Origin: Spirochaetaceae bacterium
GTDB lineage: Bacteria > Spirochaetota > Spirochaetia > CADAEX01
Reading direction: 5' to 3'
Assembly: GCA_009780675.1 (NCBI GenBank)
Contig: WQZP01000002.1
Location: forward strand, 1-64,000
DNA length: 64,000 nucleotides
Position numbers and translations under genes: made by a program. Position 1 is the first letter of the stretch. Each line of letters opens with the position of its first letter. The notes beneath the pieces are model-generated. The model was not told where the DNA came from, searched no databases, and saw nothing but the letters and a program-made list of their open reading frames with translations. Below, piece by piece: positions 1-64,000 of this stretch.

Positions 1-107
<107 letters not shown>

Positions 108-161
108 CTTTTTTTTATTAATTGCTTTTTAATATAAAGATAAGTTAATTAAAGACAAGTT

Positions 162-216
162 AACTCTGCCCCGCTTTTTGGAGCAGAGTTCATATCATAA
201 CCAGCTTTTAGCTGGT
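162..216 (-). terminator. Two stem-loops downstream of the stress-protein gene
   Basis: AACTCTGC (162-169) pairs perfectly with GCAGAGTT (183-190) around a 13-nt loop. ACCAGC (200-205) pairs with GCTGGT (211-216) around TTTTA. Both lie just beyond the stop codon of the minus-strand usp gene. Read on that strand, the second hairpin met is followed by a moderately T-rich stretch, so it may end usp transcription. Neither stem has a clean U-tract, so the terminator call is an inference. Confidence 0.5.
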
Positions 217-238
217 ATCTTCACAATATTCTTTCTTA

Positions 239-679
239 TTATTTTATTACCAACACATTGGTTTTTGCTTTGTGCGTAACCTGCATACTTGCGCTTCCTA
301 CCATAAACTCTTCCAGCTTTCCTCTTTTCTTTTTTCCCATAATTATAAGATTACATTTTTCTTTTTCTGCATAAGCGCATATTTGTTCTACTGGATGTCC
401 TTTTAGTATTTTTGTACTTACTTTAATGCCTTTGGCGCTAAGCTGTTTCTCTACTTTTGATACTGCATCTGTCGCAACAGTATCTTGAGTTATTGCTACT
501 TTTTCTTTAAGCTTTTTATCATCACCAAGGGTTACATAAATAGCATTGTCTATTTTTTCCTGAACATAAGCTACTAAAACTTCAACCTCTTTTCCCATGG
601 GAACAGCGATTTTCATTGTTTCTTCAATCGTTTTTTTTGACTGTTCTGAGCCATCTGTCGTAACAAGAATTTTATACAT
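239..679 (-). CDS. Universal stress protein (UspA family)
   Basis: A 146-residue single-domain Usp protein, the usual length for the family. These cytoplasmic proteins act in stress survival, often by binding ATP. The N-terminal strand carries the nucleotide-contacting Asp (D9 in TTDGS). The C-terminal region around residues 113-131 has the glycine loop MGKKKRG...VGSAS, with the middle Gly shifted two places from the usual G-x2-G-x9-G(S/T). ATP binding is therefore likely but the loop is atypical. The ATG at 679 follows a good AGGAG ribosome site (AAAAGGAGAAAGTA). The gene stands alone on the minus strand between 5S rRNA and cheW, with stem-loops after its stop codon. Confidence 0.9.
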   Translation of the reverse strand: MYKILVTTDGSEQSKKTIEETMKIAVPMGKEVEVLVAYVQEKIDNAIYVTLGDDKKLKEKVAITQDTVATDAVSKVEKQLSAKGIKVSTKILKGHPVEQICAYAEKEKCNLIIMGKKKRGKLEEFMVGSASMQVTHKAKTNVLVIK

Positions 680-892
680 TACTTTCTCCTTTTAAAACAC
701 ACTTTATGAACTTTTGCCAGCAAAATATCTGGTAATCAATGTTTATTGATGTTCTTATAGTATATATTGTATGTTTAATTTGAAAATAGGTAAAGAAAAA
801 AATAGAGCTAAAAAAATAAAAAGGTTTTATAATATAATATTTTAAAATACTATATATTATGTTATAAACTAATAATTAAGCAGAAAAGAAAA

Positions 893-921
893 TTGATAAA
901 TTAATAAAAGTAGTGCATAAT
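893..921 (+). promoter_or_regulatory. Candidate sigma70 promoter for cheW
   Basis: TTGATA (893-898) and CATAAT (916-921) are separated by exactly 17 bp. Each matches five of six consensus bases. The predicted start point is near 928, about 17 nt before the cheW ATG. The rest of the 265-bp gap (680-944) is AT-rich and holds one perfect inverted repeat, ATCAAT-GTTT-ATTGAT (735-750), on the usp side, of unknown role. Confidence 0.55.
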
Positions 922-944
922 ATACAAAAATAAAGGGTAAAAAA

Positions 945-1424
945 ATGATGTATGATGATTTTATGCAACTTGTCACATTCAACCTTGGAAAAGAAGAATA
1001 TGGCATTGATATAATGAAAGTAGAGGGTATTGTAAGGGAAGAAGAAATAAGAAGCATCCCTAATGCTCCTCTTTTTGTAGAAGGGGTATTTAATTTACGA
1101 GGCGAGATTATCCCTGTAATCAGTTTACATAAAAGATTTTTTATTGATGAAGCAAAAAAAGATGAAGCAGATGATCTTTTACGCGGTTTTATTATTATAA
1201 GGGTAAATAATATGAAACTTGCAGTCAAAATAGACAAAGTGTCCAAAGTAACTAATATCGATAAAAAGAAAGTGCAACAGCCACCTCAGATGAACAGGGG
1301 GATAGGCAGCGAATATATACAGGGTGTTACTTCTTTGGATGATCAATATATTATTATACTCGATATAGAGCGGCTTTTTGCCCTAAAAGAACTTAAACAA
1401 CTCGAAATATTGAATAAAAGATAA
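945..1424 (+). CDS. cheW: Chemotaxis coupling protein CheW
   Basis: A 159-residue CheW-domain protein, the normal length. CheW links chemoreceptors to the kinase CheA in the cytoplasmic arrays. The start FNLGKEEYGIDIMKVEGIV and the block VFNLRGEIIPVISLHKRF are the conserved strands and RGEIIPVI signature of the family. Two ATGs lie in tandem (945, 948) after a weak AAAGGG site, and the true start could be either. A good promoter precedes it. It is followed 12 nt later by a sugar-aminotransferase-like gene, so cheW heads the run cheW-aminotransferase-nadK-recN rather than a chemotaxis operon. Confidence 0.93.
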   Translation: MMYDDFMQLVTFNLGKEEYGIDIMKVEGIVREEEIRSIPNAPLFVEGVFNLRGEIIPVISLHKRFFIDEAKKDEADDLLRGFIIIRVNNMKLAVKIDKVSKVTNIDKKKVQQPPQMNRGIGSEYIQGVTSLDDQYIIILDIERLFALKELKQLEILNKR

Positions 1425-1436
1425 AGAAAAAATAGA

Positions 1437-2465
1437 ATGATCATCCCTGTTTTCAAGCCTTATATTAATAGAAAAGATATGGACAGCGTTTTGAGTTGTC
1501 TTGTGAGTGAAAAGCTGGAAAACAGCCAAATATCAAAGCAACTTTGCAGCGATATTTGTAAAACTATTGGGGCAGATGAAGGCTTCTTGTTTAAAGAATA
1601 TAGACGCGCTATTGAAATAGTACTCCGTATTATAGAACCAGAAGCAGAAAGCAGAAAAAATGTGATTCTATCTCCTCTTTTACCTTTATATTACAAACTT
1701 GCAGTAGACAAAGCAGGTCTTAAACCATTATATGTTGATGTATCTCCTGAAACTGCCTCTATTTCATATGATAAACTAAATGATGTTGTCAGTAATAATG
1801 AAGGATCTATCCATTCAATAATACTTGATTCCCCTTTGGGAAATATGCCTGAAATCACAAAAATAGCGGAATTGGGAATTACACTTATTGAAGATATTTC
1901 AAATTCATTTGGCGCTTCTGCTGAAGAAAAGCAGAGTGGCTCTTTTGGCGACTACATTATAATGAATATGGATCCAGATAAAATAATTACAGCAGGCTCA
2001 GGAACATTTGTTGCTGTAAAAGGCAAAAAAAACAGAGAAACATTAAAAAACATAGTTTTGGAATATGATAAAGATATATTTTTGCCGGATCTCAATGCTG
2101 CGCTTGCAATGAATCAGGTGAATAATCTGGAAAAAATCATAAAAGCAAGAAATGATATTGCAGCTATTTATTCCCAAGCTGTTATGAAAACAAAAAATAA
2201 AACTTTTTTACAATTAAATAATTCTTTTTTTACAGCTTTTCCTGTTATTGCAGAAAGCAGCACAAAAGAGATAAAAAAATATGCTTTAAAAAAAGGTGTT
2301 GAAGTTTCAGATGCTTTTTCAGACTCAATTATCAATAAATTCAATATTGAAGAATGCCCAGAGGCAAAAGCCTTAAATATGAGATGTATAATTTTTCCTC
2401 TTTATCCAAACATCGGCAAAAATAATGCAGAGAAAATCGTTAAAATTATTTCAACGCTTCCTTAA
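1437..2465 (+). CDS. DegT/DnrJ/EryC1-like PLP aminotransferase
   Basis: A 342-residue protein with the layout of the DegT/DnrJ/EryC1/StrS family. These use pyridoxal phosphate to transaminate keto-sugars or similar substrates. The cofactor-contacting EDISNSFGAS (152-161) matches the family's ED-A-(H/Q)-G-x block. The likely Schiff-base lysine is K182 in MDPDKIITAGSG, matching the family's K-x-(I/L)-(T/S)-x-G-x-G. Sequence between motifs is divergent, and the usual His/Gln after ED is Asn, so substrate cannot be inferred. It sits 12 nt after cheW and 43 nt before nadK with no sugar-nucleotide genes nearby. Glycosylation of a surface or flagellar component is possible but speculative. Confidence 0.75.
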   Translation: MIIPVFKPYINRKDMDSVLSCLVSEKLENSQISKQLCSDICKTIGADEGFLFKEYRRAIEIVLRIIEPEAESRKNVILSPLLPLYYKLAVDKAGLKPLYVDVSPETASISYDKLNDVVSNNEGSIHSIILDSPLGNMPEITKIAELGITLIEDISNSFGASAEEKQSGSFGDYIIMNMDPDKIITAGSGTFVAVKGKKNRETLKNIVLEYDKDIFLPDLNAALAMNQVNNLEKIIKARNDIAAIYSQAVMKTKNKTFLQLNNSFFTAFPVIAESSTKEIKKYALKKGVEVSDAFSDSIINKFNIEECPEAKALNMRCIIFPLYPNIGKNNAEKIVKIISTLP

Positions 2466-2508
2466 AGTCTGCCCAGACCTTAAATACTAAAAATAGGTGA
2501 TTTATTGA

Positions 2509-3378
2509 ATGAGTAAAGATGCATTGTCACATAACGGCCTAATACTAATAATTTATAACCCTGAAAAAAAAGGCGCTATTGAGCTTTCATCTGAAATTCA
2601 TTCATATCTTGAAAGCAATAAAATAAATAATGCTGTTTGCAGCAGTGAAAGCATACCTGAAAATTTTTTAGGCAAAAAGCACAGGCTTATAATTACTCTG
2701 GGAGGAGATGGTACTGTTTTATATTGTTCGAGACTCTTTTCCCCGCATGATACCCCAATACTTGCAATAAACTTTGGAGAGATTGGTTTTATAACAGAGA
2801 CTGAAAAAAATAACTGGAAAACCAGCCTTGAATCTTTTTTAAATAATACCTATGAGCTTAAAAAACATATTCTTCTAAAAGTTTCTGTATTCCGCGATAA
2901 CAAAAAAAAATATGAAGCTAATTGCCTTAATGATTCTGTAATAACAGCAAACGGAGCTGCAAAAATCATAAATCTGGATGTTTATGTAGAAAATTTATAT
3001 CTTGGCAGATATAAGGCAGACGGTATAATCGTATCAACACCTACGGGTTCCACAGCTTATTCTGCAGCAGCAGGAGGCCCATTATTATATCCTGAAATGG
3101 ATGCTTTTATACTAACCCCTATTTGTCCCTATTCGCTTTCAAACCGCCCAATTGTTCTGCCTGTTGATAAAAGTATTAAAATCATTATAGAAAAAAATCA
3201 GCGTGTAGATATTGTTTTAACAGATGATGGTCAGGAAACTTTTAATCTTAAAGAAAATGATTCAGTTATTATTGAAAAATCGCCTTATAAAGCTCATATT
3301 ATCAGAGCAGAAAAAGAGGTTTTTTTCAGCAAAGCAAAAGCCAAGCTAAACTGGTCTGGGGGGCCAAATAATGCTTGA
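2509..3378 (+). CDS. nadK: NAD kinase
   Basis: A 289-residue NAD kinase, the enzyme that phosphorylates NAD to NADP with ATP or polyphosphate. The family signature GGDGT is at residues 65-69. The second NAD-binding block appears as LNDSVITANG in place of the more usual NE. The glycine-rich TPTGSTAYSAAAGGPLLYP is the catalytic and binding motif of the C-terminal domain. Length is normal for the family. The start codon has only a weak ribosome site. The 3' end overlaps recN by 8 nt, a nadK-recN coupling seen in many bacteria. Confidence 0.95.
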   Translation: MSKDALSHNGLILIIYNPEKKGAIELSSEIHSYLESNKINNAVCSSESIPENFLGKKHRLIITLGGDGTVLYCSRLFSPHDTPILAINFGEIGFITETEKNNWKTSLESFLNNTYELKKHILLKVSVFRDNKKKYEANCLNDSVITANGAAKIINLDVYVENLYLGRYKADGIIVSTPTGSTAYSAAAGGPLLYPEMDAFILTPICPYSLSNRPIVLPVDKSIKIIIEKNQRVDIVLTDDGQETFNLKENDSVIIEKSPYKAHIIRAEKEVFFSKAKAKLNWSGGPNNA

Positions 3379-5056
3379 AGAATTATATATAAACAATGTT
3401 GCCTTAATCGATAATCTAAAAATAGACTTTAAACCAGGTTTTAATATTCTCACAGGAGAATCTGGTTCTGGCAAATCTCTTATTGCAGGAGCTATTTCTC
3501 TTCTTAAAGGGAGTAAAGGCGATAGCAGTATTATACGAACAGGAGCAGATTCTGCCGAAGTATCAGGTATTTTTACAATAAATAATGATTTGGAACTTAC
3601 GAAATGGCTTGAGGCAAAAGGGATAATGCCGGAAGAAAACACTCTGATTATACGAAGGACTTTAAAATCAAATGGCAGAGGCTCTATTACTGTACAATCT
3701 GTTCCTTTGACAAAAAATGAACTTGTGGAACTTTCATCATTTCTTTTTGATATTCATGGACAGCACGAGCATCATACTCTTATAAGCGAAGAGAGGCAAC
3801 GGATGCTTCTTGATAACTATTCAGGCATAAGCGATGATGTTGCGCTATTTTCCTCATTATTTGATAATTTGTCAAAATTAAAAAAGAAGCTTTCCGAGCA
3901 TGAGCTTTCAGAAAAAGAAAGGTTAAGAGAGATTGATGTTTTAAAATTTGTAATAAGTGAGATTTCCGAAGCAAAGCTTGTTCCAGGAGAAGATGAGAAA
4001 ATAGAAAAAGAGCATAAAATGCTTTTGGAGCATGAAAAGCTTTTTAAATTTGTAGAAGAAGCGCATGAACAGCTTTCCGGAAGCCAGACAGGGCTTTTGC
4101 CAAGGTTAAAAACAGCTCTTAATTCTCTTACTTCAGCAGCCTCAATAGATGAAAATCTGAACACTTACTTAGATAGAATGTCAAACTCTTTTTTTGATCT
4201 TGAAGATATTTCTGAATCACTTAGAGACTACATATCTAAAGATAATTTTAGCCCTGAAAAACTTCAGCAATATGAAGAAAGGCTTTCTGTTATTTATAAA
4301 CTTAAGAAAAAATATGGGACAACTCTGGATGATGTATTAAAATATCTTGAAACCTCTACTGTGCGACTTTCTGAATTGGAAAATTTTGATGCGAACAGGG
4401 AAGAGTTAAAAAAAGATATAAAGAAAATAGAAGAAGAAGTTATTAAAAAAGCTAATGCGCTGTCAGAAAAAAGGATAGAAAATAGCGCTATACTTGAAAA
4501 GCAGATTGAAGAAGTCCTCAAATCCCTTGGAATGCCAAATGTAAAATTCAAAATTTCAATAAATGCAAGAAAAAATGAGGCAGGAAAACCTGTTTACACA
4601 TCCTATGGGTTTGATAAAGTGGAATTTTTAATATCTCCCAATACTGGAGAGCCTCTTAAACCAATAGAACAAATAGCTTCTGGCGGCGAGCTTTCAAGAA
4701 TAATGCTTGCAATAAAAAGTGTGCTTTCTGCCAATGACCCTATTGACTTTATGCTTTTTGATGAAATTGACTCAGGTGTTGGGGGTGAAACTGCTGTCTC
4801 AATTGGCTATCATTTGCAGAAACTCTCTAAAACAAAACAAATAATTTGTATAACCCATCTTGCTTCTATTGCTGTTAATGCCGATAATCATATCAGAGTA
4901 AGAAAAATCATAGAAAATCAAAGAACTTTTACCAGAACAGATATGGTTGAAAATAGTGCCAGGGTAACTGAAATTGCGCGTATGTTGTCGGGCAATCAAG
5001 AAGGCAATGTTTCGCTTGAACATGCAAAAGTAATGCTTGAAAGTAAAAAGTCTTAA
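3371..5056 (+). CDS. recN: DNA repair ATPase RecN
   Basis: A 561-residue SMC-like ATPase that acts early in double-strand break repair. Walker A is GESGSGKS (29-36). The ABC signature region SGGELSR begins at about residue 437. Walker B with DEIDSGVGG begins at D464. Between them lies a long heptad-rich stretch (about 150-350) that forms the coiled coil, including a conserved DIHGQHEH block near residue 133. Length matches typical RecN (550-570). It overlaps nadK by 8 nt and is followed 11 nt later by an unknown gene. No defects seen. Confidence 0.96.
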   Translation: MLEELYINNVALIDNLKIDFKPGFNILTGESGSGKSLIAGAISLLKGSKGDSSIIRTGADSAEVSGIFTINNDLELTKWLEAKGIMPEENTLIIRRTLKSNGRGSITVQSVPLTKNELVELSSFLFDIHGQHEHHTLISEERQRMLLDNYSGISDDVALFSSLFDNLSKLKKKLSEHELSEKERLREIDVLKFVISEISEAKLVPGEDEKIEKEHKMLLEHEKLFKFVEEAHEQLSGSQTGLLPRLKTALNSLTSAASIDENLNTYLDRMSNSFFDLEDISESLRDYISKDNFSPEKLQQYEERLSVIYKLKKKYGTTLDDVLKYLETSTVRLSELENFDANREELKKDIKKIEEEVIKKANALSEKRIENSAILEKQIEEVLKSLGMPNVKFKISINARKNEAGKPVYTSYGFDKVEFLISPNTGEPLKPIEQIASGGELSRIMLAIKSVLSANDPIDFMLFDEIDSGVGGETAVSIGYHLQKLSKTKQIICITHLASIAVNADNHIRVRKIIENQRTFTRTDMVENSARVTEIARMLSGNQEGNVSLEHAKVMLESKKS

Positions 5057-5067
5057 AAGAGGGTAGT

Positions 5068-5865
5068 ATGGCTAAGGTAACTGAGCAGGCAAGAAAAAAT
5101 TACTCAGATTATATTACCAAGTATAAAAAAATAATTGATGAAATTGTAATTAAAGAGAAAAAATTTGATTCAGATCTAAAATCAGATAAAGTGGAAAAAC
5201 CAGAACATGGTAAAATTGAAATAGCAGATGTTGTTTTAAATCGTAGTTCTTATTATATTTTGTTTAACACGCTCTCTACAACTTTGCTTGGGGTAAAAAA
5301 TGAGAATTATCTGAATGATGCAAGAAAAGCTATATATAGCTCATTGATTCATATTGAAGATGTTGTTACAAATACCATTGACCTCCCATTTTCTGAACTC
5401 GCTGAGCATCTTGAAAAAATAAATGACTTTTCAGATATAAAAAGATTTGAATTTGCAAAAAAACTTGCTTTTACAGTAGATGTGCTTAAAGAAGCATTTG
5501 GTGAAAACTCAAAATGGAAATGGTCATTTGTAGAGCTTGAAGGAAGATCTGCTACAATAATAAAGAATTTAATAAATTATAGGACACTAATTTCAGGAAT
5601 GGATCCCACATCTGACAACTATGAAGTAAGAATGAACCATTTAATGATGGTGAAAAAACTACTTATGAATGCAGCCACCAGATACAGGGAAAAATATGAA
5701 CTTAATACCTTCCGCATAGATGATTTTAAACTTGCTTTAAATTATCTTTCTGCATTAAGAAGGCTTCATATATATCTTGGCGAAACTAATGATGCTGAAA
5801 CCGTGAAAAAGAACCTTGAAATCTGGAAAGCAAAGATGGAAAAGGATTCAAGTAAAAGCGTTTGA
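5068..5865 (+). CDS. Unrecognised helical cytoplasmic protein
   Basis: A 265-residue protein that I cannot assign to a family. It has no signal peptide or membrane segment, is rich in Lys, Glu and Asp, and is predicted by eye to be mostly helical. Notable segments are the N-terminal KNYSDYITKYKKI helix and a middle block LNRSSYYILFNTLSTTLLG. The ATG follows GAGGGTAGT, a fair ribosome site, 11 nt after recN, so it is probably cotranscribed with nadK and recN. The coding pattern is convincing (long, codon use like its neighbours, good start). Function unknown. Confidence 0.8.
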   Translation: MAKVTEQARKNYSDYITKYKKIIDEIVIKEKKFDSDLKSDKVEKPEHGKIEIADVVLNRSSYYILFNTLSTTLLGVKNENYLNDARKAIYSSLIHIEDVVTNTIDLPFSELAEHLEKINDFSDIKRFEFAKKLAFTVDVLKEAFGENSKWKWSFVELEGRSATIIKNLINYRTLISGMDPTSDNYEVRMNHLMMVKKLLMNAATRYREKYELNTFRIDDFKLALNYLSALRRLHIYLGETNDAETVKKNLEIWKAKMEKDSSKSV

Positions 5866-5912
5866 TCCTGCAATTGTTCAGAGCCTGTCCTGTCTGTAAT
5901 GTAAATACATAA

Positions 5913-6032
5913 AATAATGAAAATAATTATGGTGCCAGAAATGTTGCAATCTATGGTGCAATCTCCAAAAATATAAAGGCAGATATATCAGATTTTGTTT
6001 GCTTATTAGGTTTTTCAGGTGTAAAATATTAA
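5913..6032 (+). other. Short open stretch, possible gene remnant
   Basis: Between the 5068 gene and the HD-GYP gene lies an in-frame stretch of 39 codons ending in TAA. It has protein-like composition (for example YGARNVAIYGAISKNIKA) but no ATG, GTG or TTG with a ribosome site at its start; the preceding in-frame codon is TAA at 5910-5912. It may be the 3' relic of a decayed gene, or chance. The rest of the 240-bp gap shows only a weak promoter candidate. Confidence 0.2.
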
Positions 6033-6035
6033 TAC

Positions 6036-6063
6036 TTGCTTATGATTCGTGCAATTTTATAAA
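6036..6063 (+). promoter_or_regulatory. Weak promoter candidate for the signalling pair
   Basis: TTGCTT (6036-6041), a 16-bp spacer and TATAAA (6058-6063) lie about 40 nt before the chosen HD-GYP start. The -10 matches five of six consensus bases, the -35 only three. A new transcription unit is plausible here because the upstream gap is 240 bp, the largest between same-strand genes in the first 12 kb. Confidence 0.35.
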
Positions 6064-6105
6064 ATAGCAAAGTTTTAAGGGTACATTTAAGTATTGAGGA
6101 AAGAC

Positions 6106-7836
6106 ATGGATAACAAGCGAGAAATAATAGTTATGGTGGATGATGACCCTACATGTCTTACTGTTGCAAAAAATAATCTTGTCAACAAATATGATATATT
6201 TACTGTTCCATCAGCAGATAAATTGTTTAAGGTTCTTGAAAAGGTTACGCCTCACTTAATCCTTCTGGATATTGAAATGCCCCAAATGAATGGTTATGAT
6301 GCCATAAAAATATTAAAAGACAACAATAATACTGTAAATATCCCTGTTATTTTTTTAACAGGGCTAATTGATCCTGAAAGCGAGGTAAAAGGGCTTAGCT
6401 TGGGAGCTGTGGATTATATAACAAAACCATTTTCAAAAGAGTTATTTTTAAAGCGTATAGAATTACATTTGCGCTTAGAAATGCAAAGAAAGCAACTGGA
6501 AGAATATAGTCATAAGTTAGAAGAAAAAGTTAAAAAGAAGACTCAGGAAATATTTGAACTGCAGAGCGCTATTTTAAAAACAGTAGCTGAGCTTGTTGAA
6601 TGTCGCGATGATATAACTGGCGGGCATATTGAAAGAACGCAGAAATATTTAGTTTTGCTTTTGGACATCATGCTGAAGAATAATGTTTATATGGAAGAGA
6701 TTTCAGCATGGAATATCCATCTGTTTGTAATGTCTTCCCAGCTTCATGATGTAGGGAAAATATTCATAAGGGATAATATCCTAATGAAGCCAGGAAAACT
6801 AACTACAGAAGAGTTTGAAGAAATGAAAAAACATTCTATTCTGGGCGCTAATGTTATTGAAAAAATTGAAGAAACCACTTCTGAAACTGCATTTTTAAGA
6901 CATGCAAAGTTGTTGGCAGCCAGCCATCATGAAAAATGGGATGGGACAGGTTATCCCAATGGACTCAAAGGGGAAGAGATTCCGCTTGAGGGAAGGGTGA
7001 TGGCAATAGTCGATGTTTACGATGCCCTAACCAGCAATCGTCAATATAAAAAAGCATTTTCCCATGCGGAATCGGTGAACATTATCAGAGAAGGAAAGGG
7101 TACATTTTTTGATCCCAAACTGGTTGAAGTTTTTCTAAAGCATGAAGCAGAATTTGAAAATATTAGTAATCGTGATTTTATTGTTACAGAAAGTATATCC
7201 CAACAGGCTAAGGAGCAATTGATTTTTGCTAAACAAGAAATTATTAATGTGATCCATACTGTTATTGCCAAAGAAGATGGTAGCAATAAAAAGATACGGC
7301 ATTATCTGGAAATTTTTGTCAAAGCCTTGTTAAAAAGTGAACGCTATAAAAAGGAAATTTTGAAATGGGATATTGACTTTTTTCTTATTTCAGCGCAGTT
7401 ATACGATATTGGAAAAGCAAATATAGGCAGCAATATAATAAATAAGACTGGAAAGCTTACAGAGCAGGAATTTGAAGATATAAAAAACCATGTGGCTTTT
7501 GGAATGAAGGTAATTCAGCAAGTAAAAGAAAATGTGAATAACGAAGAATTACTGCATCACTTCGAAGCTATAACATTTAGTCACCATGAAAAGTGGGATG
7601 GAACCGGCTATCCCAAGGGACTCAAAGGAGAAGCGATCCCTCTTCAGGGAAGGATAATGGCTATTGTTGATGTTTATGATGCTATTACCAGTGACCGTGC
7701 GCATAGAAAAAAAATGTCTCATGCTGAAGTTATTGAAAAAATGAGAGAGTATAGCGGGACTCACTTTGAGCCTGAGCTTGTTGCTATTTTTCTGGAGAAT
7801 GAAAAGGAATTTGAAAATGAACTGGGTAGTGTATAG
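6106..7836 (+). CDS. Response regulator with two tandem HD-GYP domains
   Basis: A 576-residue cytoplasmic regulator. Residues 5-125 form a receiver with phospho-acceptor D55 (LLDIEMP) and the conserved K in ITKPF. A short coiled coil leads to HD-GYP domain 1, which has the helix-one residues DDITGGHIERT, the H214-D215 pair (QLHDVGK) and HHEKWDGTGYP (GYP at 282-284). HD-GYP domains hydrolyse cyclic di-GMP. Domain 2 keeps HHEKWDGTGYP (G at 501) but has Y433-D434 in place of HD and lacks the first histidine helix, so it is probably inactive or regulatory. I start at ATG 6106 because GAGGAAAG sits 3-10 nt upstream; an in-frame TTG at 6094 is less likely. It overlaps the kinase gene by 20 nt. Confidence 0.92.
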   Translation: MDNKREIIVMVDDDPTCLTVAKNNLVNKYDIFTVPSADKLFKVLEKVTPHLILLDIEMPQMNGYDAIKILKDNNNTVNIPVIFLTGLIDPESEVKGLSLGAVDYITKPFSKELFLKRIELHLRLEMQRKQLEEYSHKLEEKVKKKTQEIFELQSAILKTVAELVECRDDITGGHIERTQKYLVLLLDIMLKNNVYMEEISAWNIHLFVMSSQLHDVGKIFIRDNILMKPGKLTTEEFEEMKKHSILGANVIEKIEETTSETAFLRHAKLLAASHHEKWDGTGYPNGLKGEEIPLEGRVMAIVDVYDALTSNRQYKKAFSHAESVNIIREGKGTFFDPKLVEVFLKHEAEFENISNRDFIVTESISQQAKEQLIFAKQEIINVIHTVIAKEDGSNKKIRHYLEIFVKALLKSERYKKEILKWDIDFFLISAQLYDIGKANIGSNIINKTGKLTEQEFEDIKNHVAFGMKVIQQVKENVNNEELLHHFEAITFSHHEKWDGTGYPKGLKGEAIPLQGRIMAIVDVYDAITSDRAHRKKMSHAEVIEKMREYSGTHFEPELVAIFLENEKEFENELGSV

Positions 7837-10800
7837 TAAAAAAAAACAACTAACTCTTTTTTTTCTCTTTGTGAGTATTGTTATCTGCAGTACTATGGGT
7901 TGCTTTAGGGAACCGAGAATATCCCAGTTTGATATTAATTCTGTAAAATCTTATCGTGATATCCCATTTATAACAAATGCTGAAATAGTTTTGATTGAGG
8001 AACTTAAAGCTAAAAGAGAGAGTTTCTCTGTTGGACAGCTATTGGGAACAAAAGAGTCACTTGTGTTTATATCACCATTAGGTGATACATCGGGCTTTAA
8101 GATTATGTTATGCAATCTGCTTTCTGACCTTTTTGGTATAACATTTATCCCATTCTCCTATGACTGGGAAGCCTTGAGAAGAGGTTTAAGAGAACAAACA
8201 ATTGATTTTGTGGCTGAGCTGGTTCCGACAACTTATCGGGTAAGAAGGCGTTATTTTATGACTTATCCTATCGCGCAACGCTCGCTTGGGGTTTACATAT
8301 CCAGGAATAGTCCTGTTCAAATTAGAGATGAATATAGTCTCAATAATCTTAGAGTAGGCTTTCTGGAAGACACCACAGCGCTCCAAACTATTTTGGATAC
8401 TTATCCCAGTCTTGTCTTTGCAGCAATGGAATTTAGATCTTTTTCTGCTTTGAGTAATGCTTTAATGGCCGGTGTAGTTGATGCATTTATTGTTGATGAC
8501 ATAGATTATTTTGAGTTCAAAGAAAATGATGATATCATTGTTGTCAGAAATATTTTTCCGCTTGCATATATCCCCATTTCGATTGCCACTGCAGATCCAG
8601 AATTGCAGGTAATTATATTAGCCCTGAACAAATATATTGCAGCAGGAGGTGGCAAAAAGATTTATGAGATGTACAGGGCAAGCAGTTTTAGGTACGAAAA
8701 AAATGAGTTAAGAAGATTTTTTTCAGATCAGGAGATTGCTTATTTAAACAATTTAAGAGCAACCAATTCCAGGGTAAACATAGCTTTGGAACATGATAAC
8801 TACCCAATATCTTTTTACAATGTAAATGATAATGAATTTCAGGGGATAGTACCTGATATTTTGGCTCAAATAAGCTTACTTACAGATATTGAGTTTAACA
8901 TAGTGACTGATAAAAACACAACATATTCTGAAATGCTCGAAATGCTCAGAAGAGGAGAAGTTTCTTTGATTTCGGAATTATTCTATACAGAAGCAAGGAG
9001 AGAATACTTTTTGTGGGGGACAGAACCCTATGCTACTTCTTATTATACGCTTTTGTCAAAGCTGGATTCTCCAAACCTGGAAATGTTTCAGGTAGTACAA
9101 AAAACTGTTGGCATAAACAGAGGAAGCGCCTACGAATATATGTACAATATTTTATTTCCCGATAATACCAATGTAATATTATATAATACTCTTACAGAAG
9201 CACAGGATGCATTGACAAGAGGGAGAATTGATTTGCTTATGTCGTGCAATTACGGGCTCCTTGCAATGACTAATTACCGGGAAAAAACAGGATATAAAAT
9301 AAATCTCTCTTTTAGCACATTGCCAAAAAGATCATATTTTGGATTCAATAGAGATGAAGAGATATTGAAATCGATTTTTTCTAAAGCCCAGTCTTTTATC
9401 CCTATTAGGAAAATTGAAGAAGCATGGGTAACTCGTGTTTTTGACTATTCAAGAAAAGCTGCTAATGACCGGTTTTTATATATGTCCATATTCAGCGCTG
9501 CTGCTACAGTGATGCTTATAGTGATGATTATTTTCATTGTGAATAATTTTCAGCTGCAAAGAAAATATAAAAAGCAGGCAGCAACTATCTCAGGTATATT
9601 TAATACCATCCCTTCTTCAATTTTTTGCAAAGATCTCAATCTTGTGTATACAGACTGTAATCATAGCTTTGAAAAATTCATGAGATGCAATAAGCAACAT
9701 ATAATAGGAAAAACTATCAGTGATTTTGATGTTATAAGCAAAAAAAATGCCAATCTCTTTACACTGGCAGACAAAAAAGTATTGGAGGAAAATATAACTG
9801 TAATAAGTGAAAGTTGGTTTCCTGCGCCTGACAATACTCTCAAGCTTTATGAAATTACCAAGACCCCTTTGATCCAGAAAAGCGAGATTATTGGAGTGCT
9901 TGGAATCATGAAGGATATTACAGAACAAAAAGCAACGCAAAAAGCAGCGCTGCAAGCCTCCAAAGCAAAAAGCTCATTTTTAGCGCACATGAGCCATGAA
10001 ATTCGCACCCCTTTGAACGCAATCATGGGAATGGTCGAGCTTATACAGAGGGAGAATATTTCAAACAAAATTTATGAATATACACAGCTTGCTAAGCAAT
10101 CAGGCGATAATGTGATGAGAATTGTTAATGATATACTTGATTTTTCAAAAATTGAGGCTGGTAAACTTGAGCTTATGAAGACAGAGTTTGCGATTGCTTC
10201 GTTTTTTAATGATGTCATCAATATTGCTAAAGAGAGGATTGCTAAAAAACCAATATTGTTTACAACAAATATTGACTGCAATATTCCATATTATGTTTTT
10301 GGAGATATTGTCAGAGGCAAGCAAATATTGATGAACCTCATTAGTAACGCTATAAAATATACAAACGAAGGCTTTGTTACTGTTAATGTGGCATACGATG
10401 CAAATGGTAATACCCCGGTTATGCTGATAGATATTTCAGATAGTGGTGTTGGGATAAAAAGTGAAAATATGGAAAAGCTTTTTACCCGTTTTACCAGGTT
10501 TGATGCAGGTAGCGCAGAAGGTACAGGATTGGGGCTTGTTATTACAAAAAGACTTTGCGAGATGCTTGGCGGAAAAATATCAGTAAAAAGCGAATATGGG
10601 ATCGGAAGCACATTCTCAGTTGCATTGCCAATACAATTCAAGCAATGTAAAAAACTCGCAGAGGTTACAAATTGCGAAGAAAAGAGAGTATTGCTTTACG
10701 AATCGCGCTCAGTGTATGCTTATTCGCTTTCTTTGACATTTGACAATCTTGGCGTATCTTACACACCTGTGTCAGCAAAAAGTGAATTTGACAGGACCAT

Positions 10801-12100
10801 TGAAAATGGAGAATACCCGTTCATTTTTATTGCATCCTTTTTATATGAATTTGAAAAAGAAAATCTTGCACAATTTGAATTAAAATCAAAAATTGTTTTA
10901 ATTACTGAGTTGGATGATTCTAATCATTATCCGGAAAATATCAGGATACTTAGAATGCCAGCTTACTCACTTACTATTGCAAATGTGTTGAATAATGTAA
11001 CTAACGATTCTGTCATGGACAAGTATGATGCAAGCCAAAAAGTAGATGAATTTTTTATAGCCCCAAGCGCTAAAGTTTTGATTGTAGATGATATTACTAC
11101 AAATCTTGTAGTAGCCGAAGGTTTAATGTCTCTTTATAAAATGCAAATCGATACATGTAAGTCTGGAATGGAATCCATAGAGATGGTCAAAAAGAACAAG
11201 TATGATATTGTGTTTATGGATCATGCAATGCCTGGAATGGATGGAATAGAGGCTACAAGCAGGATACGTTCTTTGGAAAATCCGGAAGAAAGCGATTATT
11301 ATAAAAACTTACCGATCATTGCATTGACTGCTAATGCTGTTTTGGGTATGAGAGAAATGTTTTTGCAAAATGATATGAGTGACTTCTTGTCGAAACCCAT
11401 TGAAGTATCAAAACTGAACAGTATATTAAAAGAATGGATTCCAAAAGAAAAGCAGATGGTGCAAGATAAATCCATTGCTGTTGAGAAAGAAGGAATTGTT
11501 GATTTGGTTAACATAGAAATAGAGGGTGTTGACACTCAGACCGGACTTGCTATAAATGGCAATAATGTAGAAACCTATTTTAAAGTTCTTGATATTTTCT
11601 GTAAAGACATACTGGAAAAAATATCTGAAATCAATGATTGTATTAAGGAAAACAATATCCCTCTCTATTCAACGCTTGTTCATGCGTTAAAAAGCGCTTC
11701 TTCTAATGTTGGTGCAAAAAAAGTATCAGAGCTGGCGAAGAATTTGGAGAATGCGGGTAAAAAAGGGGCATCTCAGTATATTCTGGAACATAATGAAATT
11801 TTCCTGGCAGAATTGAAAAAACTATATCAAAATATACAAAATGCACTTATAAGCAGACGTGGCGAAGATAGCGAAATAAGCATAGATGATTTGAAATTTT
11901 TAAAAGAAAAACTTAGTAAGCTCAAAAGCGCTATTGAAAATATGGATGCCAAGGAGATCAATAATATTATCTCCACAATAGAAGAAAAAGGGCGGAATAC
12001 AAAACTTAATAAAATGATTGATGATATATCTCACTCTATCTTGCTTTATGAATACGATAAAGTTTTGGAGATAATCGACAGTTTTGACAAGAGTGTGTAA
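7817..12100 (+). CDS. BvgS-like hybrid histidine kinase with two periplasmic binding domains
   Basis: A 1427-residue sensor kinase. The N-terminus is a hydrophobic export signal ending in TMGC (C29), a possible lipobox. Two type-3 solute-binding domains (about 60-300 and 310-550) face the periplasm. A membrane segment lies at about 553-578, then a PAS domain (about 585-700). The HisKA domain has H727 in HMSHEIRTPLNAI; the ATPase domain has N-, D- and G-boxes (ISNAIKYTNEG, DSGVGI, GTGLGL). A receiver-like region without an acceptor Asp (about 950-1060) precedes a true receiver with D1135 (MDHAMPGMDG). The C-terminal HPt carries H1289 (VHALKSAS). I start at ATG 7817, 7 nt after AAGGAA; earlier in-frame starts exist at 7766 and 7799. 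Its likely partner is the overlapping HD-GYP regulator. Confidence 0.93.
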   Translation: MNWVVYSKKKQLTLFFLFVSIVICSTMGCFREPRISQFDINSVKSYRDIPFITNAEIVLIEELKAKRESFSVGQLLGTKESLVFISPLGDTSGFKIMLCNLLSDLFGITFIPFSYDWEALRRGLREQTIDFVAELVPTTYRVRRRYFMTYPIAQRSLGVYISRNSPVQIRDEYSLNNLRVGFLEDTTALQTILDTYPSLVFAAMEFRSFSALSNALMAGVVDAFIVDDIDYFEFKENDDIIVVRNIFPLAYIPISIATADPELQVIILALNKYIAAGGGKKIYEMYRASSFRYEKNELRRFFSDQEIAYLNNLRATNSRVNIALEHDNYPISFYNVNDNEFQGIVPDILAQISLLTDIEFNIVTDKNTTYSEMLEMLRRGEVSLISELFYTEARREYFLWGTEPYATSYYTLLSKLDSPNLEMFQVVQKTVGINRGSAYEYMYNILFPDNTNVILYNTLTEAQDALTRGRIDLLMSCNYGLLAMTNYREKTGYKINLSFSTLPKRSYFGFNRDEEILKSIFSKAQSFIPIRKIEEAWVTRVFDYSRKAANDRFLYMSIFSAAATVMLIVMIIFIVNNFQLQRKYKKQAATISGIFNTIPSSIFCKDLNLVYTDCNHSFEKFMRCNKQHIIGKTISDFDVISKKNANLFTLADKKVLEENITVISESWFPAPDNTLKLYEITKTPLIQKSEIIGVLGIMKDITEQKATQKAALQASKAKSSFLAHMSHEIRTPLNAIMGMVELIQRENISNKIYEYTQLAKQSGDNVMRIVNDILDFSKIEAGKLELMKTEFAIASFFNDVINIAKERIAKKPILFTTNIDCNIPYYVFGDIVRGKQILMNLISNAIKYTNEGFVTVNVAYDANGNTPVMLIDISDSGVGIKSENMEKLFTRFTRFDAGSAEGTGLGLVITKRLCEMLGGKISVKSEYGIGSTFSVALPIQFKQCKKLAEVTNCEEKRVLLYESRSVYAYSLSLTFDNLGVSYTPVSAKSEFDRTIENGEYPFIFIASFLYEFEKENLAQFELKSKIVLITELDDSNHYPENIRILRMPAYSLTIANVLNNVTNDSVMDKYDASQKVDEFFIAPSAKVLIVDDITTNLVVAEGLMSLYKMQIDTCKSGMESIEMVKKNKYDIVFMDHAMPGMDGIEATSRIRSLENPEESDYYKNLPIIALTANAVLGMREMFLQNDMSDFLSKPIEVSKLNSILKEWIPKEKQMVQDKSIAVEKEGIVDLVNIEIEGVDTQTGLAINGNNVETYFKVLDIFCKDILEKISEINDCIKENNIPLYSTLVHALKSASSNVGAKKVSELAKNLENAGKKGASQYILEHNEIFLAELKKLYQNIQNALISRRGEDSEISIDDLKFLKEKLSKLKSAIENMDAKEINNIISTIEEKGRNTKLNKMIDDISHSILLYEYDKVLEIIDSFDKSV

Positions 12101-12143
12101 AACTATATAAAACATTAGTATTCAAAGTAAATAGTTAAAAACC

Positions 12144-13097
12144 TTACCTCATTAGCCCAATTTCTCTATAGAATCTTTCAGCTCCAGGATGAATAGGTAT
12201 TGGAATTCCTTCCATAGGATTTTTTCGGTTAATCCATGGCATATTTGATGGAAGAGCTTCCATAAGGTAATCCCAATTTTCATACCACACTTTTGTAAAG
12301 AGATATGCCATATCTTCCGGCAAAGAAGCTAAAGAAGCTGTAAAATATGAAGTCACAAACTGATAATTTTCTTCAAGACCAAATTCTTCTCCAAATCGTT
12401 TATATGAATAATAAGGGTGTCTTTTCATCCATGGTTCAATATGTTTTCGATCGCCAAAAATAAGTCTTACATTTCTTGCTTCAGTTATTCTTATAAGGTT
12501 AGCATGACCATGTCCAAATAAATATATAATGCAATCTACTCTTCCATCAATAAACATTCTTGTACCATCGTTCTTCATTAGCCTGTAAAATCTTGTGTTT
12601 TCTGGTGTAACGCCATGCATAGCTAAAAGTTCAATAAAAGAATCACCGGTTATGTCGCCCTCAACATAAGTTGCAATTCTTTTACCTTTTAAGTCATAGA
12701 TGTCTTTTATACCACTATCTTCATTCACTATAATATTATGAACACCAGGCCATATTCCAAATAAAGCCCTTACTTCAACAGGGTTCTCCCATATACCTTC
12801 ACCTTTATAAGCAGCATATGCAACATTTGAACTAATAAATGCTAGTTGGGCATCTCCATTCAACATTCTTGCAATACTTTCTATTGAAAGCCCTGGCGAA
12901 GGGTTGTTTGTTGCAATAAATTCTGTATTATTTGTTATTAATTTTGCCCATGCAGTAGCGCCTGCATACCAGGATCCCCCAGGTGCAGAGGATTTGATCC
13001 GAATAAATCCTTTTTTTTCTTCCCTTGCGCATGTAAGAAATAAGAAAATAGAAAGAAAAAGAAGAATTATAATTACTAAAAAGTTTTTTATTTTCAT
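12144..13097 (-). CDS. TAXI-family TRAP transporter solute-binding lipoprotein
   Basis: A 317-residue exported binding protein of the TAXI family (TRAP-associated extracytoplasmic immunogenic protein). The lipobox FLTC places the lipidated cysteine at C23. The mature part begins with the typical TAXI strand IRIKSSAPGGSWY and continues with GLSIESIARMLNGDAQLAFIS. Length fits the family. Family members capture organic acids or amino acids for a fused DctQM permease, but no TRAP permease is encoded in this window. A strong AAGGAGGAA site precedes the ATG. It lies 30 nt after cdd on the same strand and is probably cotranscribed. Ligand unknown. Confidence 0.9.
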   Translation of the reverse strand: MKIKNFLVIIILLFLSIFLFLTCAREEKKGFIRIKSSAPGGSWYAGATAWAKLITNNTEFIATNNPSPGLSIESIARMLNGDAQLAFISSNVAYAAYKGEGIWENPVEVRALFGIWPGVHNIIVNEDSGIKDIYDLKGKRIATYVEGDITGDSFIELLAMHGVTPENTRFYRLMKNDGTRMFIDGRVDCIIYLFGHGHANLIRITEARNVRLIFGDRKHIEPWMKRHPYYSYKRFGEEFGLEENYQFVTSYFTASLASLPEDMAYLFTKVWYENWDYLMEALPSNMPWINRKNPMEGIPIPIHPGAERFYREIGLMR

Positions 13098-13127
13098 ATA
13101 TTTCCTCCTTAGAGAATTTTTTATATC

Positions 13128-13538
13128 TTATGGCTGGTGTTCTTTTTTTAGGTCATGTAAAGAATCAAAAGGATAAAGCTCTTTTAGTAAAAGCATTTCA
13201 AAATTTTTGTCTTTTCCTGCAAAAAAAACAGGAACACTCTTGTCGCAAAATTCTGTAAGTACTTGCCTGCATGCGCCACACGGTGGAAGCGGGTATGCAG
13301 AATCAGGAGAATATATTGCAATAGCTGCAAAGTCCTTTTTCCCGTTTCCAATTGCATTAAAAACAGCAGATCTTTCAGCGCAATTTGTAAGTCCGTATGA
13401 TCTATTCTCTATATTGCATCCAGAATAGATTGTGCCATCTTTGCATTGGATAGAGGCTCCTACATGAAAATTGGAGTATGGAGCATATGAAAAAGTTGAA
13501 ACTTTAATGGCAGCTTCTTTAAGTTTTATATAATCCAT
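13128..13538 (-). CDS. cdd: Cytidine deaminase
   Basis: A 136-residue homotetramer-type cytidine deaminase, which converts cytidine and deoxycytidine to uridine forms in pyrimidine salvage. Zinc ligands are C53 (NCAERSA) and C87 and C90 (PCGACRQV), with the catalytic proton shuttle E55. Substrate contacts lie in SGCNIENRSYG. I start at ATG 13538, 7 nt after GAGGA; an in-frame TTG 33 nt upstream would place the start inside the -10 region of the promoter seen here. It leads a two-gene unit with the TAXI lipoprotein. Confidence 0.95.
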   Translation of the reverse strand: MDYIKLKEAAIKVSTFSYAPYSNFHVGASIQCKDGTIYSGCNIENRSYGLTNCAERSAVFNAIGNGKKDFAAIAIYSPDSAYPLPPCGACRQVLTEFCDKSVPVFFAGKDKNFEMLLLKELYPFDSLHDLKKEHQP

Positions 13539-13570
13539 ATTTTTAATCCTCAATTGACACCAGTAATTCA

Positions 13571-13599
13571 ATTATATACAATTAAAGCAGATTTGTCTA
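13571..13599 (-). promoter_or_regulatory. Sigma70-type promoter for cdd
   Basis: Read on the minus strand, TAGACA (13594-13599) is followed after 17 bp by a perfect TATAAT (13571-13576). The predicted transcript start is near 13564, 26 nt before the cdd ATG. The pair matches 11 of 12 consensus bases. No comparable promoter was found for the divergent gene at 13688. Confidence 0.65.
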
Positions 13600-13687
13600 T
13601 GGACAGCTAATTTTTCATAGAAAAAAAGTGCTGCTGCATGAGGTCGTGGCTGGGCAATTAAAAATAATTGACAAGAGAAAAATAATT

Positions 13688-14737
13688 ATGAGGAAACGAA
13701 AAAAAATAAGTTTATTGGTTTTATTGTGTCTTTATATACTACTGTTTCCTACAAAAGAGAATTCTGTATTTAAAATTCTTCCTGCATGGTCATCTGATCT
13801 TAGAATAGAAAGTAATATCGATAGAAACACTTTAATTCCATTTAGGCTTAAGGAAGAATTTGGATATATTTCACCAGTATCCGGAAATATTTCTTATATG
13901 AATGAAATATTTTACAATGTAACACAAAATAATAATTACTATATAAATTATTCAGTAATTACAGATAATCTTATAATTAATAGACGGGATGGAAGCTTTG
14001 TTGCTAACATCGAAACCGAAGGATTTCCACTTTTTATTGGAGAAAGATTATTTATTATTTCTGCCAATAGCAAAAGGGTTTCTGAATGGGATATTTATGG
14101 CAACAATCTTTTTACATTTGAAAGTGATGCAATAATAACCTCCTGTGATGCCAACAAAGATACTTTTGTGGCAGGTTTTGTTGATGGAACTGTTATTATT
14201 GTTGATAAGGAAAAAAGAGCAGAAAAGCTTTTAAAGCCAGAATTAAGCAGGATCAATGTTGTTTATGGAATTGCGATTTCAGATAATTCTGATTATATAG
14301 CAATGATTACAGGTATTGACCCTCAATATATGATCATAATGAGAAAGAGAAACAACCGGTATAATAGATTTTTTGCTTACCAATTTGCAGATAATTTAAG
14401 ACACCCAAGATATATTTCTTTTTTCAATAATAACAGATATCTTGTTTTTGAAAGTGGTAATACATTTTACTGCTTTGATTTTTCCTCCAGAAAGCTAAAT
14501 AAAATAGAACTTTCCAGTCCCATTACAAATATACACTATATTAGCGCTTTAAACTTTTTTGCTGTTACAACTGAAATGGAAGAAGGAAAGACAAATTTTA
14601 CTTTAATTGACCCAGCTGGTAAGAAGCTATATTCAAAAACAATATTTTCTGACTATAGCTATATTGCAAGCAGCGAAAACAGGATATTATTTGGCTCAAA
14701 TCAAGCTATTTTTGCTGTTGACTTTATTCGGGAATAA
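13688..14737 (+). CDS. Exported beta-propeller-like protein of unknown function
   Basis: A 349-residue protein with a clear export signal (basic MRKRKK, then a hydrophobic run to about residue 20) and no lipobox, so it is probably periplasmic. The body is a series of short beta-rich repeats of the sort found in WD40/PQQ-like propellers, for example WDIYGNNLFTFESDAIITSC and DGTVIIVDKEKRAEKLL. I start at ATG 13688 because it gives a proper signal peptide; an in-frame GTG at 13628 would add 20 residues ahead of it. The next gene, 25 nt downstream, encodes an exported M23-fold protein. The two may act together at the cell wall, which is inferred only from position. Confidence 0.75.
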   Translation: MRKRKKISLLVLLCLYILLFPTKENSVFKILPAWSSDLRIESNIDRNTLIPFRLKEEFGYISPVSGNISYMNEIFYNVTQNNNYYINYSVITDNLIINRRDGSFVANIETEGFPLFIGERLFIISANSKRVSEWDIYGNNLFTFESDAIITSCDANKDTFVAGFVDGTVIIVDKEKRAEKLLKPELSRINVVYGIAISDNSDYIAMITGIDPQYMIIMRKRNNRYNRFFAYQFADNLRHPRYISFFNNNRYLVFESGNTFYCFDFSSRKLNKIELSSPITNIHYISALNFFAVTTEMEEGKTNFTLIDPAGKKLYSKTIFSDYSYIASSENRILFGSNQAIFAVDFIRE

Positions 14738-14762
14738 TACTTTGTAAGGAATAGAGCATTAT

Positions 14763-15638
14763 ATGAAAAATATTTTTCTAATCTGTTTCTTTTTAAATTC
14801 ATTTTTTTTACTTTCAATGCAGTGGCCTGTTGAAAATCCTGTAATTAGAGCTAATTTTGGTGAAAGGTCAGGGAGCCACTACAACACTGGTATTAAGCTC
14901 ATAAGCGGAAACCCGGATGTTGTTGCAGTTGACAGAGGAGAGGTTGTTTTTTACCAGAAAGAACGTAATCGCTTTTCTGCTTTACCATCCGGGCTTGGGA
15001 ATTTTATTGTTATAGAACATGATAGGTTTTTAAGAACAACATATGGTCACCTTGCTGATAATTTTATGGGCAGAAAAAAGGTTAATGTGGCTGCGGGCGA
15101 GGTAATAGGTCAAATAGGAGATAGTGGCTCAAGCAAAGGCCGTTATCTTTATTTTGAATTTGCTGATAGGGAATCTGGCGAGCTTATTAACCCTTTTTTG
15201 ATGCTTCCTCTTCTTGCTGATGGAAGCAGACCTGTTATAAGAGAAGTATTTATAAAAGAGAGCAGGGCAGCATCATATCAAATATTGGGAAACAACCTGG
15301 AAATAAGCGCAGGAAGATATGATTTAAGCGCTATTATATATGATACTGCTGAAAACATGGCTGCTTTCCATCAGTTGGCTCCACATAGTATTAGAGTGTA
15401 TATAAATGGAGAAGAATCTTCATTAATTGTATATAACTCAATAAAAAAAAGCAGTAATTATCTGGTATTGAGCAGTAACAATAGAAGTGTTAATGAATAT
15501 TATATAGGTAATGAAAACTGGCAAGTATATTTGGGCCAATTTAATTTTAATCCAGGCATTAACATCATAAGAATAGTTGCAAGCGATTTTAGAGATAATG
15601 AGTCTTTCAGAGAATTTAGAATAACATCTACAAGGTAA
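14763..15638 (+). CDS. Exported M23/LytM-fold protein, probably catalytically dead
   Basis: A 291-residue protein with a signal peptide (1-19) and an M23 (LytM) fold over about residues 22-150. Active M23 enzymes cut peptidoglycan peptides using a zinc held by H-x(n)-D and H-x-H. Here H39 (GSHYNTGIKL) and the catalytic-site TTYGHL remain, but the expected Asp is K45 and the H-x-H is Tyr-Leu-Tyr (GRYLYFEF). Zinc binding is therefore probably lost, as in the amidase activators EnvC and NlpD. A C-terminal beta-rich domain (about 150-291) is unassigned. The gene follows the propeller-like gene by 25 nt and precedes a methyltransferase gene by 9 nt. Confidence 0.85.
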   Translation: MKNIFLICFFLNSFFLLSMQWPVENPVIRANFGERSGSHYNTGIKLISGNPDVVAVDRGEVVFYQKERNRFSALPSGLGNFIVIEHDRFLRTTYGHLADNFMGRKKVNVAAGEVIGQIGDSGSSKGRYLYFEFADRESGELINPFLMLPLLADGSRPVIREVFIKESRAASYQILGNNLEISAGRYDLSAIIYDTAENMAAFHQLAPHSIRVYINGEESSLIVYNSIKKSSNYLVLSSNNRSVNEYYIGNENWQVYLGQFNFNPGINIIRIVASDFRDNESFREFRITSTR

Positions 15639-15647
15639 AGAACTCTT

Positions 15648-16490
15648 TTGAAAACTTACTCAAAAACACCGGGAAATGAAGAGCTTCAGAACATTTATTG
15701 CCCTATTTGTAACAGTGGAAAAGAAAAACACTCTCTTTTGTATAAATATGATGCTTTTAGCTTTAAAAAATGCCGGATGTGTAGTCTGGTTATGCAAAAT
15801 CCCCAACCTGTTTTTAAAGATATTTCCAGCAGATATGATAAAGAATATTTTGATTATGAAATAAAAAATGAAAATGCTTTTTTCTCTTTAATGTTAATGG
15901 CGCTTTCTGACATAGGCTTTGATTCTCTTGATTTTTCAGGGTTACCCAAAAAAATTCTTGATATTGGCTGTGCAACGGGAAAATTTCTCTATGAATTTAA
16001 AAATAAAGAATGGGATGTTGCGGGAATAGAAATATGTAAAGAAGCAGCAGAGTATGGAAATAGTTATAGAAACGTAAGTATATACAATTGCACTCTTGAA
16101 AAAGCTCTTTTTCCGGAAAAAAGCTTTTCTGTTGTGCATGCTTCCCATTTAATCGAGCATTTAAATAATCCTGTTTCTTTTCTAAAAGAAGTATATAGAA
16201 TATTGCATGACAAAGGGTTTTTTATTATTGTCACACCAAATATTGATAGTTTTCAAAATTTTGTTTTTAAATCTGGCTGGAGATCTGCAATTGCCGACCA
16301 TTTATTTTTGTATTCCCTTAGAACACTTGAAAAAATATGCAATAATAATGGTTTTGTTCTTGTTAAAAAAGGGACATGGGGGGGAATTCCTGCTGGTAAA
16401 GCTCCTGTTGTTATTAAAAAAATATTTGACAGTTTGGCAAAAAAAACAGGTTGTGGCGATGTTATGGTTGCCCTTTTCAGGAAAAAATAG
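15648..16490 (+). CDS. SAM-dependent methyltransferase with N-terminal zinc knuckle
   Basis: A 280-residue class I methyltransferase. The N-terminus has four cysteines spaced as a zinc knuckle (C18, C21, C42, C45; CPIC and CRMC), as in the methyltransferases of sugar and natural-product pathways. The SAM-binding motif ILDIGCATGKF lies near residue 104, and post-motif blocks SVVHASHLIEHLNNP and GFFIIVTPN follow. The start is TTG at 15648, since no ATG precedes the cysteine motif in frame; AAGG lies 11 nt upstream. Substrate cannot be told from sequence. Confidence 0.85.
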   Translation: MKTYSKTPGNEELQNIYCPICNSGKEKHSLLYKYDAFSFKKCRMCSLVMQNPQPVFKDISSRYDKEYFDYEIKNENAFFSLMLMALSDIGFDSLDFSGLPKKILDIGCATGKFLYEFKNKEWDVAGIEICKEAAEYGNSYRNVSIYNCTLEKALFPEKSFSVVHASHLIEHLNNPVSFLKEVYRILHDKGFFIIVTPNIDSFQNFVFKSGWRSAIADHLFLYSLRTLEKICNNNGFVLVKKGTWGGIPAGKAPVVIKKIFDSLAKKTGCGDVMVALFRKK

Positions 16491-16556
16491 TGATGCGTCT
16501 TCTTAACTTTTTTGCATAATAAAAATTTATTTATACAGTATGTTTTTTTTCTAGTA

Positions 16557-16585
16557 TTGACACTGGAAAACCATTTTTATACGAT
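16557..16585 (+). promoter_or_regulatory. Sigma70-type promoter for the DUF4912-GH57 pair
   Basis: A perfect TTGACA (16557-16562), a 17-bp spacer and TACGAT (16580-16585) lie 20 nt before the DUF4912 start. The 115-bp gap after the methyltransferase gene is otherwise AT-rich, with a run of eight Ts at 16543-16550. Confidence 0.6.
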
Positions 16586-16605
16586 ATTTTTAATTAGGGG
16601 TGGGG

Positions 16606-17367
16606 ATGACAAGAGACAGGTTACAATCATTACCTTATTCTTCGCTTAAAGAAATAGCAAAAAAAGAAGGAATTGTTAATTATCAAAACCTTCCTGTTGG
16701 CAAACTTATCGAAGCTATTATCGAAGCGCTTGAAGAAGATAAAAATGAAAGAATAACGTTAGATAATATTATAATAAGAGGCGAAGAAAAAAAGTACGAT
16801 ATATTTCGGGATGAAGAAATTGTATCCCAGGATACAGCGGATTATCCTATACCTGAAACATATAATGAATCTAAAGTTCATTTAATGTTAATAGAGCCTC
16901 TACTTGCCTATGCTTATTGGGACTTTTCTGAAAAAGACCGTGCAGCTTATGCAAATACATCAAAACAGGAAAAACTTTTTTTAAGAGTTTGTGAAGAACG
17001 TTCAGAAAAAGATGCAGAAGAGTCATCAATTTTTTTTGATATCCCCATAAAAATAAAAGATGATTGCTGGTATATAAATCTGCCCCATAAAAATGCCAGT
17101 TATTATATTAAAATAATTATTTTTTCCTATGGCGAAGAAAAAACAATGTGTATTTCCAATGTAATTACAAGCCCTGCGAAAACAATAGAAGATGCAAATA
17201 CAGATTATGACATCACAAATGAAGATATAATGTTGTTATCGGGATTTTACAAGTTTGATGAAGATATATCTCAAGATACAAGTGCAATACCGCAAAGAAT
17301 TATCTCTTTTACAGAAGATAAATATCTTAATGACAGCGATTTTGAAAATAAATCACGGGAGGTTTAA
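16606..17367 (+). CDS. DUF4912 domain protein
   Basis: A 253-residue cytoplasmic protein. The first 45 residues (LPYSSLKEIAKKEGIVNYQN) resemble the Rho-N/SAP-like helical module. The middle (about 80-205) has the DUF4912 pattern, seen in LMLIEPLLAYAYWDFSEKDR and YYIKIIIFSYG. The biochemical role of DUF4912 is unknown, but the gene is commonly next to a GH57 DUF1957-type glucan enzyme, as here (2-nt gap). I choose ATG 16606 over an in-frame GTG at 16600 because the AGGGGTGGGG ribosome site ends directly before it. A role in glycogen or other alpha-glucan metabolism is inferred from the neighbour. Confidence 0.85.
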   Translation: MTRDRLQSLPYSSLKEIAKKEGIVNYQNLPVGKLIEAIIEALEEDKNERITLDNIIIRGEEKKYDIFRDEEIVSQDTADYPIPETYNESKVHLMLIEPLLAYAYWDFSEKDRAAYANTSKQEKLFLRVCEERSEKDAEESSIFFDIPIKIKDDCWYINLPHKNASYYIKIIIFSYGEEKTMCISNVITSPAKTIEDANTDYDITNEDIMLLSGFYKFDEDISQDTSAIPQRIISFTEDKYLNDSDFENKSREV

Positions 17368-17369
17368 CT

Positions 17370-18962
17370 ATGCGAAGTAGCTACTTGATGTTTGCTTTAA
17401 ACGCTCATCTCCCTTTTGTAAGACATCCCAATTATGAAAGATTTATACAGGAAACCTGGCTTAATGAAGCAATTTCAGAGACATATTTGCCCATGTTAAG
17501 AGCTTTTAATTCTCTTGACAGTGATAATATCCCTTTTTGCGTTACAATTTCTATTTCACCTACGCTTGCAGCAATGCTTTCAGATGAACTTCTTCAGGAA
17601 AGATATATTAAATATCTTCAGGACAGGATAGAGCTTGGGGAAAAAGAGATAAAAAGAACAATGTTCGACCCTGTTTTTAATAAACTTGCCAAAATGTATC
17701 ATTCTGCCAATAATTTAAATTACCATGATTTTGTTGAAATTTATAAATGCAATATTCTAAAGGGATTTAAAGATCTTGAAAAGAAAGGGAAGATCAAGAT
17801 AATTACTTCTGCAGCAACGCATGCATTTTTGCCATTTTATATGGATTACCCTAATGTACTTGAAGCGCAGATTCAAACATCTGTAATTTCACATAGCAGA
17901 ATTTTTGGCAAAGAACCAAATGGTTTTTTTCTTCCTGAGCTTGGCTATGCTCCAGGAATAGAAAAAGTTCTTAAAGCAAATAATATAAAGTACTTTTTTA
18001 CAGCAGCACATTCATTTTTACTCTCCGAAGAACTGCCAAAGCATGGTATTTATGCTCCTGTAACTCCGGAGCCTGGTATAACTGCATTTTGCAGGGATAT
18101 CAAATCTTCAAATGTGATCTGGTCGTATGATGAGGGATATCCTGGTAACTCTGCTTATAGGGAATTTTACAGAGATATTGGATTTGAAATGACTGAAAAA
18201 TATCTTGGGAATTTTATTTATAAAGATGGCAGGAGAGTAAGCACTGGGTTTAAATATTATGCCAACACAGGCAAGCCAAAAGAAGAAAAAAAGGTATATG
18301 ACCCCACTGTGGCAGAAATAAAAGTAAATGAGCATGCTGAAAATTTTATTTATAATCTGATCAAAAATTCAAAAAGACTTACAAAATATATGGATAGGCA
18401 GCCGATTATGGGCTGTTTTTGCGATGCCCAGATTTTTGGACACTGGTGGCATGAGGGAATTTCATGGCTTGAAAAAGTATTTCGGCTTGTTGCTGAAAAA
18501 AAAGATGAAATTTCAGTTATATTTGCAGATAATTATTTGGAAAAATACCCGGAAAATCCTAAACATAAACTTTCATTTTCAAGTTGGGGAAACAATGGTT
18601 ATGCAAATATATGGTGTGATGGAAGTAATCATTGGGTTTACAAGCATATTCATGCATGTGTTGAAAAAATGACTGAGCTTGTAAAAAGATTTCCTAATGA
18701 AACTGGATTAAAAGAAAGGGTGCTTAACCAGGCAGCAAGAGAAATTCTCCTTTCTCAAAGTTCTGACTGGCCTTTTATAATAAAAACAGGAATTGCAAAG
18801 CCATATGCAGAAAAACGAGTTAAAGAACATATTCATAATTTTCTTATAATTTATGATAATCTGTGCAGGAATATTGTAGATACTGAGTGGCTTACCAGCA
18901 TTGAAAAAAAGAACAATCTTTTTCCAGATATAGATTACAGAATTTTTTTTGATGCAAGATAA
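17370..18962 (+). CDS. GH57 family 1,4-alpha-glucan branching enzyme-type protein
   Basis: A 530-residue glycoside hydrolase family 57 protein of the branching-enzyme (DUF1957) type. This type forms alpha-1,6 branches in glycogen-like polymers. The expected nucleophile is E190 in LPELGYAPGIE and the acid/base is D352 in DAQIFGHWWHEG. These positions agree closely with the known E184/D353 pair of the Thermus thermophilus enzyme. The N-terminal ALNAHLPFVRHP is the conserved first strand of the barrel. The Glu usually found two residues after the catalytic Asp is Gln here. The gene is translationally linked to DUF4912 and ends in a hairpin shared with the convergent gene. Confidence 0.9.
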   Translation: MRSSYLMFALNAHLPFVRHPNYERFIQETWLNEAISETYLPMLRAFNSLDSDNIPFCVTISISPTLAAMLSDELLQERYIKYLQDRIELGEKEIKRTMFDPVFNKLAKMYHSANNLNYHDFVEIYKCNILKGFKDLEKKGKIKIITSAATHAFLPFYMDYPNVLEAQIQTSVISHSRIFGKEPNGFFLPELGYAPGIEKVLKANNIKYFFTAAHSFLLSEELPKHGIYAPVTPEPGITAFCRDIKSSNVIWSYDEGYPGNSAYREFYRDIGFEMTEKYLGNFIYKDGRRVSTGFKYYANTGKPKEEKKVYDPTVAEIKVNEHAENFIYNLIKNSKRLTKYMDRQPIMGCFCDAQIFGHWWHEGISWLEKVFRLVAEKKDEISVIFADNYLEKYPENPKHKLSFSSWGNNGYANIWCDGSNHWVYKHIHACVEKMTELVKRFPNETGLKERVLNQAAREILLSQSSDWPFIIKTGIAKPYAEKRVKEHIHNFLIIYDNLCRNIVDTEWLTSIEKKNNLFPDIDYRIFFDAR

Positions 18963-18992
18963 GTCAGGCTCGTAGAGGATGACTTATCTTGC
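18954..18992. terminator. Perfect 13-bp inverted repeat spanning both convergent stop codons
   Basis: GCAAGATAAGTCA (18954-18966) is perfectly complementary to TGACTTATCTTGC (18980-18992) around a 13-nt loop. The plus-strand GH57 gene and the minus-strand 93-residue gene both end with codons GCA AGA TAA inside this repeat, so both proteins end in Ala-Arg. It is well placed as a bidirectional terminator, but no U-tract follows on either strand. Confidence 0.6.
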
Positions 18993-19265
18993 CATCCCTT
19001 CCAGTTCCGCAACACTAAGCTGTTCAAGAAAAAAAGATGTAATAACCTCATTTCTGGTCTCTTGCGTGCTTTTTCTATATACCTTATAAGCTATCATTTT
19101 TGAAGTATTTATAGGCAAGCTAAGAGGATAACCATTTATATCAACAATTTGATTAACATAAAGGGTATGAGAAATTTCCTGCCTGTCTCCTTCTGGGTAA
19201 ACTATTTCTCTAATATCATATTTCATATCGAAATAATAGTAGGAATAAACTAATTCATATTCCAT
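18984..19265 (-). CDS. Unrecognised small protein (93 aa)
   Basis: A 93-residue soluble protein with no signal peptide or membrane segment. It is beta-rich by eye and unusually tyrosine-rich at its N-terminus (YELVYSYYYFDMKYD). I cannot assign a family. It is convergent with GH57 and divergent from mraZ, so it is probably transcribed alone. The ribosome site before the ATG is weak (AATTTTAAGT). Coding is supported by its isolation between two oppositely transcribed genes without overlap and by its shared terminator structure, but it remains hypothetical. Confidence 0.65.
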   Translation of the reverse strand: MEYELVYSYYYFDMKYDIREIVYPEGDRQEISHTLYVNQIVDINGYPLSLPINTSKMIAYKVYRKSTQETRNEVITSFFLEQLSVAELEGMAR

Positions 19266-19332
19266 ACTTAAAATTTGTTAAGTGTAAATACCTTATAAAT
19301 TTCTCTTTTTTTAGTATGACAAAAAAACCAAG

Positions 19333-19363
19333 TTGACATCTGAATTTATTGCTATATTATAAT
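19333..19363 (+). promoter_or_regulatory. Promoter of the division cluster
   Basis: A perfect TTGACA (19333-19338) and a perfect TATAAT (19358-19363) precede mraZ. The spacer is 19 bp, longer than ideal; ATTATA at 19356 gives 17 bp with a poorer -10. Transcription would start near 19370, inside the MraZ repeats. Confidence 0.6.
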
Positions 19364-19366
19364 AAT

Positions 19367-19401
19367 GTGGTAAAAAGTGGATAAAAATAGGTAAAAGTGG
19401 T
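19367..19401 (+). promoter_or_regulatory. MraZ operator: GTGG repeats with 10-bp period
   Basis: Four units start at 19367, 19377, 19387 and 19397: GTGGTAAAAA, GTGGATAAAA, ATAGGTAAAA and GTGGTGTTAA. MraZ is known to bind TGGGN or GTGGG repeats spaced by five bases upstream of its own gene. The spacing here is exactly that, with the third unit degenerate. The last unit contains the GTG start codon of mraZ, so binding could block both transcription and ribosome access. Confidence 0.75.
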
Positions 19402-19840
19402 GTTAAGCGGAGAATTTGTCAATAATATAGATGAAAAAGGACGCATAATGATACCTGTAAAGCTAAGGGCAGCTATAGAGGGCGACACTCTTATATTGAC
19501 CAGAGGTGTTGACAAGTGTTTGTGGCTGTTTCCTGTAAGTGAATGGAAAAGGGTATCAGAGCAGATTATGTCTGCTACTTCAATTCTTCAATCAAAAGCA
19601 AGAATGATTCAACGCAGAATCATTGCCCCTGCCCATGAAACAGAAATAGATAAGGCAGGAAGGATAATTATTGCACCCGCGCTTAGGGTTTTTGCCGAGT
19701 TTAAAAAAGAATGTGTGATTTTGGGGATCAACAACCACATGGAAATATGGGACCAAGAGGTTTATCAGAAATACTGGGAGGAAAATGAATCTGGCTTTCA
19801 AAACGCTGCAGAGGAGCTTGGGAAAATTGTCTCAGTCTGA
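19397..19840 (+). CDS. mraZ: Transcriptional regulator MraZ
   Basis: A 147-residue protein with two tandem SpoVT-AbrB-like domains, the normal MraZ length. It forms a ring and represses the division cluster by binding repeats before its own gene. The paired motifs are GEFVNNIDEKGRIMIPVKLR (first half) and HETEIDKAGRIIIAPALR (second half), each with a D-x-x-G-R-I block. The start is GTG 19397 or GTG 19400. AbrB-type MraZ proteins usually begin with a two- or three-residue lead into GE(F/Y), which fits both. The final 56 nt overlap rsmH. Confidence 0.96.
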   Translation: MVLSGEFVNNIDEKGRIMIPVKLRAAIEGDTLILTRGVDKCLWLFPVSEWKRVSEQIMSATSILQSKARMIQRRIIAPAHETEIDKAGRIIIAPALRVFAEFKKECVILGINNHMEIWDQEVYQKYWEENESGFQNAAEELGKIVSV

Positions 19841-20789
19841 AGAATTGACGGAAATAGCTCACTACAGTGTAATGAAGGGCGAAGTTGTTTCATTTTTAAA
19901 ACCTGATAAACCAGGTCAATTATTTGTGGATGCCACTACTGGGGAGGGGGGGCATTCTGAGTGGTTTTTAAAAAATTATCCTGATCTTAAGGTTATATGC
20001 CTTGATGCTGACATTGATATAATGGATGTTGCAAAGAAAAGGCTTGAGCATTATGAGGGGCAGGTAGTTTTTTATAATGAGTGGTTTAACATATTTTTTA
20101 AAAATTATCCGCAAGGCCTGGAGAGGCCAGACAGGATTCTTTTTGATCTTGGGATATCTACATTTCATTATGAAAAAGCTGAAAGAGGCTTTTCATTCAG
20201 AAGCAGTGAAAAGCTTGATATGAGGCTCGAGAGGGGGCTGGAAATTTCAGCTGCAGATATTGTAAATGATTATCCCCAAAAAGAACTTGCAAAAATTATT
20301 TTTGAATATGGCGAGGAAAGGTATTCAAGGTCAATTGCCGAAGCAATTGTAAAAGAACGGAAAGATGGTCAAATAGAAACAAGTGGTGCGCTTGCTGAAG
20401 TAATATGGAATGCTGTACCGGTTTCATATAGGCATGGGAGAATACATCCCGCAACAAGAACGTTTCAGGCATTGCGTATAGCTGTGAATGGAGAGCTTGC
20501 AAGGCTTAAAGAAGCTCTTGAAGCAGCTGTTTCTGTGTTAAAAGTGGGCGGAAAAATTGGGGTAATAACATTTCACTCCCTGGAAGACAGGATTGTGAAG
20601 CACTACTTTAAGGATTTAGCAAGAGAGTGTATATGTCCCCCAGAAGCGCCGATATGTAATTGTAGGGGTGTTAAGATTGCAGAAATTCTTACACGTAAGC
20701 CTGTTACTCCTGAAAAGGGAGAAGTTGAGGAAAACAATGCTTCGAGGAGTTCTAAGTTGCGTGTAATACAAAAGGTGAATGAATTATGA
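19785..20789 (+). CDS. rsmH: 16S rRNA (cytosine1402-N4)-methyltransferase RsmH
   Basis: A 334-residue SAM-dependent enzyme that methylates N4 of C1402 in 16S rRNA. The SAM site is FVDATTGEGGHS, followed by DRILFDLGIST, RGFSFRSSEKLDMR and HPATRTFQALRIAVNGEL, all RsmH signatures. HYSVMKGEV is the conserved N-terminal entry. A very good site (GGGAGGAAA) puts the start at ATG 19785, inside mraZ; this gives about 25 residues ahead of the usual first motif. A later start would lack an equal ribosome site. It overlaps ftsL by 4 nt (ATGA). Confidence 0.96.
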   Translation: MNLAFKTLQRSLGKLSQSEELTEIAHYSVMKGEVVSFLKPDKPGQLFVDATTGEGGHSEWFLKNYPDLKVICLDADIDIMDVAKKRLEHYEGQVVFYNEWFNIFFKNYPQGLERPDRILFDLGISTFHYEKAERGFSFRSSEKLDMRLERGLEISAADIVNDYPQKELAKIIFEYGEERYSRSIAEAIVKERKDGQIETSGALAEVIWNAVPVSYRHGRIHPATRTFQALRIAVNGELARLKEALEAAVSVLKVGGKIGVITFHSLEDRIVKHYFKDLARECICPPEAPICNCRGVKIAEILTRKPVTPEKGEVEENNASRSSKLRVIQKVNEL

Positions 20790-21076
20790 GTAATGGAAAA
20801 AAGATTTTAATTGCTTTTTTAGTTATAACTGTGCCTGTTTTGTTATTTTTAAATGCGTGGCAGGGATTTAGATATGAAAGAATAAGCGCTGAAATCAGAA
20901 ACCATGAACATGAGCAAATAGAATGGTTTGAAGAAAATAAAAAAATGTTGGCAACAATAACTGTTTATAGTTCTCCTGCAAGAGTAAGACAAATAATTGA
21001 AGAAAATTCAGACCTAAGGCTTAAAAGACCTGGTCAAGCTATAATAATACAATTTTCTGCGGAAGAAGGGCGTTGA
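20786..21076 (+). CDS. ftsL: FtsL-like division protein
   Basis: A 96-residue bitopic protein in the position of ftsL. One membrane segment (about residues 7-24) is followed by a periplasmic helix with heptad character (about 27-70). FtsL joins FtsQ and FtsB to control septal wall synthesis by FtsWI. Sequence similarity in this family is weak, so the name rests on size, topology and placement between rsmH and murF. It overlaps rsmH by 4 nt. Confidence 0.75.
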   Translation: MSNGKKILIAFLVITVPVLLFLNAWQGFRYERISAEIRNHEHEQIEWFEENKKMLATITVYSSPARVRQIIEENSDLRLKRPGQAIIIQFSAEEGR

Positions 21077-21077
21077 G

Positions 21078-22469
21078 ATGGGTAAATACAATTTTATAAC
21101 AATTAAAGAAGCAGCCTCTATGATGGGAGGAACGCTGCTGTCAAAAGGGGCTGATGGTAATTTATCATCAGTATCTATTGATTCGCGAAAAATTAGTAAA
21201 GGAGCTCTCTTTTTTGCTCTTAAAGGGGAAAAAACAGATGGCCATGGCTTTATTAAAGAAGCTGTTTCAGCAGGCGCTGTTTGTTGTGTTGTAGAAAAAA
21301 ATTACAGCGAGTTGTCTAACTTTTCAAATGATCCGGGTTTCTCTATTATTACTGTAGATAATACTCTTAAAGCTCTTCAGACTCTTGCAAAGAATTACAG
21401 AGATAAATTTAAAGATATATCTATTATTGGTATTACTGGAAGCAGCGGCAAAACAACAACAAAAGAGCTTCTTAGCGCAATTCTGGAGAAAGATGCTCCA
21501 ACTATAATGAATGAAGGTAACTTAAACTCTGAAACAGGGCTTCCTCTTGCGTTATTTAATATAAGAGATAAGCATAAATACGGAGTTTTTGAGGCTGGGA
21601 TTGGCCAACCAGGGGACATGGATATTCTTATTGATATGTTGAGACCTGATTATGCAATACTTACTAATGTAGGGACAGCTCACTTGGGGTTTTTTGGGTC
21701 AAAAGAAAAAATTGCAGAAGAAAAAATGAAAATATTTCATACATATAAAAATTTAAAAAAAGGAATTGTGTATGAAAAAGATGATTTTGCAAAAATCGTA
21801 AAAGACAAACATGGTAAAAAAATAGATTATTTTGGGCTTGATAGTCAAAAAGATTATCTTTCATATGAAGATAACGGTCTTAATGGTAATACTATTTTTC
21901 TGGGGAAAGAAAAAATTGTTTTTTCTTTGATTGGTAGACATAATCTATTAAATGCTGCAGCTGCAATAAAAATGGCAAAAATTCTTGATGTCTCAGATTT
22001 AAAAATCAAAAAAGGTATTGAAAAAGTTGCATCGTTTTTTGGGCGCGGAGAAATTTTTTCAGGAAATATAAGTATTATTTTTGATGCCTATAATTCAAAT
22101 AAAGAATCTGTAAATGCGATAATTGATTTTACAAGCATGCTCTCATGGAAGGGCAGAAAAATCATGCTGCTTGGGTCGATTCTTGAAATGGGAGATAAAT
22201 CAGAAGATATTCATAATTCCATTATAAGTTATGCGTTTAAGAATTTTGACGGAGCGCTTTTCTTTTATGGAAAAGAGTTTGAGAAAGGTTTTAAGAATAT
22301 GGAGAAAACAGAAAAATTTATTTTCTGTTCATCTAATTTTGATGAAATGAAGGATGCGCTTTTGGCTTATCTGAAAGAAGGTGATCTCATTGTGCTTAAG
22401 GGTTCGCGGGGTGTGGCTCTTGAAAAATTCCTGGAGATTATCAAAAAGAATAACAGGATGGTTACATAG
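21078..22469 (+). CDS. murF: UDP-MurNAc-tripeptide D-alanyl-D-alanine ligase
   Basis: A 463-residue Mur ligase that adds D-Ala-D-Ala to the UDP-muramyl tripeptide in the cytoplasm. The N-terminal domain carries SIDSRKISKGALFFALKGE, typical of MurF/MurE. The ATP loop is GITGSSGKTTTKELL (near residue 120), and NEGNLNSETGLPL is the MurF-specific block after it. The C-terminal domain has DAYNSNKESV (near 335). It starts 1 nt after the ftsL stop codon and overlaps mraY by 1 nt. Length is typical. Confidence 0.95.
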   Translation: MGKYNFITIKEAASMMGGTLLSKGADGNLSSVSIDSRKISKGALFFALKGEKTDGHGFIKEAVSAGAVCCVVEKNYSELSNFSNDPGFSIITVDNTLKALQTLAKNYRDKFKDISIIGITGSSGKTTTKELLSAILEKDAPTIMNEGNLNSETGLPLALFNIRDKHKYGVFEAGIGQPGDMDILIDMLRPDYAILTNVGTAHLGFFGSKEKIAEEKMKIFHTYKNLKKGIVYEKDDFAKIVKDKHGKKIDYFGLDSQKDYLSYEDNGLNGNTIFLGKEKIVFSLIGRHNLLNAAAAIKMAKILDVSDLKIKKGIEKVASFFGRGEIFSGNISIIFDAYNSNKESVNAIIDFTSMLSWKGRKIMLLGSILEMGDKSEDIHNSIISYAFKNFDGALFFYGKEFEKGFKNMEKTEKFIFCSSNFDEMKDALLAYLKEGDLIVLKGSRGVALEKFLEIIKKNNRMVT

Positions 22470-23548
22470 TGCTAAAAGAAATATTTTTACCTCTTGTAGG
22501 GCATTTTTCTTTTTTTAACATATTTCAATATATAACTTTTAGAGCAGCATACGCTGCTGTTACAGCCCTCTTTATAGCGCTTCTACTGGGCCCGGTAATG
22601 ATTGCGTGGTTAAGAAAGCAAAAACTTGGCCAGGAAATAAGGGATGAGATTTCAGATATCCATAAATCAAAATCCGGAACACCTACAATGGGAGGAATTT
22701 TAATTATTCTATCTATTGTAGTTTCAGTACTGCTTTGGCAGGATATTAAAAATATTTACACATGGATTTGTATTGCAACTGTGTTAGGTTTTGGCGCAAT
22801 AGGATTCGTAGATGATTATCTTAAAATATATAAAAGAAATGCAGCAGGACTTAGAGCAAGATTTAAATTTATTTCACAAATTTTACTTTCTACAGCAATT
22901 GTTATTTTTATCTATGTAAATGGCAATAGTGAGACAACGCTCCTGTACATACCTTTCTTTAAAAATCCTATTCTTGATTTATCATACTTATACATCCCTT
23001 TTGCAGTTTTTATACTTGTAGGAACATCAAATGCTGTAAATCTTACAGATGGGCTGGATGGTCTTGCAATAGGCCTTGTTATTCTCGCAGGCACAGCATT
23101 TGGGATATTGGCATATCTTTCCGGAAGAGTTGACTTTTCCCACTATCTTCAGATCCCTTACGTTATTGGAAGCGGGGAACTTACGATCCTTTTATTTGCT
23201 TTGGTAGGCGCTTCTGTGGGATTTCTCTGGTTTAATAGTCATCCAGCCGAAGTTATGATGGGTGATACTGGAAGTCTTGCGCTTGGCGGCATTATAGGCG
23301 TAGTAGCGCTTCTTATAAAAAAAGAAATCCTTTTGATAATAGTTGGCGGAGTTTTTGTAATTGAGGCTCTTTCTGTTATTATACAGGTAATTTCATTTAA
23401 AATCAGAAAAAAACGGGTTTTTAAAATGGCTCCGCTTCATCATCACTATGAATTAAGTGGATGGAGTGAAAATAAAGTTGTTGTACGGTTTTGGATTTTA
23501 GGCGGGCTTTTTGTTATTTTGAGTCTGTCTACATTAAAAATACAATAG
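22469..23548 (+). CDS. mraY: Phospho-MurNAc-pentapeptide transferase MraY
   Basis: A 359-residue polytopic membrane enzyme (about ten helices) that makes lipid I from UDP-MurNAc-pentapeptide and undecaprenyl phosphate. Signature blocks are KSGTPTMGGILI, GFVDDYLKI (catalytic aspartates), NAVNLTDGLDGLA, MGDTGSLALGG and APLHHHYELSGW, all intact. The start is GTG 22469, which overlaps the murF stop codon (TAGTG). Length matches the family. Confidence 0.97.
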   Translation: MLKEIFLPLVGHFSFFNIFQYITFRAAYAAVTALFIALLLGPVMIAWLRKQKLGQEIRDEISDIHKSKSGTPTMGGILIILSIVVSVLLWQDIKNIYTWICIATVLGFGAIGFVDDYLKIYKRNAAGLRARFKFISQILLSTAIVIFIYVNGNSETTLLYIPFFKNPILDLSYLYIPFAVFILVGTSNAVNLTDGLDGLAIGLVILAGTAFGILAYLSGRVDFSHYLQIPYVIGSGELTILLFALVGASVGFLWFNSHPAEVMMGDTGSLALGGIIGVVALLIKKEILLIIVGGVFVIEALSVIIQVISFKIRKKRVFKMAPLHHHYELSGWSENKVVVRFWILGGLFVILSLSTLKIQ

Positions 23549-23556
23549 GATGTAAA

Positions 23557-24684
23557 ATGTCGGGTAGTTTTATTGTTGAAAAAGAGAACAAGCGTTCCTA
23601 TGATTTTTTTCTCTTATTAATAATTATACTCTTGTTAGGAATAGGGCTCACGTTCCTTTTTTCAGCCTCTTATCCTAATGCCTTGAGGCTTAATAGAGCT
23701 CCCGAATATTTCTTTTTAAGACAGATATTCATTGTTGCTTTAGGAATTTTGGGTGCTTTGGCTATTATGAATATCCCTGTTGAAATAATTAAAAAATATG
23801 TTTTTGTTTTGGTTATTATTTCTTTTCTATTAAGCTTTTTTGTACTCTTGACTGGACAGGATATACAGGGGGCAAAAAGGTGGATAATAATAGCTGGCAG
23901 GAGTTTTCAACCTTCTGAAATAGTAAAACTTGCTCTTATTTTGTATCTGGCAGATGTCTTAAGCAAAAAAGAAGATAAGCTCAATAATTTATACTCATTA
24001 TCCCATCCTGTTGTGGTAGTTCTTCTTTTTTCTGTTTTGACTTTTGCGCAAAATGATTTTTCAACTGCAATATTTTTGATTTTTATAAGCGCTGCATTAT
24101 TTTTTATTGCAGGAATAAAATATAGATATTTTTTGACTGGTATTATTACAATTACCCCATTTCTGTTAATTCTCTTATTTAACAGAGAGCATAGGTTAAG
24201 AAGGATAACTGCTTTTTTAAATCCCGGGAGTGATCCAGAAGGGGCAGGGTTTCAAATATTAAAAGCAAAAGAAGCTTTGGCAAATGGAGGGTTCTGGGGT
24301 AGTGGAATAGGGAATGGAATTCAAAAACTGGGAATTCTTCCGGAAGCACATTCTGATTTTATTTTTGCAGCAGTAGGTGAAGAGGTTGGCTTTTTGGGAA
24401 TTTTTTTAATTATTACCCTTTTTGTTCTTTTTGCAATAAGAGGATACATTATTACATTGCGTTGCACAGACAAGTTTAGTTATTATGTGGCGTTTGGAAT
24501 AACAACTTCTATTTTTTATCAAGCTATTATGAATATGGCTGTTGTTTCAGGCGCAGTCCCTTCAACAGGAATACCGCTTCCATTTTTTTCTCATGGGGGG
24601 TCTTCTATTTTTGTTACCTTACTCATGTGCGGTATCTTGCTTAATCTTTCAAGATGTTTTAAAACAGACAGGGTAAGCGCATGA
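23557..24684 (+). CDS. ftsW: Septal SEDS glycosyltransferase FtsW
   Basis: A 375-residue SEDS protein with about ten membrane helices. FtsW polymerises glycan from lipid II at the septum together with a class B PBP. The family blocks FQPSEIVKLALILYLAD, NPGSDPEGAGFQI, PEAHSDFIFAAVGEEVGFLG and STGIPLPFFSHGGSS are present. I start at ATG 23557 with AGGA 6 nt upstream, 8 nt after mraY; an in-frame start at 23491 would lie within mraY and lacks a site. No PBP3 (ftsI) gene is adjacent. It overlaps ftsQ by 4 nt. Confidence 0.93.
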   Translation: MSGSFIVEKENKRSYDFFLLLIIILLLGIGLTFLFSASYPNALRLNRAPEYFFLRQIFIVALGILGALAIMNIPVEIIKKYVFVLVIISFLLSFFVLLTGQDIQGAKRWIIIAGRSFQPSEIVKLALILYLADVLSKKEDKLNNLYSLSHPVVVVLLFSVLTFAQNDFSTAIFLIFISAALFFIAGIKYRYFLTGIITITPFLLILLFNREHRLRRITAFLNPGSDPEGAGFQILKAKEALANGGFWGSGIGNGIQKLGILPEAHSDFIFAAVGEEVGFLGIFLIITLFVLFAIRGYIITLRCTDKFSYYVAFGITTSIFYQAIMNMAVVSGAVPSTGIPLPFFSHGGSSIFVTLLMCGILLNLSRCFKTDRVSA

Positions 24685-25517
24685 GCAGCACAATTTTTAG
24701 AACAGGATTAACATATAATGTTGCTGATGCTCAAAAAGAAAAAAGCTTTACTGCAAAAAGAAAGTTTATTACTCTTGCCATATCTTTGATTTGTGTTACG
24801 CTTTTTGTGACGCAAATAATTTTTCAGGCTTTTATTGCGCCCCAGCTTGCAATTACAAAAATCGAAATACATTGCTCAAGCGCTTTCCCGCTTAGTAATG
24901 ATGAAATCCTTAAGTTAGCTGGATTAGAAGGAAGTCTTTATTATTTTTCAGTAAATACAGCGCAAATAAAAAGCAGGCTCCTGCAGCATCCATTAATAAG
25001 AACAGCAGAAGTAAAAAGAGTATTCCCATCTTCACTTTATATCAGGGTTGCGGAAAGAATCCCGCTGGGTATGGCGCTTGTAAACTCTGGGGGAAGGACA
25101 ATCCCTGTTGTTTTTGATGAAGAAGGTGTTATTTTTGAAATAGGAAGATCTGTTTCAAACTATAGGATACCTGTAATTTCAGGTTTAAAATTCGCAGAGT
25201 TAAGTCTTGGATTGAGATTGCCAAGTGAACTTCATTCTTATCTTTCAGAATTAAAAAAATTAAGAGAAACAACTCCAGCGCTTTTTGAGCAGATTTCAGA
25301 AATAAAATTTATAAACAGAAATAATTCAAATCATGAAGTGTTATTGTATCCTTTAAATACCAAGGTAAGAGTAAGAACAGCAAACACTATTAATGAGAAT
25401 CTTATAAAACAGATATTTGTTGTACTTGATATAATAGAGCAAAATGGATTAGAGTCGGAAATGAGTGAGCTTGATTTTCGTGCAGGACAGGTAGTTTTTA
25501 GAGTTAAGGGGGGGTAG
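24681..25517 (+). CDS. ftsQ: Division protein FtsQ/DivIB
   Basis: A 278-residue bitopic protein with a cytoplasmic tail, one membrane helix (about 30-52) and a periplasmic POTRA domain. The POTRA runs from ITKIEIHCSS to LYIRVAERIP, and the FtsQ beta domain follows (PVVFDEEGVIFEIG, about 145-275). It scaffolds FtsL and FtsB at the septum. Its last codons run through a seven-G tract (25508-25514) that also serves as the ribosome site of ftsA. Confidence 0.88.
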   Translation: MSSTIFRTGLTYNVADAQKEKSFTAKRKFITLAISLICVTLFVTQIIFQAFIAPQLAITKIEIHCSSAFPLSNDEILKLAGLEGSLYYFSVNTAQIKSRLLQHPLIRTAEVKRVFPSSLYIRVAERIPLGMALVNSGGRTIPVVFDEEGVIFEIGRSVSNYRIPVISGLKFAELSLGLRLPSELHSYLSELKKLRETTPALFEQISEIKFINRNNSNHEVLLYPLNTKVRVRTANTINENLIKQIFVVLDIIEQNGLESEMSELDFRAGQVVFRVKGG

Positions 25518-25521
25518 CAGA

Positions 25522-26751
25522 TTGCCTGCTGATAATATATTAGTTGGACTTGATATTGGGACAACTAAAATTTGTGCCGTAATTGGCGAGTATGATGAAA
25601 ATGACAAACTCGAAATCACAGGAATTGGCAAAGCTCCTTCAACAGGATTAAGACAAGGGGTGGTGATAAATATTGAAGCCACAATGAAAGCTGTTACAGA
25701 AGCTCTTGAAGCTGCTGAATTGATGTCAGGCCGTGAAGTTTTTTCTGTGATAACAGGAATTGCAGGCGGGCATATCGAAGGAATCAATTCTCGTGGTGTT
25801 GTTGCTGTTGCAGGCAAAGGGAGAGAAATAGCGCCTGAAGACATTGGCCGTGTTATTGATGCAGCTAAAGCTATTGTAATACCAATGGACAGGGAAGTGC
25901 TTCATGTAATTCCACAGGAATTTATAGTTGATGACCAGGGCGGAATAAGAGACCCTTTGGGGATGATTGGAATAAGACTGGAGTCGGAAGTTCATATAAT
26001 AACAGGTTCCGTTACTTCTGCGCAAAATCTTATAAAATGTGTAAACCGCGCAGGATTCAGGGTTGATAATATTGTTTTGCAATCGCTTGCTTCTTCAAAA
26101 GCTGTATTGCGAACTGATGAAAAAGAAATGGGCGTTTTGATGATAGATATTGGCGGTGGCACAACAGATGTTATAGTTAATTATGAAGGCGCTCCATATC
26201 ATACAGATGTTGTTCCCATAGGGGGAAAACAAATAACAAACGATCTTTCCATTGTTTTGAAAATACCTTTTGAGGTGGCTGAGAAAATAAAAGTAGAATC
26301 AGGCTGTTGTTATACAGCTCTTATTGATGAAGAAGAAGATGTTGTTATTCCAAGTGTGGGTGGATGGGCAGCTGCTTCTTTACCGAGAAAGCAAGTATGT
26401 GAAATTATCCAGCCAAGAGTAGCTGAGATATTTTTAATGGTAAAGAAACAGCTTGAAAGAAAAAACTATTTAAAACTGCTGAATAGCGGAATTGTACTTA
26501 CAGGCGGGGGCGCTCTTATGCCTGGAATTTCACAGCTTGCAGGAGAAATATTTAATCTTCCTGTAAGGATAGGGTATCCCGCAGGCTGCGGAGGTCTTGT
26601 TGAAGAATATAAAAATCCAATGTATTCAACAGCAGTCGGCCTTGTAATGTTTACAGATGAAATGAGGGAAAAGTTTGACAAAAAAGTTACATTATCAAAT
26701 AAGATAAATTTTAAGGAGAAATTTGTTAACTGGCTTAAAGAATTTTTTTAA
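25522..26751 (+). CDS. ftsA: Division protein FtsA
   Basis: A 409-residue actin-like ATPase that tethers FtsZ to the membrane and recruits later division proteins. ATP-binding blocks are LDIGTTKICAVIGE (phosphate 1), DIGGGTTDVIV (phosphate 2) and VLTGGGALMPG (adenosine). The C-terminal FVNWLKEFF is a plausible amphipathic membrane helix. The start is TTG 25522, preceded by a G-rich ribosome site, as no ATG lies near the conserved first strand. A 32-nt gap follows before ftsZ. Confidence 0.95.
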   Translation: MPADNILVGLDIGTTKICAVIGEYDENDKLEITGIGKAPSTGLRQGVVINIEATMKAVTEALEAAELMSGREVFSVITGIAGGHIEGINSRGVVAVAGKGREIAPEDIGRVIDAAKAIVIPMDREVLHVIPQEFIVDDQGGIRDPLGMIGIRLESEVHIITGSVTSAQNLIKCVNRAGFRVDNIVLQSLASSKAVLRTDEKEMGVLMIDIGGGTTDVIVNYEGAPYHTDVVPIGGKQITNDLSIVLKIPFEVAEKIKVESGCCYTALIDEEEDVVIPSVGGWAAASLPRKQVCEIIQPRVAEIFLMVKKQLERKNYLKLLNSGIVLTGGGALMPGISQLAGEIFNLPVRIGYPAGCGGLVEEYKNPMYSTAVGLVMFTDEMREKFDKKVTLSNKINFKEKFVNWLKEFF

Positions 26752-26783
26752 TGTAGAAATATAGTATTTCACTGGGAGGGGGA

Positions 26784-27959
26784 ATGCAAATAACAGTTGT
26801 TGAAGAAAGGAGTAATACTAATCCTACAGTAATTAGAGTTGTAGGAGTAGGTGGTGGCGGCAATAATGCTGTAAATAGAATGATTGAGAGCGGCTTAAGC
26901 AATGTTGAGTTTTTAGCTGTCAATACAGATGTTCAGGATCTTAATAAAAGCAAGGCAAAAACCAAAATACCAATTGGGACCAAGCTTACAAATGGTCTTG
27001 GAGCAGGTGGAATTCCCGAAGTTGGGGAGAAAGCTGCTATTGAAGATAAAGAAACAATAAAGAATATTCTTAAAGGCGCAGATATGATTTTTATTACTGC
27101 CGGGATGGGAGGCGGTACAGGAACAGGCGCAGCTCCAATAATTGCCGCAGTTGCAAAAGAGCTTTCGATTTTAACTGTTGCAGTAGTTACCATGCCTTTT
27201 GCTCTTGAAGGAGACCGCAAAAAAAGGCTTGCAGATGATGGTATAAAAAAACTAAGGCAATCTGTTGATACTTTAATCACAATCCAAAATGACAATCTCA
27301 TGAAAATTATAGACAGACGCACTCCATTTAAAGAAGCGCTCCTTTATGCTGATGATGTTTTAAGGCAGGGTGTTCAGGGAATTTCTGACCTTATTACAAA
27401 AGAAGGTGAAATGAATATTGACTTTGCAGATGTAAAAACAATTATGAGTGGTCAGGGCGATGCAATGATGGGTATTGGAATAGGACGGGGCGAAAACAGA
27501 GCTATAGAGGCTGCTACAAGCGCAATTAATAACCCAATGCTTCAGGAAGAAAATTTTGAAGGGGCAAAAGGAATTCTTGTAAGTGTTACAGGCGGACCAG
27601 ATTTCTCGCTTTCTGAATTCAATGAAATACTTCAGATCATAACTTCATCTGCAGACAGAGATGTTCTTACAATTACAGGTACAATTAATGACGAAACACT
27701 AAAAGATGAAATTAAAGTAACTGTAGTTGCAACAGGTTTTAATCCGCAGGAGATTAAAAAGAAGGAAGAAGTTCCTGCGCAATCAAGCAGTAAAAATGAA
27801 TTTCTTTCCAACAATGAATGGAGCCAGATGAGAAAAGGTTTGTTTGCAAAAAAGGATGACCTTTATTTGAGCGGAAGAAATTCTGTTTCATCTGATCTTG
27901 ATATCCCTGCAATTTTTCGTGACAGGGAAAGTGAATATGCAAAGCAGGGAGAAAGATAA
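26784..27959 (+). CDS. ftsZ: Cell division GTPase FtsZ
   Basis: A 391-residue tubulin-like GTPase that forms the Z ring. GTP contacts include [15 protein letters not shown] (about 20-33) and the tubulin signature GGGTGTG (109-115). The T7 catalytic loop [11 protein letters not shown] is present. A short linker leads to the C-terminal peptide [11 protein letters not shown], which binds FtsA. A GGGAGGGGG site precedes the ATG. The next gene, xerC, begins directly after the stop codon. Confidence 0.97.
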
Positions 27960-28925
27960 TTGATTTTAACAGTAGAAGAGAAAAGTATGTTAAAAAAATA
28001 TGAACAATACCTCAAAGCAGAATTAAATCTCACACAAACCACAGTAAGATTTTATTTTGACGAGGCGAGTCTCTTTACTGAATATTTGAGAAAAAATAAT
28101 AAAACATATGTTTCAGCTGAAGTATTGGATATTGAAAACTATATTATTGAAAGAAAAAACAGGACAATTGTACTATCTGATATTGAAAGCTGTAAAACAG
28201 AAAATAATATTAATTTGAAGTCAGCGACTATTAATAAAGTTGCATCTGGAATAAGATCTCTTTTTAAATTTTTGCAACTTGAGAATGTAAGAAGCGACAA
28301 CCCATCCAGATTTGTCAAGATGTCACGCAAGGGCAAAAAACTTCCGGATTTCCTTTCTGTAGAAGATATTGATACACTACTTGACAGTATTGATGTTTCA
28401 ACACACTCAGGACTTAGGGATAGAGCTCTTTTTGAATTAATTTACTCCTGTGGTCTTAGAATATCTGAAGCCTGTACTCTAAAGTGCAGTAATATATTTA
28501 ATAATGATAGTGTTATTAAAGTTATTGGGAAAGGAAATAAGCACAGAATTGTTCCTGAAGGTGATGCTGCAGAATATTGGCTTAAAAAATATATTCAAGA
28601 GGCAAGGCCTTTAATGCTTAAAAATCGAAAAACCGATTTTGTTTTTTTGAATATCAGGGGGGAACCTATTAGCAGAAAAGGGGTATGGAAAAGGTTTAAA
28701 GAGATTGCTGTGGCTTGCGGGATAGAAAGCCGTGTGCATACTTTAAGGCACTCTTTTGCAACACACCTTCTGACAGGAGGAGCAGATCTCCGTTCTGTAC
28801 AGGAGATGCTTGGTCATGCAGATATAGCAACAACTCAAATATATACCCACCTTGCAAGAAATGATCTTAAAGAATGTCATAAGCAATACCATCCTGAAGG
28901 GAAAAAAGCAGGGGGAGCATTATGA
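27960..28925 (+). CDS. xerC: Tyrosine recombinase XerC
   Basis: A 321-residue site-specific recombinase with an N-terminal SAM-like core-binding domain and a C-terminal catalytic domain. Catalytic residues are visible: R in SCGLRISEAC, K in GKGNKHR, H-x-x-R in HTLRHSFATH, H in LGHADIATTQ, and nucleophile Y295 (IYTHL). Together with the second recombinase 4 kb downstream it probably resolves chromosome dimers at dif. The start is TTG 27960, with GGGAG about 8 nt upstream; an ATG nine codons later is the alternative. No integrase-like mobile context is seen. Confidence 0.9.
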   Translation: MILTVEEKSMLKKYEQYLKAELNLTQTTVRFYFDEASLFTEYLRKNNKTYVSAEVLDIENYIIERKNRTIVLSDIESCKTENNINLKSATINKVASGIRSLFKFLQLENVRSDNPSRFVKMSRKGKKLPDFLSVEDIDTLLDSIDVSTHSGLRDRALFELIYSCGLRISEACTLKCSNIFNNDSVIKVIGKGNKHRIVPEGDAAEYWLKKYIQEARPLMLKNRKTDFVFLNIRGEPISRKGVWKRFKEIAVACGIESRVHTLRHSFATHLLTGGADLRSVQEMLGHADIATTQIYTHLARNDLKECHKQYHPEGKKAGGAL

Positions 28926-29650
28926 AAAAAACTATGAAAAGAGCTATCTTTATTCTTATACTTTTGCCTTTATTTTTATTTAGCTGTAACAGGGAAGAAA
29001 GAAACTTTTTGGATACCATGAATGCAATGTATGAAGGCCACTTCACAACAGAAGAACTAAGAAACAGGGAAAGGGAATTAAGGGAATCCATAAGAAAAAA
29101 CAGGCGCATACTTGAGCAGAGAGTTGACGCAGCAAGAAGCCTCGCTGGATTTCATCAAATGCTTGGCAGGCTTTATCTTGAGCATGGGATGTTTCTTCTT
29201 GCAGCGCAGGAATTTGAGGAAGCATTAAAGGTTACTACAGAAAGCCCAGTATTACTTTATTATGCAGGGTTATCTTATGCAAGGTACGCGAAATCACTTA
29301 TAGACGAAGCATTACAACTTAGTTATTTATTGTTGGCAGAGAAATATTATTTAAAAGCAATTGAGTTTAACAATAATTTTGCAAGAGCTCTTTATGCAGT
29401 TGCAGTGCTTTATATTTTTGAATTTGACCAGCCCGACAGAGCTGTTTATTATCTTGAACATCTTCTTGAGACACAGCGAAGCGATGTTGAGGCAATGTTT
29501 CTTCTTGCTAATGCCTATATAAGATTAGGTCTTTATAATCAAGCTGTGGCTCAGTATGACAATATTATAAGAACTTCAATGAGCACTGTTCATAGAAGAC
29601 AGGCAGAAGAAAATAAAAGACAAATTCAAGGCGGATTCAGGTGGAATTAA
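28922..29650 (+). CDS. TPR-repeat lipoprotein
   Basis: A 242-residue lipoprotein: signal peptide with lipobox LFSC (C22), then helical tetratricopeptide-like repeats over about residues 75-225, for example LGRLYLEHGMFLLAAQEFEE and LANAYIRLGLYNQAVAQYD. TPR lipoproteins usually scaffold envelope complexes. It overlaps xerC by 4 nt and dprA by 10 nt, so it is translated with them. I do not recognise a named orthologue. A role in division or wall assembly is only suggested by position. Confidence 0.85.
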   Translation: MKKTMKRAIFILILLPLFLFSCNREERNFLDTMNAMYEGHFTTEELRNRERELRESIRKNRRILEQRVDAARSLAGFHQMLGRLYLEHGMFLLAAQEFEEALKVTTESPVLLYYAGLSYARYAKSLIDEALQLSYLLLAEKYYLKAIEFNNNFARALYAVAVLYIFEFDQPDRAVYYLEHLLETQRSDVEAMFLLANAYIRLGLYNQAVAQYDNIIRTSMSTVHRRQAEENKRQIQGGFRWN

Positions 29651-30660
29651 TGGGAATGGAAGGAATTAAATTATTATCTCTTTTTATCTCAAACTTAAAA
29701 GCAATTGGGAAGAGTCAAAAAATCAAAACTCTTAAACTAATATCAAAAACTGTTGATTTAAAATCAATCAATCTTGATTGCCACAGTGATATTGCTTCTA
29801 TTGCAAATCATTTTTTTGCTCTGGATAAAAAAATAATAGATGATAATATTGCAAAAGCTTTTTCCATACTTGAAAACTGTTCCCGGAAAAATATTGAGAT
29901 TATTACTTTTCTTGACAATAAATATCCTTCTCTCTTAAAAGAGATATATGATCCACCTGTTGTTTTATATTTAAAAGGGAGCGCAGAAAAACTTGCTTTG
30001 CCTTCGATCTCGGTTGTAGGCACAAGGTCTGCAACCGGAAAAGCATTAAGAGCAGCATTTGAAACAGCATTTTATCTTTCTTTAAATAATATTGCAGTTA
30101 TATCCGGGCTTGCAATTGGAATTGATAATGAAGCGCACAAAGGAAGTATTTGCGCTGGTGGCACTACAGTAGCTGTCATGGGGTGTGGGCTTGATAAAAT
30201 TTATCCTGTATCAAACAGAAAAACAGCATTGGAAATAATTGAATCCGGCGGAGCCTTGGTAAGTGAATATCAACCCGAAGTTCAGCCACTTAAATACCAT
30301 TTTCCGGAAAGAAACAGGATTATAAGCGGACTTTCATCAGCATCAATAATAATTCAGGCTCCAAAGAAATCAGGAGCTTTAATAACTGCTGATTATGCGC
30401 TTGAGCATGGGAGAGATGTTTTTGTTCACGAGGCAGGTCTTTCTTCTCCTTTTGGAGATGGCGGAATGTCTTTGGTTTGTGATGGTGCTTTGTTGATTTC
30501 CGGTCCTCACGAGATTGGAAAATATTATGGCTTTGATTTTTCAGATAGTTATATAAATAATAAACTGTTTTATGATAATGCAAAAAATATTGAAGATGAA
30601 ATAAATGGTTATGTAGTTAACTATAAGGGAGTTTTTTACAGGAGAGCCAAGTATGCCTAA
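29641..30660 (+). CDS. dprA: DNA-processing protein DprA (Smf)
   Basis: A 339-residue Rossmann-fold protein. In naturally transforming bacteria DprA loads RecA on incoming single-stranded DNA, but it is also common in species with no known competence. Blocks seen are VVGTRSATGKALR, ISGLAIGIDNEAHKGS, VMGCGLDKIYP and KYHFPERNRIISGLS. The C-terminal tail is short and no clear winged helix is visible. GTG 29641 is the best-placed start (AAGGCGGA 6 nt upstream). Overlaps the TPR gene by 10 nt and topA by 8 nt. No other competence gene lies in the window. Confidence 0.94.
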   Translation: MELMGMEGIKLLSLFISNLKAIGKSQKIKTLKLISKTVDLKSINLDCHSDIASIANHFFALDKKIIDDNIAKAFSILENCSRKNIEIITFLDNKYPSLLKEIYDPPVVLYLKGSAEKLALPSISVVGTRSATGKALRAAFETAFYLSLNNIAVISGLAIGIDNEAHKGSICAGGTTVAVMGCGLDKIYPVSNRKTALEIIESGGALVSEYQPEVQPLKYHFPERNRIISGLSSASIIIQAPKKSGALITADYALEHGRDVFVHEAGLSSPFGDGGMSLVCDGALLISGPHEIGKYYGFDFSDSYINNKLFYDNAKNIEDEINGYVVNYKGVFYRRAKYA

Positions 30661-32767
30661 AAGCGAAGCGGAGAAAAATAAAAAAATAAACACTTTACTC
30701 ATTGTTGAATCTCCGGCAAAAGCCAAAACAATAGAACGCTATCTTGGTAGCGGCTACTTTGTTGCAGCTTCTATAGGACATTTGATTGATCTCCCAAAAT
30801 CAAGGCTTGCCATAGATGTAGAGCATAATTTTGAGCCTGAATATATTACGGTTCGGGGAAAGGCAAAAATATTAAAAGAGCTTACAAATAAAGCTGCAAA
30901 ATCAGATCATATTCTTCTTGCATCTGATAATGACAGGGAAGGTGAGGCTATATCTTACCATCTAAAAACATTTCTTGAAAAGAAAAATATTAACTCAAAA
31001 ATCGAGAGAATTATTTTTAATGAAATTACCCCTTCTGCCATAAAAGAAGCTATAAAGTCTCCTATGGAAATCGACTTAGGAAAGGTTGATGCCCAAAAAG
31101 CAAGGAGAGTTCTTGACCGCATTGTGGGTTATAATATTTCTCCTTTGTTGTGGAAAAAAGTTAAAAATGGGCTATCTGCAGGGAGAGTGCAGTCTGTAGC
31201 GCTAAGACTTGTATGTGAACGGGAAAAAGAAGTTGAGGATTTTGTTTCCGAAGAATATTGGTCTTTAAGCGCAGATCTTAAAAAAGGAAAAAATAGTTTT
31301 ATAGTAAACCTTTTTCTCAATAAAGGTGAAAAATCAAGTTTTCATGATAAAAAATCTGTAGATACTTTAACAGATGAACTGGCAGGCAAAGATTTTATAG
31401 TTAAAGAAGTTAAAAAAAGCGAAAAGAGAAGTCAGCCAAGACCTCCGTATACAACATCCAAACTCCAGCAAGATGCAGCAAACAGACTTGGATTTACATC
31501 AAGAAAAACCATGCAGATTGCGCAGCAGCTTTATGAAGGTATAAATATAGGATCCGGAAGAGTTGGTCTTATTACATACATGAGAACTGACTCAACAAGA
31601 ATTTCCAGTCAGGCTATTGAAGATGTAAGGAAATTTATTGAGACCAACTATCCTGCTGAATTGCCTGAAAAACCTATCAGCTATTCACTTGCAAAACAGG
31701 TTCAGGATGCGCATGAAGCTATAAGGCCAACTTACTCTCAATACACACCTGATTATGTAAAAGAGTATCTTTCAAAAGATCAGCTTAAGCTATATTCAAT
31801 TATATGGGAAAGATTTGTCTCTTCCCAAATGAAGAACGCAGTTACTGAAACTACAACAGTTGATATAGAGTGCGGAGAAGCCCTTTTTAGGACAAATATG
31901 ACAAAAGTTAAAGAAAAGGGTTATCAAAAAGCTTTAAAAGTACTTGCAACAAAAGAAAAGACAGAAAAAATACCTTCTCTTAAAACAGGAGATGCTTTGG
32001 ATTTTATTGAATTCAAGCCAGAACAACATTTTACCCAGGGGCCACCCAGATATACAGATGCAAGTATTGTAAAAGCTCTTGAGGAAAAAGGGATTGGAAG
32101 ACCTTCTACTTATGCGCCTATTATTTCTCTTCTTATTGACAGGCACTATGTTGCAAGAAAAAACAGGCAGCTTATTCCAAATCTGCTTGGAAAAATTATA
32201 AATGAAATACTTATTAACTCTTTCAGTAATATCTTTGATGTAAACTTTACTGCTGCAATGGAAAGAAAGCTTGATGAAGTTGAGCACAGCAAGGAAAACT
32301 GGCACGAGATGATTGGAGAATTCTATACTCCATTTAAGAAACAGCTTGACCATGTTATGGAAACCCTTGAATCAATAAAAGGGGTTATGGATGAAAAAAC
32401 AGATTATGTTTGCGAAAAATGTCAAAAGCCAATGATGAAAAAACTTGGCCGCTTTGGTTATTTTCTCGCATGCTCAGGGTTTCCAGAGTGTAAAAATACA
32501 AAATCAATTCCCCTTGCAGACTGTCCAAGGCCTGATTGCAACGGAAAAATTGTTGCGAGAAAAAAGCAGGGTGGAAAAGGAAAAGAGTTTTACGGTTGTA
32601 CCAACTATCCGGAATGTGATTTTATAAGTCATTTGAAACCATCATCAAAAAAATGTCCTGAGTGCGGATATTTTATGGTTGAAAAATATGGAAAAGAAAG
32701 AGGCACATATTATTCATGCTCCAACCAGGATTGTAAAAATTCTAAAAATGCAGGTGAAGAAGAATGA
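30653..32767 (+). CDS. topA: DNA topoisomerase I
   Basis: A 704-residue type IA topoisomerase that relaxes negative supercoils. The Toprim domain carries LLIVESPAKAKTIE and SDNDREGEAISYH. The nucleophile is Y309 in GLITYMRTDSTR. Three C-terminal zinc modules follow (CEKC...CSGFPEC; CPRPDC...CTNYPEC; CPEC...CSNQDC), which help bind single strands. The length is ordinary. It overlaps dprA by 8 nt and xerD by 4 nt, matching the smf-topA-recombinase order of treponemes. Confidence 0.97.
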   Translation: MPKSEAEKNKKINTLLIVESPAKAKTIERYLGSGYFVAASIGHLIDLPKSRLAIDVEHNFEPEYITVRGKAKILKELTNKAAKSDHILLASDNDREGEAISYHLKTFLEKKNINSKIERIIFNEITPSAIKEAIKSPMEIDLGKVDAQKARRVLDRIVGYNISPLLWKKVKNGLSAGRVQSVALRLVCEREKEVEDFVSEEYWSLSADLKKGKNSFIVNLFLNKGEKSSFHDKKSVDTLTDELAGKDFIVKEVKKSEKRSQPRPPYTTSKLQQDAANRLGFTSRKTMQIAQQLYEGINIGSGRVGLITYMRTDSTRISSQAIEDVRKFIETNYPAELPEKPISYSLAKQVQDAHEAIRPTYSQYTPDYVKEYLSKDQLKLYSIIWERFVSSQMKNAVTETTTVDIECGEALFRTNMTKVKEKGYQKALKVLATKEKTEKIPSLKTGDALDFIEFKPEQHFTQGPPRYTDASIVKALEEKGIGRPSTYAPIISLLIDRHYVARKNRQLIPNLLGKIINEILINSFSNIFDVNFTAAMERKLDEVEHSKENWHEMIGEFYTPFKKQLDHVMETLESIKGVMDEKTDYVCEKCQKPMMKKLGRFGYFLACSGFPECKNTKSIPLADCPRPDCNGKIVARKKQGGKGKEFYGCTNYPECDFISHLKPSSKKCPECGYFMVEKYGKERGTYYSCSNQDCKNSKNAGEEE

Positions 32768-33714
32768 GTAGAGAATTTATATCTTATATAAGCAATATTG
32801 AAAATCTCGCACCAGCAACTATTAAAGCTTATGAAACAGATATAACTCAATTTGAAAATTATATTAATGTTGAAAAAATAGATATTTATAATCCTGATAA
32901 AAATACAGGAAGGGCTTATGTTGCTTTTTTAAGGGATAACGGATTAGACCCTTCTTCGATAAATAGAAAAATTATTACTTTAAGATCATTTTATGACTAT
33001 GCTGTCAGGACAAAGAAAGTTTTATTTAACCCATTTGAAAAAGTTAAAAGTTTAAAACAAAAGAAAAGCCTTCCTGAATATTTTCAGTACGAAGAGATAG
33101 AAAAAATAAGGGAATCTGCAGCGCAAAGCAGCAGGGAGTTTATAAAGCTCAGGGACCAGGCAATCGTTGACTTTCTTTATTCAACAGGATGCAGAGTATC
33201 AGAAACAGTAACTCTTGATACAGATATGTTAAACATGTATAACAGCACTGCTTTGGTTTGCGGTAAAAGAGATAAAGAGCGGATAGTCTACCTGGGTGAT
33301 AAAGCTTTGAATTCCCTAAAAGAGTATTTTCAGGCTCTTGGCTATTTTAGCGATCTAGCCTGTTGCAAACTTAAAAAAGGGTTGCCTGTTTTTGTTAATT
33401 TAGCAAAAAAAAGAATAACAGAAAGAGGGGTTTTTTATATTATTAACAAGATGGCTGATAACGCGGATATAAAAAAGCGGGTTTCTCCCCATGTATACAG
33501 ACACTCTTTTGCAACACATTTGATTGAAGAAGGCGCTGATATAAGATATGTTCAGGAAATGCTTGGCCATGAAAGCCTTTCAACCACCCAGATTTATACA
33601 CATATAGGGATAGGGAGGCTTAAGCAGGTTCATCGCATGGCGCACCCGCACGGCAGTTTTAATAATGAAAAAAGTGATAATCAGAGAAAAAAGTTAAGGA
33701 GTATTAAAAACTAA
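32764..33714 (+). CDS. xerD: Tyrosine recombinase XerD/CodV type
   Basis: A 316-residue second Xer recombinase. Catalytic residues: R in [11 protein letters not shown] in [10 protein letters not shown]-x-x-R in [11 protein letters not shown] in [10 protein letters not shown], and nucleophile Y278 (IYTHIG). It resembles the xerC product at 27960 in layout but not closely in sequence, consistent with a XerC/XerD pair. Which of the two is XerC or XerD in function cannot be settled here. It overlaps hslV by 1 nt (TAATG). Confidence 0.88.
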
Positions 33715-34250
33715 TGAGAATAAAAAGCACTACAGTTATTGCTGTAAAAAAAGGCAACAGTGTTGCAATGGCTGCTGATGGGCAGGTAACTTTTGGTAAT
33801 ACTGTAATGAAAGGAAATGCTAAAAAAGTAAGAAAAATTTATGATGGTAAAATAATAGTAGGATTTGCAGGGGGAACTGCAGATGCTTTTACACTTTTTG
33901 AAAAATTTGAGGCAAAAGTAAAAGAATATAAAGCTGATATTACGCGCGCTGCTGTAGAGCTTGCCAAGGATTGGAGAACAGACAGAATTTTAAGAAGACT
34001 CGAAGCCATGTTATTGGTAGCAGATAAAGATAAAATACTTTTGATCTCTGGTACTGGAGATGTTGTAGAGCCGGAAGAAGGGGTAATAGGTATAGGTTCT
34101 GGCGCTAATTATGCATATTCTGCTGCGCTTGCTTATCTTGATGCTTCAACTCTTACTGCAAGTGAAATCGCAGTAAAATCACTTAAGATTGCTGCCAGAG
34201 TTTGTATCTATACAAATGATAACCTGATACTGGAGGAAATCAATGTTTGA
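33714..34250 (+). CDS. hslV: ATP-dependent protease subunit HslV
   Basis: A 178-residue threonine protease of the HslUV (ClpQY) complex. The sequence begins [11 protein letters not shown], so removal of five residues would expose T6 as the catalytic N-terminal threonine; the paired TT, the following GDGQ-like [12 protein letters not shown] and GNAKKVRKI are family marks. Length is normal. Its stop codon lies inside hslU (8-nt overlap), which links the two subunits. Linkage to flgB downstream is known from Borrelia. Confidence 0.95.
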
Positions 34251-35628
34251 TCTTGAAACCTTTTCACCAAAGCAGATAGTTGCAGAGCTTGATAAATATA
34301 TAATTGGCCAGAAAAAAGCAAAAAAAGCAGTTGCCATTGCGCTTCGCAACCGTGTAAGGAGGCAAAAGCTTGATGCAACAATGAGAGAAGAAGTGGCCCC
34401 TAAAAATATTATTATGATAGGCCCAACCGGAGTTGGAAAAACAGAAATAGCAAGAAGGCTCTCCAAGTTATGCGGCGCCCCATTTGTAAAAGTAGAAGCA
34501 ACCAAATATACAGAAGTAGGATATGTTGGCCGCGATGTTGAATCAATGGTAAGAGATCTTATGAATGTTGCGATAAATATGGTAAAAGCTGAGCTGAGGG
34601 AACAAGTAATAAGAGAAGCAGAGACAAGAACAGAAGAAGCTATCCTTGATATTCTTCTCCCTGTGGTAAAAAGCAAGCCGCAACAACCTCATCCTGATCA
34701 AATGAATCAAGAGGCTATTCCTCTTATTGAGGTTGTTGATGAAAGAACAATATCAACGCGTGAGAAATTCAGGGATATGCTTAGAAAAGGGATGCTTGAA
34801 GATAAAGAAATCGATGTAAGTGTATCAAAAAAAATGATGCCATCATTTGAAATATTTTCAGGAACAAATTTTGAAGAAATGGATTTGAACCTTGGCGGGA
34901 TGGCAGGTATTTTTGGCAACAATAAGAAGAAAAAAAGAAAAATGACTGTAAGAAATGCAAGAGATGTAATACTTAATGAAGAAATAGACAAACTGATAGA
35001 TACAGATAAAGCAGCTGATATTGCAAGAGAGCGGGTGCAGGAGATGGGAATAATATTTATTGATGAAATAGATAAAGTTGCCGGGAAAAAAAGCACAAGC
35101 GGAGTAGATGTATCCCGCGAAGGTGTTCAGCGCGATATTTTGCCTATAGTTGAAGGAAGCAAAGTAAACACAAAATATGGGATGATAGATACAGCGCACA
35201 TCCTTTTTATTGCTGCCGGAGCTTTTCACATGAGCAAACCCTCTGACCTTATCCCGGAACTTCAGGGGCGGTTCCCTATAAGAGTAGAGCTTGAGGCTCT
35301 TAGTGCAGAAGATTTTGAAAGAATTCTTACTCAGCCTGAAAATGCTCTTATTAAACAGTATAAAGAACTTCTAAAAACAGAAGAAGTAATACTTGATTTT
35401 ACAGATGATGCTGTCAAAAGACTTTCATACCTTGCGCAGGAAGTTAATTCAAAAACAGAAAATATAGGCGCAAGAAGGCTCCATACAGTAATGGAATATC
35501 TTCTTGAAGATGTTTCTTTTGAAGCAAATGAATTAGCAGGTCAGACAATCAAAATAACACCAGCATATATAGATGAAAAACTTGGTAATATTATAGAAGA
35601 TCAGGATTTAAGCAGGTACATTTTATGA
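34243..35628 (+). CDS. hslU: ATPase subunit HslU (ClpY)
   Basis: A 461-residue AAA+ unfoldase that feeds HslV. Walker A is GPTGVGKT (60-67) and Walker B is [11 protein letters not shown]. The I domain (about 110-240) separates them. Sensor 1 sits in [11 protein letters not shown], and sensor 2 in the [17 protein letters not shown] block near the C-terminus. Length and motifs are standard. It is followed by a 70-nt gap with a flagellar-type promoter candidate before flgB. Confidence 0.96.
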
Positions 35629-35634
35629 AAAATC

Positions 35635-35661
35635 TAATGGGAAGGGATGGTAAGCCGATAT
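35635..35661 (+). promoter_or_regulatory. Candidate sigma28-type promoter before flgB
   Basis: TAATGGGA (35635-35642), an 11-bp spacer and GCCGATAT (35654-35661) resemble the flagellar sigma28 consensus TAAAGTTT-N11-GCCGATAA. The -10 matches 7 of 8 and the -35 only 4 of 8. It lies in the only gap between hslU and flgB, about 38 nt before the flgB start. GCCGATA also occurs inside recN and rsmH by chance, so this is tentative. Confidence 0.4.
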
Positions 35662-35698
35662 TCAAGATAAGGTCTTTTTCAATTAGTAGGAGTAATCT

Positions 35699-36118
35699 AT
35701 GTTTTTAAATAACAGCTTCGGAAGAACAGTTGATATTCTTCACAGAGCATTGGATGTCTCGCAGTTAAGGAGAAGTGTAATAGCCAATAATGTAGCTAAT
35801 GCAGATACTCCTCATTTTAAAAGAAGCATTGTTAATTTTGAGTCAGAGCTAAAAAGAGCATTTCAGTCACAGAGAAAACCTGCCTTTGAAGCAAGAATGA
35901 CAGATGAAAGACATATGCCTTTTCATCAGCCAATAGATTATAGAACTGTAGGACCAAGAAGGGTTTTGGATTACCTTTCAACAACAGATGCAAATGGAAA
36001 CAATGTTGATATTGAGCAAGAATCAGTACATATGCTTAAGAACCAGTTAAATGCGCAGCTTCTTATGCATGTAGTTTCAAACCAGTTTTCACAAATCAAC
36101 ATGGTTGTTGCGAGATAG
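35699..36118 (+). CDS. flgB: Flagellar proximal rod protein FlgB
   Basis: A 139-residue rod protein. FlgB, FlgC and FlgF build the proximal rod that crosses the periplasm above the MS ring. The N-terminal rod signature is present as VIANNVANADTPHFKR, and the C-terminal helix (VDIEQESVHMLKNQLNAQLL) completes the coiled coil. A TAGGAGT site precedes ATG 35699. It leads the flagellar part of the operon after hslVU. Confidence 0.95.
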   Translation: MFLNNSFGRTVDILHRALDVSQLRRSVIANNVANADTPHFKRSIVNFESELKRAFQSQRKPAFEARMTDERHMPFHQPIDYRTVGPRRVLDYLSTTDANGNNVDIEQESVHMLKNQLNAQLLMHVVSNQFSQINMVVAR

Positions 36119-36127
36119 GAGGCTTAG

Positions 36128-36586
36128 ATGGGTATATTTACAAGTATTGATACTGCAGCGTCAGGGCTTTCAGCTCAACGTCTTAGACTTGATGTTATTT
36201 CAAATAATATCGCGAATGTAAACACAACAAGGACTCAGGAAGGTGGCCCTTTCAGAAGAAGCAGGGTAATTTTCAGACCTATAGTATCACAGCCTTACTG
36301 GAGAAGCCCTTTTCTCCCTGAGCATCTTGATAATGGAATAGGAAGGGGTGTCAGGGTTACAAAAATAGAAAAGGATATGGATGCACCACCAAGGCTTGTA
36401 TATGATCCTACGCATCCGGATGCTATATTGACAGGTCCAAGAGCAGGATATGTTGAATTTCCAAATACAAATATAGTTAATGAAATGGTTGATATGATAT
36501 CTGCCACAAGATCATACGAAGCAAATATTGCGTTGCTCAATGGATCAAAAAGTATATTTCTAAAAGCTTTAGAAATAGGAAGATAG
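36128..36586 (+). CDS. flgC: Flagellar proximal rod protein FlgC
   Basis: A 152-residue rod protein paired with FlgB. The start GIFTSIDTAASGLSAQRLRL and DVISNNIANVNTTRT are the conserved N-terminal rod/hook motif. The C-terminal EMVDMISATRSYEANIALLN is the matching helix. It lies 9 nt after flgB and 11 nt before fliE. Length is slightly above that of enteric FlgC (134) owing to the central loop. Confidence 0.96.
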   Translation: MGIFTSIDTAASGLSAQRLRLDVISNNIANVNTTRTQEGGPFRRSRVIFRPIVSQPYWRSPFLPEHLDNGIGRGVRVTKIEKDMDAPPRLVYDPTHPDAILTGPRAGYVEFPNTNIVNEMVDMISATRSYEANIALLNGSKSIFLKALEIGR

Positions 36587-36597
36587 GGGGGGAATAA

Positions 36598-36933
36598 ATG
36601 GAAATGTTAAATTTTGATCAGGTTTCTGGTCACAGAATGACATTAAAAGCAACAGATCCAAGACATTTTACAGGACAATTTAATAATGTTACCGGGCGTC
36701 TTGAAAAAGAAAATATAACTTTTGCAGATCAAATGTTTGAAGCATTGCATGGAGTTAATAGATTACAGCAGGAAAAAAATGATTTAAGTGTAAGAATGAT
36801 TACAGATCCTAATAGTGTAGATACTCATGATATAACAATTGCAATCGCAAAAGCAAATGCCGCTCTTGCAATGACAAAAGCTATTGTCGACAGAGCAATT
36901 CAGGCATATAAGGAGATTATAAGTTTCAGATAA
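36598..36933 (+). CDS. fliE: MS-ring/rod adaptor FliE
   Basis: A 111-residue FliE protein that joins the MS ring to the rod. The C-terminal half carries the family pattern FADQMFEALHGVNRLQQEKN and ITDPNSVDTHDITIAIAKAN. A seven-G run (36586-36592), which includes the last base of the flgC stop codon, lies just before AATAA-ATG and acts as its ribosome site. Confidence 0.94.
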   Translation: MEMLNFDQVSGHRMTLKATDPRHFTGQFNNVTGRLEKENITFADQMFEALHGVNRLQQEKNDLSVRMITDPNSVDTHDITIAIAKANAALAMTKAIVDRAIQAYKEIISFR

Positions 36934-36999
36934 TTACAATATAAGTTAAATTTGTTTTATCTGCTTACTGCTTATGTTCTTTTCAACTGGGGAGGGGAA

Positions 37000-38709
37000 A
37001 TGAAAGAGCAATTAAAAAAAATATTAGACAACCTACTTGGCATTTGGACTAAAATCACTTTAATCCAAAGAATTATTGTTATCGCAGTCGCGGTAGTCGT
37101 TGTTACAGCATTTATAATGCTTGCTGCCTACAGTAGTTCGCCAGGCATGATAAGTGTACTGTCTTTACCTATAAGAGATGAGAATCTCTTGCATAGAATA
37201 TCCGCCAGAATGGATGAAGAAAACATATCTCATCAAATAAGTTCTGATGGAATGATATTTGTACAAAATGCTATGACAGCAAGGCGTGTAGTATCAATAC
37301 TTGCCCGCGAAGACTTAATTCCTGCAAATGCATCGCCATGGGATGTATTTAGAATGGAAAGATGGACAGTCACAGATTTTGAAAGAAATGTAAATTTACG
37401 CCGCGCTATTGAATTAAACCTTAGAGCGCATCTTGAAGCTATTGAGGATGTAGATGCCGCAAGAGTTATTCTTGAGTTGCCTCGAAGAGAACTTTTTGCA
37501 GCAGACCAAAACAATGTAAGCGCATCAATAATAATAACCCCAAGACCAGGTTCTGATATAACACAAAACAGGCGAAAAATACAAGGGATTGTGAACCTTG
37601 TTAAATTTGCTATTGGCGGCCTTGAAGATGAATTTATAACAATCACTGATAACAGGGGAAATATATTAAATGATTTTCGGGGACTTGAGGATATTGACAG
37701 GATCGAAATTACAAGAAGAGAGCTAAGGATAAAAAGCGATCTTGAAAGGCAATATAAAGAAGCAATCATGCGTTCTCTAAGGCAAATATTCAGGCAAGAC
37801 AGGGTTGAAATAGTTAATATTGACATTGATCTTGATATGAGCAGAAGACATATCAATACAAGAGAACACTTCCCGGTAACGATGATAGCGGAAAACCCTT
37901 TGGTTCCTTATAGTACACTGGAAGTTGTCCCCTCAATAACACTATCAAGACAGATTACTGATGAACACTTTAGAGGATCTGGATTTAATCCCGAAGGTCC
38001 TCCTGGGCATGAAGGGCAGACTCCTCCTGCATATGCAGATCTTGCGGGAATGGTAGGGGAGTACAGAAGAAATCATGTAATGGAAAACGAAGCTGTTAAT
38101 GTAAGAAATACTGTAGAAGAAAGAAGTCCCTGGGCTATAAACCGCGTAACTGTTGGAGTTGCAATTGATGGGATCTGGACCTGGGAATATGATGAATATG
38201 GAAAAGTACAACTTAACAGGGATGGTAGTATTGTAAGAACTTATACTCCTGTTAGTGATGCAGATATTGTAAGAGCAAGAACTCTTATAGAAGCTGCTGT
38301 TGGCTTTAACAGAATAAGGGGAGATTCAGTTACTGTGCAAACGATCCAGTTTGACAGAACATTAGAGCATCAGGCAGAAGATGACAGATTCAGGGCGAAG
38401 ATGAGGACCCAGCAAATAGTTACATATTCTATTATAGGGCTTCTGGCGCTTGCAGCATTTTTCATTATTTTCAGGATTGTGCTCAGAGCTATTGAAAGAA
38501 GAAGAAAACTCAGGGAAGAAGAGCTTGCACGACAGCATCAGGCTATGCGTGAAGCTGCGCTCAGGAGTGCAGAAGAAGATGGCGTTAGCGTTGAAATGTC
38601 TGTTGAAGACAGAGCAAGGCTTGAAATGCAGGAAATGGCTATCAATATGGCCAGGGAACATCCAGAAGATGTTGCTCAGTTGATCAGAACCTGGTTGTTG
38701 GAGGAATAG
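37000..38709 (+). CDS. fliF: MS-ring protein FliF
   Basis: A 569-residue inner-membrane ring protein. Two membrane helices flank the ring-building region: about 22-45 (IIVIAVAVVVVTAFIMLAA) and about 475-495 (YSIIGLLALAAFFIIFRIV). The conserved RBM motifs include VLELPRREL-like VILELPRRELF and the C-terminal tail that binds FliG (EHPEDVAQLIRTWL). I choose ATG 37000 because GGAGGGG precedes it; an in-frame TTG 48 nt upstream is poorer. It is 1 nt from fliG. Confidence 0.95.
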   Translation: MKEQLKKILDNLLGIWTKITLIQRIIVIAVAVVVVTAFIMLAAYSSSPGMISVLSLPIRDENLLHRISARMDEENISHQISSDGMIFVQNAMTARRVVSILAREDLIPANASPWDVFRMERWTVTDFERNVNLRRAIELNLRAHLEAIEDVDAARVILELPRRELFAADQNNVSASIIITPRPGSDITQNRRKIQGIVNLVKFAIGGLEDEFITITDNRGNILNDFRGLEDIDRIEITRRELRIKSDLERQYKEAIMRSLRQIFRQDRVEIVNIDIDLDMSRRHINTREHFPVTMIAENPLVPYSTLEVVPSITLSRQITDEHFRGSGFNPEGPPGHEGQTPPAYADLAGMVGEYRRNHVMENEAVNVRNTVEERSPWAINRVTVGVAIDGIWTWEYDEYGKVQLNRDGSIVRTYTPVSDADIVRARTLIEAAVGFNRIRGDSVTVQTIQFDRTLEHQAEDDRFRAKMRTQQIVTYSIIGLLALAAFFIIFRIVLRAIERRRKLREEELARQHQAMREAALRSAEEDGVSVEMSVEDRARLEMQEMAINMAREHPEDVAQLIRTWLLEE

Positions 38710-38710
38710 T

Positions 38711-39772
38711 ATGGGAAAAGTACCAGCAGCAAGTCCAGCTCCTCAGCAGCAAAAAAGGGGTGGCGGAGTAAGAAAAGAACTTTCTGGCAGGCAGAAAGCA
38801 GCTATTTTTCTTGTTACAATAGGCTCTGAAATATCTGCTGAAATATTTAAGCACCTGAGGGAAGATGAAATAGAAGCTCTTACATTTGAGATAGCGCGTC
38901 TTGAAACCATAGAAGCTGAAGATAAAGACAGGGTTCTTGTTGAATTCAAAGAACTCATGATGGCCCAGGATTTTATAACAAGTGGTGGTATAGACTATGC
39001 AAGAGAGCTTCTTGAAAAATCTCTTGGAAGCCAGAAAGCAATAGATATAATAAACAGGCTTACAAGTTCTCTTCAAATAAGACCTTTTGATTTTATAAGA
39101 AGAACAGACCCTACGCACCTATTGAACTTTATACAGCAGGAACATCCGCAGACAATTGCGCTTATTCTTGCGTATCTTGAGCCTGAAAAAGCTTCGGTCA
39201 TACTTTCAAGCCTTCCTCATGAAACACAGTCAGATGTTGCAAGACGTATTGCAACTATGGACAGAACTTCTCCGGAAACACTAAGGGAAGTTGAAAGGGT
39301 TCTTGAGAAAAAACTTTCTACACTATCGAGCGAAGACTACACATCTGCCGGAGGTGTTGAAAGCATTGTTGAAATACTCAATAGAGTAGACAGATCAACA
39401 GAAAAGACAATTATAGAATCCCTTGAAGAGGAAGATCCGGAACTTGCAGAAGAAATCAAGAAGAGAATGTTCGTATTCGAAGATATTGTACTTCTCGATG
39501 ATAGAGCGATCCAGAAAGTATTGCGTGAAGTTGATCAACAGGAACTTGGTAAAGCGCTTAAAGCTGTCGATAATGAAGTGCAGGACAAAATATTTAAGAA
39601 TATGTCTAAAAGAGCTGCTACAACTCTTAAAGAAGATATGGAATTTATGGGACCAATCAGACTTAAAGATGTTGAAGAAGCTCAGCAGAAAATTGTATCT
39701 GTTATTAGAAAACTTGAAGAGCAAGGCGAAATTGTTGTTGCCAGATCTGGCGAAGACGAAATGGTTGTTTAA
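38711..39772 (+). CDS. fliG: Motor switch protein FliG
   Basis: A 353-residue switch-complex protein on the cytoplasmic face, which transmits stator torque and sets rotation direction. The middle domain holds the EHPQTIALILAYL motif. The C-terminal torque domain has MFVFEDIVLLDDRAIQKVLR, with the charged residues that meet MotA. A Pro/Gln-rich lead of about 20 residues precedes the FliF-binding domain. Only one fliG copy is in the window; many spirochaetes carry a second elsewhere. Confidence 0.97.
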   Translation: MGKVPAASPAPQQQKRGGGVRKELSGRQKAAIFLVTIGSEISAEIFKHLREDEIEALTFEIARLETIEAEDKDRVLVEFKELMMAQDFITSGGIDYARELLEKSLGSQKAIDIINRLTSSLQIRPFDFIRRTDPTHLLNFIQQEHPQTIALILAYLEPEKASVILSSLPHETQSDVARRIATMDRTSPETLREVERVLEKKLSTLSSEDYTSAGGVESIVEILNRVDRSTEKTIIESLEEEDPELAEEIKKRMFVFEDIVLLDDRAIQKVLREVDQQELGKALKAVDNEVQDKIFKNMSKRAATTLKEDMEFMGPIRLKDVEEAQQKIVSVIRKLEEQGEIVVARSGEDEMVV

Positions 39773-39795
39773 AACAGATATGCAGGAGGTTTTAG

Positions 39796-40719
39796 TTGGC
39801 AAGAAATGTTTTTCATTCTTCAAGAGTACAGCAACTCAATAATACAATTTTTCTCGAACCTATAAAAAGTGAAGTAGAAGAGATAGAAGAGGTACCAGAG
39901 GTAGAAGAATATGCTGGCCCTACTGCTGATGATCTTCGAAGAGAGGCAGAAGCTTTTAAAGAGGCCTGGGAAAAAGAAAAGCTTGTAATGATTGAAAATG
40001 CAAAAAAAGAAGCTGTTGCGATTATAGAAGAAGCAAAACAGAGTGCATTTGAAGAGATCAAAAAAGGGAAAAATGAGGCGCAAAAACTGGTTCAGGAAGC
40101 TTCTGATCAGGCAGCTGAAGTTGAAAAAGCTGCTTCTGAAAAATCTGAATACCTGATAAAGGAAGCTTCGGAAAAGGTCGCGATCATAGAAAAAGATGCA
40201 TACGATGCAGGCTATAAAGATGGCCTTGAAAAAGGTTTTGAATCAGGCAAGGGAGAAGTAGAAAGGCTTATAGAAAAAGTGCACCAGGTTCTAAGTGCGG
40301 CAATTGAAAAGAGAAATGCAATTATTGAAGAATCCGAGACGCAACTTATAAATCTTGTTCTTTTGATTTCACAGAAAGTAATAAAAGTAATTTCTGAAAA
40401 TCAGAAAAATGTTGTAATAAATAATGTTATCCAGGCGCTGCGCAAACTTAAAACAAGGGGAGAAGTAGTTGTAAGAGTAAATCTTGATGATGTAAAACTC
40501 ACTACTGATCATGTAAAAGATTTTATGAAAATGGTCGATAACGTAAGATCAATTACTGTTCTTGAAGATTCAACTGTTGATAAAGGCGGTGCAATTATTG
40601 AGACAGATTTTGGCGAGATTGATGCAAGAATTTCGTCTCAGCTTAATGAAATAAAGGATAAGATCCTTGATCTTGCTCCTATAAAAGCTAAAACAGATGT
40701 AGTAGATGATTTTATATAA
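39796..40719 (+). CDS. fliH: Flagellar export regulator FliH
   Basis: A 307-residue FliH, the stator-like partner of the FliI ATPase. The N-terminal third is acidic; residues 50-135 form a long coiled coil rich in Glu, Ala and Lys. The C-terminal domain (about 185-290) is the FliH/V-type subunit E fold. A glycine-spaced stretch AYDAGYKDGLEKGFESGKGE matches the known GxxxG repeats of FliH. The start is TTG 39796 after GCAGGAGGT. It is longer than enteric FliH (about 235). Confidence 0.9.
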   Translation: MARNVFHSSRVQQLNNTIFLEPIKSEVEEIEEVPEVEEYAGPTADDLRREAEAFKEAWEKEKLVMIENAKKEAVAIIEEAKQSAFEEIKKGKNEAQKLVQEASDQAAEVEKAASEKSEYLIKEASEKVAIIEKDAYDAGYKDGLEKGFESGKGEVERLIEKVHQVLSAAIEKRNAIIEESETQLINLVLLISQKVIKVISENQKNVVINNVIQALRKLKTRGEVVVRVNLDDVKLTTDHVKDFMKMVDNVRSITVLEDSTVDKGGAIIETDFGEIDARISSQLNEIKDKILDLAPIKAKTDVVDDFI

Positions 40720-40772
40720 TATCTAAACTAGCGTCTGTTTGATAAAAGTGCCATATAACCAGGGGAGGGGGA

Positions 40773-42095
40773 ATGAGCGCTGTTTTTGAAAAGTATAAAA
40801 CAATTCTGAAAGATACTGACCCAATAAAATTTACAGGGAGAGTAACAAGAGTGCAGGGGCTTCTTGTTGAAAGCCTTGGCCCCAGAGTTGTTCTTGGTGA
40901 ACTTTGCTATATAATTATAAATGATTCCCTCCCCCCAATTTGGGCAGAAGTTGTTGCGCTCAAAGAAGATGCAATACAACTTATGGCGTACGATTCATTT
41001 GAAGGAATTGAGATAGGTAGTGTAGTAGTTGCTACAGGACAGAGCCTTTCTGTATCTGTTTCTCCAAAAATGCTTGGCAGGGTTTTGGATGGTATGGGCA
41101 GGCCTGTTGATGATAAAGGGAGTATAAGAGGAGGGTCTGTTAAAATTCCTGTAATCAATACTCCGCCGGATATATTAAAAAGAAAGCCTGTAAATGAGCA
41201 GATTCAGACAGGTGTCAGAGCTATAGATTCAGTTCTTGCTGTTGGCAAAGGGCAGCGCATAGGTATTTTTTCTGCTGCAGGAATTGGAAAAACAACACTT
41301 TTGGGAATGATAGCAAGGAATACCAATGCAGATGTGAATGTAATAGCTCTTGTTGGCGAAAGAGGCAGGGAAGTAAGTGAATTTATAGAGCATGAGCTTG
41401 GCCCTGAAGGGATGAAAAAATCTGTAATAATTGTTTCATCATCCAACACCCCGCCTATTTCAAGAATAAAAGGGGCATATACTGCTACTGCAATTGCTGA
41501 ATACTTTAGAGACAGGGGAAAAAATGTAATGTTTTTCTTTGATTCTCTTACCAGATTTGCAAGAGCACAGCGGGAAATAGGTCTTGCAATAGGAGAGCCC
41601 CCTGCTACAAGAGGGTACACCCCTTCTGTATTTACAGAAATGCCCAAACTTCTTGAGCGATGTACAAATTCGCTTAACGGTACATTGACAGGGTTTTACA
41701 CAGTTCTTGTTGAAGGCGATGACCTTGATGAACCTGTTTCTGACAATGCAGAAGGTTTTCTTGACGGGCATATTATTTTAAGCAAAAAAATAGCTGAATC
41801 AAATCACTATCCTGCGATCGATATTTTAAAATCAATTTCAAGAATCGCAAATAAAATTTTACCAAATGAAATCAAAGAATCAGCAGGATATATAAGAAAT
41901 AAAGTAGCTGTTTTCTCTGACTCCGAAGATATTATAAATGTAGGCGCTTATGTAAAAGGGTCCAGCACTGAAATCGATGAAGCAATCAAAAAACAGCCTG
42001 AAATCAAAAAATTTCTTGCTCAAAAAACAAATGAGACATCTACGCTTGAAGAAAGCTTTTCTGGCATAGCCAAAATATCAGGTATAAAGTTATGA
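40773..42095 (+). CDS. fliI: Flagellar export ATPase FliI
   Basis: A 440-residue F1-like ATPase of the flagellar type III export system. The P-loop is AAGIGKT (168-174), somewhat different from the common GSGVGKS. Walker B lies in NVMFFFDSLTRFARAQREIGL, followed by GEPPATRGYTPSVF. The N-terminal beta barrel and the C-terminal export domain complete the normal length. AGGGGAGGGGG directly precedes the start after a 53-nt gap, the largest before motB within this operon apart from the 66-nt gap before fliF. Confidence 0.97.
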   Translation: MSAVFEKYKTILKDTDPIKFTGRVTRVQGLLVESLGPRVVLGELCYIIINDSLPPIWAEVVALKEDAIQLMAYDSFEGIEIGSVVVATGQSLSVSVSPKMLGRVLDGMGRPVDDKGSIRGGSVKIPVINTPPDILKRKPVNEQIQTGVRAIDSVLAVGKGQRIGIFSAAGIGKTTLLGMIARNTNADVNVIALVGERGREVSEFIEHELGPEGMKKSVIIVSSSNTPPISRIKGAYTATAIAEYFRDRGKNVMFFFDSLTRFARAQREIGLAIGEPPATRGYTPSVFTEMPKLLERCTNSLNGTLTGFYTVLVEGDDLDEPVSDNAEGFLDGHIILSKKIAESNHYPAIDILKSISRIANKILPNEIKESAGYIRNKVAVFSDSEDIINVGAYVKGSSTEIDEAIKKQPEIKKFLAQKTNETSTLEESFSGIAKISGIKL

Positions 42096-42108
42096 GAAGG
42101 AATAAGTT

Positions 42109-42558
42109 ATGAGAAACTTTGCATTTAATCTTGAAAAACTGCTTGAAATAAGAAGATATGCAGAAAGAAAAAAAATATTGGAACTTGCTGAAGTTACAGG
42201 CAGATATATGCAGATCATAAACAGCATTGAAGATCTTAAAAAAAAGAAAAGAGAGATTATGGAATCAAGATTCAGCGGCCCGGATAATAATAATATTCAT
42301 TCAGTCATGCGCGATGAATCACTTATTTCTGCAATTGAAAGAAAAGTATTTGATTTTGAAAAAAAGCTTATACCTATAAATATAGAAAGGGAAAATAAAA
42401 GATTGGAATATTTGGAAACTTTAAAAAATAAAAGAGTAATTGAAAAGCTTAGGGAGAAAAAAGAATCCAGGCATAAAAAGGAAGAATTTTTAAGAGAAGA
42501 AAAAACTATCGATGATATTGCAACCAGCGCTGGTTTTAGCAGGCTTAAGGAGGTTTAA
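42109..42558 (+). CDS. fliJ: Flagellar export chaperone FliJ
   Basis: A 149-residue, almost wholly helical coiled-coil protein following fliI. FliJ sits in the ATPase ring and couples it to the export gate. The opening FAFNLEKLLEIRRYAERKK is the typical FliJ start. Sequence conservation is otherwise low, so the call rests on the start motif, size and position. Its RBS is GGAATAAGTT with modest strength. Confidence 0.88.
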   Translation: MRNFAFNLEKLLEIRRYAERKKILELAEVTGRYMQIINSIEDLKKKKREIMESRFSGPDNNNIHSVMRDESLISAIERKVFDFEKKLIPINIERENKRLEYLETLKNKRVIEKLREKKESRHKKEEFLREEKTIDDIATSAGFSRLKEV

Positions 42559-42560
42559 AT

Positions 42561-43193
42561 ATGGGATTAAGTAGTGATACAGGAGCAGGGCTCCGTATTT
42601 TTGTTTTAATATTACTTATAGTTGTGCTGTTTTTCGGCGGCATGGTGTGGTTTGATTACTTGGGAATAATAAACGCAAGAGAGCAAATTGCATTTGTGTA
42701 TGCACTTATAAACAGGGAAGAAGGGCTACAAATTGATGATAAAGATCATGTTTTTCTTCTTGAACATGAAAGATTTAATAAGATGCGGGAAGCTCTCGAC
42801 ATAAAAGAAGAAGAACTTAACAGAATAAGTGAAGAACTTGCCATGCGCGACATAGAAATAAGACAAAGAGTAGAAATCCTTGGCGAAAGGGAAAAAGCTT
42901 TGTTGGAAAGAGAAAATTCATTTAACGTGCGAACATTATTGTACGACAATAAAATAGCAAACCTTGAGCAGTCATCAAGATATCTAACTGGTATGCATCC
43001 TAACAATGCCAGGGATATTCTCCTTCAAATGAATGATCAGGATGTTATAGATCTTTTGAGGGTTACAGAGCGTCTTTCGCAGGAAGCAGGCGAGATGTCG
43101 CTTGTATCTTTCTGGTTATCGCTTATGCCCCCTGAAAGGTCGGCATCTATAAAGCGTAAGATGACAATCAAGCCTAATGAGTTAGGCACTTAA
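42561..43193 (+). CDS. flbB: Periplasmic collar protein FlbB
   Basis: A 210-residue bitopic membrane protein: one helix (about 13-34), a long periplasmic coiled coil (about 65-125) and a C-terminal MgtE-N/MotE-like helical domain (GMHPNNARDILLQMNDQDVI). In Borrelia, FlbB is the base of the collar that anchors stators around the periplasmic flagellar motor. The location between fliJ and fliK is the Borrelia order. A strong AAGGAGGT site precedes the ATG. Confidence 0.88.
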   Translation: MGLSSDTGAGLRIFVLILLIVVLFFGGMVWFDYLGIINAREQIAFVYALINREEGLQIDDKDHVFLLEHERFNKMREALDIKEEELNRISEELAMRDIEIRQRVEILGEREKALLERENSFNVRTLLYDNKIANLEQSSRYLTGMHPNNARDILLQMNDQDVIDLLRVTERLSQEAGEMSLVSFWLSLMPPERSASIKRKMTIKPNELGT

Positions 43194-43211
43194 AGGTTAA
43201 AGGGGTAATAT

Positions 43212-44441
43212 TTGCCTATAGAAATTATTGCTGTAAAAAAAGAATATGGATCTCCTGAATGTTTTCTGCATCTGGATAAAAAAACAGAAAACATTAGCTC
43301 AAATGTTAAAGCAGGTAATGTAGAAAAAAGTACAAAATCCCACGAAGATTCTTTGACACTAAAAGATGCATTGTCATTTGAGGATATTTTATCAGATAAA
43401 ATATTGGAAAAGAAAAATCTAACAAAAGAAATAATATTTGCAGAAAAAGGGAAAACTCAAGATGAAAAACCAGATTATGCTTTAAATGATCTTCTCCCTT
43501 TGCATGCAGCTATAAAAACAGAATCTCTCTATGTTGCTGCGCAAAATGCTGAATTTACAGATAAGTCAAAAGACGATGAAATAACAAAAGAAAATGCATC
43601 ATTTGCAAATAATATTCTGGCACAATTATTTGAAAAAACTCCTGTAGAAAGAACTATTTCTAATCCACTAAGCTATTATTTAAATCAAAATAACAGCATA
43701 GACAAAAATATAAATCTTGAAGAAAACAAAGATCTAAAAAAAGAGAAAGAGAAAAAAGAGTTTTTTAAAGTTGTTGATTTGCGCGCAGGTTTAGATTCAG
43801 ATTCAGAAAAAGGAAAATCTTTAAAATCATTATCAAATAAAGAAAATTCCGAAGTATCACAATCAAATAGATTTTCACTTTTAAATAATAATAATATTAG
43901 CCAGAATGTAGATATAAAAGATTTACCTCCTGGTTTACAAACGCAAGTATCAACTGCAAAAGTACATCAGGTTGAGAGTACTATTGCATCACCCAAGAAT
44001 GCAACTCCTTCATTTCATAGCCAGTTTCTTGAATATCTTAGAGAAAGTGGAAATGCAGATATAGTAAAAAACGCAAGTATAATTCTAAAAGCAGAGAAAG
44101 AAGGGGAAATACGACTGTTGATGAAACCCGAAAGCCTTGGGTATGTAAGAATCAAGCTCATGCTTAGCGATAGTAATATAGTGGGCAGGATAATAGTCGA
44201 CAATTATAGTGTAAAAGAAATATTTGAAAGCAACTTAGAGAATCTTATAAAAAATTTCAAAATAAATGGGTACTCTTCTGCAACAATAGATGTTGCTGTT
44301 GGGGGAGAACAGAATAACAGAAAAAAACAATCTGTAGAAAACGAAAGGGTTCTTGCATTAAAAGAAATTGAAAAAATTGATGAGCATACAATTGTAAGAA
44401 CTATGTTAACAGAAAACAGACTAGTGGATATGGTTATTTAA
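43212..44441 (+). CDS. fliK: Hook-length control protein FliK
   Basis: A 409-residue protein. The first 270 residues are low-complexity and rich in Lys, Glu, Asn and Ser, as expected for the extended ruler part. The C-terminal Flg_hook domain (about 285-380) is recognised by EGEIRLLMKPESLGYVRIKL and NLIKNFKINGYSSATIDV; it switches export specificity when the hook is finished. The start is TTG 43212 with AAAGGGG 8 nt upstream. The sequence between start and domain is unlike its neighbours but stays in frame. Confidence 0.9.
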   Translation: MPIEIIAVKKEYGSPECFLHLDKKTENISSNVKAGNVEKSTKSHEDSLTLKDALSFEDILSDKILEKKNLTKEIIFAEKGKTQDEKPDYALNDLLPLHAAIKTESLYVAAQNAEFTDKSKDDEITKENASFANNILAQLFEKTPVERTISNPLSYYLNQNNSIDKNINLEENKDLKKEKEKKEFFKVVDLRAGLDSDSEKGKSLKSLSNKENSEVSQSNRFSLLNNNNISQNVDIKDLPPGLQTQVSTAKVHQVESTIASPKNATPSFHSQFLEYLRESGNADIVKNASIILKAEKEGEIRLLMKPESLGYVRIKLMLSDSNIVGRIIVDNYSVKEIFESNLENLIKNFKINGYSSATIDVAVGGEQNNRKKQSVENERVLALKEIEKIDEHTIVRTMLTENRLVDMVI

Positions 44442-44454
44442 AACGGAGGTTTTT

Positions 44455-44895
44455 GTGGATTTAAGCAATACAATGAGTGATCAGGAAAGAAGCAGAGTCC
44501 AGATGCAAGTTGACAGTTTTAACAGAGCGCTTTCTGCATCTCAGCAGAGGACATCAAAAAACGAACTTGGCAAGGATGATTTTCTGAAAATATTAATTAC
44601 ACAACTTAGGCATCAGGATCCTACAAATCCAATGGAAGACAGAGAATTTATTGCACAGATGGCTCAGTTTTCAACCCTTGAGCAAATGACTAACATGAGC
44701 AGTAGTTTTTCAAAACTGCATGATGTAATTGCATCAAATCAGGCAATTAATCTGATTGGTAAAACTGTGCATATTATTGATGGAGAGCAGGTAATTATTG
44801 GAAGAGTTGAGGGAGTATCGGGATTTCAAGCACCACAACTTCTTGTTAATGGGCGATATTATGAAATGTCAAGAATAGGGAAAATCAGGGAATAG
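44455..44895 (+). CDS. flgD: Hook scaffolding protein FlgD
   Basis: A 146-residue hook-capping protein needed to assemble FlgE. The N-terminal block KNELGKDDFLKILITQLRHQ and DPTNPMEDREFIAQMAQFS is the FlgD signature. It is a short FlgD (enteric form about 230), lacking most of the C-terminal Tudor/FnIII part, which is usual for spirochaetes. The start is GTG 44455 after CGGAGGT. Confidence 0.95.
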   Translation: MDLSNTMSDQERSRVQMQVDSFNRALSASQQRTSKNELGKDDFLKILITQLRHQDPTNPMEDREFIAQMAQFSTLEQMTNMSSSFSKLHDVIASNQAINLIGKTVHIIDGEQVIIGRVEGVSGFQAPQLLVNGRYYEMSRIGKIRE

Positions 44896-44922
44896 GTAAA
44901 GATAGATTAGGAGGAAAATCTT

Positions 44923-46296
44923 ATGATGAGATCATTATATGCAGGTGTGTCAGGACTTCAAAATCATCAGACAAGAATGGATGTTATTGGACACAATATT
45001 GCAAACGTAAATACAATTGGCTACAAAAAGAATAGAGTTAATTTTCAGGATATGTTATCGCAGACACTTCAGGGTTCTGCAAGGCCTACAGAAGAACTTG
45101 GAGGTGTGAACCCGAAACAGGTTGGGCTTGGGATGACTATTGCAGCTATAGATACCATACATACTCAGGGCTCGCTTCAAAGCACTGGTGTTGCAACAGA
45201 TGTTGCCATAACAGGAAGTGGTTTTTTTGTTTTAAGAAGAGGTGAGCAGGAATTTTATACACGCGCAGGCGCATTTAGCCTTGATGAAAATGGCACTCTT
45301 GTAAACCCATCGAACGGTTTAAGGGTCCAGGGGTGGATGACCCAGGTAATAGATGGGATTGAAATATTAAACACTTCTGCAGACCCAGGCAATCTTGTAA
45401 TACCTGTAGGCGGTAAAGACCCTGCTTTTGCAACAACAGAAGTCAGGCTTGCCTGTAACCTTGATAAAAGATTAGCTGAAATCCAGGAAGGAGCAAACCT
45501 TGGCGAAATAATGCAGAATACTTGGACAGTTGATAAGACAATTTATGATGCCTTTGGCAATAAACACATAATGAGTATTGATTTTACAAAAGTTCCAGGG
45601 GAACCAAACAGATGGAACGCGCAGGTTTTTGTAAACAGAAATGCGGAAATAGATACAGAAACAACTGTTGGTGAAGAAGGAAGCTCATTTATAGTTCAGT
45701 TTGGTAATGATGGTTTGTTGTTATCTGCGGAAGATGAGCAAGGCAATATTGTTAATGAAGGAATACTCCAGCTTCCTATCTCTTTTAATGTTCCGGAAAC
45801 AACAATTCCTGAAGGTGAAGAATCTGTAAGGCAAACTTTTGCCCTTACACTTGGTGAAATAGGGAGCGCTACAAATACAATGACACAATTTGCCGAAAGA
45901 AGCTCTACAAAAGTTTTTTGGCAGAATGGATACCCCCTTGGTTATCTTGAAAATTTCAGAATTGACTCAAGTGGTATTATAACCGGTGTTTATTCAAATG
46001 GAACAAGCAGGCCAATTGGTCAGATAGCTCTTGCGAATTTTATAAACCCAGGCGGGCTTGAAAAAATTGGCGATACAATGTTTGCCAGAACAAATAATTC
46101 AGGATTTGCTGATATTGGAACTTCAGGGCTTGCAGGAAGAGGAACATTTGTTGCAGGAACTCTTGAAATGAGTAATGTAGACCTTGCTGAGCAATTTACA
46201 GATATGATCGTTACACAGAGAGGTTTTCAGGCAAATTCAAAAACAATACAGACTGCTGACCAAATGTTGCAGGAGTTATTGACTCTTAAGAGGTAA
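44923..46296 (+). CDS. flgE: Flagellar hook protein FlgE
   Basis: A 457-residue hook subunit. The start MMRSLYAGVSGLQNHQTRMD and the C-terminal VDLAEQFTDMIVTQRGFQAN are conserved rod/hook helices. Cys178 in VRLACNLDKR and Lys165 in VGGKDPAF occupy the same positions as the residues that form lysinoalanine crosslinks between neighbouring hook subunits in Treponema denticola. The hook here is therefore probably covalently stabilised, which is needed for flagella turning in the periplasm. Two ATGs lie in tandem after TAGGAGG. Confidence 0.97.
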   Translation: MMRSLYAGVSGLQNHQTRMDVIGHNIANVNTIGYKKNRVNFQDMLSQTLQGSARPTEELGGVNPKQVGLGMTIAAIDTIHTQGSLQSTGVATDVAITGSGFFVLRRGEQEFYTRAGAFSLDENGTLVNPSNGLRVQGWMTQVIDGIEILNTSADPGNLVIPVGGKDPAFATTEVRLACNLDKRLAEIQEGANLGEIMQNTWTVDKTIYDAFGNKHIMSIDFTKVPGEPNRWNAQVFVNRNAEIDTETTVGEEGSSFIVQFGNDGLLLSAEDEQGNIVNEGILQLPISFNVPETTIPEGEESVRQTFALTLGEIGSATNTMTQFAERSSTKVFWQNGYPLGYLENFRIDSSGIITGVYSNGTSRPIGQIALANFINPGGLEKIGDTMFARTNNSGFADIGTSGLAGRGTFVAGTLEMSNVDLAEQFTDMIVTQRGFQANSKTIQTADQMLQELLTLKR

Positions 46297-46336
46297 TAGA
46301 TAGGGGAAATGTATAAAAATTTCAGAGGTGTAAAAA

Positions 46337-46534
46337 GTGATTAATGTTACAAGGCTTAATGGTGTCAAGTATTTCATTAATCCACACCAAATAGAATATA
46401 TTGAATTAAATCCCGATACCACATTGATAATGCTTTCGGGAAAAAGACTGGTAGTTCTGGAGGACTACCCAACTATTTTTGACAGAATTGTAAAATATAG
46501 GCAGCTTATAGGTTGTTTGAAAAATGAGGAGTAG
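46337..46534 (+). CDS. flbD: Small flagellar protein FlbD
   Basis: A 65-residue protein of the FlbD (SwrD) family. It begins INVTRLNGVKYFINPHQIEY, the family's N-terminal block, and follows with TLIMLSGKRLVVLED. In Bacillus the homologue SwrD supports full motor torque; the spirochaete role is not established. The start is GTG 46337 with AGAGGTG upstream. Position between flgE and motA is conserved. Confidence 0.92.
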   Translation: MINVTRLNGVKYFINPHQIEYIELNPDTTLIMLSGKRLVVLEDYPTIFDRIVKYRQLIGCLKNEE

Positions 46535-46540
46535 TCATTT

Positions 46541-47326
46541 ATGGATTTAGGAACAATAGGTGGAATAGCATTATGCTTTCTCATGTTACTGGGCTCAGTA
46601 CTTTTTGCCGGCTCTGCTCTGGGTCTTTATATAGATGCAGCTTCTATTATTCTTGTTATTGGAGGTTCATTAGCAGGAGTTATAGCATCAAGCCCTCTTC
46701 AGCAAGTATTAAAGATTGTTACACATTTAAAAATTGCTTGTACAATAATAAATTATGAAAAAGAAAAACTTATATCTACTCTTGTAAGCTTTTCCGAACA
46801 AGCAAGGCGCGAAGGGCTTCTTGCTCTTGAAGACAGCCTGGATGAACTTGAAGATAAATTTCTTGCAAAAGGGTTAAGGCTTGTTGTTGATGGCACAGAT
46901 CCTACACTTATTAAAAGTATATTATATAACGAACTCAATCAATTGGATGCCAGGCATCAAGTTGTTATAAAAATGTGGTCTGACTGGACAAAACTTGCGC
47001 CGGCCTTTGGTATGATGGGTACGGTTCTTGGTCTTATTGCGATGATGGCAAATTTGGGAGACCAGGCATCTGTAGGTAGTGGTATGGCGCTAGCTCTTAT
47101 TACAACGCTTTATGGCGCATTTATGGGTAATGCATTTTGCGCTCCAATACAAGCCAAGCTCGAAACCAGAAATGGTGATGAAATTATGGTAAAAGAACTT
47201 ATGGTAGAAGGGATTCTTTCGATTCAGTCTGGTGATAACCCGAGAATGGTTGAGGAAAAACTTCTTGCGTTTTTATCGCCTATTGAGAGAGAGTCAATTA
47301 AAGCTGCGTCAACTACAGGAGAGTAA
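46541..47326 (+). CDS. motA: Flagellar stator protein MotA
   Basis: A 261-residue membrane protein with four helices, the proton (or sodium) channel component of the motor stator. The conserved pore block is KLAPAFGMMGTVLGLIAMM. The large cytoplasmic loop with charged residues (about 60-145) contacts FliG. It is 6 nt after flbD and 14 nt before motB. Confidence 0.96.
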   Translation: MDLGTIGGIALCFLMLLGSVLFAGSALGLYIDAASIILVIGGSLAGVIASSPLQQVLKIVTHLKIACTIINYEKEKLISTLVSFSEQARREGLLALEDSLDELEDKFLAKGLRLVVDGTDPTLIKSILYNELNQLDARHQVVIKMWSDWTKLAPAFGMMGTVLGLIAMMANLGDQASVGSGMALALITTLYGAFMGNAFCAPIQAKLETRNGDEIMVKELMVEGILSIQSGDNPRMVEEKLLAFLSPIERESIKAASTTGE

Positions 47327-47340
47327 TTGAGAAGGTAATT

Positions 47341-48069
47341 ATGCGAAAAAAAGGAAAAAAATGCCCAGATGAAGGTCTTCCACCTTGGTTTGCAACATTT
47401 GCTGACATGGCAACCCTTCTTCTGGTATTCTTTGTAATCATGTTTTCAACTGCCACTATAGATGGATCAGAGTTAAGGCTGATCCTTTCTGCGTTTCAGG
47501 GAATTGGGACTATGCAGGGAGGTAGCACTCTTGATGCAGAAGGGAGGCTTGCAACTCTTGGAAATAACGTAATGGCCCTGCCATCACGCCAGGCCGGGAG
47601 ATCTCTTGACAGGGCAAGAAGAGCTGCTATTTCTGTTTTTCAGCCGGAAATCAGAACCAGAACAGTTAGGGTAACTGAAGATGAGCGTGGAGTAGTCATA
47701 TCTCTTTCTGCTGATGCGTTTTTCAGAACTGCCAGTGCAGAATTAAATATAGAGGAAGCAAGGCGTACAATACAGAATGTTTCAAACCTTATGAAATCAG
47801 AAGAAATGCAGGGGAGAAAATTCAGGATTGAAGGGCATACCGACAGCCTTCCAACAGACCCAGCCGGTATATGGAGAACCAACTGGGATCTATCAACAGC
47901 CAGAGCAATCAATGTATTGTATTATCTTAAAGATTTCAATGTAGATGACAGGTCCATGCAGGTTGCTGGGTTTGCAGACACTGTTCCCATGGCTTCGAAT
48001 GATACGCCAGAAGGAAGAGCGTACAACAGGAGGGTTGATATAATTATCTTAAGTGACGCTCATTTATAA
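47341..48069 (+). CDS. motB: Flagellar stator protein MotB
   Basis: A 242-residue stator partner of MotA. One N-terminal helix (about 17-40) contains the ion-binding D22 in WFATFADMATLLLVFF. The C-terminal OmpA-like domain (about 110-238) binds peptidoglycan, seen in FRIEGHTDSLPTDP and NWDLSTARAINVL. The coupling ion cannot be told from sequence here. The following 73-nt gap holds repeats and a hairpin. Confidence 0.96.
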   Translation: MRKKGKKCPDEGLPPWFATFADMATLLLVFFVIMFSTATIDGSELRLILSAFQGIGTMQGGSTLDAEGRLATLGNNVMALPSRQAGRSLDRARRAAISVFQPEIRTRTVRVTEDERGVVISLSADAFFRTASAELNIEEARRTIQNVSNLMKSEEMQGRKFRIEGHTDSLPTDPAGIWRTNWDLSTARAINVLYYLKDFNVDDRSMQVAGFADTVPMASNDTPEGRAYNRRVDIIILSDAHL

Positions 48070-48072
48070 TAG

Positions 48073-48102
48073 GTATTTGCATATAAAAGTATTTGCATAT
48101 AA
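48073..48102 (+). repeat. Two 14-nt direct repeats with promoter-like spacing
   Basis: GTATTTGCATATAA occurs at 48073-48086 and again at 48089-48102, a 16-nt period. The second copy contains TATAAT (48098-48103) with TTGCAT 15 bp upstream, so an internal promoter for fliL and later genes is possible. The repeat lies in the largest gap between motA and fliM. Confidence 0.55.
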
Positions 48103-48113
48103 TAGAAATTTTT

Positions 48114-48130
48114 GATAAATTTAATTTATC
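48114..48130 (+). promoter_or_regulatory. Perfect 7-bp hairpin directly before the fliL ribosome site
   Basis: GATAAAT (48114-48120) pairs with ATTTATC (48124-48130) around TTA. The GGGAG ribosome site begins at the very next base (48131). It could be an mRNA-processing or translation-control element, or simply chance in AT-rich DNA. Confidence 0.4.
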
Positions 48131-48142
48131 GGGAGACAAAAA

Positions 48143-48706
48143 ATGTCTGAAGAATATGATCTGGATCTGGAAAATTCTTCTGGAGCTTCTGCAGAAGATG
48201 ACATAGGGAAGAAAAAAATAGGTTTTCTCCCTGCAATAATTATAAAAATACTCAAATGGACAGCTATAATCCTTGCTGGTGTGGTTTTTATAGTTACAGT
48301 TGTTGTTGTTACAATAAGAATAATGAATCCTGTATCAAGTACTCCTAATTTCTTTTTCGATACTGAAGAATTACAAAATACACTTCCTACTTTGCAATGG
48401 TATGATGTAGGAGAAGAGATAAGAGGCAGAACTGCTGATACTGACAGACGTGTAATGATACTTGTCAGGGTATCAGTAGGATTTAATCCAAGAGCAAGAG
48501 CCTTACACACGGAACTTATAGATAAAACACCAAAGTTAAGAAGTGAAATAAGGGTTTTCTTTGGAGAAAAATATGAAAGAGAACTTTTGCCAAGAAATGA
48601 GCGGCAGATCAAAGAAGAGTTAAGAAGAAGGCTTAATGTTATGTTGAGCGGCAATGATAGAATTCTTGATTTGATATTTACTGATTTTAATATTGTCGAA
48701 TTTTAA
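48143..48706 (+). CDS. fliL: Flagellar basal body protein FliL
   Basis: A 187-residue bitopic protein with an acidic cytoplasmic tail, one helix (about 33-58) and a periplasmic SPFH-like FliL domain. FliL rings surround and stabilise the stators. Conserved parts include RRVMILVRVSVGFNP-like and the C-terminal LNVMLSGNDRILDLIFTDFN. It is preceded by a GGGAG site after a hairpin, and 25 nt separate it from fliM. Confidence 0.92.
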   Translation: MSEEYDLDLENSSGASAEDDIGKKKIGFLPAIIIKILKWTAIILAGVVFIVTVVVVTIRIMNPVSSTPNFFFDTEELQNTLPTLQWYDVGEEIRGRTADTDRRVMILVRVSVGFNPRARALHTELIDKTPKLRSEIRVFFGEKYERELLPRNERQIKEELRRRLNVMLSGNDRILDLIFTDFNIVEF

Positions 48707-48731
48707 AAAAGGGCAGGTCATTTGAGGTTAT

Positions 48732-49763
48732 ATGACTGATATTTTATCACAAAACGAAATAGATCAGTTACTCACTGCTTTCACATCAGGAGATGTAGAG
48801 TCTGAAGAGGTCTCTCCTCAACTAAGTGATCAAAGAAAAATAAAAATATATGATTTTAAAAGACCTGATAAATTTTCAAAAGAGCAGATACGTACTGTCT
48901 CAATAATGCATGAAACTTTTGCGCGCCTTACTACAACATCGCTTTCAGCACAGCTTAGAAGCCTTATTCATGTTCATGTTGCTTCTGTAGACCAGCTTAC
49001 TTATGAGGAATTTATAAGATCAATTCCGAATCAAACAACAATTGCTGTAATAAATATGGATCCTTTAAAGGGCTCTGCAATCCTGGAAATTGACCCTTCT
49101 GTGACATTTTCAATCATAGAGCGTCTTTTCGGAGGCAAGGGAGAAGGGACAAAGATAACCAGAGAATTGTCAGATATAGAATCTTCTGTAATGGAAGGGG
49201 TAATCGTAAGAATTTTGGGAAATATGAGAGAAGCATGGAGCCAGGTTGTTGATTTAAGGCCGCGTCTTGGCCAAATCGAAACAAATCCGCAATTTGCTCA
49301 AATTGTACCTCCTACAGAAATGGTTGTCCTTGTTACGCTTGAAACAAAAGTAGGCGAGGTAGAAGGGATGATGAATTTTTGTATCCCTTACATAACTATT
49401 GAACCCATAATCGGAAAACTTTCAGCGCAATACTGGTACTCTTCGGTAAGAAGAGGCACAACTGCTGAAAACTTGAATATTTTACGGGAAAGACTTGCTT
49501 CTGTTGATGTTGATATTGTTGCGGAAATAGGAAGGATAAATATATCTGTTAGAGAAGCTTTGGCTCTTGCTGTGGGAGATGTAATAAGGCTTCAAAATGT
49601 AAGAATAAATGATGAAATGAAATTGAAGCTTGGTAATAAACCTAAATTTCTATGCAGACCAGGATTGCTGGGAAAGAAAGTAGCAGTGCAAATTACAAAG
49701 AAAATAGAAGATTTTAGTAAAGAAGAGTTTGAAGAATTAACTGCTGAAGGAGATGAACTATGA
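48732..49763 (+). CDS. fliM: Motor switch protein FliM
   Basis: A 343-residue switch protein. The N-terminal ILSQNEIDQLLTAF is the peptide that binds phosphorylated CheY. The middle CheC-like domain and the C-terminal SpoA domain (about 250-335) bind FliG and FliN. FliM is of usual length. Its stop codon overlaps the fliY start by 4 nt (ATGA). Confidence 0.97.
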   Translation: MTDILSQNEIDQLLTAFTSGDVESEEVSPQLSDQRKIKIYDFKRPDKFSKEQIRTVSIMHETFARLTTTSLSAQLRSLIHVHVASVDQLTYEEFIRSIPNQTTIAVINMDPLKGSAILEIDPSVTFSIIERLFGGKGEGTKITRELSDIESSVMEGVIVRILGNMREAWSQVVDLRPRLGQIETNPQFAQIVPPTEMVVLVTLETKVGEVEGMMNFCIPYITIEPIIGKLSAQYWYSSVRRGTTAENLNILRERLASVDVDIVAEIGRINISVREALALAVGDVIRLQNVRINDEMKLKLGNKPKFLCRPGLLGKKVAVQITKKIEDFSKEEFEELTAEGDEL

Positions 49764-50857
49764 GTGACGGCGCATTGTCACAAGATGAAATTGATGCTTT
49801 GATGAGTGGAAGTTCTGCAGGTTTTGATTTTGAATCTACTGCATCAAATGATGGTGGTCTATCAGAAAATGAAAAACAGTCATTTTTAGCCATTGTAAAT
49901 TCAATAATCGATACTCAATCAGCTACACTTTCGGGCATGATGGGGAAGACCGTTACTATATCGCCGCCATCTATAGAAATTCTCGCTGGCGGAAACATTG
50001 CTGCAGGATTTGATGGAAGTTTTGTAAGAATACAATCCTCATTTACAGATGGCGTTCCTGGTTATCACTCATATTTACTTACAGATGACATTTCAAAAGC
50101 AATGGCAGGCCTACTTTCTGGTCTTGATCAGGTTGAGCTTGATGAAGCTTCTCTTTCTGCTGTAAGTGAAGCTATAAATACTATAAGTGGTTCGGCAATG
50201 ACAGTGTTTGGAGACAGAATAGGAGAAACTATAATGTCCGAACCTGCAACTGCAGAAGTTTTTGATGCCAGTACTTCTGATATCCCTACAGGAGATTTAC
50301 TAAAACTTAATTATCCGATTACAATAGAAGATCATCCACCATCTGTTTTTAATGAGCTTTTTGATATTTCAGTTGTAAAGAAAATAATAACAGAAATCGC
50401 TGCTCCTGCAGCAGGAAAAAATCAAGCAGCTCAATCTCAGCAAGCGCCCAGGCAACAAAGTAGCCCACAACAATCTATGGGAAATATGGGAGCCCCTGCA
50501 GGTGCAAGTATGGGCGGAGGTATACAAAACCAGGGGTATGTAAATATCCAAAATGTTCAATATCCTTCTTTAGCCTCTTTAGGGTCAACTTCTGAGCAAG
50601 GCAATATAAGTCTTCTCATGGATGTTAACATGGAAATGACTGTAGAGCTTGGAAGAACAAAAAAGCCCATACGTGAGATACTTAGTATGGGAGAAGGGAC
50701 AATAATAGAGCTAGATAAACTAGCAGGTGAACCTGTTGATATATTGGTAAACCATAAACTTATAGCAAACGGCGAAGTTGTTGTAATAGATGAAAACTTT
50801 GGCGTACGTGTTACCAAGATCGTTTCAAATCCTACAGGGGTAAATGATGTGACATAA
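49760..50857 (+). CDS. fliY: Motor switch phosphatase-type protein FliY/FliN
   Basis: A 365-residue FliY: a FliM-like CheY-binding peptide (LSQDEIDALMSG), a CheC-like domain, a Gln/Pro-rich linker (about 215-260) and a C-terminal FliN SpoA domain (LLMDVNMEMTVELGRTKKPI). The CheC active-site pattern (D/S)-x3-E-x2-N is kept at S133, E137 and N140, with P162 close to the expected distance. It may therefore dephosphorylate CheY at the motor, which is known for Bacillus and Thermotoga FliY. Its sequence ends 24 nt before fliO. Confidence 0.94.
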   Translation: MSDGALSQDEIDALMSGSSAGFDFESTASNDGGLSENEKQSFLAIVNSIIDTQSATLSGMMGKTVTISPPSIEILAGGNIAAGFDGSFVRIQSSFTDGVPGYHSYLLTDDISKAMAGLLSGLDQVELDEASLSAVSEAINTISGSAMTVFGDRIGETIMSEPATAEVFDASTSDIPTGDLLKLNYPITIEDHPPSVFNELFDISVVKKIITEIAAPAAGKNQAAQSQQAPRQQSSPQQSMGNMGAPAGASMGGGIQNQGYVNIQNVQYPSLASLGSTSEQGNISLLMDVNMEMTVELGRTKKPIREILSMGEGTIIELDKLAGEPVDILVNHKLIANGEVVVIDENFGVRVTKIVSNPTGVNDVT

Positions 50858-50871
50858 AAAAGTCATAAACA

Positions 50872-50881
50872 GGGGGGGGGG
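50872..50881 (+). repeat. Ten-G tract abutting the fliO start codon
   Basis: Ten consecutive Gs (50872-50881) run directly into the ATG of fliO at 50882. The tract replaces a normal spaced ribosome site. Such homopolymer runs readily change length during replication, which could vary translation of fliO. Confidence 0.8.
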
Positions 50882-51487
50882 ATGACTTTAAAAGGTTTTA
50901 TATTTTTTCTTTTTCTCATTAGCATAATAGCGTCTCCATTAATATCTCAACAAGATAATGTCAACCAAATCCAAATACAGGATGAAAGTGAATTAATAAT
51001 ATTAGACGAAGAAACTCCGGCTTTTTTCCCGGAGGATGGTCTATTGGAAAGGGATCTTGGTTTTTTTACAGCCTGGGATGTTATAAGGATGATTTTGATC
51101 CTTGTTTTTGTAATAGCCTGTATTTATGGGCTTTTCTTTGTTCTTAAAAAAGCAGGAGTCCAAAAATTCAAAGAAGATAATTTAATAAATATTATATCAA
51201 GCAGATCCCTTGCAACAGGAAAAACAATGCACATTGTTGAGGTAGGCAACCATATAATGGTTATTGGAGCTGCTGACAATTCTATTTCCACCCTTTTCGA
51301 AGTAACAGATAAAGAGACTATTGATAATATCAGGCTTCAAAAAGCTGAAATAAAAAAACCAGCTGAAAACAGTTTTCAACAATATTTATATAATATGTTT
51401 TTTAGGGGAAAAGGAAATAAAAGTTTTAAGGAAGGCAGTGGTTTTGATTTTTTTAAAAAACAAAGGGATCGGATAGAAAAAATGTAA
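50882..51487 (+). CDS. fliO: Flagellar export assembly protein FliO/FliZ
   Basis: A 201-residue membrane protein with a signal-like N-terminus (1-20), a periplasmic acidic stretch, one membrane helix (about 66-90, DVIRMILILVFVIACIYGLF) and a cytoplasmic tail. FliO aids assembly of the FliPQR export gate. The cytoplasmic block IISSRSLATGKTMHIVEVGN is the family signature. The ATG directly follows ten Gs. Confidence 0.88.
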   Translation: MTLKGFIFFLFLISIIASPLISQQDNVNQIQIQDESELIILDEETPAFFPEDGLLERDLGFFTAWDVIRMILILVFVIACIYGLFFVLKKAGVQKFKEDNLINIISSRSLATGKTMHIVEVGNHIMVIGAADNSISTLFEVTDKETIDNIRLQKAEIKKPAENSFQQYLYNMFFRGKGNKSFKEGSGFDFFKKQRDRIEKM

Positions 51488-51561
51488 TAAAAACAGTTGT
51501 CTAACAAATTTTTCGAGCACTATTTTAATACAGAAAGCAAAATTTCTTTTGGGAGGGGGAA

Positions 51562-52356
51562 ATGAAAAAAAGGTATATTCTACTTTTTTCACTATTTTTA
51601 ATAATAACGGTTGATGGGTTTTCTCAACAAAATCAGCCGCTACAGCAGCACAGGGCTGCGGTTGGTGACCCGCTGACTATTCCATTTGTGGATATAACAG
51701 TCAGGCAGCCTGAAACCAACAGCGAAGTAGCGTTTTCCATACAGCTTCTCCTCCTTCTTTCGATTATTGCATTATCTCCCTCTATTATTCTATTGATGAC
51801 CTCCTTTTTAAGAATAGCAATTGTTTTTGATTTTATAAAACGAGCGTTATCTTTGCAGCAGGTTCCTCCTAACCAGGTTATTCTTGGAATAGCGTTATTT
51901 TTAACGATGTTTATAATGTGGCCCACATTTAATACAATTTATGAAAATTCATTCAGACCTTTTGCAGATGGAGACATTACAACACAAGAGATGTTCGTAG
52001 AAGCAGAAAGACCACTTAGAATATTTATGTATAATCAAATGAGAAATTCTCCGGAAAATATAAGGCTTTTTATGAGTTTACGCGGGCTTCCAAAGCCCGA
52101 TACCCTTGCAGATGTCCCTACTTATGTTCTTATTCCTGCATTTGTTTTAAACGAGCTAACCATAGCATTTAAAATAGGGATAATGCTTTTTATACCTTTT
52201 ATTATAATCGATATGGTTGTTGCATCAATACTTATGTCAATGGGTATGATAATGCTTCCTCCGGTAATGATATCCATGCCTTTTAAATTAATGTTATTTG
52301 TTCTTGTTGATGGGTGGAGTCTCATAACGAGTAATCTTGTCAGAAGTTTCGGGTAA
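51562..52356 (+). CDS. fliP: Flagellar export gate protein FliP
   Basis: A 264-residue integral membrane component of the type III export gate. A cleavable signal peptide (1-21, ending GFSQ) is typical of FliP. The conserved core PSIILLMTSFLRIAIVFDFI and the C-terminal LPPVMISMPFKLMLFVLVDGW are intact. GGGAGGGGG precedes the ATG after a 74-nt gap from fliO, where only a weak promoter-like TTGTCT/TATTTT pair can be seen. Confidence 0.97.
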   Translation: MKKRYILLFSLFLIITVDGFSQQNQPLQQHRAAVGDPLTIPFVDITVRQPETNSEVAFSIQLLLLLSIIALSPSIILLMTSFLRIAIVFDFIKRALSLQQVPPNQVILGIALFLTMFIMWPTFNTIYENSFRPFADGDITTQEMFVEAERPLRIFMYNQMRNSPENIRLFMSLRGLPKPDTLADVPTYVLIPAFVLNELTIAFKIGIMLFIPFIIIDMVVASILMSMGMIMLPPVMISMPFKLMLFVLVDGWSLITSNLVRSFG

Positions 52357-52367
52357 GGAGGTTATAG

Positions 52368-52637
52368 ATGGATTTAGGCGCAGTTATTTACATATTCAGA
52401 ATTTCCGTGTTTCAGGTAATTATTTTAGCGTTACCTGTTCTTTTTGTAGGTATGACAGTAGGGCTAATAGTTTCAATAATACAAGCTACTACATCGCTAC
52501 AGGAACAGACTCTTTCTTTTGTACCCAAAATTATTGCAATACTTTTAACCTTGATTTTTCTTGGACCATGGATGATTGCCAGTCTTACTGAATTTACAAG
52601 AAATTTAATTACAATGATTCCGCAGGTGGCGAGATAA
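52368..52637 (+). CDS. fliQ: Flagellar export gate protein FliQ
   Basis: An 89-residue protein with two membrane helices, a small subunit of the export gate. The family blocks LPVLFVGMTVGLIVSIIQA and TTSLQEQTLSFVPKI are clear. It follows fliP by 11 nt with AAGGAGG, and its stop codon overlaps fliR by 1 nt. Confidence 0.96.
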   Translation: MDLGAVIYIFRISVFQVIILALPVLFVGMTVGLIVSIIQATTSLQEQTLSFVPKIIAILLTLIFLGPWMIASLTEFTRNLITMIPQVAR

Positions 52638-53428
52638 TGTTTTTGGAAAACTTTGCGCAAAATGCACAGTTATATTTACTCATTTTCACAAGAATTTTTG
52701 CTCTTCTTTCAATTGCGCCTATAACATCATCTCCGGCAATTCCAAGCGCTGCAAGAGCTGCTCTTGCTCTTTTTACAGGAGTAGCGATTTTTCCTATGGT
52801 TTATGAGGCAGGTTATATAATCCCGGAATCAGGTCTTATGTACGGCGCATTGGTTGTAGGAGAATTAGCCATAGGTGTTCTTACAGGCTTTTTTCTCCAG
52901 CTAGTGTATGCTATTTTTGTAATGATCGGGCAGTTTTTTTCACTGCAGATAGGTTTTGCTGCTTCTGTTATTTTTGACCCTGTTGAACAGGAAGAAATAC
53001 CAATTGTAGGGCAGTTCTTTAATTATTTCGCAATGTTTATCTTTCTGACGATTAACGGATTTTACAAGCTTTTTTATGTTGGTGTTTATAGGTCTTTTGA
53101 AAGTTTAAATGCATATACGCTTCTTTTGCAGAGAGAACATATTTATACAATGGTTCTTTCTGCCATAGGTATGCTTTTTCAAAATGCTCTTATTATTTCC
53201 ATGCCTATATTGGGCTCTCTTTTCCTTGTATCTGTTTCAATGGGCCTTCTTGCAAAAGCAGCGCCTCAAATGAATTTGCTTATGATGGGATTTCCTCTTG
53301 CTATAGGAATTGCGTTTTTCATAATATTTTTATCTGTACCTTTTTTAGTTGCTGCTTTTTCAACACTAATCGATGAAAGTTTTTACAGGGTTTCAGCCTG
53401 GTATGATTTATACTGGAGCGCCCGATGA
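52637..53428 (+). CDS. fliR: Flagellar export gate protein FliR
   Basis: A 263-residue polytopic membrane protein completing the FliPQR gate. Marks include FTRIFALLSIAPITSSPAIP near the N-terminus, ELAIGVLTGFFLQLVYA and the block IGFAASVIFDPVEQEEIPI. Length is normal. It overlaps fliQ by 1 nt and flhB by 4 nt, so the gate genes are translationally linked. Confidence 0.96.
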   Translation: MFLENFAQNAQLYLLIFTRIFALLSIAPITSSPAIPSAARAALALFTGVAIFPMVYEAGYIIPESGLMYGALVVGELAIGVLTGFFLQLVYAIFVMIGQFFSLQIGFAASVIFDPVEQEEIPIVGQFFNYFAMFIFLTINGFYKLFYVGVYRSFESLNAYTLLLQREHIYTMVLSAIGMLFQNALIISMPILGSLFLVSVSMGLLAKAAPQMNLLMMGFPLAIGIAFFIIFLSVPFLVAAFSTLIDESFYRVSAWYDLYWSAR

Positions 53429-54564
53429 TGAAAATTATTGTTGCAGATACTGAAGAAAGAATTATTGATATCCCTTTTATACACCTCCAGTGGTTTGCTC
53501 CGGAAGACGAAGGCCGTACAGAAGATCCTACAGACCATAAAATAAAAAAGGCAAGAGAAGAGGGAAAAGTTGCAAAAACATCGGAATTTGCACCTGCGCT
53601 TGTCCTTATTTTTTGCGTGGTCCTGATAGCTTTTCTTTCCCGTTTTATATTTACCACACTAATAGATATGCTTAATTTTTTCTTTTCAATATCTTCGGAA
53701 TTTGATATAACTTCTGACAATAATTTAGCTCCAATATTTTATAACTTCTTTATAAGAATGTTTTTGCCTGTTGCATTAATGGCATTTATTGCTTCTCTTG
53801 CAGGAAGCCTTATGCAGGTAGGGTTCTTGTTTTCAACAAAACCTATAACCCCTGATTTAAACAAGATAGCTCCCAATTTTGTCAAATATTTTAAAAGGTC
53901 ATTTTTTTCCACTGAAGCTGTTTTTAACCTGGGAAAAACATTGTTTAAGATTATTACAATAGGGACAATCGCTTATCTGAATATTAGATTTGAAATGCAA
54001 AAACTCTTACTACTTGGGGATCAAACACTCCTGTTTTCTTTAAGATATATTTTTATTGTAGCTTTTAAACTTATGATTCAGGGAGCAGTTGTGTTTTTGA
54101 TTCTTTCATACCCTGACTTTGTATTTCAAAAAAGACAGCACAGGGAATCTTTGAAAATGTCAAAACATGAAATAAAGGAAGAAATGAAGCAGTTGGATGG
54201 AGACCCAAGAATAAAGCATATGCTTACAGAGAGGATGAGGGAACTTATGAATCAAAGTATATCAAAAAATGTCCCTTTGTCAGATGTTGTTATTACAAAC
54301 CCTACTCACTATTCAATAGCAATCAAGTGGGATCAATATACAATGGTTGCCCCTACTGTTTCTGCAAAAGGAAAAGATGAAACCGCATTAAAGATAAGGG
54401 AAATAGCAAAAGAAAATGGTATTCCAATTATGGAAAACAAACCTCTTGCAAGAGCGCTTTATACAGAAGTTTCGGTTGGGGATGAAATCCCTTTAAAGTA
54501 TTGGGAAACAGTAGCAATAATACTGTCCGAAGTTTACAAGCTTTCAGGGAAAACAGCGGTTTAA
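53425..54564 (+). CDS. flhB: Flagellar export switch protein FlhB
   Basis: A 379-residue export protein with four membrane helices and a cytoplasmic domain that cleaves itself in NPTH (N292-H295, in VVITNPTHYSIAIKW). Cleavage lets FliK switch substrates from hook to filament type. The entry EDEGRTEDPTDHKIKKAREE is the FlhB N-terminal mark. Two ATGs are in tandem; the first overlaps fliR by 4 nt. Confidence 0.97.
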   Translation: MMKIIVADTEERIIDIPFIHLQWFAPEDEGRTEDPTDHKIKKAREEGKVAKTSEFAPALVLIFCVVLIAFLSRFIFTTLIDMLNFFFSISSEFDITSDNNLAPIFYNFFIRMFLPVALMAFIASLAGSLMQVGFLFSTKPITPDLNKIAPNFVKYFKRSFFSTEAVFNLGKTLFKIITIGTIAYLNIRFEMQKLLLLGDQTLLFSLRYIFIVAFKLMIQGAVVFLILSYPDFVFQKRQHRESLKMSKHEIKEEMKQLDGDPRIKHMLTERMRELMNQSISKNVPLSDVVITNPTHYSIAIKWDQYTMVAPTVSAKGKDETALKIREIAKENGIPIMENKPLARALYTEVSVGDEIPLKYWETVAIILSEVYKLSGKTAV

Positions 54565-54576
54565 GGAGCATAGAAA

Positions 54577-56676
54577 ATGGCTGATTCAAAAACTATAGCT
54601 AAAAGTGCATTTGCGCATAGCAGAAACGATATATTTGTTGCAGCAGGCGTAATCCTGGTAATAGCAATGATGCTCATACCATTACCTACAGTGCTGCTCG
54701 ATACTCTCCAGTCATTTAACTTCATGTTAAGTTTGATAGTTATATTGCTTGTTCTTTTTACCAAAAACACAACAGATTTTACAGTATTTCCAACGTTATT
54801 GTTGATTTCCATACTTTTTAGCATAGGGCTTAATGTCGCATCAACCAGGCTTATCCTTGCGCAGGGCGCTGCATTTGATGGAAGGCTTATAAGGGCATTT
54901 TCACAGTTTGTTGTTGGAACAGCAGGCCCCGAAGGGCTCGTAATAGGATTTATAATATTTATTATCCTTATTGCTGTGCAGTATATTGTTATAACAAAAG
55001 GAGCAACAAGAGTTGCAGAAGTTGCTGCAAGATTTACACTTGACGGAATGGTGCAAAAACAGATGTCAATTGATGCAGAGCTTGCAAGCGGAGCGCTTAC
55101 TGAAAGCGAAGCAATGAACAAAAGAAAAAGACTTCAGAAAGAAGTAGATTTTTACGCAGCAATGGATGGAGCTTCAAAATTTGTTTCCGGTAATGTAAAA
55201 ATAGGAATTTTGACAATACTCATAAATATTATAGGCGGTATAATAATTGGGATGATCTATCAAGGTCAAACAATTACTGGTGCGCTTGTAACTTATGTTA
55301 CATTGACAATAGGCGATGGTCTTGTAACGCAGTTCCCTTCGCTTTTAATAGCAACAGCTACAGGTATAATCGTTACAAGATCTATTTCTGATGGCAGCTT
55401 TGCAAGCGATGTTACAACCCAGTTTTCCCAGGAAGCAAAGATTTACTGGATTGTTGGAGTTTTTCTTTTTCTGTTATCTTTTCTACCAGGCTTTCCGTGG
55501 TATGTTCTTGTTCCAATGGCTATTTTGTCAGCCTTTACAGGATATAGAATTTCCAGAAAGAAAATAGCAGCAGATGCTGCGCAGAAAGCAGAAAAACAGG
55601 AAGAAAAGCAGAAAGATGAATCTGCTTATGAAATTCCAGGAATCGAACCACTTGATCCGCTTTCCCTTGAACTTGGCTATGGGCTTATTCCTCTTGTGGA
55701 TAAAGAAAAAGGCGCTGATCTCCTTGAAAGAATAACAAGAATAAGAAGGGAAACAGCAGCAGAAGTTGGATTAGTTGTTCCAAAAATAAGAGTGCGTGAC
55801 AATATGAAGCTTGAGCCATCAGAGTATTGTTTTAAAATCAAAGGGGTTGAAATAGGAAAAGCTGTAATAAGACTTAACCACTATCTTGCAATTGATTCAG
55901 GCGGCATAGATGAACCAATAAATGGAGAAAAAACCATAGACCCTGCTTTTGGGCTTCCAGCTATCTGGGTAAATGAGAGAGATAGAGAAAAGGCTGAGCA
56001 AGCAGGATATCTTGTTGTTGATCCTCCATCAATCATCGCTACTCATCTTACAGGAATAATAAAGAAACATGCATCTGAAATTCTTGGAAGGCAGGAAGTA
56101 AGAGCTATAATCGATTCTCTTTCAGATAAATATTCTGCAATCACAGATGACATTAAAAAAGCTCTTACAATTGGAGAGATTCAAAAAGTTTTGCAAAACC
56201 TTTTAAAAGAACAGGTATCTATAAGAAATATGATAGCAATTCTGGAGACACTGACAGATTTCTCTGCTGTTTCCAAAGATGTAACATTTCTTACAGAAAA
56301 AGCGCGTCAAGCTTTAGGCAGGCAGATATGCCTTCAATATGCAGATGAAGATAAAAAGCTGAATGTTGTAGTGATAAACCCGTCTATAGAAACAAAAATA
56401 ATAGAATCAAAAGTAGATACAGTTGACGGGTATGTTGCAATGCTTGACCGTGAATTCCTGTCATCATTCATAAATGCAATTTCAAATACTTTTATTGGGC
56501 TTAAAGATATTAATAAAACTGTCATAATACTTACTTCTGAGGAATCACGAATACTTGTAAGAAGGTCTATTGAAAGGGAGCTCTCGGGAATAGTTGTTAT
56601 TTCTGCAAAAGAATTAACAGAAGACATAAAAATCGAAATTTTAGGAGAGATCAATTTTGAATCCCAAAATTTATAA
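54577..56676 (+). CDS. flhA: Flagellar export membrane protein FlhA
   Basis: A 699-residue export gate protein: eight membrane helices (about 20-320) and a large cytoplasmic domain forming a nonameric docking ring for chaperone-substrate complexes. Conserved blocks: DTLQSFNFMLSLIVILLVLF, the FHIPEP-like region (ARFTLDGMVQKQMSIDAEL) and FVSGNVKIGILTILINIIGG. Length is normal. Its gene follows flhB by 12 nt and precedes flhF by 18 nt. Confidence 0.97.
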   Translation: MADSKTIAKSAFAHSRNDIFVAAGVILVIAMMLIPLPTVLLDTLQSFNFMLSLIVILLVLFTKNTTDFTVFPTLLLISILFSIGLNVASTRLILAQGAAFDGRLIRAFSQFVVGTAGPEGLVIGFIIFIILIAVQYIVITKGATRVAEVAARFTLDGMVQKQMSIDAELASGALTESEAMNKRKRLQKEVDFYAAMDGASKFVSGNVKIGILTILINIIGGIIIGMIYQGQTITGALVTYVTLTIGDGLVTQFPSLLIATATGIIVTRSISDGSFASDVTTQFSQEAKIYWIVGVFLFLLSFLPGFPWYVLVPMAILSAFTGYRISRKKIAADAAQKAEKQEEKQKDESAYEIPGIEPLDPLSLELGYGLIPLVDKEKGADLLERITRIRRETAAEVGLVVPKIRVRDNMKLEPSEYCFKIKGVEIGKAVIRLNHYLAIDSGGIDEPINGEKTIDPAFGLPAIWVNERDREKAEQAGYLVVDPPSIIATHLTGIIKKHASEILGRQEVRAIIDSLSDKYSAITDDIKKALTIGEIQKVLQNLLKEQVSIRNMIAILETLTDFSAVSKDVTFLTEKARQALGRQICLQYADEDKKLNVVVINPSIETKIIESKVDTVDGYVAMLDREFLSSFINAISNTFIGLKDINKTVIILTSEESRILVRRSIERELSGIVVISAKELTEDIKIEILGEINFESQNL

Positions 56677-56694
56677 AACGGAGCAAATAAAATA

Positions 56695-57831
56695 ATGAAT
56701 TATTTTTCAGAACAAGGATTAACACATACAGAGGCAATCGAAAAAGTAAAAGCAAAATATGCAAAGTATGGGGAAAATATTAAAATTTTAAGCCACAAAT
56801 CAATAATGATGGGTGGTTTCATGGGGTTATTCAAAAGAGAAGGGGTGCAGATCGATGGGTATGTTTCGCAAGACCCTTTTCATAAAAAAAACTCCAAACT
56901 GGAAGAAGAAAAAGAAAAAATAATACAGGCTGCCAAGGGAAGCAATACACTGAATGAAGTTCTCAAAGCTGTTAATGAAATAAAAAATAAACTCGATGAA
57001 GCGCCGTTACAGAATGAGCAACAACATGAAAACATAAGCAAAATTGAAAAAATACTCCAGAAAAATGATTTCTCTTTTTCCTATATTTCACATATAACCG
57101 AAAAAATTAAAAAAAATATAGCTCTTGATGACTTAAGCAATTTTAATTATATACTTAAAAAAGTAAGAGAATGGATCAGGGAGACAATAAATATTTACCC
57201 CGATAAACCTCCACTTACAACACCAAGGATTTTTATACTTGTAGGCCCTACAGGGGTAGGCAAAACAACCACTATTGCGAAGCTTGCAGCTATAAATGCG
57301 CTGGGTATGCAGACAAAACCGTTATCTGTAAGAATTATTACTATAGATAATTATAGAATAGGGGCAAAAGAACAGATCGAAAAATATGGTGAAATAATGA
57401 GTGTGCCTGTTGTATCAGCAGAAAATTATGAACAACTTAGAAAAAATATTGCTCTTTTTAGCCGCGATGTTGATCTGATTCTTGTAGATACAATTGGCAA
57501 AAGTCCGCATGATTATAAAAAACTTGCGGAAATGAAAGAGATGCTTGCTGCTTGTGGCACAACTGCTGAATTCCATCTTGCAATAAGCGCTATTACAAAA
57601 GGTTCTGATATTTCTGAAATAATGCAGCAATTTGAGCCATTTAAATATAATTCGATTGTTGTAACAAAGTTGGATGAAACATGCCGCGCAGGAAATATTA
57701 TAAGCGCTCTTCATGATTCGCGTAAACCTGTTTCGTATATTACAACAGGGCAAAGCGTTCCTCATGATATTAAATATGCTAATGAAGAGTTATTTTTTGA
57801 TCATCTTAGTGAGTTTAATATGATTACTTAG
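56695..57831 (+). CDS. flhF: SRP-type GTPase FlhF
   Basis: A 378-residue SIMIBI GTPase related to Ffh/FtsY, which sets flagellar position and number. The G1 loop is GPTGVGKT (184-191), G3 is DTIGKSP and G4 is TKLDE. The N-terminal region (1-110) is the variable basic B domain. The RBS CGGAG is about 12 nt from ATG. Followed by its regulator flhG. Confidence 0.94.
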   Translation: MNYFSEQGLTHTEAIEKVKAKYAKYGENIKILSHKSIMMGGFMGLFKREGVQIDGYVSQDPFHKKNSKLEEEKEKIIQAAKGSNTLNEVLKAVNEIKNKLDEAPLQNEQQHENISKIEKILQKNDFSFSYISHITEKIKKNIALDDLSNFNYILKKVREWIRETINIYPDKPPLTTPRIFILVGPTGVGKTTTIAKLAAINALGMQTKPLSVRIITIDNYRIGAKEQIEKYGEIMSVPVVSAENYEQLRKNIALFSRDVDLILVDTIGKSPHDYKKLAEMKEMLAACGTTAEFHLAISAITKGSDISEIMQQFEPFKYNSIVVTKLDETCRAGNIISALHDSRKPVSYITTGQSVPHDIKYANEELFFDHLSEFNMIT

Positions 57832-57872
57832 CCAGGGGCTGTAAATATATAGTGTAAAAAGGAAAGTAAGGT

Positions 57873-58772
57873 ATGAAAAGAAAAAGTGTGGAAGAAAAAA
57901 TTATAGATCAAGCTGAAAATTTAAGATTAATTGTTCAGGAGAAATCAGGTAAATCTGAATCAGGTGATTCAAAAACAAGGATTATAACTGTATCGAGCGG
58001 AAAAGGGGGAGTGGGGAAGACAAATTTTGCAGTAAATCTTGCAATAGCTTATTCACAGATTGGGAAAAAAGTTGTGCTTCTTGATGGAGATCTTGGGCTT
58101 GCCAATGTTAATGTAATTCTTGGAGTAGTACCTGAATTCAGCCTTTTTAATATTATCAAGAATAATAAATCAATGAAAGATATCATAATCAATACAAAAT
58201 TCGGAATATCTTTTATTGCAGGCGCTTCTGGTTTTTCAAAAATTGCAAACCTGGATGATGAGGAAAGAAAACGCTTTATATCTGAAATGAATGAACTTTC
58301 ATTTGCTGATATAATAATAATTGATACAAGCGCAGGTATCTCAAATAATGTGCTTGCTTTTATTGCATCAGCAGACGAGGCAATAATAGTAACAACACCT
58401 GAACCAACTGCAATAACAGATGCATACGGAACAATAAAAATAATAACCACAGAGCTTGGAGACAGCAATATAGCAATAAAACTTGTAGTAAACAGGGTAA
58501 AATCAGTAACTGAAGCTAAAAAAGTGGCTCATAGGGTTATAACTATTGTAGGGCAATTTTTAAATACAAAAGTTGACTACCTTGGATATATTTATGAGGA
58601 TCCAATCGTGCAGAATGCTGTTTTGGTGCAAAAGCCTTTTTTAGTATCTGATCCAAGAAGCAAGGCTTCGATATGCCTGAAGCATATAGTAAGCAGGCTG
58701 GAAAATATTGAATTCCGCGAGGGAAGCGGAGTTGGCAACTTTTTAAAGAAGTTATTATCAAAAAATGGATAA
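57873..58772 (+). CDS. flhG: MinD-like ATPase FlhG (YlxH)
   Basis: A 299-residue ParA/MinD-family ATPase that limits flagellar number by stimulating FlhF. The deviant Walker A is KGGVGKT (44-50); LLDGDLGLANVNVILG and IIIDTSAGIS (Walker B region) follow. A short charged lead (1-30) is present, and an amphipathic C-terminal helix (VGNFLKKLLSKNG) probably binds membrane. Confidence 0.95.
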   Translation: MKRKSVEEKIIDQAENLRLIVQEKSGKSESGDSKTRIITVSSGKGGVGKTNFAVNLAIAYSQIGKKVVLLDGDLGLANVNVILGVVPEFSLFNIIKNNKSMKDIIINTKFGISFIAGASGFSKIANLDDEERKRFISEMNELSFADIIIIDTSAGISNNVLAFIASADEAIIVTTPEPTAITDAYGTIKIITTELGDSNIAIKLVVNRVKSVTEAKKVAHRVITIVGQFLNTKVDYLGYIYEDPIVQNAVLVQKPFLVSDPRSKASICLKHIVSRLENIEFREGSGVGNFLKKLLSKNG

Positions 58773-58782
58773 TATAAATAGC

Positions 58783-58811
58783 TTGACTGCCATACTTTTT
58801 TAAAATACTCT
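58783..58811 (+). promoter_or_regulatory. Weak internal promoter candidate
   Basis: TTGACT (58783-58788) and TACTCT (58806-58811) are 17 bp apart in the 58-nt gap after flhG. The -35 matches five of six bases, the -10 three of six. It could add transcription of the membrane protein and fliA. Confidence 0.3.
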
Positions 58812-58830
58812 AAATGAGGAGGGGGGGGAT

Positions 58831-59475
58831 TTGCCTAAATTGAGGAATTTTCTAATTATTTCTGCCTCAATCTTTTTATTCCTGTCGCTTATGGGAATAA
58901 TAGGTGGTAATTCATTCTTTACAATATTAGGAAGATCGTTTTTAGGCACATTCATTCTTTCAGCATTATTGTTAGGGGCATTTATAATAATAAAAAAAAT
59001 TATTTCGGAAATACCTGTGCCAAATACAGAAGAAGGGCAGTCAGAGCAGGATATTTCTTCTGATGCTACTCCTAATAATATTGATATAGTAATCGATAAA
59101 GAAAACCCTTATGAAACAGAAGGCGCAGATATAGTTTCCGACAATGAAAATAGCTCTTTACCTTTCGACAATCAGGCAAATGGAAGCTCGCCTGCAGAAA
59201 ACCTTGTTGAAGAGGTAGAAGAAGACGCTATTGGCGATATCAATTCTTTGGATTCTAAACAAAGTGATAATGAAGTAATTGAAGTTATGAGTGATAATCC
59301 AGATATGCCAACTATTGATTCAAATACAGAACTTTTTGATAACATAGATAAAGTAAAATCATCTGCCAATAGAAGAGAAATCGAAGCATTAAATTCTCTG
59401 GGTGATAATGCAAACCCGCAAAATATTGCAAAAGCTATAAAAACAGTCCTGACTAGAGATGAGAAGAAAGGGTAA
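58831..59475 (+). CDS. Unrecognised two-helix membrane protein of the flagellar operon
   Basis: A 214-residue protein with two N-terminal membrane helices (about 5-25 and 33-53), then an acidic low-complexity stretch (55-160) and a short C-terminal helical block ANPQNIAKAIKTVLTRDE. I do not recognise a named family. It lies between flhG and the sigma factor gene, 3 nt before the latter, with a strong G-rich site (GGAGGGGGGGG). The start is TTG 58831. Its setting argues for a role in flagellar regulation or positioning, such as an anchor for FlhF, FlhG or FliA; this is speculation. Confidence 0.8.
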   Translation: MPKLRNFLIISASIFLFLSLMGIIGGNSFFTILGRSFLGTFILSALLLGAFIIIKKIISEIPVPNTEEGQSEQDISSDATPNNIDIVIDKENPYETEGADIVSDNENSSLPFDNQANGSSPAENLVEEVEEDAIGDINSLDSKQSDNEVIEVMSDNPDMPTIDSNTELFDNIDKVKSSANRREIEALNSLGDNANPQNIAKAIKTVLTRDEKKG

Positions 59476-59478
59476 ATT

Positions 59479-60267
59479 ATGACAGAAAAAGAAGTATTAG
59501 AAGCAGAAGAACATGAACTCTGGCTAAAATATAAAAAAGAGAAAAAAACCGAATTACGGGACCATTTTATTAAGCAATATGCTCCGCTTGTAAAATATGT
59601 TGCTGGAAAAGTTGCAATAGGGATGCCATATAATGTTGAGTTTGATGACCTTGTTGGCTTCGGAGTGTTCGGATTGTTTGATGCAATTGAGAAATTTGAC
59701 CCTGAAAAACATGTTAAATTTAAGACTTATGCAGTGACCAGAATAAGGGGCGCAATTTATGATGAGCTTAGATCAATTGATTGGGTGCCAAGGTCTGTCA
59801 GGCAGAAAACACGAGAAATAGAGGAAATAGTTTATCATCTTGAGGCTAATCTTGGACGTTCTGCAAGTGATGCTGAAATTGCAGCAAAAATGGGAATTTC
59901 TGTTGAAGAACTGCATAAGAGCATCCATAAGATAAGTACATCCTCAATACTTTCCTTAAATGATTTATGGTACACAGGCGAGGATAATGATAAAGTTTCA
60001 ATTGTTGATAGTATAGAATCTTCTCAAAGTCTTAATCCAGACACCATTGTTGAAAGGGAAGAGATCAAAAAAGTAATTGTTCAGGCAATTAACGAACTGC
60101 CTGATAAAGAAAAAAAGGTGCTGGTTCTTTACTACTATGAAGATCTCACTTTAAAAGAGATAGGAAAAGTTCTGGATGTAACAGAATCCAGAATTTCGCA
60201 GCTTCATACAAAAGCAATACTTAGACTTAGGGCAAAATTGACCAGCCTTAAAAAAGGAATTATGTAA
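59479..60267 (+). CDS. fliA: Flagellar sigma factor FliA (WhiG-type sigma28)
   Basis: A 262-residue group 3 sigma factor. Region 2 includes [40 protein letters not shown] and [20 protein letters not shown]; region 3 and region 4 ([20 protein letters not shown], then [14 protein letters not shown]) follow. It probably directs filament and chemotaxis genes from GCCGATAA-type promoters. Only 3 nt separate it from the upstream membrane protein gene. Confidence 0.96.
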
Positions 60268-60270
60268 GTA

Positions 60271-62214
60271 ATGAAAGAGACCCTTACTCTTGATGAATTC
60301 AAAAAATATATGAGGAACCTGGCTGAAAGAGACAGCAGTGTCAAGTCAGTGCAGGTATCAGCGACTTCGTTAGATGAGTGTCTTGATCATGCGGCAATAG
60401 AACTCAATACTAAAGTTTCCAAACTGGAATATGAAGTAATAATAAAAGGGGCAAAAGGTTTCTTTGGGATAGGAAAGAAAAATTATACGCTTGTTGTTTA
60501 TAAATCAGAAGATAAAGAAGAAAGTATTTCAGATATAAATGAATTAGGCACCGATGAATTTGTCGAAGAACAGATAAAAGATAAAGACGGAGATGTAATT
60601 CTCAATTTATACAGAGGAGAGGTTTTTCTCAAAGTATATGCCCCTGAAGGAAAAGGCGAAAAAGCTGTGCTTGAACAGGCTCTTCAAAAGATCGACTCCA
60701 GAAAAGTAACTGATTTTGATAAAGCACTTGTTGCAAAAATCGTAAAACTTGCAGATGGGATGTCTGTAAAGATTGGTTCATATTCTCCAAAAAGCAGCAA
60801 TAATACCGCAGTTTCTCTTAGAGTAGAAGAAAATGATATGAAAGCATACATCACTCTTACTCCTCCTGGTGATGGTGGCAGTGACTTGGAAAAAGAGACT
60901 ATATTATCATTTTTAAAAAGCAATATGGTGGTTTTTGGAGTTGATGATAAAAATCTTGAAGCTTTTCTTGACAATCCTTTTTATGGAACAGGTTTTCTTG
61001 TGGCAGAAGGCTTGCAGCCTCAACATGGGGCAGATGCAGAAATAATTTATAATTTTTCTACAGAAGAGGCTTCTTCTTTATTAAAAGAAAAAGATGGCAA
61101 AGTTGACTTTAAAGATAAAAGCCTTATTCAGAATGTTGTGGAAGGGCAAGTCATTGCGGAAAAGAAACCTGCAGAAAAAGGGGTTAAAGGAAGAACTGTA
61201 ACAGGAAACGCTCTTGAGGCAAAAGACGGGCGTGATAAGGAATTTAAGGTAGGCAATAACGTTAAAGTGGAAAAAGGGCTTAAAGCTGTTGCTACTACTA
61301 ACGGGCAAGTACTTCTGTTAAATGAGAAAATTACTGTTGAAAGTGTTCATCTTGTTGATGGAGATGTCAATCTTTCAACAGGAAATATACATTTTCTAGG
61401 CACTGTTGTTGTAAATGGAAATGTTGAAGATGGATTCTCTATCAAAGCAACAGGCAATATTGAAATAAAGGGAAATGTTGGAAGGTGTACAATAGATGCG
61501 GTAGGGAACGTAATTGTCCATCAGGGTATAAACTGTAATGAAAACGGGTCTGTAAGAGCAGGAAAAGGGGTAATGGCAAAATTTATACAAAACTCCCAGG
61601 TAGAAGCCGGCGAAATAGTGTTTGTAACAGATGGGATTATAAACTCAAATGTTGACTCTAATGGAAAAATAATTTGTAAAGGTAAAAGAGCAACAGTTGT
61701 AGGTGGCCGCCTGCGCGCTACAGAGGAAATATCTGCTAAAACTTTTGGTTCACTTGCTGTTGGCTCTACAGAGCTTGAAGTAGGTTTTGATCCAAAAAGC
61801 AAGGAAAGGCTTCTTGAACTTGAGGAAAAGAAAGCTGCTTCTGAAAAAGAACTTGAAGAAATTGACAGAAATCTTGTAACTCTCGAAAACCTCAAGAAAA
61901 AGATGAGGGGTAAATTTCCGGAAGAAAAGGAAAAAATACTTCAGGAACTTACCGATAAATCAATGGCTATAAAAACAGATCTCACCGATATTGAAAATGA
62001 AAATACAACTATTTATGAACATATAAAATCTCTTAAATCAACAGGCAAAATATCTGCGGGCGCAACTGTATATCCAGGCGTAAAAATAACAATAAAAGAT
62101 GCCCGCCTTGAAGTAAAGAATGAATTAAAAAGAATTACTTTTGTAAATGAAGATTCTATGATTAAAACCAGAAAATATGAAGAGCCCGAAGAAGAATCAT
62201 TCGAGGAGAACTGA
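60271..62214 (+). CDS. fapA: FapA/DUF342 protein with Jag-N domain
   Basis: A 647-residue protein. Residues 15-75 match the Jag N-terminal domain (DECLDHAAIELNTKVSKLEY then GFFGIGKKNYTL). The main part (about 110-600) is the DUF342/FapA polymer-binding beta fold, with the repeated short Gly/Val strands seen in GNIHFLGTVVVNGNVEDGF and GNIEIKGNVGRCTIDAVGNV. A helical coiled-coil insertion occupies about 505-590. FapA proteins are linked to flagellar assembly or placement, but the molecular action is unclear. It is 3 nt after fliA. Confidence 0.9.
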   Translation: MKETLTLDEFKKYMRNLAERDSSVKSVQVSATSLDECLDHAAIELNTKVSKLEYEVIIKGAKGFFGIGKKNYTLVVYKSEDKEESISDINELGTDEFVEEQIKDKDGDVILNLYRGEVFLKVYAPEGKGEKAVLEQALQKIDSRKVTDFDKALVAKIVKLADGMSVKIGSYSPKSSNNTAVSLRVEENDMKAYITLTPPGDGGSDLEKETILSFLKSNMVVFGVDDKNLEAFLDNPFYGTGFLVAEGLQPQHGADAEIIYNFSTEEASSLLKEKDGKVDFKDKSLIQNVVEGQVIAEKKPAEKGVKGRTVTGNALEAKDGRDKEFKVGNNVKVEKGLKAVATTNGQVLLLNEKITVESVHLVDGDVNLSTGNIHFLGTVVVNGNVEDGFSIKATGNIEIKGNVGRCTIDAVGNVIVHQGINCNENGSVRAGKGVMAKFIQNSQVEAGEIVFVTDGIINSNVDSNGKIICKGKRATVVGGRLRATEEISAKTFGSLAVGSTELEVGFDPKSKERLLELEEKKAASEKELEEIDRNLVTLENLKKKMRGKFPEEKEKILQELTDKSMAIKTDLTDIENENTTIYEHIKSLKSTGKISAGATVYPGVKITIKDARLEVKNELKRITFVNEDSMIKTRKYEEPEEESFEEN

Positions 62215-62534
62215 TGTCGATTCAACCAATAGACTTACAGACTCTTTTTCTTAAGATGAGTCATGTTGGAAAAGATCAAGCTGTTGCAAAAGAAAGCGCT
62301 GCATTGCAACAAGCAATAAAGGGCGGTGAGTTGGAGAAAAGAACTCAACATAGTGATACCAGCGTTAACAAGGCAGATCATTCAGATGAAGGGCCTGAAA
62401 AAACAAAAGAAGATGCCGACCAAGGTGGGCAAAATCAGGATAAGAGAAAAAATAAAAAAAATAACGATATGGCTGAAAATAAAGAAATACTTTCAGATCC
62501 TGATCTCGGCAAAAATATAGATATTAGCGGATAA
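62214..62534 (+). CDS. Unrecognised small hydrophilic protein
   Basis: A 106-residue protein with an ordered start (MSIQPIDLQTLFLKMSHVGK) and a strongly charged, disordered rest rich in Lys, Asp, Glu and Asn. No family is recognised. It overlaps fapA by 1 nt (TGATG) and is followed 6 nt later by a membrane protein gene, so translation coupling is likely. The well-formed first 20 residues suggest a real conserved peptide with a flexible tail. Confidence 0.75.
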   Translation: MSIQPIDLQTLFLKMSHVGKDQAVAKESAALQQAIKGGELEKRTQHSDTSVNKADHSDEGPEKTKEDADQGGQNQDKRKNKKNNDMAENKEILSDPDLGKNIDISG

Positions 62535-62540
62535 ACTTTC

Positions 62541-63227
62541 ATGTTAATAATAATTGCAGTAATACTTAATTTTGTAGCGATCTATTTTATTTTTCATTAC
62601 TTTAAGTGGAAACTTACAAGTCATAATTTTCTTGAAAGTTATGAAAAAAAGAAAAATGAAATAGGCGAAGAAATTAATCTTATGCTTATTGAAATAAATA
62701 AAACAACTGAACGTAATCTTCAAATACTTGAAGCAAAAATAAATCAGTTGAATGAAGTTGTAGCAAGATCAGAGAAAGTGTTTGGCGCGTTAAAAAAAGA
62801 AAAAGAGATAACAGAAAATAGTGAAAATATTTATCAAAAACTTGAAAGAAAAAGTATAAACAATAATATAGAAAAAGTCGGTAAAGTTAAGGAACGACAC
62901 AAGGTATTGGACAGGGGCCAACCAGAGGCGTTGGACAAGGGCCGATACGAAGTGTCGGACAAGGGCCAATCCGAAGTATTGGACAGGGAAGAAGAAAGGG
63001 ATGATGTGGAACGTCGGGCAAAAGAAGTTATTTCTTCAAAGCCAGAGCCTGAATTATTTGATAATACAGTAAAGCCCAGTGACACAGTAAAGGTTCCGAA
63101 AGAAGATTTGCATGAAAAAGTACTAACCATGTATAAAAATGGAATTGATATTGAACTTATATCCAGAAAACTTGGTATTACCTCTGGTGAAGTTGAATTA
63201 ATAATATCGATAAGTAAAATAAAATAA
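62541..63227 (+). CDS. Membrane-anchored coiled-coil protein with internal minisatellite
   Basis: A 228-residue protein: one N-terminal membrane helix (2-20), a cytoplasmic coiled coil (about 32-90), a variable stretch with four 8-residue repeats (about 122-150), and a C-terminal helix-turn-helix-like block (VLTMYKNGIDIELISRKLGI, about 194-213). The repeats are V-L-D-R/K-G-Q-x-E in pattern. I do not recognise a named family. It lies between a small unknown and a CheA-like gene. The start is ATG 62541 with a weak ribosome site, so translation may be coupled. Confidence 0.8.
   Translation: MLIIIAVILNFVAIYFIFHYFKWKLTSHNFLESYEKKKNEIGEEINLMLIEINKTTERNLQILEAKINQLNEVVARSEKVFGALKKEKEITENSENIYQKLERKSINNNIEKVGKVKERHKVLDRGQPEALDKGRYEVSDKGQSEVLDREEERDDVERRAKEVISSKPEPELFDNTVKPSDTVKVPKEDLHEKVLTMYKNGIDIELISRKLGITSGEVELIISISKIK
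62904..62990 (+). repeat. In-frame 24-bp tandem repeat
   Basis: Three full 24-bp units (62904-62927, 62928-62951, 62952-62975) and a 15-bp partial (62976-62990) share the core TTGGAC(A/A)GGGGC with variation. Each encodes eight residues such as VLDRGQPE, ALDKGRYE and VSDKGQSE. The period is a multiple of three, so copy-number change would preserve the frame. Base composition here is visibly richer in G and C than its surroundings. Confidence 0.85.
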
Positions 63228-63241
63228 AATGGGATTATTAT

Positions 63242-64000
63242 ATGAATAATTTAATGAAATTATTTCTTAGGGACAGCCGAAATCATATTACTCAGTTGCT
63301 TAATTCTCTTATACAATATAAAAAAAATCCAAAAAGTAGGTTAATTATTGAAAATGCTTTCAGGGCAGTACACTCAATTAAAACCGAAGCTTCATATTTA
63401 CAATTAGATAATATTGCTAATCTGTCCCACGAGATTGAAAATGAACTTGAATTTTTTTTGGCAAAGAAAAATGTTTTTTCCAAAGAAAAATATGACAGTT
63501 TGATCAAAAAAGCAGAAATGCTTCAGAAAATGATTAAATCAGTAGAGAAAAAAACTTCAGCTTCAGCTTCCGGCGGGAGGGCTAAAGAAAAATTAGAGTT
63601 AGAAGTAAAAAAAGAAAAAGATTGTGATGAATTTTCAGACTCTGAAGATGTTGATAACGAAAAAACAGAAGATCAGGTTTTTGATGAATTTCAACTTCAT
63701 CTTCTTTCCGAAGCCATGAAAAGAGGGGAGAGTTTATACAGGATTGCTTGCGATATTTTACCAGATACTGTAATGAAATATGCAAGATTATATCTTATAG
63801 TAAATAATCTTGAACTTCACTGTAATCTGATAAAAACAATACCAGCAATAGATATTAGCGAAGTTTATAATTCCAAGGATACAGATAATAACATAATAAT
63901 GCCGAATCCCAGTATGGAAGAAAATACAAGAATAATATGCTATGTTACAACAAGAAAAAATCATGACCAGATATATAGTATTGTAAATGTAGATGAAGTA
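63242..64000 (+). CDS. CheA-like histidine phosphotransfer protein (cut by window end)
   Basis: At least 253 residues, open to the window edge. The first about 100 residues are an HPt/P1 domain with the phosphorylatable H44 in AFRAVHSIKTEAS and the later LSHEIENELEF helix. A Lys/Glu-rich linker leads to a CheA P2-like region (RGESLYRIACDILPDTVMKYARLYLIVNNL). The usual Gly after HSIK is Thr here. Whether the kinase core and CheW-binding domain follow lies outside the window, so cheA is probable but not proven. The ATG at 63242 has a weak GGGA site 8-10 nt upstream. Confidence 0.75.
   Translation, partial: MNNLMKLFLRDSRNHITQLLNSLIQYKKNPKSRLIIENAFRAVHSIKTEASYLQLDNIANLSHEIENELEFFLAKKNVFSKEKYDSLIKKAEMLQKMIKSVEKKTSASASGGRAKEKLELEVKKEKDCDEFSDSEDVDNEKTEDQVFDEFQLHLLSEAMKRGESLYRIACDILPDTVMKYARLYLIVNNLELHCNLIKTIPAIDISEVYNSKDTDNNIIMPNPSMEENTRIICYVTTRKNHDQIYSIVNVDEV

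Follow-up and report, generated by a model that had tools for sequence, protein, structure and literature searches.

The ten-G run abutting the fliO start codon of a Spirochaetaceae bacterium is probably a homopolymeric Shine-Dalgarno element

The window analysed here, a stretch of 64,000 nucleotides (positions 1 to 64,000 of contig WQZP01000002.1) from a Spirochaetaceae bacterium, carries on its + strand the genes fliY/fliN, fliO and fliP in the order of a flagellar operon, as indicated by Pfam and profile matches. The fliY/fliN gene (49760..50857; matches to PF01052 and NF005995) ends with a TAA codon (50855-50857) that shares its frame with fliO, and no further in-frame ATG, GTG or TTG is found between this stop and the fliO ATG. 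The fliO gene (50882..51487, 201 aa) matches Pfam PF04347 with an E-value of 1.3e-11 and exceeds the gathering score. Its ATG (50882-50884) is abutted by ten G's at 50872-50881 (+), the surrounding sequence being CATAAACA-G10-ATGACTTTA. The run and the gene reported by the initial annotation are therefore both real. Downstream, fliP (51562..52356; PF00813 and TIGR01103) is preceded by its Shine-Dalgarno (SD) sequence GGGAGGGGG (51551..51559), an interrupted form of the same element that reads GGGAGGGGGaa here, G9 in the congeneric genome G001 and G8 followed by A in G003 and G002. An inverted repeat, AGAAA...TTTCT, is also visible by eye immediately 5' of this fliP SD (window 51530-51560) and occurs in the congeners too. 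Its nearest relatives with a name are spirochaetes assembled from metagenomes, whose sample names suggest an origin in termite guts.

The 16S genes of relatives end with ACCTCCTTTCT, which is complementary to the G run; a 16S gene was not found in the assembly itself, and the tail used for pairing was taken from these relatives. Computed pairing with ACCUCCUUUCU gives -8.9 kcal/mol for G6 and -9.2 kcal/mol for AGGAGG. Runs of G5 to G8 pair more weakly (-9.4 to -11.0 kcal/mol) than runs of G9 to G14, for which the best unrestricted pairing is nearly independent of length (-13.7 to -14.3 kcal/mol) because the registers slide. Every added G nevertheless enlarges the largest usable spacer. Hence, the tract does bear on ribosome binding, as initially proposed, being itself the sequence that pairs with the relatives' 16S tail. 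By these energies, the accompanying claim that any slip would alter both the strength and the distance of binding would hold for the spacer and for short runs, and hardly for strength between G9 and G14.

Homologous elements precede fliO in many relatives. We collected 90 spirochaete loci, 30 from the first searches and 60 selected manually out of 129 genomes with a match among 158 searched, and found an SD-anchored fliO start in 82 of them and none in the other eight. The SD was GGGAGGGG at 59 of these starts, G8 or longer at 12 and another variant at 11. In the register used by our script, the 8-base element, present at 71 loci, ends 2-5 bases 5' of the start in 61. Two congeneric genomes have G9 abutting the same fliO ATG, and the third congener has a contig edge there. 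Since poly-G forms of the fliO SD are present in families f1, f6, f15, f22, f32, f33 and f37 (with G7 in f12), this form probably arose repeatedly, as far as these comparisons tell. Genus g37 has two forms that are one A/G change apart, GGGAGGGGatGTG (G100, G117 and G052) and GGGGGGGGatGTG (G068 and G090). Among a further 20 loci, seven have a GGGAGGG(G) SD, three gave doubtful internal matches and ten have no such SD, among the latter the three loci of f19 and most of those of f24; the feature is thus widespread but not universal.

Placement of G runs in the window points in the same direction. The run before fliO is the longest G run of the window, where only 0.013-0.059 runs of at least ten G's are expected by chance on the + strand (Markov order 1-4). 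Four of the six runs of at least seven G's end 0-15 nt before a start, with starts called by a simple SD-scoring script, against 0.08 expected by area, and none of 20,000 random placements matched this; the count falls to two of six if ATG starts alone are considered. G-rich SDs are frequent in the window. They include a G7 (36586..36592, +) that serves as the SD of fliE (start 36598; PF02049), whose corresponding starts in two congeneric genomes have seven and eight G's, a G7 (25508..25514, +) before the TTG start (25522) of an ftsA-like gene, and a G8 (58821..58828, +) inside AGGAGGGGGGGG before a TTG start (58831) whose gene matches no Pfam family and lies 5' of a sigma-70-family gene.

Six more runs of nine or ten G's occur in the genome (2.4 Mb, 82 contigs), and none of them abuts a start codon within the stretches read. 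One, a G10 at 572-581 of locus L039 (contig C68), lies within a gene for a C5 cytosine-methyltransferase whose frame is broken into two ORFs, both matching PF00145; this may be a phase-variable methyltransferase or equally an assembly error. Another G10 (locus L035, contig C8:29812) separates a gene for a 333-aa lipoprotein-like protein from its opposite-strand neighbour. In a different genome, G017, GGGGGGGGATG occurs 20 times and the reversed pattern once, so that many starts of that genome may consist of an ATG abutted by G8.

Because of its homology to the relatives' SDs, its complementarity to their 16S tail and the placement of G runs before starts, we read the run as an SD in which the 8-base element and a 2-base spacer are all G, which is why it abuts the ATG. 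On sequence grounds, it is the SD itself and not a repeat lying near a ribosome-binding site. The counterpart at fliP reads exactly G8, then A, then ATG, in ten loci of nine families (L002, L005-L009, L011, L014, L016 and L019), besides one G9 and one G7. Furthermore, 41 genomes contain 21 occurrences of GGGGGGGGAATG, of which 11 are fliP by position.

The start codons behind these SDs are unusual. Among the 82 anchored fliO starts, 30 are CTG, 23 GTG, 12 TTG, one ATT (a weak call, at L221) and only 16 ATG. Non-ATG starts (66/82) are found in 28 of 30 families and CTG in 14. Three neighbouring genes from the first 30 loci served as controls and start mainly with ATG: 24 of 26 anchored starts for fliP (30 hits, loci found by tblastn), 21 of 23 for fliQ (28 hits) and 21 of 26 for fliY (29 hits), several of the fliY starts being clearly misplaced where the locus begins inside the gene, and counted as found. 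The non-ATG fraction at fliO differs sharply from that at fliP (2/26; Fisher p 2e-11), fliQ (2/23) and fliY (5/26). CTG had been permitted as a start; otherwise 23 of 60 loci drop out, and in 21 of these 23 an in-frame CTG comes after an SD of the form GGGAGGG(G), GGGAGG or G8. The stretch from the upstream stop to the CTG is devoid of ATG, GTG and TTG at 20 of the 30 loci with this start. Translations from the anchored starts resemble signal or membrane N-termini. Moreover, the pattern GGGAGGGG-N2-4-CTGAA occurs 102 times, summed over 158 genomes, versus 35 for a reversed-pattern control; 22 occurrences are at fliO by position, and the sequence was read for all but two. The seven GGGAGGG(G) loci of the further 20 start with CTG (two), TTG (two), GTG, ATG and ATC (one each, the ATC of L243 being a weak call). 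The 30 CTG starts stand behind a GGGRGG-type SD, and at four of these loci (L174, L181, L203 and L214) an in-frame ATG, GTG or TTG is absent from the upstream stop up to roughly codon 60 or to where the fetched sequence ends. The window's own genus uses ATG at fliO, and the window is thus outside the theme of rare starts.

Folding of 50850-50900 predicts a hairpin over the fliO start. Its 5' arm AAAGTCAT (50859..50866, +) begins 1 nt past the fliY stop and pairs with ATGACTTT (50882..50889, +), formed by the start codon and the first codons of fliO; the loop (50867..50881, +) consists of AAACA and the ten G's (z -2.48; 2 of 200 shuffles as good; stem test p 0.015). The predicted stem is weak in the window (-4.8 kcal/mol), and a longer stretch, 50835-50920, takes another fold (z -1.10). 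The 5' arm is conserved in both congeneric species despite a differing spacer before it.

We searched for such stems at the other loci, counting in the main test only those that overlap the start codon. At p<=0.05, a stem is present at 25 of 82 fliO starts (median p 0.136; many of these loci are mutually related), against 2/26 for fliP, 3/23 for fliQ and 2/25 for fliY (7/74 together; medians 0.67, 0.58 and 0.69). The idea of the stem came from inspection of the data, so that the 9 positives among the first 27 fliO loci are no blind test; the loci fetched after it was noted gave 16 of 55. By group, 12 of 31 have a median p<=0.1 (Fisher p 2.6e-5), while the stem is absent from many groups and 5 of 31 have a median p >0.7. 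Under a wider definition of the helix the signal is weaker, and 5 of 20 loci reach p<=0.05 at fliO; in the window this definition places 4 of 56 starts below 0.05, fliO ranking first. At several fliO loci the stem is not the best fold.

The arms themselves vary in sequence, being for instance GATCACA/TGTGATT in f22, AGCCAAT/ATTGGCT in f33 and ACTTCAT/ATGAAGT in f8. When 5' parts were swapped between groups, pairing worsened (mean -0.87 for real and 1.15 for exchanged parts; 0 of 500 exchanges as good). No such drop was seen for fliQ and fliY; fliP gave a smaller one (7 of 500 as good), and since fliP also drops, local composition may contribute to the effect. With GC-matched exchange, 27 of 75 loci have at most 5% of foreign arms pairing as well, and the mean fraction is 0.298. 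Pairing with the start codon and compensating sequence in relatives are therefore found as a trend.

These observations can be assembled into a mechanism. The 30S subunit would dock on a very strong SD exposed in the hairpin loop, and opening of the stem that holds the start codon would then limit initiation. A ribosome terminating fliY one base 5' of the stem could help to open it, and most relatives would limit the same step by starting at GTG, TTG or CTG, in some cases combined with a stem. Beyond the genus of the window, coupling to the fliY stop is doubtful: stop and stem are separated by 1 nt here, 0 in G003 and perhaps 13 in G001, and by 0-91 nt among loci at p<=0.05, so that such coupling would be lineage-specific at most. 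We thus propose, with a probability of about 0.8, that the ten-G run is the SD of fliO, a homopolymeric version of a GGGRGGGG element kept at fliO and fliP, and that it is presented in the loop of a predicted hairpin whose stem would limit initiation. The identity and conservation of the SD, the bias in start codons and the excess of start-trapping stems all come from sequence comparison, from which we infer an effect on the amount of FliO, the coupling to fliY and a purpose for the arrangement.

The initial annotation had instead suggested phase variation of motility. Frameshift switching can be discarded, the tract ending before the ATG and no alternative in-frame ATG, GTG or TTG following the fliY stop. 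In a subtler version, frequent slippage of a contingency locus would change SD strength or spacing and so yield graded FliO and varied motility in a population. G10 is a long homopolymer of a length known to slip, and in the available extract of PMC7864442, 13 of 17 (76%) poly-G tracts of eight or more G's vary in length in T. pallidum; tp0617, with a tract at position -1, is among the targets there and is not one of the four invariant ones. The fliO tract measures 10, 9 and 9 among congeneric species, shorter runs offer smaller spacers, and the broken methyltransferase frame coincides with another G10 of the genome, with the caveat of assembly error given above. However, the tract ends 5' of the ATG and its slippage would leave the reading frame intact, the duplex energy is almost constant from G9 to G14, and the homologous fliP tract is held at exactly G8 across nine families. 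Furthermore, G002 and G003 have equal lengths (G8/G8 and G9/G9) in two tracts compared, with identities of 99.6% and 99.7%, this comparison at >99% identity comprising these two tracts, with the fliO tract outside it at the G002 contig edge. Other tract pairs gave 7/7 in four cases at 80-95% identity and 7/8 in one at 90%. Phase variation is thus unsupported here, and we consider even its graded form quite improbable. A role in transcription is more remote still: poly-G length could act within a promoter, as in the tpr genes of T. pallidum (PMC7864442, same extract), a precedent from a spirochaete, but the run abuts an ATG within an operon, and a scan of 50600-51000 (+ strand) for sigma-70-like sites gave none. 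We rejected a promoter role on this basis and regard it as extremely unlikely.

Two other explanations accept the run as an SD. Ordinary drift of SD sequences, with no regulation and with incidental start codons and stems, would agree with the many G-rich SDs of the window and with the ATG used here; it would leave the non-ATG bias and the excess of stems unexplained, as both occur at fliO and are absent at the three neighbouring genes tested. We hold it to be rather unlikely. The SD loop could also be a site for a CsrA-type repressor, which binds GGA motifs (PMC4894983, in the part available) and would act on a GGA in the hairpin loop, linking FliO translation to a flagellar checkpoint. At fliO, 80 of 82 starts have a GGA near the SD, an A comes next in each of the 12 cases of G8 or longer, and the SD sits in the predicted loop. 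Retention of GGA is nevertheless weak evidence, since any AGGA-type SD contains it, and a scan of the window with one motif found no CsrA-like motif; we give this site a low probability.

We therefore retain the reading of the run as an SD under a start-trapping stem, and a broader extension of it can be put forward tentatively, at somewhat less than even odds. In much of the class Spirochaetia, a super-SD of eight bases would precede a fliO start that is throttled by its codon (CTG, TTG or GTG), by a stem hiding it or by both, with fliP fixed at G8-A-ATG. Such throttling would adjust the FliO:FliP ratio or couple fliO to the switch protein encoded upstream; the genus of the window would represent a variant that combines ATG with a stem and an SD made up of G's. 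The importance given to FliO by the initial annotation is borne out, as deletion of fliO makes Salmonella non-motile, a defect bypassed by moderate overproduction of FliP (PMC5542435, available section). In the accessible text of PMC12403147, FliO is detected less than expected in Spirochaetota, and short FliO entries are partly likely artefacts, often with wrong start codons. In a limited literature collection, our search found nothing on a poly-G tract as SD or on non-AUG flagellar start codons in spirochetes, no title on the fliO start codon or SD, and none on a CUG start. A testable, conserved and unusual translation start at the gene of an export-gate chaperone replaces a story of phase variation. 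If this is true, CTG would be the natural fliO start in many spirochaetes, annotated FliO N-termini would be wrong, and poly-G at a start codon would be no proof of a switch by itself.

In genes with rare starts, such as infC, a poor start codon limits initiation although the SD is strong; here, the fliO of the window has ATG and the rare starts are found in its relatives. Salmonella fliO, in a different phylum, is reportedly translated from putative tandem starts, to go by the title of a 1998 report by Schoenhals, and would also be a case of an unusual fliO translation start. Among poly-G tracts, those of T. pallidum (tprL, tp0126 and others) are alike in belonging to a spirochaete, in having 7-11 G's and in lying, for some, at or near annotated starts; as described in the extract of PMC7864442, the tracts studied are promoter elements of variable length, whereas the fliO run is an SD within an operon, is conserved as GGGRGGGG and is known from assemblies alone. 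Homopolymers at export-gate or flagellar genes are also found in Helicobacter pylori fliP and Campylobacter flgR and flhA, but these are located inside the genes and act as frameshift switches (PMC3930126, in part), unlike the fliO run, which precedes the start codon. Finally, the poly-G of the M. tuberculosis espR 5' UTR is likewise non-coding and proposed to alter translation; according to the available portion of PMC11898584, it lies 144 bp upstream and acts on folding, whereas the fliO run would be the SD itself.
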